This document shows, in pieces, positions 1 to 64,000 of a DNA stretch of 64,000 nt (positions are counted from its first letter, which is position 1; every line of letters starts with the position of its first letter). The stretch comes from Beroe forskalii. Taxonomy: Eukaryota; Ctenophora; Nuda; Beroida; Beroidae. The stretch lies in contig WFMF01000085.1 of NCBI GenBank assembly GCA_011033025.1, forward strand, positions 248,001-312,000, given 5' to 3'. The position numbers and the translations under genes are program-made. A model generated the notes under the pieces. The model saw only the letters and a list, made by a program, of their open reading frames with translations. It had not been told where the DNA came from and did not search any database.

Positions 1-289
1 CTCGTGGGAACGAAACATTTGGTATACACGTTGCGAGTAAGAGTGTGTGTTGTTTGAAAGGAGTACAATACACTGAAACTATGTGATAGAGACAGAGAAT
101 GTATTTGATAGAGGGATTATGCCAGCGTGTCTATCGCTCTATTTTTTATCCCCTCCCGCTGGCTAAATCCTCACGCAATAACCCGGACGAATCTATAGTG
201 CTGTTCACCCGATGTGGGCAACCAAAGGGAGGGTTGCGAGGGAGGCCTAGGTCTTCCCCAAGTAGTGGAGGGAAAATCTACAAAATGCT

Positions 290-1062
290 ATAACAACCTG
301 AACTTACACACTCTAGCTGCCTGTGTGTTGCTATGACAACCTATACTTACACCCCCTAGGTACCTACGTGATGCTATGAAAACCTATACTTACACTCTCT
401 AGATACCATTGCAGCATTGTGTTGCTATGAAAACCTATACTTACACTCTCAAGATACCATTGTGTTGCTATGGCAACTTGTACTTACACCCTCTAGGTAA
501 CTGTGTGTTGCTATGACAACCTATACTTACACCCTCTAGGTGCCTATGTGTTGCTATGACAACCTATACTTACACCCTCTAGGTACCTGTGTGTTGCTAT
601 GACAACCTAGCTTGTACTTACTCTAGGTACCTGTGTGTTGCTATGACAACCTATACTTACACCCTCTAGGTGCCTATGTGTTGCTATGTCAACCTGTACT
701 TACACCCTCTATGTACCTATGTGTTGCTATAACAACCTATACTTACACCCTCTAGGTGCCTATGTGTTGCTATGACAACCTATACTTACACCCTCTAGGT
801 ACCTGTGTGTTGCTATGACAACCTGTACTTACACCGCCTAGATACCTGTAATTTGCTATGACAACTTGTACTCACACCCTCTAGCTTCCTGTGTGTTGCT
901 ATGACAACTTGTACTTACACCCTCTCTAGGTACCTGTGGGTTTCTATGACAACCTGTACTTACACCCATTAGGTACCTATGTGTTGCTATGACAACCTGT
1001 ACTTACACCACCTAGATACCTGTAGGTTGCTATAACAACTTGTACTTACACTAGGTACCTGT
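290..1062. repeat. 44-bp minisatellite in SELENOO intron before exon 1
   Basis: About 17 degenerate copies of a 44-bp unit with core GTTGCTATGACAACCT and TACTTACAC, running up to the acceptor of the exon at 1070. Bases 1-290 hold no feature I can support. Confidence 0.9.
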
Positions 1063-1069
1063 GTGGCAG

Positions 1070-15399
<14,330 letters not shown>

Positions 15400-15402
15400 A
15401 CC

Positions 15403-15537
15403 CCTGGAGTGTAACCCGGTCACTGGAGTGTGACCCGGCCACTGGAGTGTGACCCGGTCACTGGAGTGTGACCCGGCCACTGGAGTGTGACCCGGTCACT
15501 GGAGGAGGGGCACTAAGGTGTGACCCGGTCACTGGAG
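15403..15537 (+). repeat. 19-bp tandem repeat in SELENOO 3'UTR
   Basis: Six to seven copies of a unit with core CACTGGAGTGTGACCCGG start directly after the stop codon and end about 200 nt before the SECIS. Confidence 0.9.
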
Positions 15538-15737
15538 AAGGAGCACTCAGTGACCCTCTGCCATAGGACCATGTGCTTAGGAAATAGTTGCATGTGTCCC
15601 ATGGACCATGCACCTGTAGATGGCGTGCCTGGACTGCGTGTGCGAATACTCTCTATAGACTCTTTTAGACTTTAACTCTAAGTAGAGTTTACCTCCAGTT
15701 GATCGGGTTTCAGGGGTCAATGATGGAACTGTTGCTG

Positions 15738-15813
15738 GGATTATTCACTCTGCTATGACGACAATTTCCTAAACCGTCTTATGGAGGGACTTGTTTGATA
15801 TGATGAATAGTTC
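15738..15813 (+). promoter_or_regulatory. SECIS element (type II) in SELENOO 3'UTR
   Basis: Found by folding by eye. Helix I: 15738-15747 pairs with 15804-15813 (10 bp). Internal loop, then the non-Watson-Crick quartet TGAC (15756-15759, preceded by A) opposite TGAT (15796-15799). Helix II: 15760-15770 with 15785-15795, 11 positions with one U-C mismatch. Apical AAA at 15771-15773, then a 4-bp mini-stem CCGT/ATGG closing a CTT loop. This AUGA...AA...UGA layout with an extra apical stem is the eukaryotic type II SECIS that recruits SBP2/eEFSec. It lies about 365 nt after the Sec codon. Confidence 0.88.
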
Positions 15814-16075
15814 ACAGCACCTCAAGAAAATAAGAAAAACTTTTCCTTGTATTAAAAGGAAAAATCTTTTACAATCACAGGATGACGAATATTAGTTAAT
15901 TAAGTTTTTTTGTACAAGATTAAAAAGTTCAAGTTTGAAAGTATATAATTATTGTCTATCGATGATAACCCTTCACGCCATCAACGCAAACTCTAATCAA
16001 TTTTATTTAACAGTTTAATTAAAGTTAAGTGTATAATATTTTAGTATTTTGTAAAATTAGATCAAATAATAAGTA

Positions 16076-16260
16076 TGAGGGGGCCTGGGGATCACCCTTC
16101 ATATTTTGGAAAACACGATGATGAATTTGAGATACGATTAAGAGTTAATCAGGGCGCGTACCAACATTTAGAAGGTGGTCTTGAGTCCATACTCTTAGGC
16201 CATCCAACTCATATCTCAAATTCGTATCTTTCAAAATATTAGGGGTCACCCCCTCCCCTT
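16076..16260. mobile_element. MITE with G-rich terminal inverted repeats
   Basis: About 45-bp inverted arms: GGGGG...GATCACCC, ATATTTTGGAAA and GAATTTGAGAT on the left face ATCTCAAATTC, TTTCAAAATATTA and GGGGTCACCCC on the right. The right end is CCCCTTAAA, resembling the foldback family ends. Bases 15814-16075 and 16261-16720 hold no gene I can support. Confidence 0.65.
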
Positions 16261-16728
16261 AAAGAAAATTTTGAACAAAGTCGATATTCATATTAGTACG
16301 AATCGTTATATGCAATTGTATTGTATGTATCGTATGTATTGCAACGCCAAATCTAATTTAGGTTTTTTAAACGTCAAATCCTTCTTTATATGAGTCCTGG
16401 AGTCCACTTCAAGCACCGCGCCGCCCATCAGTGCAGGGCGGCGCTGAATTCTCGCGAGGGTGGAGGGTCTGTCAAGTCAACGGCTTCCCCTAGCCAGTAA
16501 CCACAAACCAGAGGCGTAAATATTCCATTCGTAAGTATACTGTATAAACTGAAAACAATAATGGCGCGCTCTTTTTCTGTAACCTAAAATTACAATGAGG
16601 GTCGAACGTGATCACCAGTCGCACGTGCATTTTATTGCGCGCGCAAATTAATTCATGAACACCTGCCACGCCATGTTCCGTTTGCGAGTGTCCACATTCA
16701 TTCTTGGTTGCTTCCTTTCATTCTGCTT

Positions 16729-16908
16729 AACACGTATATCCCTGTGTGGGTTGTCAGGCGTTGCCTGACCCCCTCGCGCGCGCCCCGACTTAAATAAATC
16801 TTAAAATTTAAAATAATGGGTCTGACGACGTCAGACAATGTGTGGGCTCGTAGGGAAGCGCGCGGCCGCGGCGCGTACACACACCTATACGGACTTAGGG
16901 TCTTAGGA
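16729..16908. mobile_element. Foldback MITE family C, interrupted by family A copy 2
   Basis: Left end ACACGTATATCCCTG and right end ACACACCTATACGGACTTAG match family C (see 17165). The middle is split by the family A element at 16751-16838, so family A inserted after family C. Confidence 0.7.
16751..16838. mobile_element. Hairpin-ended MITE, family A, copy 2
   Basis: 88 bp from TTGTCAGGCGTTGCCTGACC to the CTGACGACGTCAGACAA end. Both ends are hairpins with 7-bp stems and 3-nt loops. Exact 8-bp target duplication TGTGTGGG at 16743-16750 and 16839-16846. Confidence 0.9.
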
Positions 16909-16944
16909 ACTTCCTTATTTGAGTTTTGTGCGACGTCTCGTGGC

Positions 16945-17019
16945 TTGCCAAATGTTGCCTGCCCCATATTTTTTCTGCGAGTCGGGGCGCGCGCGAGGGG
17001 GCCAGGCAATGCCTGGCAA
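16945..17019. mobile_element. Hairpin-ended MITE, family A, copy 3
   Basis: 75 bp from TTGCCAAATGTTGCCTG to CCAGGCAATGCCTGGCAA. Exact 8-bp target duplication CTCGTGGC at 16937-16944 and 17020-17027. The interior holds a CGAGTCGGGGCGCGCGCGAG segment shared with the copies at 24953 and 33417. Confidence 0.9.
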
Positions 17020-17164
17020 CTCGTGGCCACATCAAGAGTTGCGCATTATCATTTATCAAGCGTTTTCAAATTGATGAAAATAATAAAACCTCAAATTAAA
17101 TGTGATCGAAATAAACGATAAAAATTGAGCTATTCTTAATTGGTTTCGGAATTATGTCATTGAA

Positions 17165-17231
17165 TTGCTAAACACGTATACCCCTGTTATCGTCGCGCGG
17201 CGCGTATACACACCTATGCGGGCTTAGGAAG
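17165..17231. mobile_element. Foldback MITE family C, short copy
   Basis: 67 bp beginning TTGCTAAACACGTATA and ending ATGCGGGCTTAGGAAG, with a GC-rich centre. Flanked by TCATTGAA on both sides (17157-17164, 17232-17239), an 8-bp target duplication. Confidence 0.82.
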
Positions 17232-18255
17232 TCATTGAATGTCGCTTCAATATCTACATTTTGGCCAAATTTTGTTCCAAGTCTGACGAAATATAGTATG
17301 TGAAAATAATTGATGAAAATAATTATATCACATGAAATGACATTATTTTCTGTCCTGACAAGTTTCTGCAGTTTGATGCTATGTTGTTCAGATATGAGAT
17401 ACCACAGGCAGAGGCCAGAGCTCACTTCATTGAGGATTTGTCGTGGCGACTATTGATATTTATTTATTTACAGTTTATTATATTGTATTTGTATATATTG
17501 GGCAAATTTAATGTGTTGTTTTTAGACAATTTCTGTAGTGACTATCCTACCAAAGTATTTCTTTGCTAGTTTTTAACCTTAATTATTTTCAGCACATTAT
17601 TTTCTAATTTATTGTATTTTGATTGAATTGCCACATCTTATGATTTAGCAAGTAGCCGTAAGATTATTATTATGATTCAAGAATATTAAATCAATATACT
17701 GTACTGGATATTATATTTAATAAAACTGCTGTCTTTCATTGAAAGTAACAATAATGATTCAAGCCAAATAACTACTCCACAATATCAACTGACAGTTTCG
17801 ATTCATAACTTTAAGATTGACTTTATGAAAAGCTATGAATCATCTTCAGGATCTCCGAGGAGCAGCCTCAACACATCCTGAGACAATTAAAGTAAAGCTA
17901 CTTATAGCGAAAATATATGATATCATTAAGATTGGAATCTGATAATAAATTATTATGAAAAGTTGAAGATAAGTGAATGGTCCCTAACTTTCATATAAAA
18001 TGAAATTTCTAATTAGCAAATCTAATTTGCAATGTATTAAAATAGCATATATACAAACAAAGTTAAAAACTCAAATTATGAAAGGTTGGGGATGTTAAAA
18101 AACATCTGCCTGAATTAATCATTAAAAATAACTAAAAATGGAAAATAGAAATTATTCAAATTAGAATTGATGCTTATGAATAACAATAAAAATAAAGTAG
18201 GTGAGTATCAACTAGCACAATTAATTACCTAAATTCCCCTTAAAATGAATATGAT
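17232..18255. other. AT-rich stretch without a supported gene
   Basis: A short plus-strand coding-looking segment near 17366-17450 (residues RYEIPQAEARAHFIEDL after a possible CAG acceptor at about 17390) could be an orphan exon, but I see no partner exons. The rest is AT-rich with no repeat unit I recognise. Confidence 0.4.
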
Positions 18256-20828
18256 TCATATCAATACTAATAATAAAAATGTTCTTAACGCTGAGTTATA
18301 AGACCCAGCGATCTTTTCAACATGGAACTGACAGAGTTCATAATGCCACATGGTTTTCTCTTTGTTGAGACCCAATGGTCTCATGGTCATAAGCCTACTG
18401 ACCCATCGTTGCTCTGCAGTGTCAAGGTTTTTGGGACTGATCTCAAGGACAGTAAATGAATAATTACTGTTAAAGAGGTCAACAGAGTTGATGTTATGAG
18501 CCTCAAGCAAATGTTCTGCCAGTGTGGCCTCATCAGACTCATCATCAAAAAAGAATCACCTACATGTGACCTATGTCCAGATATCCTTGTTTGCAGTTTT
18601 GTTGTTGACTTACCTACATATTGTTTTTCACAAAGGAAACAACTTGCACAATACACAACATTCCGTGATTTACAATTTGCTGAAGGAGTTCTGTAAGTTT
18701 TTCCTGAAGCTGAGGATGTGATATCTGTATTATCTGACATAAGTACACAAGAGGCGCAAGGTCTACCACGTCTATGCGCTGATTTTAACAAGGGGTGCAT
18801 CTCTGAGTTCCCAACAGTTCAGACTCACATGTTAAAGCAAATTTCTTTCTTCTCAGAATGATATCACCTAAATTTTGGGCTCTTCTGCTAACAAGACCTA
18901 TCACCTTTTTTGGCCTTATCCCAAGCTGGGCTATCTGACAAGCACTGGTTAGCTTCTTTGACAATCTTTTTCAATTGGTTCGTGACTGGCCCAAAAGTTT
19001 GGATCCACAAGACTGGATTTGGAGTTGATTTGTTATCAGAGTTATACTCTAAGTATCTAGGTCTTTGTGCTACATCATCCAGAATATTATTGACCAGTTT
19101 TTTAGGGTAGCCTGATTTATAAAAACAATGTTTGAGATCATCCAGCCTTCTAAAGAGCTTAATAGGGTCATTGATAATTCTTTTATACCTAAGTCCTTGC
19201 GAATAGATTATTGATGGGAAAATTTGCCTGGGATGATAACTTGAATAATTAAGGTAAAGTTTAGCATCTGAAAGCTTAATATTGATATCTGAAGATACAT
19301 AACCATCTGTGGAGAAAGAAAACTTTATGTCTAAGAATGTTGTGAAATCTCCCACATTGCTAAAATCCCATTGGTCAACATCATTATCTTTGATTGACAA
19401 TCCAAAGACTTTCAATTTCATGTTCACAGAATCAGCCCAAGAGATGAAATCTTCCTTGCACCCTTTCCATAAGCCAGCCAGGTCATCAACAAACCTTTTC
19501 AGACCTACAAGGTCTGGAGGTAGATCATCAGAATCATAGATAACTAATTTCAAAACATAAAAAACAGCAATGTTGGCAAGTGACACAGATAGAGAGCCTC
19601 CTGTTGCTATTCCTGCTTTGTTCCTATACCACAGATCTCCATGTTTACCAAAACACGAAGAAAGGCTAAGATCAACCAAGCTCATGATCCAAGTAATGAA
19701 ATCATCTGACCAATCACAACGCAATTCTGAAATAGCAAACAATAAGGCTTCTTTGACCAGATCTGGAGTAAGGTTGTCATATAATGACACAAAATCCCAA
19801 GAGAAGCTCTTGAGGTTAGGAATCAACTGATTATCTACATGCTCCAGCCACTTTAAAGCCTCAGTGGTATCCCTTACTAGATCTTTACAAAAGTCATCCT
19901 GAAGAGGCTGTAAATACTTAAAGTTGAGAAACTTATCTGACCGTGATGTTGGCCCTTGGCTCAAATCGTTGACCAACCTCAAAGGAATAGGAAAATCTTG
20001 TGAAAGATTGCAAGGATCCACTTTATGTATTTTTAGTAGCCCATAATAATATGGGATACCTGGCTTGAAGGCACTTAAAGTACTAGGCCTGCCACTATTA
20101 CAGAGTCCTACCACACTATAGCAGATATCACGAGTGATGAAATTCAAAGTCTCACCATGATGCCAAAGTTCAAGCAAATTACTTGTTACATCTGGTACAG
20201 GGTCTTTAGTTCCAAGGCACTCAAACTGATTGGAATCACTGAGTTTTTCTACTTCCAGCTTTCTCATACATGATCTTTTGATAATACATATGGCTCCACC
20301 TTTGTCGGCCTTGACAAACTGAGTATCACCTTTTTTCACTGTATCTTTGAGCCATAGTAGGCCAGCCCTTTCTACTCTGCTGAGGTTGGATTTAGGAGGA
20401 GAAAAGTCTAAATGTTCAATACAGTTCAAAATATCTTCACACAGACTGTCAACCAGTGGGTCTGTGCTACTTGATGGGGTACAAATGTATGGTAATCTTA
20501 AGCTACTAGGTAGTTCTAATTCATTAGTTTCATCTGTGTCATCTTCATCTAAGGGTTCAAGGGAAGTGGATATCTCTAGATCTAGATTCTTTAAATTGTA
20601 CTTTGTCTGTCTACATAGTTTGGCCATAGCCAAATTTGTGTCAACTTTGGTTTGGAGCTTATTAGAAGAAGTAGTAGGAACAAAACCAATCCTTTTTGCC
20701 AGCACAATAATTGCCTCAGGTGGTATGGTTTCTTCTGTTAAGTTGACAACTGATCCACTGTCAAGGGCTGCTTTGGCACGTTTCAATATGCGATTAATAA
20801 ATTCATGACAATGCATGGTCTCGATCAA
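18256..20828 (-). mobile_element. Penelope-like element, copy 1 (RT + GIY-YIG), frameshifted
   Basis: The long frame 20828-18888 (646 aa) is a PLE reverse transcriptase: SWDFVSLYDNLTPDLV, then GIATGGSLSVSLANIAVFY and the catalytic RFVDDLAGLW. Downstream in other frames come SRRAQNLGDIILRRKKF (about 18900-18830), a Cys-rich linker, and a GIY-YIG nuclease with VVYCASCFLCEKQYVGKS (near 18650), HRSH and a C-terminal part ending near 18290. At least two or three frame breaks separate RT and nuclease (around 18895, 18805 and in a T-run near 18545). EN-containing PLEs use the GIY-YIG nuclease to prime reverse transcription (family knowledge). Nearly identical to the fragment at 38252-39762. Probably inactive as it stands. 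Confidence 0.92.
18888..20828 (-). CDS. PLE reverse transcriptase ORF (646 aa)
   Basis: Open frame of copy 1 with the N-terminal extension (starts MIETMHCHEF), an acidic linker around residues 95-120, and the RT domain from about residue 170 to 570. The active-site aspartates are in FVDD. It ends in SDSPAWDKAKKGDRSC, where a +1 slip departs from the conserved continuation; the intact family protein would run on into the GIY-YIG domain. No intron seen. The start Met is the first in the frame and is not independently supported. Confidence 0.85.
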   Translation of the reverse strand: MIETMHCHEFINRILKRAKAALDSGSVVNLTEETIPPEAIIVLAKRIGFVPTTSSNKLQTKVDTNLAMAKLCRQTKYNLKNLDLEISTSLEPLDEDDTDETNELELPSSLRLPYICTPSSSTDPLVDSLCEDILNCIEHLDFSPPKSNLSRVERAGLLWLKDTVKKGDTQFVKADKGGAICIIKRSCMRKLEVEKLSDSNQFECLGTKDPVPDVTSNLLELWHHGETLNFITRDICYSVVGLCNSGRPSTLSAFKPGIPYYYGLLKIHKVDPCNLSQDFPIPLRLVNDLSQGPTSRSDKFLNFKYLQPLQDDFCKDLVRDTTEALKWLEHVDNQLIPNLKSFSWDFVSLYDNLTPDLVKEALLFAISELRCDWSDDFITWIMSLVDLSLSSCFGKHGDLWYRNKAGIATGGSLSVSLANIAVFYVLKLVIYDSDDLPPDLVGLKRFVDDLAGLWKGCKEDFISWADSVNMKLKVFGLSIKDNDVDQWDFSNVGDFTTFLDIKFSFSTDGYVSSDINIKLSDAKLYLNYSSYHPRQIFPSIIYSQGLRYKRIINDPIKLFRRLDDLKHCFYKSGYPKKLVNNILDDVAQRPRYLEYNSDNKSTPNPVLWIQTFGPVTNQLKKIVKEANQCLSDSPAWDKAKKGDRSC

Positions 20829-22800
20829 GTCTGCTGTAAAATATAAATTATGTTGTTTTATTTAAATTATGTTGTTTATTTTATTCAACCTGCAACCAAA
20901 TGCAATATTCCTGGGCGTCGAAATTTGTAATTTTAATTTTTATGATCAACTGTGCAAATTTGATGGCTATAAATAGTAGCCAAGATTGAAGATTTGTAGA
21001 TTTGTGTTTCATAAATTCTTGAGATACCGGGACAAATTTTAATCTCTAACTTTCCTCAGCGAAATTGCTAAGGACAATCATCATTGATTGAACTCGATTG
21101 CTCATCGTCAATTATTGTCTCCTGTTTAAAGACAAATGTTAATTTGAATAAATTTCAATCATAAGACAACATTTGATGGAGAGTTCCCAGAAAATCGAAA
21201 GACATTCATGCACCTCTTATTGTTGAAAAAGTTTGATGAAATTGAAGAATGATTAAGATTCAAATAAAGGAATCAATTTCCAAGTTTCAACATTAGGATG
21301 AACAGAGCATTGAACCCGAATAACTGTAAGCTAGCTGCAGTGCACACTGTACAGGATGCCACTACAACGAGCTATATTGGCGCGAGTGATATTATGAAGG
21401 AGCAGTTGGATGCTTGATAATGATCGAAAAAGTGACATTATACCCCTCCCAAGCCTGTTTTAGTGACTGTGTCAGTTTGGTTATAGGGTCTTCGCTGAAT
21501 TACAGTGCAAAAAAGCTTAAAATGAAATTTAATTTTATAAAGGAGCACTCAAAAATTTACTTAAGCGTTGAATCCGGACAAGGGTCGTCAGACCCAAGTG
21601 GGAAGAAATATGGTTGTTTGTCAGAGAATAATATAGGGCCCAGCTATTTCTGGTCCGGTTCCATGATCTCAGCTGTGACAGTATACCTTCGATAATGAAC
21701 TCGGCACGCCTCATCCATTATCCAACTTACACTGTCTCGGCTGTCGCCTTGACTATGTAAGTTGCAGTATATGGTCACCACTTCGACATGTAACCGCTTA
21801 CTATTTTTTTTATTTATTTATTTTTTTTAATTTATTAAATTTGGTCGTGCGCAGCACCACCACCCATTTCACATTTAACAGTACTCGTAAAGGTAGTATT
21901 CACCCAATCCCCTTCAAAACACGATCTCTGCTAATATGAACAGTTTTGGACCAAAAGTGCTGTGGGCATATTTTGACCATTTCACTCATAAAACCATTTG
22001 TGAATGTCCAATCCATACCAAAATTTCCATGGATACAGTTGGTGACATTATGAAGCATCTATGAAAATTTGAAGCATTTTCATCCTTAACCATTTTCCCA
22101 CAAACTGAGTGATTTAGTGGCTTTTTGAAGGTTTTATTATGGGCTAAAATGGCCACAAGGTCCGATTCACAAAATATAATAAATTAGTTTTTGTTTGAAG
22201 CTCATATCTCCAAAGCTCATATCTCCAAAAATGTGGCCATAATGGCCAACTTCAGGCCCAAAATAGGTCGACTGCCACTTTGGCCATTTTCCATCTGATT
22301 TCGATAATCAAATACAGTAATACTGTATAATACACTAAAATGATCAGCTCGAATGCAACCAACAGCTAAGCTCTATCTCCTTCCAATCAAATTTCAATCT
22401 TGTCCTTCAAAAGGGAAAATCCCATCTGTGGCAGATTTCTTAATCCCCTTCGGTTTTGAGGTTGCTTGGTGTGCAGTGATGAACAAGTGATTTGGGGTCT
22501 GGGGGTCTCTAAAGTGGCATCCTACCTTCCTCTCAATCCTAGCATTACTGAATACTTCCTCGCCTTACTTCCCCTCACCTAACTCCCTCACCAAACTTCT
22601 CTGACCATAGGTTCAACATTGCCCATGTAAGGCCTTGGAGCAAAAATGGCATCAAAGAATCAAATTTTCGATTCTTGGATGCCATTTTTGCTCCATGGCC
22701 TTACCTGGCCATCTCATATCTCAAATTCATGTTTTCCTATATATGACATGTGACAACCCCCTCCGCCCTAACCTTCAATCACTTGAGTTGAACATCAAAT
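20829..22800. other. No supported gene; AT-rich with a short hairpin
   Basis: Contains a T-rich run (21800-21840), a duplicated CTCATATCTCCAAA (about 22200-22230) and the hairpin at 22628-22703. A 93-residue plus-strand frame at 21414-21695 shows no recognisable domain, and I leave it out as a gene. Confidence 0.5.
22628..22703. repeat. Near-perfect hairpin, 26-bp arms
   Basis: 22628-22653 pairs with 22678-22703 with one mismatch (core GGAGCAAAAATGGCATC). The 24-nt spacer itself contains AGAATC/GATTCT and would extend the stem. Possibly a MITE core, or a source of small RNA if transcribed. Confidence 0.75.
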
Positions 22801-22802
22801 TA

Positions 22803-22960
22803 TAGTGTTAAATTCAATTCAATTCAATGATAATATTTTACAGCACAATTATTGAAATATACTCTCTCTCCCTTTCTATCAAGTTCAAATAAACTGAAGC
22901 TTCCTTGAAGGGGCTTGAAATCCATCTTCTTAGGATTAAAGCAAATAGAAAAATGATTGT
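22803..22960 (-). mobile_element. 3' tail of a CR1-like LINE (diverged)
   Basis: Begins with (TTCAA)n-type repeats followed by TTTTACAGCACAATTA, matching the 3' end of the CR1 copies at 35863 and 50662 in the same (minus) orientation. No coding part remains. Confidence 0.6.
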
Positions 22961-23164
22961 ATTAATATGCAAAATTAGGTCTTTGACAAGTGAGAATTAG
23001 CTCAATGAAATTCATTCCCCCTCCCCTTGTCCCCCACTTTTTGTGAAAGTGAGTACCTAATGGCATGCTAAAAACCCTAATAAGACCTTAGCCAAGAACC
23101 CTAACCTTAACTTAGGAGCATTAGATAACAATAGGATTAACTTCAACATTGTGCAGTGTCAGGT

Positions 23165-24680
23165 ATGAGTATGGGGATGAAACAGGATAGTCTGATTGCT
23201 TGCAATATCTTCATCATTATTGGATTAATTTTGTCTCATTGGGCATTTAATAACTTAATTGACTATCAATATGTTGGAACATCAACTCTTGAATCAATAA
23301 CTGGTTCAAATATCACCTTTACTCGATCAGAACATCTGACACTCATTGGCTCTGGAGGTGATAATATTCATGATTTATACAAAGGACTTGGTTGGATGCA
23401 TGCTAAAGACAGGTATGTTCAGCTTTGCCTCATGAGGCTAGCATCCCAAGGGCGTCTAACAGAAGTGTTCCCCTTTGATGAAATGAATATGAAGTTTGAC
23501 CTCCTTGCCAAACAATTTGATTTCTATGACAAAAAGCAAGTTGCACATAAAAAACATATCATCCTGATGGTGTTGCAATTCAAATCCTTTCTGCTTACAC
23601 AGAAGGAATTAACCACTTCATGGAAAAGAATAATCGGCCATTGGAATTTGTTATAACAAACTATCATCCTGAACCATTTAAGCCTTCTGACATAATAGCA
23701 TTCATGGCATTTGTTTCATTTGTTGGTTTGAATGAAATAAGTCTAGGCATAGAGAAAACAGTATTGGAGTTCATTCATTCTGAGGGCTTCTCTACTCCTT
23801 TTTTTTTTTTTAAAAGAAATGTTTCATCCTCATCTTAATAACTTTGACAAATGATTACATTGATATCTACAAGAACATCAAGCACCTGAAATCTAATGAT
23901 GGACTGAAATCTGCTTTTAAAATTATCAATCACAAACAGCAACAACTGGGTAGTATCAGGTAAATGATTATCTTATTGCTTTAATAGAATTTTATTTTAT
24001 TTTTTACAACAATATAGCAAATATAAATAAATCTGAGATAATGTGATGCCATAAGTAGTTGCTAGTGTGATTTAGTTTCTCCCAGATACTATAACCTGAT
24101 AATATGAAATAATGAAGTTTATGTTGCAGGTGCTCTTTCAAGTAGTGGGATGCCAATCATGAGTGTAGACCCTCATCTGGATGTTTCCAAAACTCCCAAT
24201 ACTTTTTATGAGTCAACTCACATGATGGATGATGGCAGAACTGTATTTGGAATTTCAGTTCCAGGTGAGTAACAATAAAAATCAATAAAAATGTAGTTAC
24301 TAAGTTCGATGTGGTCTCATGCTCTATCATAAAGCTCATGATGATTGAAATGAATTCATTGCATGTATAAGTATTCATAGATCATTAAATTTAAAATATC
24401 AAATCTTCTCAGGCATACCTGTTCTCATGATGGGGAGAAATAAAGATGTTTCATTTACTTTGACATATGGCATGATGGACATGGCTGATTATTTTCTTGA
24501 GAATATTACAAGTGGAAACTATGAACGATGGCCAGCTCCTTCCACTGAAACAAAAGAGAATATTGTTGCTGGAAGGAAAACACTTTTATGAAACCAATGA
24601 AGGGCACATCATAGAACGATATACAGACCATTATGATAGTCTCATTTCTCATGCTTTGCAATAGATTTAGATAACGATGA
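23165..24680 (+). pseudogene. Penicillin-acylase-family amidase, intron-containing and frameshifted
   Basis: Ntn-hydrolase family member (PF01804-type). ATG at 23165, a hydrophobic N-terminal segment (about residues 10-30; signal anchor), then DLYKGLGWMHAKDRYVQLC and SQGRLTEVFPF, the family's N-terminal signature. After a frame break near 23572 come AYTEGINHFMEKNNRPLEF and YHPEPFKPSDI. Further breaks lie in a T-run at 23803-23815 and near 23855. A donor follows GGTAGTATCAG (about 23960). The next exon 24130-24264 encodes SSGMPIMSVDPHL and ends in G|GTGAGT. The third exon starts at 24413 (GIPVLMMGRNKDVSF) and shifts frame near 24570. I do not find the SN-W-type start of the beta chain with its nucleophile Ser. 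Breaks may be real decay or sequencing indels in homopolymers. Confidence 0.8.
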
Positions 24681-24877
24681 TTAACATAGACCTGAGATAA
24701 CTGAGAGGCCATGAATACCATATATAGTTTGTTTTGATACGTCATGAGGATAGCATAGTGTGCGAATTTTGTTACGTCAGAACCTGATTTCTGAGCTTAC
24801 AGCTGCCTAGATGAACCATACTTAAGTGATAAACCACCTATAACCCCAAAGCACCTGCTATTCTATATTTTATCACA

Positions 24878-24952
24878 GTGTGTATAACGCGCGCGGCGCT
24901 TTCCTTCGCCGCGCAACGCAGACACAAGACAGGGATATACGTGTTTAGCAAG
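24878..24952. mobile_element. Foldback MITE family C, partial
   Basis: Reverse-oriented copy ending in GGGATATACGTGTTTAGCAAG, with the GCGCGCGGCG core. It abuts the family A fragment at 24953. Confidence 0.65.
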
Positions 24953-25008
24953 TTGCCTGACTCCCTGCGCGCGCGCCCCGACTCGCAGAGTCGGGCAACG
25001 TCTGGCAA
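24953..25008. mobile_element. Hairpin-ended MITE family A, truncated
   Basis: Starts inside the left terminal repeat (TTGCCTGACTCC) and ends with the complete right end GGGCAACGTCTGGCAA. The same element with the same flank occurs inverted at 33417-33480, so both belong to the arms of the large inverted repeat. Confidence 0.7.
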
Positions 25009-25422
25009 CACACGAAAAAAAAATCGATCCAATGGACGAAATATAGGCAATTTAGTGTAGATGGATTTCACCCATCCCTAGCGCGCAACACTCGGAAATT
25101 TGGAGGGTCGTGTTGCAGAAAAAAGGCGCGCGGCGGAGGGTAGGGTAAAATCCTACTAATTTAGTGAAAATTTACAAAATTTGGCGTCAATTTTGGCCAT
25201 ATCTTTCCTTATAAGCCAAATTTTAAAATTCCATCTGACTATTGGAAGCTCCTTTGTGTTTTATAGCACATAGTGAAAAATTTGTGTTTCACTTTTTCTT
25301 GCAAATTCATGCTAGTACTTTGTGCGCAAGTACGTGTTGTGGCACCCCTAAATAAAGAAAAGGCACTGTCACTTAATAACAAACACTTATATACAGAAAA
25401 TTAAAAACTGGGTAGACAAGAT

Positions 25423-28325
25423 GCAGGAAAGTGGGTAATACAATCCAAGAGAGCACAATTGACCAAATATTCTTGTCAGAAGAGTCACTCTCCAATGATT
25501 TTAAAGTCGTGCCTCCTCTTGGCAAGAGTGATCATGTTTCAATGATAGTTGATCTAAATGTCATTAACATTGAGCAAGTTCACTCTAATGAAACTGATGA
25601 TGTGAGAAGGAACTGGTCAAAAATGGATTTAAAGGATATTTTAGATCTCTCGAGTAACATTGATTGGCATTTTCCAAAAAGTCCAGAGTTGATGAATGTT
25701 GAAGAGATGTGGGAGGATATACACAGTAAATTGCTGAAAATTACTGATTCAATTCCTGAAAGTTTTGATCAACACTCTGGAAGCAATGATCAGAAAAGTA
25801 TTCCATGGTTAAATTCTTCTCTGAAGCGTGCTATCAGATCAAAAAATAAGCTTTGGGGGATTTTTAATGCAAGCCCCACTATGGAAAACCTTAATGCAGC
25901 CCTCATGAAGCAGGGTGAGTTAGATGCAGTTGAATTGAAGGCTAAACTTAAATATGAGAAACTGATAACAAATGATCTGAAGCATAACTCTAAGGCTTTT
26001 TATTCATATCTGCGATCAAGAAGAAATGTCAAGTCACTTGTAACAGTTTTGAAAAAAACTGATGGATCACTGACATCAAATGACAAAGAAACTGCTGAAT
26101 GCTTTGCTGATGGCTTTAGTTCTGTGTTTACAAATGAACCATTTGGCCCACTGCCCGAATCTTGTTACAAAATACCTGACAAGATCATTTCTGATGTTAG
26201 CATTTCTGAAGAAGATGTGATTAATGAATTGAAGTCTTTGAATATATTCAAAAGCTCAGGACCAGATAATATACACCCAAAGCTGCTGAAAGCCCTTGCT
26301 GGAAACCCTGATTTTGTGAAGAGCCTTACAAGGCTTTATAAGAACTGTATTAGAGAGCAGAAAATTCCTAAATTATGGAAAGTTGCCAGTGTCATAAGTC
26401 TACACAAGAAAGATGCCAAGACAGATCCTCTCAACTACAGACCTGTATCATTAACATGCATTCTTTGTAAAATTTATGAGAAATTCATTAGGAATCATGT
26501 CTTAGAATTTGTTAGAGATGATATAAGTGAACACCAACATGGCTTTATGGACAACAAATCATGTTTATCAAATTTATTGGAGACTGTTGATGCCATAATT
26601 GAACTTTTAGACTCAGGGTATCCTGTAGATTTGTTTTATTTTGACTTTTGCAAAGCTTTTGACACAGTTCCTCACCACAGGCTTCTCACAAAGTTAGAAA
26701 ATTATGGCATCAAAGGCTCAACCTTGTCCATTTTGAGAGATTTTCTTAGTGACCGTTCATTACGTACTTGTGTTAGGGGAAATTATTCATCTTTTAGGAA
26801 AGTACTCTCTGGTGTGCCACAGGGCTCAGTTTTGGGTCCCTTGTTATTTATACTGTATATCAATGACCTTCCTGATGGTATCAATAATCTCACTAAGTTA
26901 TTTGCAGATGACATGAAGCTAATTGTGAATGCTACTAGTAATAACAAAAACACTGTTAACAGTGACCTTAGATCACTTGAAAACTGGGAATCTTTGTGGC
27001 TTCTTAGGTTTAATCCTGAAAAATGTAAAGTCATGCACTTTGATTATAATCAGAATCCTATGAATGAATATAAAATCGATGCAGTTATTTTAAATAGTGT
27101 ACAATCTGAAAAAGATCTTGGTGTTGTTGTGAATAATCAATTGAAATGGAATGACAACATAAACTCTTGTATTAAAGATGCTAACAGAATGATTGCTTGG
27201 GTAACTAGAAACATGCTTAATCGTGATTCCTATATTTTAACACGTATTTATAAGACTATAATAAGACCAGAGTTAGAGTATTGTGTTCAAATCTGGAATA
27301 TGAGTAATTGCCATGGTAATTGGTCAACAATTTTAGAATTGGAATCTATACAGCGTAGATTTACACGGCTAGTCAATGATATTGGACTATTACCTTATAG
27401 TGAGCGTTTGAAGAAACTTAATCTGACAACTTTAGGTGAACGGAGATTAAGAGGTGATCTTATTGAGACTTATAAAATCTTAAATGATAAAGTTCAATAT
27501 GGTGAAAATTTGTTTAGACTTAGTAGGTCAAGAAAGAACATTTTGCATAGTAGTGCTCAATCTAATGATCCTGATATTTGTAAATTAAGGGCACATTTTC
27601 TACCTGAAAGAGTATGCAATTACTGGAATAAGTTACCTAACTATGTTAAGTCCTCTAATGATGTCAATTCATTTAAGAATAATTTGGAAGTTTTTAAGAA
27701 TGAATGTTTGCATGAGAATGATAATAATTATTGGCATGTTTCAAAACTTATATTAGACAAGATTGAAGGAAAAGGTTATCTAGAAAACAAATCAAAGTTT
27801 AATAACTATTTGATGCAAAATAAGTTCATTGCAAATAGGAAAGGTATTAACACCTATGTCAGACCAAGTAGTATTGAATAGTGAGCAGGTGTTTTTAATT
27901 GTTTATTGACAGTAGTTTTTATTGACAGTAGTTTTATTTATTTATGATAAAATCAGTTTCGTTATTTTTACTGGTTTTGCTTATGGTTTTTGCTTATTAT
28001 TTTAGATTCTAACTATGTCCATCAGTTATTTATTCTGTCAATTATTTATTAATCATAACCTATTACATCGTTAATTCAAGCAGGCTCAATTAACCTTTTA
28101 AACCATATTTATTCATCTTTAATTATATTTTTCTATTTCTGACTTTGGATTGGGGTGCCTTGTGAAGGTATGTAATGGTAGTGAAGGATTCAGATTGCCG
28201 GATTTTATTCTATTTTGGACACCTTGGAAATAAGGTGTGGAAACGAAGGATGAAGTTTAGTAGCTAATTTTATAGAATGAATCGTGTTATTTATTAGTAA
28301 AATTGTTATATTATATTATTATTAG
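25423..28325 (+). mobile_element. 5'-truncated non-LTR retrotransposon (LINE)
   Basis: Inserted in the left arm of the inverted repeat. The right arm gives the empty site (about 32950), and AAGAT is duplicated at 25418-25422 and 28326-28330. The 3' end is a short (ATT)n tail. It holds one 816-aa frame, described separately. 5' truncation is the usual outcome of target-primed reverse transcription. Confidence 0.9.
25431..27881 (+). CDS. LINE ORF2: endonuclease remnant plus reverse transcriptase (816 aa)
   Basis: The first ~45 residues are the C-terminal end of an APE-type endonuclease (TIDQIF, then GKSDHVSMIVDL with the catalytic Asp-His). The RT domain follows at about residues 290-610: NYRPVSLTCILCKIYEKF, FDFCKAFDTVPH, SGVPQGSVLGPLL and the catalytic FADD. 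The C terminus has the CR1/Jockey-type LGVVVNNQLKW and WNKLPNYV segments. The whole 816-residue frame is uninterrupted, which suggests a young insertion, although the missing 5' part makes it non-autonomous. The exact clade (CR1 versus Jockey group) needs a tree. Confidence 0.88.
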   Translation: MGNTIQESTIDQIFLSEESLSNDFKVVPPLGKSDHVSMIVDLNVINIEQVHSNETDDVRRNWSKMDLKDILDLSSNIDWHFPKSPELMNVEEMWEDIHSKLLKITDSIPESFDQHSGSNDQKSIPWLNSSLKRAIRSKNKLWGIFNASPTMENLNAALMKQGELDAVELKAKLKYEKLITNDLKHNSKAFYSYLRSRRNVKSLVTVLKKTDGSLTSNDKETAECFADGFSSVFTNEPFGPLPESCYKIPDKIISDVSISEEDVINELKSLNIFKSSGPDNIHPKLLKALAGNPDFVKSLTRLYKNCIREQKIPKLWKVASVISLHKKDAKTDPLNYRPVSLTCILCKIYEKFIRNHVLEFVRDDISEHQHGFMDNKSCLSNLLETVDAIIELLDSGYPVDLFYFDFCKAFDTVPHHRLLTKLENYGIKGSTLSILRDFLSDRSLRTCVRGNYSSFRKVLSGVPQGSVLGPLLFILYINDLPDGINNLTKLFADDMKLIVNATSNNKNTVNSDLRSLENWESLWLLRFNPEKCKVMHFDYNQNPMNEYKIDAVILNSVQSEKDLGVVVNNQLKWNDNINSCIKDANRMIAWVTRNMLNRDSYILTRIYKTIIRPELEYCVQIWNMSNCHGNWSTILELESIQRRFTRLVNDIGLLPYSERLKKLNLTTLGERRLRGDLIETYKILNDKVQYGENLFRLSRSRKNILHSSAQSNDPDICKLRAHFLPERVCNYWNKLPNYVKSSNDVNSFKNNLEVFKNECLHENDNNYWHVSKLILDKIEGKGYLENKSKFNNYLMQNKFIANRKGINTYVRPSSIE

Positions 28326-28723
28326 AAGATTAAGAACTGGATATCAAATAGAATAACAAAACTAGCTGACTTGAAAAACTTAGCATTTTGACCATTTTTG
28401 TGCATTTGGCCCTTTTTGCTTTATTTTCTATCATAAAGGTTTTTATCTAAAGCTTTTAAAATGGAATCAGTAAGAATGTTACCTGATGATGTCAATTCAT
28501 GAGTGATCGGCATGAAATACATACTTACCACGAACTATTTGGCTGTGTTTAAGGATGAGTGTTTGAGCACTGAAGGGTATCCTTTTGACTAGATTTCTTT
28601 AAGTGTTTTCATCACCGCACGTTTAAGCAGAGCCTTCAATCAATTGACATGTTTATGAAATTAGTGTTGATGTAATATCAAAATATTTTATTTTATTTTA
28701 TTTTATTTTAGGCATTTAGAGTA

Positions 28724-28967
28724 TGGTGGCAGTAACGTTCGTCGGTTGATCGAATGGAATTGGTCGATCGATCAACTTCATTTGATCAACTGATGTGTTT
28801 TCAATAGAAAATCTTTGAGCTAGTAGGGAAACAGCTAAATATTGCTCATTTAAACACGTTTCAAGTCATTAGGGACCAGTAAAACACATCATTTGTTCAA
28901 ATGAAGTTGATCGATCGACCAATTCCATTCGATCGACCGACGAACGTTACTGCCGCCTATCTTCTTC
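28724..28967. mobile_element. MITE, 244 bp, long inverted ends, 9-bp target duplication
   Basis: Arms of about 58 bp beginning GGCAGTAACGTTCGTCGG with GGTCGATCGATCAACTT. TTTAGAGTA is repeated exactly at 28715-28723 and 28968-28976. The right arm of the large inverted repeat (near 32035) has TTTAGAGTA once and no insert, so it serves as the empty site. A 9-bp duplication would fit a Mutator-like origin. Confidence 0.85.
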
Positions 28968-29001
28968 TTTAGAGTAATATTTATATATGCTTTTGGACAT
29001 G

Positions 29002-29035
29002 AAGCTATTCTAAAAGGGCCCTTTTAGAATAGCTT
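29002..29035. repeat. Perfect 34-bp palindrome
   Basis: Half-site AAGCTATTCTAAAAGGG followed immediately by its reverse complement. The same palindrome with one change is at about 31956-31989 on the other arm. A related single half occurs near 29250 (CAAGCTATTCCAAAAGGACC). Confidence 0.9.
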
Positions 29036-30197
29036 GTTTTTGTAAAAGTTGATTTTGGTATACTTAGCCCTCATGGAATGAATTGATGAAATTAAGGTAA
29101 ATTGCCAAATTGCATTAACATTCCATTTCCTAAAAGCCTGTTCAGGTGCTTGGTAAACATTTGAAAGCTGTAGAATCTTTGAGGAACAAAAACAAATGAA
29201 AAGCATAGCATTTTGGTCTGTTTGAGTACATTTGGCTCTTATGGAACACCAAGCTATTCCAAAAGGACCACTTAAAGGATGATTAACAAGGATTGTTAAC
29301 ATCCACTATTATACAGTTTCTTCTGAATAATATAGTTGATGTTATTAATTTTCCTATCAATGGCACAAGAAAAATCAATTCAATAATCGAAAGATTTATT
29401 CAATTCTTCATCTCTATTGCGCATCTTGTGCTGTTACTTGTGACTTGTGGTAGGTCAGAGACTCTGACATGGTAGCAGTCGCTTGCTATGGGGCTTCCTG
29501 ACCTTATGCAGATTTTCTACAGTGTCTTCCAGCACTTCATCAATTGCTTCCTGTATAATGCAAAAATTCTCTCTCCAAGATGTTAATCTGCAAGACTTTC
29601 CTCCAACTCTGTACTTGAACACCAACATGATCTTTTTTAGGTAATGCAATATGGAGAGCAATAGGATCTAAGTGAGTCACACCAAGATGAGTGGTGTGCA
29701 GGAATCATCAGTCCAATCAGCAAGATAATTAATTGTTTTTAAGCTGTTGGCTTTTTGATAGTTTTTGGTGTGTATTATTACCTAATACTATATTATCAAG
29801 GGTTACATTTTTCATGCTATGTTTTTAAATCAGAATTTGGCCCTATTTTCTAATCTCATTTATCCCTACAATTAGAGGGCATGTGTTGCTAGTTTTTAGG
29901 TTTTAACTTATTTTATTTCACTAATTTATTCAAAGTAACACATTGTATGTATATTTAGAAGTAATTAATTAATTAATTAATACCTTCTTCAGCTTTCAGA
30001 GTGTTTTTATTGTGATTCAAGTTGTTATGAGGTAGGCCCCCTAGTAGTCCCCCTGGTACCTGTGACCTGTGTATAGCACTGTCAATTGTTATAGAATGAT
30101 GCCTTGAAAGCTTGAAGAAAAGTTTTTTTCCTGTTTGATTTGAATATATCTTGTGATGACCTTACTGTAATAAAATATATAATTTTGGTGTTCACAG

Positions 30198-30772
30198 GAG
30201 ACTATGTCTGATCATCCACTCAACAAGAAGTCCAGAGTTCAAGTACTTGTTTTTGTTTTCACATTGGCCCTTCTACTATTCAGTACTGCTGTGCAAATAA
30301 CCATTGTACAAGAAGAATTTGGTATGTGAATTTTATATTTCATTCCTTTTTTGAATTTAGTAAACTTTAATTTTGGGTTTGGTGTGATTGATCATTGATG
30401 CATTGAAACAACAAATTATCAAGTTTAAGTCCAATCTTACCCACACAATATACATCACTATTTACTGAAGGTTCATGATCGTAAAAAATCTCTTCACTTG
30501 ACTACAGTGTAATACTTGCATATCATATGATATTCAATTATAACTTGTTAAAACACAAAAACACAACAATTTTACTATGTTTTTCAAAAAATATATTCAT
30601 ACTTTTGCAGGTATTTTGCAGCTCTTCCAGATCCCATCACTGGTGTTTGCCATCTTATTTACAGTGAATTACTGGAAATGTTACATTATTGACAGTTCTG
30701 CTAAGTCATGTGGAGAAGCCCCCTCAATTCAAACTGCAGGCTGGAGATATTGTCCCTATCATGGATGTGCTG
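30198..30772 (+). CDS. Two exons of an unrecognised membrane protein
   Basis: Exon A 30198-30321 follows a CACAG acceptor, has ATG at 30204 (MSDHPLNKKSRVQ) and then a hydrophobic helix (VLVFVFTLALLLFSTAVQI), ending in phase 1 at G|GTATGT. Exon B 30611-30772 follows TTTTGCAG, continues in frame with a second hydrophobic stretch (IPSLVFAILFTVNYW) and a Cys-rich tail, and again ends in phase 1. Matching phases and good splice sites support a real spliced gene; later exons are not found. It occupies the single-copy spacer of the inverted repeat. I do not recognise the family. Confidence 0.5.
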
Positions 30773-32211
30773 GTAATAAATTCCCTATCATTTTGGCCTT
30801 GCATCACTATGCTTTAGTTAAGTAGTCCATGTATCATAAGGGCATCTTGTAAACACTACCATAATAAGGCTGTACCATATGCCTTCATAAGTAATTCGTG
30901 ATTTGAATTTAAACAAAATTAATTGGAAACGCTTGGTTAACAGCTTTCAATATTCTGTTCTTTTCTTCAAGCTTTCAAGGCATCATTCTATAACAATTGA
31001 CAGTGCTATACACAGGTTCCAGGGAGGACTACTAGGGGGCCTACCTCATAAAAACTTGAATCACAAGAAAAACACTCTGAAAGCTGAAGAAGGTATTGGA
31101 CTGATGATTCCTGCACACCACTCATCTTGGTGTGACTCACTTAGATCCTATTGCCCTCCATATTGCATTACTTAAAAAAGATCATGTTGGTGTTCAAGTA
31201 CAGAGTTGGAGGAAAGTCTTGCAGATTAACATCTTGGAGAAAGTTTTCTTTCTTCAATTTGAATAGGATGACAATAAGATCCAAATGAACCACACCAAGA
31301 GGCAAGACAAGTGATGTGGAGGCATCATTGGTCCAAAAAATCTTGTTCCATTCTTATATAGCTAAAGAACAGGCACCCTTCCACAAAAGGCAACACTTTT
31401 CTTAAGCCATAAGAATTTTTGCATTATACAGGAAGTAATTGATGAAGTGCTGGAAGACACTGTAGAAAATATACATAAGGTCAGGAAACCCCATAGCAAG
31501 CAACTGCTACCATGTCAGAGTCTCTGACCTACCACAAGTCACAAGTCACAAGTAACAGCACAAGACGAGCAATAGAGATGAAGAATTGAATAAATCAAGT
31601 TCGATTATTGAATTGATTTTTGTTGTGCCATTGATAGGAAAATTAATAACATCAACTATATTATTCAGAAGAAACTGTCTAATAGTGGATGTTAACAGTC
31701 CTTGTAAATCATCCTTTAGGTGGTCCTTTTGGAATAGCTTGGTGTTCCATAAGAACCAAATGTACTCAAACAGACCAAAATGCTATGCTTTTCATTTGTT
31801 TTTGTTCCTCAAAGATTCTACAGCTTTCAAATGTTTACCAAGCACCTGAACAGGCTTTTAGGAAATGGAATGTTAATGCAATTTGGCAAGTTACCTTAAT
31901 TTCATTAATTCATTCCATGAGGGCTAAGTATACCAAAATCAACTTTTACAAAAACAAGCTATTCTGAAAGGGCCCTTTTAGAATAGCTTCATGTCCAAAA
32001 GCATATAAATATTACTCTAAATGCCTTGATTGAAGGCTCTGCTTAAACATGCAGTGATGAAAACACTTTAAGAAATCTAGTCAAAAGGATACCCTTCAGT
32101 GCTCAAACACTCATCCTAAAACACAGCCAAATAGTTCGTGGTATGTATTTCATGCCGATCACTCATGAATTGACATCATCAGGTAACATTCTTACTGATT
32201 CCATTTTAAAA

Positions 32212-32682
32212 TCTCAAGATGAAGTATTGGATCAGGATGCATGCCACTCGCATTAATTTCATTAATGTGCAACGTAAAAGGACACAAATGACCCGGATCC
32301 ATCCACCGGTCCTCTTCTTCTCTTCACTTAGTGTGTTGCTTAATTTCTTGGTGCTTGGAGTAAAGACAAAGACCAAAGAGCAAGTTTCAGATTCATTCAG
32401 GCAGGTGGTCACTGCACTTGACGGTGCTATACCCTGGTACCAGGGGGTGACTGCTGGGGGGCCTACCTCATAAAAAGCTCTCGCAATTTAAACACCCCGA
32501 AAGCTGAGGTAGGTATTGGACTGAAGATGCCTGCACACCACTCATCTTGGTGTGACTCATTAAGATCCTACTGCTATCCACATTGCATTACCTAAAGGAA
32601 TCATGTTGGTGTTCAAGTATGGAGTTGGAGAAAAGTCTTGCAGATTGATGTCTTGAAGAATGTTTTCTTTTTAATTCAAATA
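32212..32682 (+). mobile_element. SINE-like retroposed insert with 11-bp target duplication
   Basis: 471 bp flanked by CCATTTTAAAA (32201-32211 and 32683-32693); the left arm (about 28455) shows the empty site. Its 3' ~290 bp are nearly identical to 35050-35338 and share GGCAGGTGGTCACTGCACTT and CACCACTCATCTTGGTGTG. The last bases are TTTTTAATTCAAA. The first ~180 bp are not in the other copies and could be transduced sequence. Confidence 0.8.
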
Positions 32683-33416
32683 CCATTTTAAAAGCTATAG
32701 ATAAAAACCTTTACGATAGAAAATAAAGCAAAAAGGGCCAAATGCACAAAAATGGTCAAAATGCTAAGTTTTTCAAGTCAGCTAGTTTTGTTATTCTATG
32801 TAATGTAATGTAATGTAAAGATTTTGCCATAAAGCAACTCAATTAGTCAGAAAATTCTTTCATCACACTTTATCATTTTAGCATGTACCCTAAACAAGGT
32901 ACTCAAAATATTTAACTATAAGTATTGTTCATCTTTGATATCCAGTTCTTAATCTTGTCTACCCAGTTTTTAATTTTCTGTATATAAGTGTTTGTTATTA
33001 ACTGACAGTGCCTTTGTAGGATGTTACCCTACCCTCCGCCACACACGCAACGTTTTCCTCAAAACCTCCGAGTGTTGCACGCAGGGATGGGAGAAATCCA
33101 TCAAACAGTGCCTTTTCTTTATTTAGGGGTGCCACAAAGCGTACTTGCACACAAAGTACTAGCATGAATTTATGAGAAAAAGTGAAACACAAATTTTTGC
33201 ATTCAAATGGACATAACTCCAAAGCTATTTGTCGAATCTGTCTGAAATTCGGATATGTGCTATAAAACACAAAGGAGCTTCCGTTAGTCAGATGGAATTT
33301 TAAAATTCGGCTTATAAGGAAAGTTATGGCCAAAATTGACGCCAAATTTTGTAAATTTTCGCCAAATTGCCTATATCTCGTCAATTGGATCGATTTTTAA
33401 AATTCTTTTTCGTGTG

Positions 33417-33480
33417 TTGCCAGACGTTGCCCGACTCTGCGAGTCGGGGTGCGTGCAGGGGGCCAGGCAACGTCTGGCAA
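33417..33480. mobile_element. Hairpin-ended MITE family A, copy 4
   Basis: 64 bp with 15-bp perfect ends TTGCCAGACGTTGCC/GGCAACGTCTGGCAA and an internal GACTCTGCGAGTC hairpin. No flanking duplication is seen, probably because it sits at an arm boundary. Confidence 0.8.
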
Positions 33481-33533
33481 GCTCGCGCCGCGCGCTTCCC
33501 TGGGGAAGCGCCGCGCGCGTAAATACACCTTTG

Positions 33534-33624
33534 TTGTCAGGCGTTGCCTGACCCCCTCGCGCGCGCCACGATTCGCAATAAATTTAAATAAATTTTAAAT
33601 AATGGGTCTGACGACGTCAGACAA
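33534..33624. mobile_element. Hairpin-ended MITE family A, copy 5, nested in family C
   Basis: 91 bp from TTGTCAGGCGTTGCCTGACC to GACGACGTCAGACAA. Exact 8-bp duplication CACCTTTG at 33526-33533 and 33625-33632. The flanks (GCGCGCGTAAATACACC and GCGGGCTTAG) belong to a family C element. Confidence 0.9.
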
Positions 33625-33883
33625 CACCTTTGCGGGCTTAGAAACCCCTCCGCACAGTTGCGCGCGCTCAAACTCGCACAGCTAGAGCTCAGACGTCTGG
33701 CAAGGTTAGACAACTTCTTGTTAGAGACTTAATTTAAAATTAAAGCTCTACAATTGTGAGAGCCTGAACACAACTGACAAATATATAGTTTTATAAGTTT
33801 CATATTTTTGAGTACCAATTTAGCAAATGCGCAATGGTTATTGGTTGTTGATTTTTCAGCTTGCCAAAGTTTTGCTTGCTAAA

Positions 33884-34074
33884 CTTGCTAAACACGTATA
33901 TCCCTGTCTGCGTTGCGCGGCGCGCTTCCTCAGAAGCGTAGGGTAGCGCGGCGCGCGTACGCACACCTATGCGGGCTTAGGAATTGCTAAACACGTATAT
34001 CCCTGTCTGCGTTGCGTGGCGCGCTTCCTCAGGGTAGCGCGGCGCGCGTACGCACACCTATGCGGGCTTAGGAA
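33884..34074. mobile_element. Two tandem family C foldback MITEs
   Basis: Copies 33884-33983 and 33984-34074, each running from TTGCTAAACACGTATATCCC to ACACCTATGCGGGCTTAGGA. The pair is flanked by the direct repeat AAGTTTTGCTTGCT (33867-33880, 34075-34088). Confidence 0.8.
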
Positions 34075-34142
34075 AAGTTTTGCTTGCTATTATTAACTAG
34101 CAATAAAAGCAATATTTTTCATATACCACACAATTGGTGTGA

Positions 34143-34451
34143 TTGATGAATACATTCAATTATATGAGAGTGATTCAGGTCGAAAAGGCTACGTTTACAC
34201 CACTAGTTTTTAGTACAACTGGTGGGATGGGCAACGAGGCAGCAAGGTTTCTGAAGCACCTGGCTGTGAAACTCAGTAATAAATCAGGACAATCATACAG
34301 TGATACTGTTGCCTTCGTGAGACGCCGCCTAAGATTCGACCTTCTTAAGACATGTGTTATTTCACTTCGAGGTTATAGGGGGAAGCCAAGAGCCATAACA
34401 GCAGGAATGGAGACACTGGACCTCAATCTCATACCAAAAGCAGAGTATTAG
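34143..34451 (+). CDS. Retroelement-type C-terminal fragment (about 100 aa)
   Basis: Residues KATFTPLVFSTTGGMGNEAA, then RRRLRFDLLKTCVISLRGYRG, ending in a stop. I know this kind of segment as the extreme C terminus of reverse-transcriptase-containing proteins in several invertebrates, but I cannot name a family with certainty. No RT is left upstream. The start codon is not supported; the piece is probably a truncated relic. Confidence 0.45.
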   Translation: MMNTFNYMRVIQVEKATFTPLVFSTTGGMGNEAARFLKHLAVKLSNKSGQSYSDTVAFVRRRLRFDLLKTCVISLRGYRGKPRAITAGMETLDLNLIPKAEY

Positions 34452-35042
34452 CTGCACTTGGTTCTAGTGTCAGTCATCAAGAATCATTGGTCAGCATGGA
34501 ATTATGAACATCTTTTTTGAACTCTTAAGTTTTATGGTGCCAGCTGTTCTTTTAACATAAGTTCATACATATTGTTTTTAATTTTCATACAGTGGGCTGT
34601 AGACACAGCTAATTTTTTCGCATGATTCACCATTGGTAACATTTTTCTTGTTTGTATGTTCATGAATCTGACCGTTTTGGCATTTTCATTCCTTATTGGG
34701 GCTTTTAATGACAGGGATTGTTTTTTTTAAACACTTGGATAATTTATAATGATCAGGACTTATAATATAATTTTATTTTACTTTTTTTAAACTTAAATTA
34801 TATTGATGATGCTTTGTGAAATTGTGATACACTATTGGTGATGCACCTCTAGTGCTTTCTCAGAATATATTTATATTATTTCATTCTCTTCGGAGATTTT
34901 CAAAAAAAAAAATTATATGAGAGTATAACATGCAGTCTAGTGATAGTCAAGATAGTCCACACTGCAAAATTTACTAACTTCGAATAACATTGCACCTCAA
35001 TATTGATATTGTACTCAGTTTATTCCTATTGATATATTTCAG
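34452..35042. other. AT-rich, no feature seen
   Basis: No open frame with coding character, no repeat unit and no match to other parts of the window that I can see. Confidence 0.5.
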
Positions 35043-35049
35043 TTTCAGT

Positions 35050-35338
35050 TTCATTCAGGCAGGTGGTCACTGCACTTGACGGTGCTATACCCTGGTACCA
35101 GGGGGTGACTGCTGGGGGCCTACCTCATAAAAAGCTCTCGCAATTTAAACACCCCGAAAGCTGAGGTAGGTATTGGACTGAAGATGCCTGCACACCACTC
35201 ATCTTGGTGTGACTCACTTGGATCCTGCTGCTCTCCACATTGGATTACCGAAAGGGATCATGTTGGTGTTCAAGTATGGAGTTGGAGAAAAGTCTTGCAG
35301 ATTGATGTCTTGAAGAAAGATTTCTTTTTAATTCAAAA
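35050..35338 (+). mobile_element. SINE-like repeat, second near-identical copy
   Basis: Matches the 3' part of the insert at 32212-32682 from CATTCAGGCAGGTGGTCACT to TTTTTAATTCAAA. Partial copies lie at 46034-46172 and 50247-50420, and diverged ones in the inverted-repeat arms (about 31005-31280 and 29440-30060). Confidence 0.75.
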
Positions 35339-35459
35339 AAATTGATATATTGTGATGGTTAAATACCATGATTCTTCTATTCTATTCTATTTGTTAAGTT
35401 TGCTACTGAACAAAATGGTCTGTTTTGTCTCAAATCTTTCTATAAACTAAGGAAAATCT

Positions 35460-35660
35460 GGAGCAGGGTTAGTGGTGTTGTGGTATCATTTTGGGCACAA
35501 AATTGAAAGATCCTGTGTTTGAATCCTGGCCAGTGCCATTGAGCTAAGGATGAGAGATTAATCTCGATGCTATGCAGCCCCACAGTCCACTCAGCCAATC
35601 AAACTGTTTGGGAGGGGTAAATTAGAAACATGTTCTGCAAGTCAGCTAAAATGAAACCCT
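35460..35660 (+). mobile_element. tRNA-derived SINE candidate
   Basis: Shows an A-box-like TTAGTGGTGTTGTGG at about 35468 and a B-box-like GTGTTTGAATCCTGG at about 35515, spaced as in tRNA promoters. Followed by a tRNA-unrelated part with CCAGTGCCATTGAGC. A single copy in the window, so the boundaries are uncertain. Confidence 0.45.
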
Positions 35661-35862
35661 GCAACTCTGTATAATATGCTTGTCCATTTCCCTTTTTATT
35701 ATTCATCAATTTTATTTATTTAATTAACATTATCATTTCTACAGATACTTAGGAGGCACTTCATCATGGATTGAAATGTTTTACTCCTTTGTTTCATGCC
35801 TCTATCTCAGTGTATTAGTCCATACTGGCTCTACTGCATTATCTGATGAACTAATATGTGAG

Positions 35863-38187
35863 TTGAATTGAATTGAATAAAATGTTTACAGCACAATTAC
35901 AATGTATATATTTTTCTCGAGTTTATATAAATGAAGCTTCTAAGTTGTGCTGAGGGAAAACACTCAGCCAATCATTAAGACTGTTAACGAGGTTGCCCAC
36001 TACAGAAATATCAATACTATATTAACTCATATTCCTGAAATTAAATTAAATTAATGTACTCTCGGAACAGCACATACTGAAAATAATAAAATAAATTTTA
36101 TTAATTAAAATAAAGGCTATTTAACTTATTTACAGAAACAAAGCTGCAATTTAATGACTTACCAAGGTCAGGCTGCATTTTAGAGACATTCCCAGGTCTA
36201 AATACAATAATTTAATTATAAAAAGTAAAGCATTATATAGTAAAGCATTAAAAACGTCCCTCAGCACGGTCCAAATAAACTTTAAAAAAATAAATTGCTG
36301 TTTGGGAAAACTAACAGTACTAAATAGAGTTTGTTTCAATAAAATTATTCATAGGTATATAGTGAGATATAAAATTTGGTTCACAATTGCAACATTCAGG
36401 GAGCCTTAGAACCTATGTCCATTAATAATAGTGTTGTATAAATAAGTATTATAGAGGTTTCACTTCTGTAAGTTGTTGCTAATGACTTATATTAAGCTTT
36501 AGCTTTATAGATATGATCAAATGCATTATTTACAACATAGCTTGGGTCATTTGTTACTGAATCCAGAAGTATAGTTTTGTAATTTTTACCAAATATTTTA
36601 GGATCAGTTGCAGTTCTTAAACTTTGTGGTGTATTGTTCCATGCTTTAGCACCTAAGTAATAGAAGTTTTTTAGATTTTTAGATTTAGGGGTGTATAGAT
36701 TACAATTTGCTCCATCCCTGCTTCCTCCAGAGATGTAACTAAATTTATTGATAAAGTTAGATGGGCTGTGCCCATTTAATATTTTAAACATATAAGAGGA
36801 TAAGTGGACCTGACGTCTCAGGTGAAGAGGTAGCCATTTCATGTCTCTATATACATTTATACTACTTTCAGTTTTTTTGACACCTAGAGCTATTTTTGCA
36901 ACTTTTTGTACAAGATATCTAATTGTGAAGTTTAGTTTTAGAAGCTCGGACCATATATGGTATCAAGATAATCAAAATGGGGCAAGATCAAAGAGTTGGC
37001 AAACATTTTCCATATTTTATGGGCAGCAAACTACTTCCCCCTACATAGCACCTATTCTTTTCTGGATCTTTTCTTTATATAGTCAATAATATGAGTATCA
37101 AATTTAAATGGCTATCTACTATTAGTCCTAAGTATTTAAAAACTCTTACATTCTTTGATAGCTAGATTTTCACTCAGTTTTATCTTTACAGAAAAGTTGG
37201 GCTTTATCAAATACCAGGATTTTTGTTTTGTCTATGTTTAGTGATAACTTATTTACACTCAACCACTTTATAATAGTTAACATTTCTATTCTTATGCTTA
37301 ATAAGTAAGTATTACGACATATATTATCAAATAGAAGAGCTCCATCATCTGCAAATAGGTATGGATGAGATAAGTTGCATGCATTCACAAGATCATTTAT
37401 GTAGATACTAAATAAAAGTGACCTAGTAAGCTGCCCTGTGGGACCCTTCGAACTTTATACTAAGAAATTTGCTTTCTTTACCTAAAAATTTAGTAGCCTG
37501 TTTTCTGTTTGTCAGATAATTCTTAATCCACAGGATGACAGTTCCATCTACTCCATAGAATTTCAGTTTATCAATCAGTATTTGGTGATCAACTGTATCA
37601 AAAGCCTTCTTGATATCTAGGAAAATTAAAGCTGAGTGTTGCCTTTTGACTTGTTATCAAATATCCTATCAAACATATCAAGAGTTAGATAAGTTGTAGA
37701 ATAGTTTTTCCGAAATCCATATTGGTGATTACTTAAAAGCTTATTACTCAAAATATTCAGTAAGCTGTCCATTAGCACAGAATTCTATACATTTTGATAT
37801 TATTGGTAGAATAGAAATTGGCCTGTAGTCGTTAGGGTCATTGCTATCTCCACTTTTGAAGATTGGTGACACAACTGCTTGCTTACAAGATTCTGGAAAG
37901 TGGCCAGTTGATAGGCTGAGATTAACTATGTGTGTTATACTATGAATTATGAACGGCAAATGGATTTAATAACTCTTAATGGTAACTGATCAGTTATAGC
38001 TTTGTTTGAAGACAGAGACAAAATATATGTTTTTAATTGAGTCACTAGAAGCTTCAGTAAAATTTTCTAAAGTGGAATTAGTAGTATTAGTGAGGAAGTC
38101 TCTATAACTAATATCTTTATAAACAGGCACTTTAGCATTTAAATTTGGCCCCACTTCACAAAAGTGTTTGTTCATTATTTCAGGTTT
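35863..38187 (-). mobile_element. CR1-type LINE, copy 2 (3' part)
   Basis: Tail (TTGAA)n at 35863-35879, then 3'UTR, then ORF2 from the C terminus back to the region before the RT (EIMNKHFCEVGPN at about 38180). Almost identical to 43715-46033 read in the opposite direction. The RT frame is broken by several 1-2 base indels (for example near 37020, 37310, 37440, 37640). It joins the PLE fragment at about 38187. Confidence 0.92.
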
Positions 38188-38251
38188 AAAATGCAATGGG
38201 GAGAGCAGTGGACCTTTTGAGATATATAATATTTTTTTGAAAGTTCGGGAA

Positions 38252-39762
38252 AAACGGATTGGTTTTGTTCCTACTACTACTTCTAATAAGCTCCAAACCA
38301 AAGTTGACACAAATTTGGCTATGGCCAAACTATGTAGACAGACAAAGTACAATTTAAAGAATCTAGATCTAGAGATATCCACTTCCCTTGAACCCTTAGA
38401 TGAAGATGACACAGATGAAACTAATGAATTAGAACTACCTAGTAGCCAAGATTACCATACATTTGTACCCCATCAAGTGCTTTAGACCCACTGGTTGACA
38501 GTCTGTGTGAAGATATTTTGAACTGTATTGAACATTTAGACTTTTCTCCTCCCAAATCCAACCTCAGCAGAGTAGAAAGGGCTGGCCTACTATGGCTCAA
38601 AGATACAGTGAAAAAAGGTGATACTCAGTTTGTCAAGGCCGACAAAGGTGGAGCCATATGTATTATCAAAAGATCATGTATGAGAAAGCTGGAAGTAGAA
38701 AAACTCAGTGATTCCAATCAGTTTGAATGCCTTGGAACTAAAGACCCTGTACCAGATGTAACAAGTAATTTGCTTGAACTTTGGCACCATGGCGAGACTT
38801 TGAATTTCATCACTCGTGATATCTGCTATAGTGTGGTAGGACTCTGTAATAGTGGCAGGCCTAATTACTTTAAGTGCCTTCAAGCCAGGTATCCCATATT
38901 TATTATGGGCTACTAAAAATACAAAAAAGTGGATCTGCAATCTTTCACAAGATTGTCCTATTCCTTTGAGGTTGAACCAACGATTTGAGCCAAGGGGCCA
39001 ACATCACGGTCAGATAAGTATCTCAACTTTAAGTATTTACAGCCTCTTCAGGATGACTTTTGTAAAAGATCTAGTAAGGGATACCACTGAGGCTTTAAAG
39101 TGGCTGGAGCATGTAGATAATCAGTTGATTCCTAACCTCAAGAGCTTCTCTTGGGATTTTGTGTCATTATATGACAACCTTACTCCAGATCTGGTCAAAG
39201 AAGCCTTATTGTTTGCTATTTCAGAATTGCGTTGTGATTGGTCAGATGATTTCATTACTTGGATCATGAGCTTGGTTGATCTTAGCCTTTCTTCGTGTTT
39301 TGGTAAACATGGAGATCTGTGGTATAGGAACAAAGCAGGAATAGCAACAGGAGGCTCTCTATCTGTGTCACTGGCCAACATTGCTGTTTTTTATGTTTTT
39401 GAAAAATTAGTTATCTATGATTCTGATGATCTACCTCCAGACCTTGTAGGTCTGAAAAGGTTTGTTGATGACCTGGCTGGCTTATGGAAAGGGTGCAAGG
39501 AAGATTTCATCTCTTGGGCTGATGTTGTGAACATGAAATTGAAAGTCTTTGGATTGTCAATCAAAGATAATGATGTTGACCAATGGGATTTTAGCAATGT
39601 GGGGGAGTTCACAACATTCTTAGACATAAAGTTTTCTTTCTCCACAGATGGTCATGTATCTTCAGATATCAATATTAAGCTTTCAGATGCTAAACTTTAC
39701 CTTAATTATTCAAGTTATCATCCCAGACAAATTTTCCCATCAATAATCTATTCGCAAGGACT
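38252..39762 (+). mobile_element. Penelope-like element, copy 2 (RT fragment)
   Basis: Corresponds to the RT part of copy 1 (20700-19190) with few substitutions but several indels: frames at 38168-38485, 38518-38916 and 38852-39817. It includes GIATGGSLSVSLANIAVFY and RFVDDLAGLW. It is cut off at 39762, where an L2-like LINE tail begins, so the GIY-YIG part is lost. The 65 bases before 38252 match neither neighbour. Confidence 0.9.
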
Positions 39763-40433
39763 TAATAATAATAATAATTTAAACTTATTAATTATAGTGG
39801 CACATCAACTTAATTAATTGCACAGCTGTGCCACGAAAACATTAGAAACAAAAACTTCTATGACAGTGCACCCAAACACAAAGTAAACAGATGAAATAAG
39901 TTAATCAGAATAAATAAAAGAAGCCTAAGCTGAGCTTATGCTTAAATTCAACTTTAAAATAAATAAGCACTGTCTGATGGTCAAAGCAATATATACAGAA
40001 AATTAAAGCATGTAAGTTATGTAATATTAAAAGCTTGTTTAAATAAATACGTTTTCAGAGCAGATTTAAAAATGTCAATTGATGAACAACTTTTTAATTC
40101 TAAGGGAAGGCTATTCCACAATTTTGGCCCTGATTTCTCAAAAGCACGCTCACCAAAATGAGTCAGAACTCTAGGCTCATGTAAAAAGATAGAGTGATTG
40201 AAATCTGCATATTTAAACATTGATTTTAAATAGTCAGGTCCATATCCATTTAAACATTTGTATACAATCAATAGAATCTTGAATTCAATACGATATTTGA
40301 TAGGAAGCCAGTGAAGGTCTTTCAGAGTATCACCCAGATGATCGTGCTTATAAAGTCCCACAATAGCCTTTGCAGCTGCATTTTGAATCAATTGCAGTTG
40401 GTTAACTAAGTGGTCACTAATGGAAAAATACAT
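39763..40433 (-). mobile_element. L2/CR1-like LINE 3' fragment
   Basis: Minus-strand frame 40433-40017 encodes the very C-terminal part of an LINE RT protein: LVNQLQLIQNAAAKAIVG, LHWLPIKYRIEFKILLIVYK, KLWNSLPLELKS. 3'UTR follows to an (ATT)n tail at 39763-39778. All RT catalytic motifs are missing (5' truncation). Confidence 0.85.
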
Positions 40434-40738
40434 TTAAACTTTACAACACTACTTTATACAATCAAATTTGAGGACCCCTAGTTCCATATCTAGGGTTGCT
40501 TTGCTCTCACACCGGGCTTGAAACCCAGGCTAGTGTATACTGGCTGAGAGTACTTGCATCCTCAAGTGTTTCAGATTGAGTTCCTGCCAATGAAATGTAA
40601 AGTGAAGAACATGAGCCTTTAATCTGAATGTGAGTTGACAAAGTAGAGAAGTAAAGCCTATCAGACACCAATCTCCTTCACCACTCCAAATCCTGGTAAA
40701 GTTTTCTGTTATTTAAAGAACTTTGTATCACAGCTGTA

Positions 40739-42340
40739 ATGGACACATCTACTCCTTGTCCCAACTGTGAATCTCTCCGTGATCAATGTATTGCACTTAA
40801 ATCAGAAGTTCAAACACTAACTGTTAAGTTGGATACTTTACTTGAACACTTTCACAAAGAAAAAGTAGAAATGAGTACACAAACAGATTTTACATTAACT
40901 GATCATGATCATAGTGAAATGAAGCCTTCACAATGTACACAAACTGACAACACTGTAGAAGAGGTTGATTCATCTGATTTACTTTTTGACATTTATTGTA
41001 ATGCTAATGATACCCTTCCAAACTCATCATCAACACAGGTTGATCTCAGTCCACTCAAAGATAGCATGAATCCATTTATGCCCTTTCTTGCACTACCTGG
41101 TCAACCTTTTGCACATATCTCACTGACTGCTCTAGATCAGGAAACCAGCTATATGAAGTTGCACAGCAATAGGTCAACATGCTTATATAGCCCATATCCC
41201 TATAAGTATAGTGGCAAGATTCATCCAGCTAGTCCCCTCCCTGAAGCTGGTAGTCAAATCAGCATCATATTGGATCAGCTCTGTAAAAACTACCCAAGCC
41301 TAGAGTTCAATAGTGTACTGGTAACTAAGTATGAGAATGGGAATGATAGTTTAGGTTACCACTCTGACAACGAACCAGAGATAATAGATGGATCATTCAT
41401 AACCACTATCACACTAGGTCAATCCAGAAATGTTCTATTCAGGAAAATAGGTGACTCAGAATTTAGTACTATCTTGACCCCAAATCATGGTGAACTGTTT
41501 GTGATGAGTAAGGCATCCCAATCCTTATTTGAGCATAGTATCCCCATGGACACAACCAGTGAACCACGGATAAGTATAACCTGCAGACTGTTAATGCCCC
41601 CTGTAAGTCAAATACCTTCAGGTTACAATGAGCATTCTGGTCACGCAAGTACTACCCCTCTTAATCAGTTAGAGCCATCCACAGCAAGCAATCCTCCAAC
41701 ACCTTCCACTAATCAAAGTCAAGAGGATGTGCTATATATCAGTTCAAGCATGTTTAGAGGTATTAATGAGGCCAAAATGTCCTCAAGGTATCAGACAGCC
41801 CATGTTCTGTTCTATCCTGGTGCTAGTGCAAAGGACATCTTAAACAGAATCAGACACGATGAAAAATTCCTCCAGATCTCCTCAAGAAGTGTCACAAAAA
41901 TTTTCTTACTCTGTGGGACTAACAATGTGGACAAAGTTCTCAATATTCATAAAAGTGATCAAAATAATCAAGTTTATAACTTTTCAGTATCACATGACAT
42001 CCTTAATGAAACAAAACAGGATATTGTCAGCCTTTTAGACTTTTTACACAGTTGGTCATCTGGTGCTATGATTAACATCCTGAATGTCCTTCCTAGGACA
42101 AGTTTGTGTCGTAACCAAGTTATCAATGAACTCAATAAGCATATCTATAGTCTAGATCAGGGACGTGCCCATGTGACCATGTTGCGGTCAGAATATCATC
42201 GCAGCCTATATAGTACCAAAACTGGTTTTAGGAAAAATGATTTCTTTAGTAGTAATGGAAATGACAATGTCCACCTTAATAGATTGGGGGTAATTAGACT
42301 TGGAAAATTCATGAAGTACATAGCTCATCAGGGTAGATAG
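40739..42340 (+). CDS. LINE ORF1: coiled coil + AlkB-like 2OG-Fe(II) dioxygenase + SGNH esterase (533 aa)
   Basis: Residues 1-75 start with CPNC and a heptad-like stretch (probable coiled coil), then an acidic linker. Residues about 115-290 are an AlkB-type dioxygenase: NSVLVTKYENGNDSLGYHSDN supplies the HxD iron ligands (H208, D210), LFEHS the second His (H266), and RISITCR the R-x5-R (R277, R283) that binds 2-oxoglutarate. The form resembles the AlkB domains of plant RNA-virus replicases. Residues about 325-520 are an SGNH hydrolase: ISSSMF (nucleophile Ser near 336), FYPGAS, CGTNN (Gly 393, Asn 395) and DNVHLN (D509, H512). Esterase ORF1s are known in CR1/L2 elements; the AlkB part is the unusual one. 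The frame is fully open. It precedes ORF2 by 181 nt. Confidence 0.88.
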   Translation: MDTSTPCPNCESLRDQCIALKSEVQTLTVKLDTLLEHFHKEKVEMSTQTDFTLTDHDHSEMKPSQCTQTDNTVEEVDSSDLLFDIYCNANDTLPNSSSTQVDLSPLKDSMNPFMPFLALPGQPFAHISLTALDQETSYMKLHSNRSTCLYSPYPYKYSGKIHPASPLPEAGSQISIILDQLCKNYPSLEFNSVLVTKYENGNDSLGYHSDNEPEIIDGSFITTITLGQSRNVLFRKIGDSEFSTILTPNHGELFVMSKASQSLFEHSIPMDTTSEPRISITCRLLMPPVSQIPSGYNEHSGHASTTPLNQLEPSTASNPPTPSTNQSQEDVLYISSSMFRGINEAKMSSRYQTAHVLFYPGASAKDILNRIRHDEKFLQISSRSVTKIFLLCGTNNVDKVLNIHKSDQNNQVYNFSVSHDILNETKQDIVSLLDFLHSWSSGAMINILNVLPRTSLCRNQVINELNKHIYSLDQGRAHVTMLRSEYHRSLYSTKTGFRKNDFFSSNGNDNVHLNRLGVIRLGKFMKYIAHQGR

Positions 42341-42521
42341 CTTTTACCAATAATCTGTATGTGATCTGATTGCTTTAAACTTCTACTCTTTAGTTTGATC
42401 AACTCTCATTCAATTCAGTTTAATTGATAGTAGCTCTTTGACTTGATTGAAAGGACCTACTTATAATTGAATAAATTTTCAGTATAACTCAATATTGAAA
42501 TAAATTTAAAATCAAATTCAG

Positions 42522-45399
42522 ATGTCAAATATTCACAATTTGACTGTAGGCCATTGCAACATTCAGGGTGGCTTAACTGGCATCTCTAAAACTCTCCAAA
42601 TTTCTGAAATGATCAAAAAATATGAAATGGACATTTTATCCTTGAATGAAACCAATCTTAATGATAGTATTGCAACAAATACACTTAACATCCCTGCTAA
42701 CTACACTTTCTTACGTAATGATAGAGGTACTGGTTCCAGAGGTGGTTGTGGACTTATAATCAGTAACAAAGTAGCAGGTTAAAAGTAGTAACTATTACAT
42801 TTGTGGCTTCTATCGTTCAAGTGGCTATTGTAAATTAGATGACTTCATAGATTATTTCACAGAATGCATGATTAAGCTTAGAGGTAAAAAAGTTATCTGG
42901 ATTGGTGACATTAATGTCGACCAGAACAAAATAAATGATTTAGACTATAGGAAACTTGACTCTGCACTTAAGTCTTTTAATATGGTTCAAACAATCCAAA
43001 ACTATACTAGAGTAGCTAAAAGGGGCAATAAGTTTACTTATAGTACCATTGATGTCATAATAACAAACTGCTATTCAGATTTCGAATCCTCATCAGTTCT
43101 CCCAGAACAGGTAGGTGATCATTTCAGCCTAAAGTGTGTACTACAATTTAAAGTAGAACTACCCCCTAAATTTGAGAAAATATCGTTTCATAATTATAGT
43201 AGTAGCAACATAAAAGCCTTCCAAACATATCTAGCTAATGTTAATTTAGAGCCACTTTTCGAATGCAACGAAGTTGACACTGCTGTCTCAATGTTAGAAA
43301 CTCACCTTAATAAGTACCACGACCACTTCTTCCCCCTAAAAACTATTAAAAAGCATGAAAGCTTTATCTATAAACCATCTCAGGAAAGTTTAGTAGCCAT
43401 CAGGGCCAAGAAGAAACTTCACAGAAAATTTAAAGTAAGTCTGAAAAAAGTTACTGAATCTAACTGTGGAAATTGCAATGTTTGCAATAAATGCATCAAT
43501 GCACACTTGGCATGGGATGAGTACAGAAAACAGCGTAATCTTTCTAACAAAGTAACCAAAAACAACAAACGTGAAAATCTTCTTAATGATCTTAAATCAA
43601 AAAGTGCCAAAAATGATCTTAAGGGTATATGGAAATCTTTGAAAATTGCCACAAATACACCAGCAAAAACTAACACTCAGCCAAAAGTAGATGAAAATAA
43701 TATAACAGCTGAAATAATGAACAAACACTTTTGTGAAGTGGGGCCAAATTTAAATGCTAAAGTGCCTGTTTATAAAGATATTAGTTATAGAGACTTCCTC
43801 ACTAATACTACTAATTCCACTTTAGAAAATTTTACTGAAGCTTCTAGTGACTCAATTAAAACATATATTTTGTCTCTGTCTTCAAACAAAGCTATAACTG
43901 ATCAGTTACCATTAAGAGTTATTAAATCCATTTTGCCGTTCATAATTCATAGTATAACACACATAGTTAATCTCAGCCTATCAACTGGCCACTTTCCAGA
44001 ATCTTGTAAGCAAGCAGTTGTGTCACCAATCTTCAAAAGTGGAGATAGCAATGACCCTAACGACTACAGGCCAATTTCTATTCTACCAATAATATCAAAA
44101 TGTATAGAATTCTGTGCTAATGGACAGCTTACTGAATATTTTGAGAGTAATAAGCTTTTAAGTAATCACCAATATGGATTTCGGAAAAACTATTCTACAA
44201 CTTATCTAACTCTTGATATGTTTGATAGGATATTTGATAACAAGTCAAAAGGCAACACTCCAGCTTTAATTTTCCTAGATATCAAGAAGGCTTTTGATAC
44301 AGTTGATCACCAAATACTGATTGATAAACTGAAATTCTATGGAGTAGATGGAACTGTCATCCTGTGGATTAAGAATTATCTGACAAACAGAAAACAGGCT
44401 ACTAAATTTTTAGGTAAAGAAAGCAAATTTCTTAGTATAAAGTTCGGGGTCCCACAGGGCAGCTTACTAGGTCCACTTTTATTTAGTATCTACATAAATG
44501 ATCTTGTGAATGCATGCAACTTATCTCATCCATACCTATTTGCAGATGATGGAGCTCTTCTATTTGATAATATATGTCGTAATACTTACTTAAGCATAAG
44601 AATAGAAATGTTAACTATTATAAAGTGGTTGAGTGTAAATAAGTTATCACTAAACATAGACAAAACAAAAATCCTGGTATTTGATAAAGCCAACTTTTCT
44701 GTAAAGATAAAACTGAGTGAAAATCTAGCTATCAAAGAATGTAAGAGTTTTAAATACTTAGGACTAATAGTAGATAGCCATTTAAAATTTGATACTCATA
44801 TTGACTATATAAAGAAAAAGATCCAGAAAAGAATAGGTGCTATGTATAGGGGAAGTAGTTTGCTGCCCATAAAATATAGGAAAATGTTTGCCAACTCTTT
44901 GATCTTGCCCCATTTTGATTATCTTGATACCATATATGGTCGAGCTTCTAAAACTAAACTTCACGAATTAGATATCTTGTACAAAAAAGTTGCAAAAATA
45001 GCTCTAGGTGTCAAAAAAACTGAAAGTAGTATAAATGTATATAGAGACATGAAATGGCTACCTCTTCACCTGAGACGTCAGGTCCACTTATCCTCTTATA
45101 TGTTTAAAATATTAAATGGGCACAGCCCATCTAACTTTATCAATAAATTTAGTTACATCTCTGGAGGAAGCAGGGATGGGGCAAATTGTAATCTATACAC
45201 CCCTAAATCTAAAAATCTAAAAAACTTCTATTACTTAGGTGCTAAAGCATGGAACAATACACCACAAAGTTTAAGAACTGCAACTGATCCTAAAATATTT
45301 GGTAAAAATTACAAAACTATACTTCTGGATTCAGTAACAAATGACCCAAGCTATGTTGTAAATAATGCATTTGATCATATCTATAAAGCTAAAGCTTAA
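42522..45399 (+). pseudogene. LINE ORF2: APE endonuclease + reverse transcriptase, one internal lesion
   Basis: 42522-42782 is the start of an APE endonuclease (HCNIQGG, LSLNETN, GCGLIIS) and ends in a stop. The second frame resumes at about 42790 with YYICGFYRSSG and continues to 45399: WIGDINVDQN, YSTIDVIITN, VGDHFSLKC. The gap between the two is far shorter than the family needs, so some 30-40 residues were deleted with a frame change. The RT is intact: NDYRPISILPIISKCIEF, FLDIKKAFDTVDHQ, GVPQGSLLGPLL, catalytic FADD (44539-44550). It ends in the CR1-type WLPLHLRRQVHL and AWNNTPQSL segments. A Cys-rich CGNCNVCNKC lies between endonuclease and RT. Not active unless the lesion is a sequencing error. 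Confidence 0.9.
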
Positions 45400-46033
45400 T
45401 ATAAGTCATTAGCAACAACTTACAGAAGTGACACCTCTATAATACTCTTCTTATTTATACAACACTATTATTAATGGACATAGGTTCTAAGGCTCCCTGA
45501 ATGTTGCAATCGTGAATCAAATTTTACTATATTTCACTATATACCTATGAATAATTTTATTGAAACAAACTCTATTTAGCACTGTTTGTTTTCCTAAACA
45601 GCATTTTATTTTTTTAAAGTTTATTTGGACCGTGCTGAGGGACGTTTTTAATGCTTTATTATATAATGCTTTACTTTTTATAATTAAATTATTGTATTTA
45701 GACCTGGGAACGTCTCTAAAATGCAGCCTGACCTTGGTAAGTCATTAAATTGCAGCTTTATTTCTGTAAATAAGTTAAATAGCCTTTATTTTAATTTAAG
45801 TTAAATAAAATTTATTTTATTATTTTCAGTATGTGCTGTTCCGAGAGTACATTAATTTAATTTAATTTCAGGAATATGAGTTAATATAGTATTGATATTT
45901 CTGTAGTGGGCAACCTCGTTAACAGTCTTAATGATTGGCTGAGTGTTTTCCCTCAGCACAACTTAGAAGCTTCATTTATATAAACTCGAGAAAATATATA
46001 CATTGTAATTGTGCTGTAAACATTTTATTCAAT

Positions 46034-46176
46034 TACAGAGTTGGAGAAAACTTTCCCCTAACCAGGGGTTTTTGGAGCAAGGCACTGCGCGCGTGTAAAA
46101 CTAGGGATCTGGTTAGAGCAAGATAAAACTCTTGCAGATTGATGTCTTGAGTAAGATTTCTTTTTAATTCAAAAAT
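46034..46176 (+). mobile_element. SINE-like 3' fragment interrupted by a family B MITE
   Basis: AGAGTTGGAGAAAA (to 46052) and CTTGCAGATTGATGTCTTGA (from 46131) are adjacent in the intact copy at 35275-35315. The 70 bp between them are the MITE at 46053-46122. Confidence 0.75.
46053..46122. mobile_element. Foldback MITE family B, copy 1
   Basis: Ends TTCCCCTAACCAGG and CTGGTTAGAGCAAG. Flanked by AGAAAACT (46045-46052) and ATAAAACT (46123-46130), an 8-bp duplication with one change; the uninterrupted SINE copy shows the empty site. Confidence 0.78.
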
Positions 46177-46341
46177 GTTAACATGTGCAATATAAGTTGT
46201 ACATTGGGCTCACAATTAGAAGTGTGATTAATTAATAGATTATATTTCCCATCCCTAGTGCACAACACTCGGATTGACAAATATACCATACATATTACAT
46301 AAAATTTATGTATTGACATTGCTGCGAAACATGAGTACACG

Positions 46342-46412
46342 TTCCCCTAACCAGGCTTGCCGCGCCGCGCACTCCGTGCGCGAAACCAGGGCGCTGGTTA
46401 GGGCAGGGCAAG
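46342..46412. mobile_element. Foldback MITE family B, copy 2
   Basis: 71 bp, TTCCCCTAACCAGG to CTGGTTAGGGCAGGGCAAG, with a CGCGCACTCCGTGCGCG hairpin inside. AGTACACG is repeated exactly at 46334-46341 and 46413-46420. Confidence 0.85.
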
Positions 46413-46437
46413 AGTACACGTATATAGCTTTGTTTGG

Positions 46438-46531
46438 CTTCCTAAGCTCGCATAATTGTGTGTGTGCGCGGTGCTTCCCTTCTGGGGAAGCGCACAGCGC
46501 AACGCAAACAGGGATATACGTGTTTAGCAAG
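46438..46531. mobile_element. Foldback MITE family C, inverted copy
   Basis: From CTTCCTAAGCTCGCATAA to GGGATATACGTGTTTAGCAA, with inner GCTTCCC...GGGGAAGC stem. No flanking duplication seen. Confidence 0.75.
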
Positions 46532-46804
46532 TACGATGCATGATGGTTAAGCAACTGTTTGGCTCGCCCGACTTGCTTAACTTCCTCCAGCTCCGCAGTA
46601 CGCACAGTAGGGCCAGGGAAGCGTGCGCGCGGCGCGTACACACACACACCTATGCCGTGACCCTTAGCTAAAACTTAAATAGTTTAAAGAACGAAATTTT
46701 AATAAATACTATAACCCTTTTACTGTAGAAAATTTGATCCATTTTCATAATTGCTAAATTTTCGATTGTTGGTCCTATGAATATGATGTCCTGCAATCAG
46801 GAGC

Positions 46805-46888
46805 TGCCCTAACCAGGGCCCTGGTTACGCGCACGGAGTGCGCGGCGCGGCAGGCGCTAAACGTTTCGCGACGCCCCTGGTTAGGGGA
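46805..46888. mobile_element. Foldback MITE family B, copy 3
   Basis: Starts TGCCCTAACCAGGGCCCTGG, where AACCAGGGCCCTGGTT is a perfect 16-bp palindrome, and ends CCCCTGGTTAGGGGAA. A truncated left half recurs at 47375-47410. Confidence 0.75.
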
Positions 46889-47089
46889 AAACCACACTAA
46901 TAAAGTGCTTCGATCTTAAAGTGCGCGCAAATTACGTGATGCCGTTCTTAAGTGTACTAAGGTATGACCTACTGACGCCACTACGCCAGCCGTTAAAATC
47001 GGCCAAAAATTGATTACGAAATAAGTGAATGATCCCTTGCACACATGTCTGCAGATTGCTCAATTGCTTAATTTATTAATTTTTTTCCC

Positions 47090-47245
47090 TCCCCATTGTC
47101 TTTTTGTAAAACAAAAAGGCAAATAGGAGGGTTTGCAGAGATTGTGGTTTGGGAAGGTGAGAAATAGGATATGTCTATATGAGGTCCAGGTTTACAGTAC
47201 AACTGTAATTTCTGGAAAGTGCTCGGATTACTCCTTAATAATATG
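47090..47245. repeat. Dispersed repeat, inverted copy of 9070-9310
   Basis: Shares ATCGTGGTTTGGGAAGGTGAG-like and AGGTCCAGGTTTACAGT blocks with the reverse complement of the copy in SELENOO intron 3. Bases 47246-47680 contain the family B half element and nothing else I can name. Confidence 0.55.
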
Positions 47246-47689
47246 TGTCACGAAAATGTCCCCTCTCCTTCCAGCATCCATCCGTTCTTCTGGTGTCCGT
47301 CCTTCTGGTGCACAGCAGTGGAGCAATATTTATACTCCTACTGCAAACGACTGTGTTGTATCATGATGCAAAGGTTGCCCTAACCAGGGCCCTGGTTACG
47401 CGCACGGAGTTACATCAAGCACCGTGGGGGAGGGAAATTAAGTGCCTGCATACGGGAACTATGGTGAAACAAGAATTGTGCTGGCAGGCGCAATTCTTGT
47501 TTCAATTGACAGAGGGCTCAATAAACAAAATTGTGTGCCTTTGATAGGATGCATTTAGAAAGGGGACATTGAAAAGGAATCCTGCATGTCTTTTTCCAGC
47601 CCTCCAGTAATGGGTTTATCCTCACATATATCCACTCGCGTGCGCTTTTTGAAGACATTTTAGGTAGCGGGCTAGGGAACTCTGTTATG

Positions 47690-49117
47690 TTGCTAAAAGC
47701 AAGGTTCTTGGCTTCACCATTGATGAAAACTTGACTTTTGATCATCATGCAAATTTGATGCTAAGGAACTGCTGGCATGCTTGGTACCGATTGAGTAGCA
47801 ACACAACAAGGAAACATGGTCTCAATACAGCATCATTGGCATTGCTCTTCAAAACTGTTGTACTCACTAAACTGATGTATGTAGCACCAATTTGGTTATA
47901 TAAGAGAAAAGATACTTTCAAAGACCTATTTGCTAGAGCTACATTGAAGATATTGGGGTCACAATTTCACCCACCCAAACAGCTTGGTGGTGTTCTTATT
48001 GGTCTTCCACCAATAGAAATTATCTTGAAAGTGATAACAATAAAGTTTGTACTCAAAGCTCTCAGTCAACAGGATTCAGTGACATCTATCATAATGCAAA
48101 TTGAAGAAACAAATGATCATGAATTCTTTCCACACATATATGCAACTAAAATGTTCCTATTGTGGAAATTGAAGCAGAAGGATGGCGCATCCAGACTGAC
48201 TACTTCCCAACCATCCATTAGAAACCTTAACTTTGTTCACTTACAATCAAATGATTTCTTTTATGATGATCAGGTGATGAAAACCTATCAATGTTTGGAA
48301 TGGAATACCTCATTGAAAGAAGGATTGAATGGACTGACCAATGAAGATCCCTACAGCATTGAACCTCTTCACAGTATTGATGAACTGGGAGAGTTGTTAA
48401 AAACAGAGAACGTTACAAATCTCCCCCTTGTTCTAAGGTCGTTTTCTAGATATCAGAGTACTACCCTTATGGACTTTTTACATGGTAGATGCCTTCGTTT
48501 TCAGAATTTTGTATTCTCTGTTTTGAAGTATGACAAAGATCTGTTCACTCCTATGTGCCTAGAATGTTGCGACCTACCTGACTCAGTATACCACAAACTG
48601 TTTGAATGCCATGCATATAGCACTGAGGTTACAGCTCTTAGAAATCAGTTGTCAAATCTGCAAAGACTAGCTAAGTAAACTTCCATCTTGGGGTTATATT
48701 TACTAATGATATCAATGTCAGAAAAACATTCCTGAACCTTGTTTTTGTTGATCTGTAAAGAATCTTCATTTAAAGATGATTACCTCATCGCAATGGACAA
48801 TGACCAGTGAGAGGACCAGAGTCGTCCTATCTTAATTGTATATATATTGAATCATGGAAATGTTATCTGTATTTTTTTGATCAATGTTATCTGTATATTT
48901 TGATCAATTGAGTGTAATGGCTTTTATTTTCAATTTTCAGACTTTTTAAAATTTTCAAACTTTTTAACATTTATTATGATTAAATTATTACCAGTTTTAT
49001 ATAACATGGTGACTTATATGATGATTGATTGTGTTGAATATTGTTCATCGGGCTCTACAATAAGGGGAGCAGGTTATACAGGTGAACTAAACTAGAATTA
49101 TTAATTAATTAATTAAA
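47690..49117 (+). mobile_element. Jockey/I-type LINE, 3' fragment
   Basis: Coding to 48678: KVLGFTIDENLTFDHH (post-RT), LTKLMYVAPIW (typical 'thumb' region), and a C-terminal zinc-knuckle-like CLECC...HKLFECHAY. 3'UTR of about 430 bp ends in (ATTA)n at 49095-49117. The RT catalytic core is absent (5' truncated). Confidence 0.82.
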
Positions 49118-50240
49118 GGTGGCGAGCCATGCCCGGTAAAATATCTGCACGCTAAATTTGATATACCCACCGATATAAGCCCGTTCGCCGCGAGCAGTTC
49201 ACAGTTCTACCGGTTGCAATATAGCCCGCCTCTTGGAAGAAAATATTTTTGGTGCTAAACTGGCTGAGATCATTGAAAGTGTCCACAACAACAATTTACA
49301 GCAAAATATCGATCATGAGGCAAAAAACTGGCAAATAGAAGGATTTTTTGTGGGTTCATTATCGGATAAAAAACATCGAGGCGATGGAAAGTTAGAGTCA
49401 AAACACTGAAACTGATATTCATCATTGTTCAGCAGCTACTGAATCATGAAATTATATAAGTAGTTCAACTGAAATAGAATTGGATTAAAATTGACAGCAA
49501 ACAACATAGGTAGGTAATGATAATTAATAAATATTCAGCAAAATATGTAACAGTAGACAAAAGTCAGGTCAAATAGCAGAAAAACAGTGAACTGCAGTGA
49601 TAGCAGTAATGGGGAAAACTGTAAAATTCTGGCCCCAAAAAAAGAAAAAACCAAAAAAAAATTTAAAAAAAGAGAAAAAGGGAAAAGGATAACAAAACAA
49701 AAACGAGGGGGGGAAAATAAAGCTTTGAGGACATATTCACTTTAGCTATGGTTTAATCATTTCTCATGCTAAAATGCTTAAGAAATGGTGAGGTTTATTC
49801 AGTATTCAGTAGATCAGTAATATAATTGAACTTCTGCCTATTTCAATTGCTTTTTAATTATTTTGCTCAGTGAAAGTCATTTTTCAGTTGAAATATTTAA
49901 TTGTTCTGTGGAATAATTTTCTATTTTATTTGGCTGTCAGGCTGTAACAATTTTCATCTCACGGAAAAGGAACAAACATAAAAACAACCAAATTCACACA
50001 CACACACACACACACACACAGTACTGATTACTATGATAATATAGGTTTATGCATATGTTCTAGAAATCATCGACTTTTTGATGTCTTTAAGCTCACACTT
50101 TTTAAAAACAGTTTCCTTTTGCATGATTTTCATCCAGACTGATCCTCCTAATCTTCCTAATGTAATCCGTAATACTTACCTCACTACTTAAGCTCTGCTT
50201 TTGATTAATTAATTATGCCATGCTTTTTATTTTATTTTAC
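49118..50240. other. AT-rich intergenic DNA with a (CA)n microsatellite
   Basis: A-rich run with AAAAAG steps at 49640-49700 and (CA)13-14 at about 49995-50021. No supported gene. Confidence 0.6.
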
Positions 50241-50246
50241 TCTCTC

Positions 50247-50420
50247 AAATCTCGCAATTTAAACACCTGAAAGCTGAGGTAGGTATTGACTGATGATGCC
50301 TGCACACCACTCATCTAGGTGTGACTCATTTGATTTGGCTGTTCTTACATAGAATTTCTCTAGATATCATGTCAAAGTTCAAGTCCAGAGTTGAGGAAAT
50401 TAAGTCATGCAGATTGATGT
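50247..50420 (+). mobile_element. SINE-like repeat, diverged partial copy
   Basis: CTCGCAATTTAAACACC, AAAGCTGAGGTAGGTATTG and CACCACTCATCTAGGTGTGA match 35130-35215 of the better copy; similarity fades after GCAGATTGATG. Confidence 0.65.
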
Positions 50421-50661
50421 TTTTAAAGGATTCAGAAAATTCCATAAGTGTGATAAGCACCTTCTTGGCAAAAAATAAATGCTCCAATAACTGATCTAAA
50501 TGGTTAAACTTCATGTACATCTGCTCTAAGAGTGCCAAAACACTGATCTGAGCATGCAGGCATGATGTGTTATCATGTATTAACTTTGAGAGTCTGAGAC
50601 AAGCATGCAGATGTATCGTAATCATGCCCCTAATGAAAATAGTACTCCATTATAGAGACAT

Positions 50662-53600
50662 GAATTGAATTGAATTGAATAAAATGTTTACAGCACAATT
50701 ACAATGTATATATTTTTCTCGAGTTTATATAAATGAAGCTTCTAAGTTGTGCTGAGGGAAAACACTCAGCCAATCATTAAGACTGTTAACGAGGTTGCCC
50801 ACTACAGAAATATCAATACTATATTAACTCATATTCCTGAAATTAAATTAAATTAATGTACTCTCGGAACAGCACATACTGAAAATAATAAAATAAATTT
50901 TATTTAACTTCTTCTTTCTTCTTTGTAGAACAAATACAGTCATCTTTGTAGTCAAGCCACAGAACTCTCCAACAACTCCAACCATAGTCTTTGACGGGAT
51001 CCATGAAAGAAATGCCTTCATCAGAGAGCTAGGCAGATCCAAATAAAGCATGAGACACCAAAAATGATATGGTGTACTGAAACCTAACACTGTGGCACAC
51101 GGACTTGCGACCGTGTTGTTATTTAACTTAAATTAAAATAAAGGCTATTTAACTTATTTACAGAAATAAAGCTGCAATTTAATGACTTACTGGGTCAGCT
51201 GCATTTTAGAGACGTTCCCAGGTCTAAATACAATAATTTAATTATAAAAAGTAAAGCATTATATAATAAAGCATTAAAACGTCCCTCAGCACGGTCCAAA
51301 TAAACTTTAGAAAAATAAAATGTTGTTTAGGAAAACAAACAGTGCTAAATAGAGTTTGTTTCAATAAAATTATTCATAGGTATAGTGAAATATAGTAAAA
51401 TTTGATTCACGATTGCAAATATTTGTGAGCCTTAGAACCCATGTCCATTAATAAAAGTGTTGTATAAATAAGAAGAGTATTATAGAGGTGTCACTTCTGT
51501 AAGTTGTTGCTAATGACTTATATTAAGCTTTTAGCTTTATAGATATGATCAAATGCATTATTTACAACATAGTTTGGGTCATTTGTTACTGAATCCAGAA
51601 GTATAGTTTTGTAATTTTTACCAAATATTTTAGGATCAGTTGCAGTTCTTAAACTTTGTGGTATTGTTCCATGCTTTAGCACCTAAGTAATAGAAGTTTT
51701 TTAGATTTTTAGATTTAGGGGTGTATAGATTACAATTTGCCCCATCCCTGCTTCCTCCAGAGATGTAACTAAATTTATTGATAAAGTTAGATGGGCCGTG
51801 CCCATTTAATATTTTTAAACATATAAGAGGATAAGTGGACCTGACGTCTCAGGTGAAGAGGTAATAATTTCATGTCTCTATATACATTTATACTACTTTC
51901 AGTTTTTTTGACACCTAGAGCTATTTTTGCAACTTTTTTGTACAAGATATCTAATTCGTGAAGTTTAGTTTTAGAAGCTCGACCATATGGTATCAAGATA
52001 ATCAAAATGGGGCAAGATCAAAAGAGTTGGCAAACATTTTCCTATATTTTATGGGCAGCAAACTACTTCCCTATACATAGCACCTATTCTTTTCTGGATC
52101 TTTTTCTTTATATAGTCAATATGAGTATCAAATTTTAAATGGCTATCTACTATTAGTCCTAAGTATTTAAAACTCTTACATTCTTTGATAGCTAGATTTT
52201 CACTCAGTTTTATCTTTACAGAAAAGTTGGCTTTATCAAATACCAGGATTTTTGTTTTGTCTATGTTTAGTGATAACTTATTTACACTCAACCACTTTAT
52301 AATAGTTAACATTTCTATTCTTATGCTTAAGTAAGTATTACGACATATATTATCAAATAGAAGAGCTCCATCATCTGCAAATAGGTATGGATGAGATAAG
52401 TTGCATGCCTTCACAAGATCATTTATGTAGATACTAAATAAAAGTGGACCTAGTAAGCTGCCCTGTGGGACCCCGAACTTTATACTAAGAATTTGCTTTT
52501 TACCTAAAATTTAGTAGCCTGTTTTCTGTTTGTCAGATAATTCTTAATCCACAGGATGACAGTTCCATCTACTCCATAGAATTTCAGTTTATCAATCAGT
52601 ATTTGGTGATCAACTGTATCAAAAGCCTTCTTGATATCTAGGAAAATTAAAGCTGGAGTGTTGCCTTTTGACTTGTTATCAAATATCCTATCAAACATAT
52701 CAAGAGTTAGATAAGTTGTAGAATAGTTTTTCCGAAATCCATATTGGTGATTACTTAAAAGCTTATTACTCTCAAAATATTCAGTAAGCTGTCCATTAGC
52801 ACAGAATTCTATACATTTTGATATTATTGGTAGAATAGAAATTGGCCTGTAGTCGTTAGGGTCATTGCTATCTCCACTTTTGAAGATTGGTGACAACTGC
52901 TTGCTTACAAGATTCTGGAAAGTGGCCAGTTGATAGGCTGAGATTAACTATGTGTGTTATAATATGAATTATGAACGGCAAATGGATTTAATAACTCTAA
53001 TGGTAACTGATCAGTTATAGCTTTGTTTGAAGACAGAGACAAAATATATGTTTTAATTGAGTCACTAGAAGCTTCAGTAAAATTTTCTAAAGTGGAATTA
53101 GTAGTATTAGTGAGGAAGTCTCTATAACTAATATCTTTATAAACAGGCACTTTAGCATTTAAATTTGGCCCCACTTCACAAAAGTGTTTGTTCATTATTT
53201 CAGCTGTTATATTATTTTCATCTACTTTTGGCTGAGTGTTAGTTTTTGCTGGTGTATTTGTGGCAATTTTCAAAGATTTCCATATACCCTTAAGATCATT
53301 TTTGGCACTTTTTGATTTAAGATCATTAAGAAGATTTTCACGTTTGTTGTTTTTGGTTACTTTGTTAGAAAGATTACGCTGTTTTCTGTACTCATCCCAT
53401 GCCAAGTGTATTGATGCATTTATTGCAAACATTGCAATTTCCACAGTTAGATTCAGTAACTTTTTTCAGACTTACTTTAAATTTTCTGTGAAGTTTCTTC
53501 TTGGCCCTGATGGCTACTAAACTTTCCTGAGATGGTTTATAGATAAAGCTTTCATGCTTTTTAATAGTTTTTAGGGGAAGAAGTGGTCGTGGTACTTATT

Positions 53601-53884
53601 AAGGTGAGTTTCTAACATTGAGACAGCAGTGTCAACTTCGTTGCATTCGAAAAGTGGCTCTAAATTAACATTAGCTAGATATGTTTGGAAGGCTTTTATG
53701 TTGCTACTACTATAATTATGAAATGATATTTTCTCAAATTTAGGGGGTAGTTCTACTTTAAATTGTAGTACACACTTTAGGCTGAAATGATCACCTACCT
53801 GTTCTGGGAGAACTGATGAGGATTCGAAATCTGAATAGCAGTTTGTTATTATGACATCAATGGTACTACAAGTAAACTTATTGC
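50662..53884 (-). mobile_element. CR1-type LINE, copy 3
   Basis: Tail (TTGAA)n at 50662-50680, 3'UTR with a 198-bp insertion, ORF2 from its C terminus to the endonuclease (ends in YSTIDVII-type segment near 53830-53880). Compared with copy 1 it has several 1-2 base indels that split the frame (51787-52005, 52049-52414, 52504-52896, 52944-53444). ORF1 is not present; the junction at about 53884 leads into unrelated sequence. Confidence 0.92.
50921..51118 (-). mobile_element. Retroposed 198-bp insert in CR1 copy 3
   Basis: Flanked by TTATTTAACTT (50910-50920, 51119-51129), present once in the CR1 copy 1 3'UTR. Read on the minus strand it ends in a purine run AGAAGAAAGAAG, as a retroposed transcript would. 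One minus frame reads SDEGISFMDPVKDYGW and VLWLDYKDD, which looks like protein, so it may be a fragment of a processed pseudogene; family not identified. Confidence 0.7.
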
Positions 53885-54308
53885 CCCTTTTAGCTACTCT
53901 AGGTTCTACTATAGGTTCTGAAATTCAAGACTGGCAAGTTGCTGACTGTGTTCTGCCACTAGGCTGTTTGTCACAATCTTTAGTTGCTTTTAGAGGGAAG
54001 AATAGCTATTCAGCTTGTTGTAGCTTAGTCTACTCACCTGGAGCATCTAGCTGTATGAATAGCCTGACACTTAACATGGGACTGGGAAAACCAAATATTA
54101 TTATTAATGAGTATGTTTTTCATGATTGTGATCTATTGTTCATACCAAAACTATCCTGTAGCCAGTGCCAAGGATAATCAGGCTGAAGTGTTTATAAGGC
54201 TTGGAGAAATGATGTGCTAGAGTGTGGAGGATGCATGGTTGCCATTCTCATGATAGCAGTGATGTTTCCTACACAGATATGACAACAATGAACTGGTAAG
54301 TATGTTGC

Positions 54309-54567
54309 ATAAAGGACGTCCACAATGGGGGGAGGGTTACTCTGACCAATGTGGATTTTTGTGGACATAGGGGGGAGGGGAGTATGGCCAAATGTGGACA
54401 TCGGTAATTTTCCGAAATTTTGATGGATTCTGTGTTGATTTTTCAAAGAATTTAGTCATTTTTGAGAAAAATGTAGATGTCTGGAGATGGGGGTTTTGGA
54501 TTGCGGACAAGGGTGAGGAAGGGGACTTAAATGTCCGAAATTTGGTGGATGTCCTTTATGGATGGCT
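54309..54567. mobile_element. MITE with CATAAAGGACGTCCAC ends
   Basis: Left end CATAAAGGACGTCCAC near 54309 and right end GTGGATGTCCTTTATG near 54550-54566 are inverted repeats with one mismatch. About 258 bp, G-rich left part, noncoding. A TA target is possible but not clear. Confidence 0.65.
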
Positions 54568-54952
54568 TTTCTTAGAATCTTTTTCATGATTTCCTTATAT
54601 ATAAGACCACTTACGTGAGAAATCCCCATGGTAAACCATGGATTTTGCATTTTCTAAAATGATTGCACTACTTGCTTATGGATGCCTTGGAACAAGTTGC
54701 AAATGGCTGTAGATGTGAAACCTCAAAAATTGATGTTAATCCAATCAGGCAATCAAGCATCTTCATCAAATTCAGTTTTCATACTGTTGACTGTTGAGTT
54801 ATGTTTCTTGCCTCAGTTGAGCCAATTTGATAAATCATACAATTACTCTTTCCAGTATCAGTTGCCAGTGAATTGCGTGTCATACAGTTAAGAAGAAACG
54901 ATGCTTGCTTGCATTTAAGTATCAGGTACGATGCTTATTGATATATTTTACT

Positions 54953-55200
54953 TTATTCAATTCAATTCAATTATAAATTTTACAGCACAAACGTAAAATA
55001 TATTTTCTCTGGGTTATATAATGAAGCATCTGGGATGTGCTGAGGTAGGCACCAAGTCAAATTTAAAATCTGTTAAAAGGGCCTCCCATCAAGGACTAAG
55101 TATAGGATAGATAATCATATTTGCAAAAACAGTGGTAATACCTACTGTAGTATAGTTAAAAAACTGAAACATAAAGTTTACCAAGTCTCTATCTATTTTA
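54953..55200 (-). mobile_element. 3' tail of a CR1-like LINE (diverged)
   Basis: (TTCAA)n followed by TTTTACAGCACAAACG and ATGAAGCATCTGGGATGTGC, resembling the CR1 3'UTR of copies 1-3 at lower identity. Confidence 0.6.
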
Positions 55201-55618
55201 CTCATTTACTGTCCAATATGCCATCTGAAGTACATTTTCATCCATTAATTACAGAAAGACAAGGTGGCGAAGATTGGATGGATGCAACAATGCCTGCATC
55301 AAACTAATCAGAGGACCCTCAACCTGTTCCTTAGCTAGGGGCCTTAGCTGGTAGGGACTCTGTTGTGAGCTTCTGAAGAGCGATGGTTGTGAAGGTAATT
55401 TGACTTACGAAATCTCCTGTCACGCTCACAATTTTTAACATTTATTGCAATTTACTTGGAATATGACTATTGATTATACCATATTGGACTTCGTCTTTGA
55501 TTCACTGTGCAAGTTGTTTCGTAATAAGTCTCGTTATATTGTTATCAGTTTCTTCTGGGAGCTTAGTGATCATCATATATTAAGAATGATGGAAATTATC
55601 AAATTATAATGCCTTCAG

Positions 55619-55726
55619 GAGCTGGCAGAAGCGACCAACCCAGATATCACTCTGTTTACAGCACACGACGAAGAGGTACACGAAGTGGTCCTACTCAGTT
55701 CAGCAGCTACCATAATGAGAGATTGA
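55619..55726 (+). CDS. Possible terminal exon, unknown gene
   Basis: After a CTTCAG acceptor, 35 codons read ELAEATNPDITLFTAHDEE and continue to VVLLSSATIMRD-stop. The AHDE-type motif recalls metallo-hydrolase tails, but this is only a resemblance. No upstream partner exon is evident between 55200 and 55600. Confidence 0.25.
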   Translation, partial: ELAEATNPDITLFTAHDEEVHEVVLLSSAATIMRD

Positions 55727-56639
55727 GAGACTACAATCACATCATTGAACTTATTCGGGAGCAAGTTGAAAACGTTTGAATGGTACGAGAAAGTTAAAAA
55801 TCAGAAGCTTTCGAAAATCATATATGATTATTGTCGTCAGCTGAGTATGAATGTATGAATGGTGCTAATGACTGACAATGGTTTAGAAAATATATCGTTG
55901 CCTCGAGAACATATTATTGAACTGTGGTGTGTGGCATCTATAATTACATATCAAAGACTGACATCTTTGTTTGCTTTTCATAATATTTTATTTTTAAAAG
56001 CGAAATGACTCAAGTCAGAGTTTCCTACCTTCTTATACAAGTAATGGGGGGGGGGGCAACTTCGAAAAACCCCAGGTGGATATTAAAATTGTCAAATGGG
56101 GGTTAAATCTTTCGGGGGTTTATGGGGGTTAAAGGAGGCTAAACTGATAAAAATCACCGTTTTTCGGTCGGAAAATTCGATTATCTTTCGAAATTCGAAA
56201 TGGTACTGTGGATATTCGGCTCTCCCCTCAAATGGTACCGTTTCAGGTAAGGATTTTCGACCTTTTTTGAAATGGTACAAATTTGGGGGGGATGAAGCCC
56301 AAAAAAAACCAAGCCCCACCCTACTTTTCCGATTCTTGGGCTAGGTTTTTTTTGGTTTTTTTTGGTTTTTTTTTGGTTTTTTTTGGGTTACATTTTAGTA
56401 ATTTCTGACACCTTTCCAAACGATTTTAAGGTTAAAATTCGATTGTTTTATGATGTCTACCATGTGACTGTAGATCCACAGGAGCTTGGTATGTAGCTTA
56501 AACGACCTATAACTGTGTAATTAACTGAATATAAATGAATATTTTCACTCACCTAATCGTTCTGTAATTGGTCCAATGGGGGTGACAGGTTTGGTATACC
56601 GGACAATGGGGAGCCAAAATGCCTCCCCTTAATCTTGGT

Positions 56640-57430
56640 ATACATCATGACAGAGTTAACCATACCCAGGCTCGCCCCACACTTGGGCTAACCTCAATCC
56701 CGGGCTCCCTATACACCGCTTCCCTTAATCTTAGGCTTACCCACTTCCCTTGGTCTCACCCCTAAACAAGGGATCGCCCATACCAGACCAACCCTTATCG
56801 TGGGCTATACAGCATATGGCTCCACCCTACCTTGGGCTTCTGCAATGTCTTGGGCTAACCCCCAAACACGGGATCCACCATACCAGACCAACCCTTATCC
56901 TAGGCTATACCGCGTATGGCTCCACACTACTTTGGGCTTCTACAATGCCTTGGACTAACCCCCAAACACGGGATCCACCATATGGCTCCACCCTACCTTG
57001 GGCTCCCCCTCCCTTTAAATATGGGCTCCCCTCCGTTATATTGGGCCACCCCATTCACTCAACCCATGCCCTCTCCCCCTAGTTTGGGCTCTCCCATGAT
57101 CAAAACCCGGACTACCCCTGTATTAATTCGGGCTCCCTCATGATAACTCGGGCTAACCCCCTTCTAACTCGGGCTCCTCCCGTAATAACTCAGGCTCCCC
57201 CTTATTAACTCGGACTCCCCCATATTAACTCGGGCTCCCCCTTGATAACTCGGGCTCCCCCGTATTAACTTGGGCTCACCCGTATTAACTCGGGCTCCCC
57301 CATACTAACTCGCGCTCCCTCATGATAACTCGGGCTCCCCCATGCCAACTTGGGCTCCCCCATACTAACTTGGGCTCTCCTGTACTATCTGGGGGCTCCC
57401 TCATACTAACTCGGGCTCCCCCAAAGCCAA
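56640..57430. repeat. Tandem repeats with GGGCTCCCC units
   Basis: 57110-57430 is an array of about 19-bp units AACTCGGGCTCCCCC with TATT/GATA spacers. The stretch before it (56660-57000) repeats a longer unit around CTTGGGCTTCTRCAATG and CAAACACGGGATCCACCATA. No coding meaning. Bases 55727-56640 are G-, A- and T-run rich with no gene seen. Confidence 0.85.
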
Positions 57431-57829
57431 AAGTGGTCCCTTTATGACCATTGGCTGACTTCGTGCTGAACCTTGGCTGTCCCTTAATAACAGCTGAATG
57501 AGTGATTATCTGATGTCTTGATTGTCCTCACTCAACTTCATCCCTCAAAAGTCTTTTGATCCCATAGTAGCACTAGCATGGCGACCCATTGCTTAACCTT
57601 GTCTAACAGCTAACTCCTGGCTCCTTCTGACCATTACCTGATATTGGACCTTACCTTCCAAAAGGAAAAATCCCCTCGGTTACACCATTCCAAATCCCCT
57701 CACTTTCAATCAAAATTTTTCATGTTTTCTAAGGCTCCCCTAAGTTTCAAAGATAATAGGGCCCGCTTGCTTTTCTTACAAAAGCACTAACAATTAACAA
57801 GTGCAAGGCAATTTTGATTCAGAACTCTA

Positions 57830-58610
57830 ATGTCCTTTCTTTGTGCGCCGCAGGCGAAAATCTTTGAAGGTTTTTTACATCTGAGACTGTGTGTAAGATC
57901 AATTAGTAACATAATTTGATCACACCACTGTTCACAACAGCCGTCGCAGGCGAAAATTTTCGCTGTTTTACCTCTGGAGACTTCTGTATGGGATCAATTC
58001 AGTAAAATGATTTGATCACAAAGCCTGCCACAGGCGAAAATTTTCAAGGTTTTTTGAACATGAATCTGCCTCTAAGATCAATTTGGTAATGAATAATTTG
58101 ATTACAACAGCCCGCTGCAGGCGAATTTTTTTAAAGTTTCACATTTCTGGGTGTGTCTAAGACTGAAGGTGTAAATTTTTTTTACCTTTGAGACTGTATG
58201 AGATCAATTCAGTAAAATTTGATCACAACAGCCCGCCGCAGGCGAAAATTTTCAAGGTTTTTTGCACATGAATCTGCCTCTAAAATCAATTTGGTAATGA
58301 ATAATTTGATTACAACAGCCCAGTGCAGGCGAATTTTTTAAAGTTTCACATTTCTCGGTGTGTCTAAGACTGAAGGTCAAAATTTTGAAGGTTTTACCTC
58401 TGAGACTTCCTATGGGATCAATTCAGTAAAATGATTTGATCACAACAGCCCGCCGCAGGCGAAAATTTTCAAGGTTTTTTGCAAATGAATCTGTCTCTAA
58501 CATCAATTTGGTAATGAATAATTTCTTTACAACAGCCCACTGCAGGCGAATTTTTCTAAAGTTTCACATTTCTGGGTGTGTCTGCAGGTGAAAATTTACA
58601 AGGTTTCATC
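57830..58610. repeat. Complex tandem repeat with GCCGCAGGCGAAAA units
   Basis: Seven or eight units of about 100-120 bp built on ACAACAGCCCGCCGCAGGCG, AAATTTTCAAGGTTTTT and ATCAATTTGGTAATGAATAA. Confidence 0.85.
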
Positions 58611-58639
58611 CGAAGCTGAATTTGAATGATGAAAGTGAC

Positions 58640-59130
58640 AGAACACTCTCACTCTCTTCCAATTCGATGGGAAAAGGCTCTTATTTCAAAAAGATTGGTA
58701 GGGTTAGAGAACTCAGAACACCCTCAATTTTTCCAAATTGATTGAAAATGCCCTCGTGCAAATGATAAAAGTGAGGGTCAAGTGAAAAAACACTCACTTT
58801 ACAAGTTGATACACTAAATGGCTCTCATTCAAATGATAAAAGTGAGGGCTCAAGGAAACAGTAAACATTCACTTTTTAAGTAAGTTGATACTGAAAGGCT
58901 CTCATTCAAATGATGAAAGTGAGGGCCAAAGTGAGATAACACTCACTCTTTACAAGTTGATACTAAAAGGGCTCATTCAAATCACAAAAAGTGAGAGAGC
59001 CCATGTGAGAAAAACACTTACTTGTTACAAGTTGATAGGAAAAGGCCCTCATTCAAATGATAAAGAGGGCCAAAGTGAGACAACACTCTCATCATCGAAA
59101 TTGATAGGAAAAAGCTCCCAAACTTAAACT
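58640..59130. repeat. About 70-bp tandem repeat
   Basis: Six to seven degenerate units sharing CTCATTCAAATGATAAAAGT, GAGGGCC, ACACTCACTTT and ACAAGTTGATA. Confidence 0.85.
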
Positions 59131-59231
59131 GATGGAATTGAGGCCTTTATTTTGGGGCCCGTTTAGCACAAAAATTTGTCAAAATCCCCCACTTTTAAAA
59201 ATCCCCTGGAAGTTCTGCAAAATTTTTGGGA

Positions 59232-59331
59232 NNNNNNNNNNNNNNNNNNNNNNNNNNNNNNNNNNNNNNNNNNNNNNNNNNNNNNNNNNNNNNNNNNNNN
59301 NNNNNNNNNNNNNNNNNNNNNNNNNNNNNNN
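59232..59331. other. Assembly gap (100 N)
   Basis: Exactly 100 N, the standard placeholder for a gap of unknown size. Open frames across it are artefacts. Confidence 1.
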
Positions 59332-61500
59332 AAAAATTTCCCGTCCCCCTTCAAGCCCAAAATCAAAACAAAAATTTAAAAATTTTATCAGTTTTAATTC
59401 AACACATTAAACCCTAAAATTTTAAGCCTTTTTGGTGTTTTGGAAAAAATTTTAAATTTTATAACCTCGGAACGGGGCCCGATTTGTATTTTTGTTTGGG
59501 GTTTTGATTTGTGTAAAATTACTATTATTATGAAATAAATGTACGGAAAAGTCCCAAATAAAAACAGGGTTAATTTAATGCAAGTTGAAATAAAATTATG
59601 GGCTGTACCATAAGGCCCCGGGTTTGGGGGTTTGGGGTTTTTATAACCGAAACCCGGGAAATGATCGGCTGTAGGTTTTTTAAAGGGCGTGCCTTATTCT
59701 AACAGCGGGCCCTGAGAAAAACCGTACTTTCCGTTTACAGAAAAAAACGCGTCGCGGGCTTTTGCCCCCCACTTTTGGCAATTTTGGTGTAAAACTTTCA
59801 TTTGTACGCCGGGGGTAGGCTTTTCCGTTTTTTGAGGGGTTTCCGTTAACAGAACGCCCCGGTAGGCTTTTCCCCAGAAAATTTTTCTCCCCCGGTTTTT
59901 TTTTGGGGGGAATTCGTGTAATTCACTTTTGCGGGGGGGAACCCTAATGCAAATTTGGGAAAATTTTAATTTAAAACACCCCCTACTTTTGAGGAAAACC
60001 CTTTAAAATTAAGAAGTTTTTTCGGGCAAAAAACCCTCAACTTTTGACCCGATTTTTGGAAATTCAGAAGGGAAAACAGAATTTTTTAAAAATTTTTCCT
60101 GTCAAAAAAAACCCCCCCAAATTAGGGGATTTTCAAAATTCAAAAGTCGATTTTTTACTTTAAGGCCTAAATAAAAAATCGGTCGATACAAAGTTGAGTT
60201 TGCCCTGAACATAACCCAATTTTAAAGGGGTTTTTCCCAAAATTTTAAAGGAAAAATAGTTTTTTAATTTTGGAAAACCCGGTCGAAAGTTCCGGGTACT
60301 GTAATTACAGGGAACTGGATTTAAAAAAATTTAAAAATTTAAGGGGGAACAATTTTTTTTTCATAAAACCCCCGGTAAATGTTCTCCTTACCCAGAAACA
60401 ACAAAAACCCGAAAATCGACCTCAGACCCCCTCCCCTTTTTAAAAAAGGAAAAATATGGGGAAATTTGTTTAAAAACTAACCTCGGGGAAATTTTAATCT
60501 TTTCGCTGGGGATTTAAGTTAAAGATCACAGTATTATTCACATTTGACCTTGTTTGGAAGGGATTCAGGGGAAAGCCCAAGGGGGGGCTTCATCTTTTTT
60601 TTAAGGGATTTTTTAAGAAAAAATAAGGAGTTTCTCATTTATAAACTTGAAGTTTATTAACTGCAAAAAATTTTTTAAAGCTGAGCCGAGAAAAAATTTT
60701 AAGGGAAAGATTGCAGAGTGAAAAGTTTGGAATGTTTTTGAAGAAAGTTTCTTATTTTTGGGGTTTCTTACACCCCCTCCTTAATGAATGATCTAGAAGT
60801 AGAGAAAGGACATGGATCTATGGATAAAACTACCAACTTTTAGGAAATCGTAAACGTTTTTTTATAATGATGGACCCCCTTGGATTCAAAGTGTTTTGGG
60901 CCACATGTCCAAATATTTTGTGTTCAGGGATACACCAGCCCCTTTGATAATTAGAAAAAGTTTTTTTTCAATGGCTCTATTTGGTTTTGTTTTGTCATCC
61001 AAAAAGGGAAACCCCCAAATGAGGAAATCTGGGAAATGGTTTGTGGACAGGGGGGGTAAAAAAAATTAATCCTCTTTTTATTGAAATTTTGCATTTCCTA
61101 GATTTTTCCCCAAAAAAACCCATGTATTTGGGGGCCCCAAAAGGGATGACCCTAAAGAACCCCCAAAAGGATTATAGAAGGGATGTTCGAAAAAAGGGGA
61201 GGAGGGGGTCCAAAATACCGTTTTTTGCAAGCCCCATAAAACCCCCAATTTTTGGGTTTTTAGTTAAACAAACCTCCTTTTAAAGAGTATTCCGTGCTTT
61301 CCGGCCCCTGGACCAAGACTGGAAGACCAAAGCATCGAAGTCGTCTTTTTTATACTACCTTTTAAATTACCAATCAAGCATACCCTTTTAAATTATTTCA
61401 GAGAATTTTAAAAACCCGTTATTATCTTTTGGGGGTTTGGCGGGTTGTTCCTTTTATATTTTTTTTCCGTGGCCTCCCCTTTTCCCAATGACCTTTCTTA
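59332..61500. other. Low-quality, homopolymer-rich sequence after the gap
   Basis: Runs of A, T, G and C are inflated throughout. A foldback-family copy (about 59990-60440) is recognisable only through fragments such as CTGTAATTACAGG, CCCGAAAATCGACC and TCAGACCCCC. No gene can be called here. Confidence 0.65.
59990..60440. mobile_element. Foldback element 3, badly preserved
   Basis: Matches the order of blocks in 3479-4190 (CCTACTTTTGAGGAAAACCC, ACTGTAATTACAGG, CCGAAAATCGACCTCAGACC) with many apparent indels. Confidence 0.6.
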
Positions 61501-61940
61501 TTTATTTACTTTAGATTTAAACCCTATTATCATGATGGGATAATGAGACGATGGCCGCGATTAAAATACCTACTTAAAATACAAAAGTGGTGTTTGTTGA
61601 TCTAACAAATAGTTCAATAGGCAAAGATTTTGAATCACGTATAATAGAAAGTACATACTAAAGCTTAGCATGATGACTTGGTAAGTTCTGTAAAGATGAA
61701 GTTCTGTAAAGTTCTGTAAAGTTCTGTAACGTTCTGTAAGTTCTGTAAAGATGAACCTACGTAAGAAAATTGCCGTTAAAGCATTGATAAGTAGGTAATC
61801 AATAATTAATAAAAACTTGATAGTTCGTAAGAAACTCTTATTACAGTTTGACTAGTGATAGCAAAAAATGATCAAGTATTCCAACGGTCAGATGTTTATA
61901 AGTGGCATTGTTCAACTGATGATTGAAGGAATGAAGGAAG

Positions 61941-62172
61941 TTATAATTTTCCTCTGAAGGAAACGAAAGGTTCGAAGTTCGACATTATCTTCAGCACGGA
62001 AAATGATGTCGAGAACACAAGTATGCCCATAGCCCATAGGTCCATATTTTCGGGTGTAAGAATTGGTTTGAACTTTTGTATACCAACGTGCGTATTTTGA
62101 GACCTAATTTCTTTTTTATCGACAGTTATATCTCCATTACTTAGCACTTTTAGAGCAACTCGATAATAAAGC
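61941..62172 (-). CDS. Possible exon with weak protein-kinase C-lobe resemblance
   Basis: Minus-strand frame reading YYRVALKVLSNGDITVDKKE and then LTPENMDLWAMGILVF before a stop at 61941. PEN-x-DLWAMGI resembles the APE...DxWxxG segment of protein kinases. A weak AG acceptor lies at about 62173. It follows the possible first exon at 62816-62859 in transcription order, but linkage is unproven. Confidence 0.3.
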
Positions 62173-62815
62173 GCTATATTTTGTATGTTATATTTATTAT
62201 TCGGGAAGGTATTTTAGACCAAACTCGAGAGAAGTCCTAGAAGATGGACGTAGAATTTTGTGAATCCATACGAGTTTTAAAAATAACCCGACTTAGCTGA
62301 GTACTTGAATGAAAATTTCTAAAATTTTCGCGACCCGATACCGAGTCTATTCTTGCTATCTGATCTCGAATTAATCTGACATCAGCCGACGCTTGTACCT
62401 GACATATTATCTTGTACCTATCGAGTCAATAGTTTAGGACCATTCATTGTATTACGTTGATCAACTTTATAATTTGAACTTTGATTGATGCACAGAAATT
62501 TACTAATAGGAGAAGTAATCTAACAGGAAATAAAATGTCATAACTTAATGCGCCAAGAGCAAACGATAAAAGTCTTAGTCTATGAAAAAGAGGTCAAGCA
62601 GCCCACGAATCCATTATAAATAATTCGAATGCCGAAAGTCAGTGTCTGAATGCCTACGTGTATGTCAGTGTGTATGTGACTTTGTAAACGCATAGAGTAA
62701 AGCAATGTATTATTCAGTAGTATCTTACACAATTATAAACTCGGCACTTGGCACGGCACAACTTTAACTTGGCACAAATTTAAATAATATGAGAACATAA
62801 ACACAATACTTACAC

Positions 62816-62859
62816 CTGCATTTCCATGAAGCAACGCTTTTTGAGCTTTTGCAGCCCAT
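62816..62859 (-). CDS. Possible first coding exon with N-myristoylation motif
   Basis: Minus strand: ACC-ATGG context (good Kozak), peptide MGCKSSKSVASWKC, then CAG|GTGTAAGT donor in phase 2. Met-Gly-Cys-x-Ser-Ser-Lys is the form of dually acylated (myristoyl/palmitoyl) membrane-anchored proteins. Function unknown; short, so uncertain. Confidence 0.35.
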
Positions 62860-63229
62860 GGTAAGGTAAAATGGGATTTCAGCTTTCCTGAATTTGCAAA
62901 GGAAAGGATGAAGGACATGATTTTATACATTAAAAAGAGGTGACAATTTTGTGTTTGGTAAATCATTTGGGCTACGCCTTGAATTTACCGTTTTAAGTAC
63001 TGAACTGTAAATATTAGAATATAATAACTAACTAACTCGGTAACAGCTGCTTTTGTGCACTAAATATAATACTTTAGTCTAAATATAATACTTTAGTCTA
63101 ATTCATGCATTTCATTCAGGCATAAATAAAATAAATTAGGGCTTTAATTAAACATTCCCTTCAGAGCCAAAAGTCTAAAAAACTTTGAAATATGTTTCTG
63201 TATTCGAACCCTTATCATGCGTGCGTCTG

Positions 63230-63397
63230 TCATTGTGTCAATGATAGTAAGTCTGCTTCGTACATTCCATGGCCATAGACAATATGGTAGAACGCCGTGT
63301 GGTCAATGATGATGCAGTGCTTTGAGGCTTCAGCAAAGTCAAATACTGGAGATATTTTCTCGCGATATGAAATAATCCACACATCTTCATTCTCTAC
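63230..63397 (-). CDS. Possible exon, unknown family
   Basis: After a CGCCAG acceptor, 55 codons open on the minus strand with protein-like composition: VENEDVWIISYREKISPVF, AEASKHCIIIDHTAFYHIV, YGHGMYEADLL, then a stop. It could end earlier at a GT donor. No partner exon identified. Between 62860 and 63229 I see nothing else. Confidence 0.35.
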   Translation of the reverse strand, partial: VENEDVWIISYREKISPVFDFAEASKHCIIIDHTAFYHIVYGHGMYEADLLSLTQ

Positions 63398-63866
63398 CTG
63401 GCGAACAAAAATTTATATTTATTTGTTGGTCTTCATCAATCCTCTGACGCACTGTATATTTCATCGTGATAAGTTTAGATGAATCCACTCACATTCCATT
63501 CATGATTTAGAGAAATAACGTCTAATAAAGATTTTGAATGCAGAGAAGTTAACCAATCAAAAGGTAGGTATTCATCAGAAAATTATATACTCAACACGTC
63601 TTGATGGTTCATTCTTTCGTTTAGCTATTTTAATAGACCTAAGTCAACACTCTATATTGAATATATTATAATTCTGTATTAAGTCAATTGGTACCAGGAA
63701 GCCATGGAAGTGTTCAGCCATAAATTAGTAAATTACTGGTTTAGAACTGGGCCTCCCTTTAGTCCAGCCGACTGTTGATAGTATCACAGATGCCAGACTT
63801 TTTGACAAAGTTAGCTACCAAGTCAGGTCCCATAAACAAGGGGTAGGTAACATAGCCTTATCTAAA

Positions 63867-64000
63867 TTAAGGGACCGGGGGTCTGAGATCGATTTTCGTT
63901 TTTCTGATGTTTCTTATAGGGCAGAACGCTAGCTACCAGTAGGTTTTTACCCCACGAAAAAACAATGTGCGCGCGAAATTCTATAACTCGATTTGCCAAA
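63867..64000. mobile_element. Foldback element 4, cut by the window end
   Basis: Begins TTAAGGGACCGGGGGTCTGA and continues with CGATTTTCGTTTTTCTGA, CTAGCTACCAGTAGG and GTGCGCGCGAAATT, collinear with the left arm of 3479-4190. Confidence 0.8.

Follow-up and report, generated by a model that had tools for sequence, protein, structure and literature searches.

The window, a stretch of 64,000 nucleotides from a Beroe forskalii contig, carries on its forward strand a partially degraded copy from a LINE family in which the first open reading frame (ORF1) joins an AlkB dioxygenase to an SGNH esterase. ORF1 is a single open frame of 533 aa (40739..42340) in which an N-terminal helix is followed by a disordered stretch, the AlkB domain, a linker and the SGNH domain. 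In the AlphaFold model the N-terminus forms one long helix (residues 8-44, 40760..40870; pLDDT 94 over residues 11-30), which lies beside a CxxC motif at residue 7 and is presumably a coiled coil. The AlkB 2OG-Fe(II) dioxygenase domain spans residues 101-290 (41039..41608) and the SGNH hydrolase (esterase) domain residues 326-533 (41714..42337). ORF2 follows on the same strand in two parts, the first part of an APE-type endonuclease (42522..42779) and, in a different frame, the rest of the endonuclease with the reverse transcriptase (RT; 42775..45399; RVT_1, E = 2.3e-32).

In a Pfam profile search, ORF1 matched PF13532 with 63.9 bits against a curated cut-off of 31.2, and its predicted structure contains an AlkB fold. 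The HxD...H iron triad (H208, D210, H266) and the RxxxxxR arginines (R277, R283) are both present; by analogy with the AlkB family, these residues would be the iron and 2-oxoglutarate ligands. The predicted structure also contains an SGNH fold, and the catalytic residues of SGNH hydrolases are complete, with Ser (S337), Gly (G361), Asn (N395) and Asp/His (D509, H512). Curated SGNH profiles left the window protein unmatched up to E = 1, and PF13472 matched 4 of its 85 relatives. An earlier sequence-only reading of this DNA had proposed the fusion, listed the same AlkB ligands and named profile search and structure prediction as checks; the fusion and the ligands are confirmed, and both checks found AlkB. 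Its SGNH assignments held for N395 and D509/H512, but the nucleophile is Ser337 rather than a residue at about 336, and G361 had gone unnamed: in the wider alignment described below (A2), all 85 rows have Ser at position 337, whereas at 336 there are 69 rows with Ser and 16 with Asp.

The APE-RT ORF2 anticipated downstream of ORF1 is likewise present but is not open in the window copy, where a frameshift inside the endonuclease leaves it no longer intact; Exo_endo_phos_2 matches at E = 0.0038 (17.5 bits, under its cut-off of 27.4). Uninterrupted ORF2 frames of 979-1004 aa occur in other copies (L011, L017, L018 and L020), and the 995-aa frame of L011 matches both PF03372 (1e-8) and PF00078 (7.9e-31), so that the family has the two ORFs, with endonuclease and RT domains in ORF2, that define a LINE. 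Element ends and target-site duplications were looked for around the window copy and not found, and Rfam gave no match in the window. Downstream of the element, a MITE-like inverted-repeat cluster surrounds CCCTAACCAGGG motifs (46044-47410).

Elsewhere in the window, two frames with 82-85% mutual identity (18891-20861, reverse strand; 38840-39817, forward strand) might represent a divergent RT family, whether Penelope-like or another; RVT_1 matches the latter faintly (E = 0.033), and the latter also contains an FVDD motif, whereas the former shows neither. An 821-aa RT frame (25416-27881, forward strand; RVT_1, 1e-30) shares 26-36% identity with the RTs of the AlkB-bearing LINEs and, judged from its sequence, is of another RT lineage. 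The window also holds a penicillin-amidase-like fragment (23141-23653, forward strand; PF01804, 8.1e-10) and a 31-bp minisatellite of ~78 copies (12707-15125), to which most of the GC-rich stretch at 12001-16000 is probably due.

With the window ORF1 as query, its own genome (216 Mb) yielded 83 matches, 16 of which (window included) span query residues 208-512 and thus both active sites; 14 of these 16 are free of stops. A protein search returned 85 relatives at E ≤ 1e-3, and 84 of them match the AlkB and SGNH profiles built from alignment A1, in which 54 of the 85 are themselves included; P0085 matches AlkB only. Across A1 (n = 65: the window, 10 loci and these 54 proteins, which are mainly the longer relatives), there is no variation at H208, D210, H266, R277, R283, S337, G361, N395, D509 and H512. 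Alignment A2 takes in the window and 84 of the 85 relatives, fragments included and P0083 omitted. There, H208 and D210 are conserved in 80 of 80 rows with a letter at these positions, H266, R277, R283 and S337 in 85/85, D509 and H512 in 81/81, G361 in 83/85 and N395 in 83/84. The five AlkB ligands are also invariant in all 125 ORF1s of a second LINE group, group B. Many copies carry the fusion, and they belong to no fewer than two LINE groups whose RTs are well separated. A host exon lying beside the element is ruled out by the genome-wide and protein-relative matches to ORF1, and a chance match to AlkB by fold, residue invariance and copy number. Mnemiopsis leidyi is annotated on 2 of the 85 protein relatives and on 2 of the 120 proteins listed in a second search. 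In P0041, a protein annotated as Mnemiopsis leidyi, an AlkB-SGNH ORF1 is seemingly followed by unrelated C-terminal sequence (residues 543-764), and this part has a single match in the window's genome, at a separate place (C314, 42%). Scanning viral contigs with P0041 as query gave no relative.

The association of AlkB with this ORF2 was examined using the ORF2 of L011 as query, which gave 51 matches among the best-scored candidates, 17 of them starting at query residue ≤40. Directly upstream of 12 of the 17 lies an ORF1 match with AlkB; in three (C324, C256 and C594) just the SGNH part is adjacent, and in two (C1 and C337) there is no ORF1 match within the ~2.5 kb examined upstream. The likeness of C1 and C337 to other copies ends at or shortly before ORF2, and from their sequences they look like 5'-truncated copies. 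An intact ORF1 lacking AlkB was seen at none of these 17 matches, which represent the best-scored candidates rather than a census.

Selection was estimated by the Nei-Gojobori method on 15 ORF1s from the genome, including partial frames, which form 105 pairs; values were listed for the 25 closest. Ten pairs combine at least 62% identity with an AlkB dS of 0.57-2.85; drawn from nine copies, they are not independent. Their dN/dS is 0.07-0.14 for AlkB, similar to the 0.09-0.13 of SGNH, and 0.08-0.43 for the N-terminal part in the eight pairs that allowed a count. AlkB values are 0.21-0.41 in three very close pairs with few changes and 0.18-0.37 in more diverged pairs near saturation. The window copy has no value of its own, as its synonymous sites are saturated against the other copies. 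For the group B AlkB (five loci, ten pairs), dS is at least 2.07 or saturated, and the five finite dN/dS values are 0.06-0.22. These data show that the AlkB part of the sampled copies is under purifying selection. The sequence-only reading had suggested this comparison across copies, and the outcome that would have told against it, an AlkB segment found in the window copy only and under relaxed selection, is contradicted by the many copies and the low dN/dS. ORF1 diverges faster than ORF2: between the window and ten other copies, identity is 40-52% in AlkB and 80-88% in the RT, the L016 row (90%) being set aside because its RT piece apparently comes from a second, nested element. An ORF1 swap between L006 and L016 was considered and dropped, since L016 has two RT pieces and was taken to contain a nested element. 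Within group B, the N-terminal part of L026 and L027 has a dS of 0.56 and the AlkB part one of 2.07, a contrast that suggests a mosaic ORF1 formed through exchange.

Among AlkB-family enzymes, ALKBH2 and ALKBH3 repair m1A and m3C, and ALKBH3 prefers single strands. Compared with solved structures, the A1 profile matched ALKBH3 (3.9e-28) and ALKBH2 (3.9e-24) ahead of E. coli AlkB (1.1e-6) and ALKBH5 (1.2e-3), so that by nearest sequence relationship the domain is not of the ALKBH5 (m6A eraser) type. The group B AlkB matched ALKBH2 (1.7e-21) and ALKBH3 (1.5e-19). Two candidate host genes (L033 and L034) have ALKBH3 as nearest relative, and two further AlkB domains matched ALKBH2 at 4.7e-5 and E. 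coli AlkB at 1.9e-4 (L031) or ALKBH2 at 0.001 (L032). Scored with the group A AlkB profile, seven group B rows reach 105-148 bits, the two candidate host genes 98-100, two Helitron rows 92-93, L032 89 and L031 77; the sequence evidence leans towards a shared origin of the group A and group B AlkB. Against this, the SGNH profile of group A gives just 6-18 bits for five of these seven group B rows and no match for the other two, values so low that the esterase halves must be far more diverged, and they do not demonstrate a single fused ancestor. A 35-row AlkB tree is weak at its base, with group A as one side of a branch at 56/86 and group B requiring three changes, and a 23-row tree without B_L025, P0183 and P0185 is likewise weak there.

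The Helitron rows come from elements that bear the same two domains in the reverse order, SGNH-AlkB rather than AlkB-SGNH. At C847 (frames L030:3177-6500, L035:3-2753 and 2711-6220), a long frame of 2026 aa starts in L030 with SGNH (PF13472, 8.9e-8, 33.3 bits against 32.9) and then AlkB (PF13532, 1.7e-19), and runs on through a proline-rich stretch into L035 and a Helitron_like_N domain (2.2e-24); the next frame encodes a PIF1 helicase (2.6e-25). L029 at C225 likewise has SGNH before AlkB (PF13472, 4e-11; PF13532, 5.9e-22). Its AlkB is nearer ALKBH2 (3.6e-16) than ALKBH3 (3.9e-10), whereas the window protein is nearer ALKBH3. In a search narrowed by a length rule, none of 2044 candidates was related to the SGNH-AlkB part of the Helitron at E ≤ 0.001.

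The sequence-only reading had suggested that the element may carry its own RNA/DNA demethylase, and this is supported by the ALKBH2/3-like AlkB, the invariant ligands and the purifying selection. What such an enzyme would act on is less settled; we give an even chance to the reading that it cleans the element's own template for reverse transcription. The ORF1 protein would multimerise on and coat the element's RNA, possibly the first-strand cDNA too, and the AlkB domain would oxidatively strip Watson-Crick-face N-methyl groups (m1A, m3C) on which the ORF2 reverse transcriptase would otherwise stall, cleaning the template before or during target-primed reverse transcription. Helitrons have single-stranded stages, and the recurrence of the two domains there counts for template repair. 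The esterase may retain the role proposed for other ORF1 esterases, particle contact with lipid or membrane; for the ORF1 esterase of zebrafish ZfL2-1, a lipid or particle role is put forward in passages of PMC3905857. A bolder version, which we think rather unlikely, is that AlkB and SGNH are a functional pair assembled more than once, in at least two LINE groups and a Helitron, as a template-care module whose esterase acts on nucleic acid or the particle, not on lipid; it draws on the passage of both kinds of element through single-stranded nucleic acid.

Unlikely, yet the strongest competitor to template cleaning, is that AlkB erases a host silencing mark, m6A on element RNA or 6mA on element DNA. 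An AlkB-type protein of orchid Ty3/Gypsy elements demethylates m6A in vitro according to its authors, who interpreted it as such an eraser but class it as ALKBH5-like (PMC9289625, in part), while here ALKBH5 falls more than 20 E-value orders behind ALKBH3 and ALKBH2. The faster divergence of ORF1 than of ORF2 is a possible outcome of host conflict, but quick evolution of this kind is not specific to it. ALKBH3-type enzymes also act on cellular RNA, and no finding here directly ties the enzyme to element RNA; it could work in trans on m1A/m3C of host RNA such as tRNA or mRNA and benefit the element by altering translation or stress signalling. Its fusion to the particle protein of the LINE, ORF1p, would instead suggest that it acts on the element's own RNA, and we regard work in trans as improbable. 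The AlkB fold might also serve as a non-catalytic single-strand nucleic-acid binding module in place of an RRM or zinc knuckle, filling a gap, since RepBase esterase-type ORF1s are described without an RRM or structural RNA-binding domain in parts of PMC3905857. We judge this very improbable, as binding alone should have allowed loss of the ligands, and their invariance in 65/65 and 125/125 ORF1s favours catalysis. A host ALKBH gene next to a transposon fragment, or a misassembly, can be practically discarded even though the genome holds candidate host genes of ALKBH3 type, because the uninterrupted frame recurs on many contigs of the genome and in other data sets.

Laboratories treat methylated RNA with AlkB to make it readable for reverse transcriptases. 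If the ORF1 AlkB is active and cleans the template, these LINEs would carry their own nucleic-acid demethylase beside the RT, mirroring that treatment. This would suggest that retrotransposition is held back by template methylation strongly enough to have driven the evolution of a remedy. The function of ORF1 proteins, still debated, could then be addressed directly with single catalytic mutants, and the parallel Helitron case would indicate that elements with single-stranded stages share this need more widely.

Esterase (Type IV) ORF1s are known from CR1/L2-type LINEs such as zebrafish ZfL2-1, and ORF1 variants with a zinc finger/leucine zipper or a PHD are known as well (passages of PMC3905857 and PMC4120745). 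Like the window family, where the coiled coil is presumed, these CR1/L2 elements have a coiled coil and then an SGNH esterase in ORF1, and an APE endonuclease and RT in ORF2; the window family differs in having AlkB between helix and esterase, and AlkB has no mention in the main text of either article. The esterase alone does not place the element in CR1, as RTEX and Penelope esterases are also listed (in part of PMC3905857). According to the sequence-only reading, such a fusion is not known to have been described for LINEs, and full-text searches of open-licence papers, judged by titles and abstract starts, gave no report of an AlkB domain in a LINE or a Helitron among the papers listed. The closest retroelement case is that of the Phalaenopsis Ty3/Gypsy elements, which, as far as the passages of PMC9289625 go, share with the window family a retrotransposon-borne AlkB-type demethylase (putative here) with conserved cofactor residues. 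There, however, an LTR element carries a separate ALKBH5-like ORF, whereas in the window the AlkB is nearest ALKBH2/3 and fused into the ORF1 of a LINE, and the genome is animal-like. Plant RNA viruses with AlkB (Alphaflexiviridae, Betaflexiviridae and Closteroviridae, for which repair of the RNA genome is proposed; cited in PMC9289625, in part) resemble the window family in that an element with a single-stranded RNA stage carries the domain, as part of a virus protein there and of a retroelement protein here. Human ALKBH3 and ALKBH2 are free-standing repair enzymes, whereas the window AlkB is one domain of a transposon protein.
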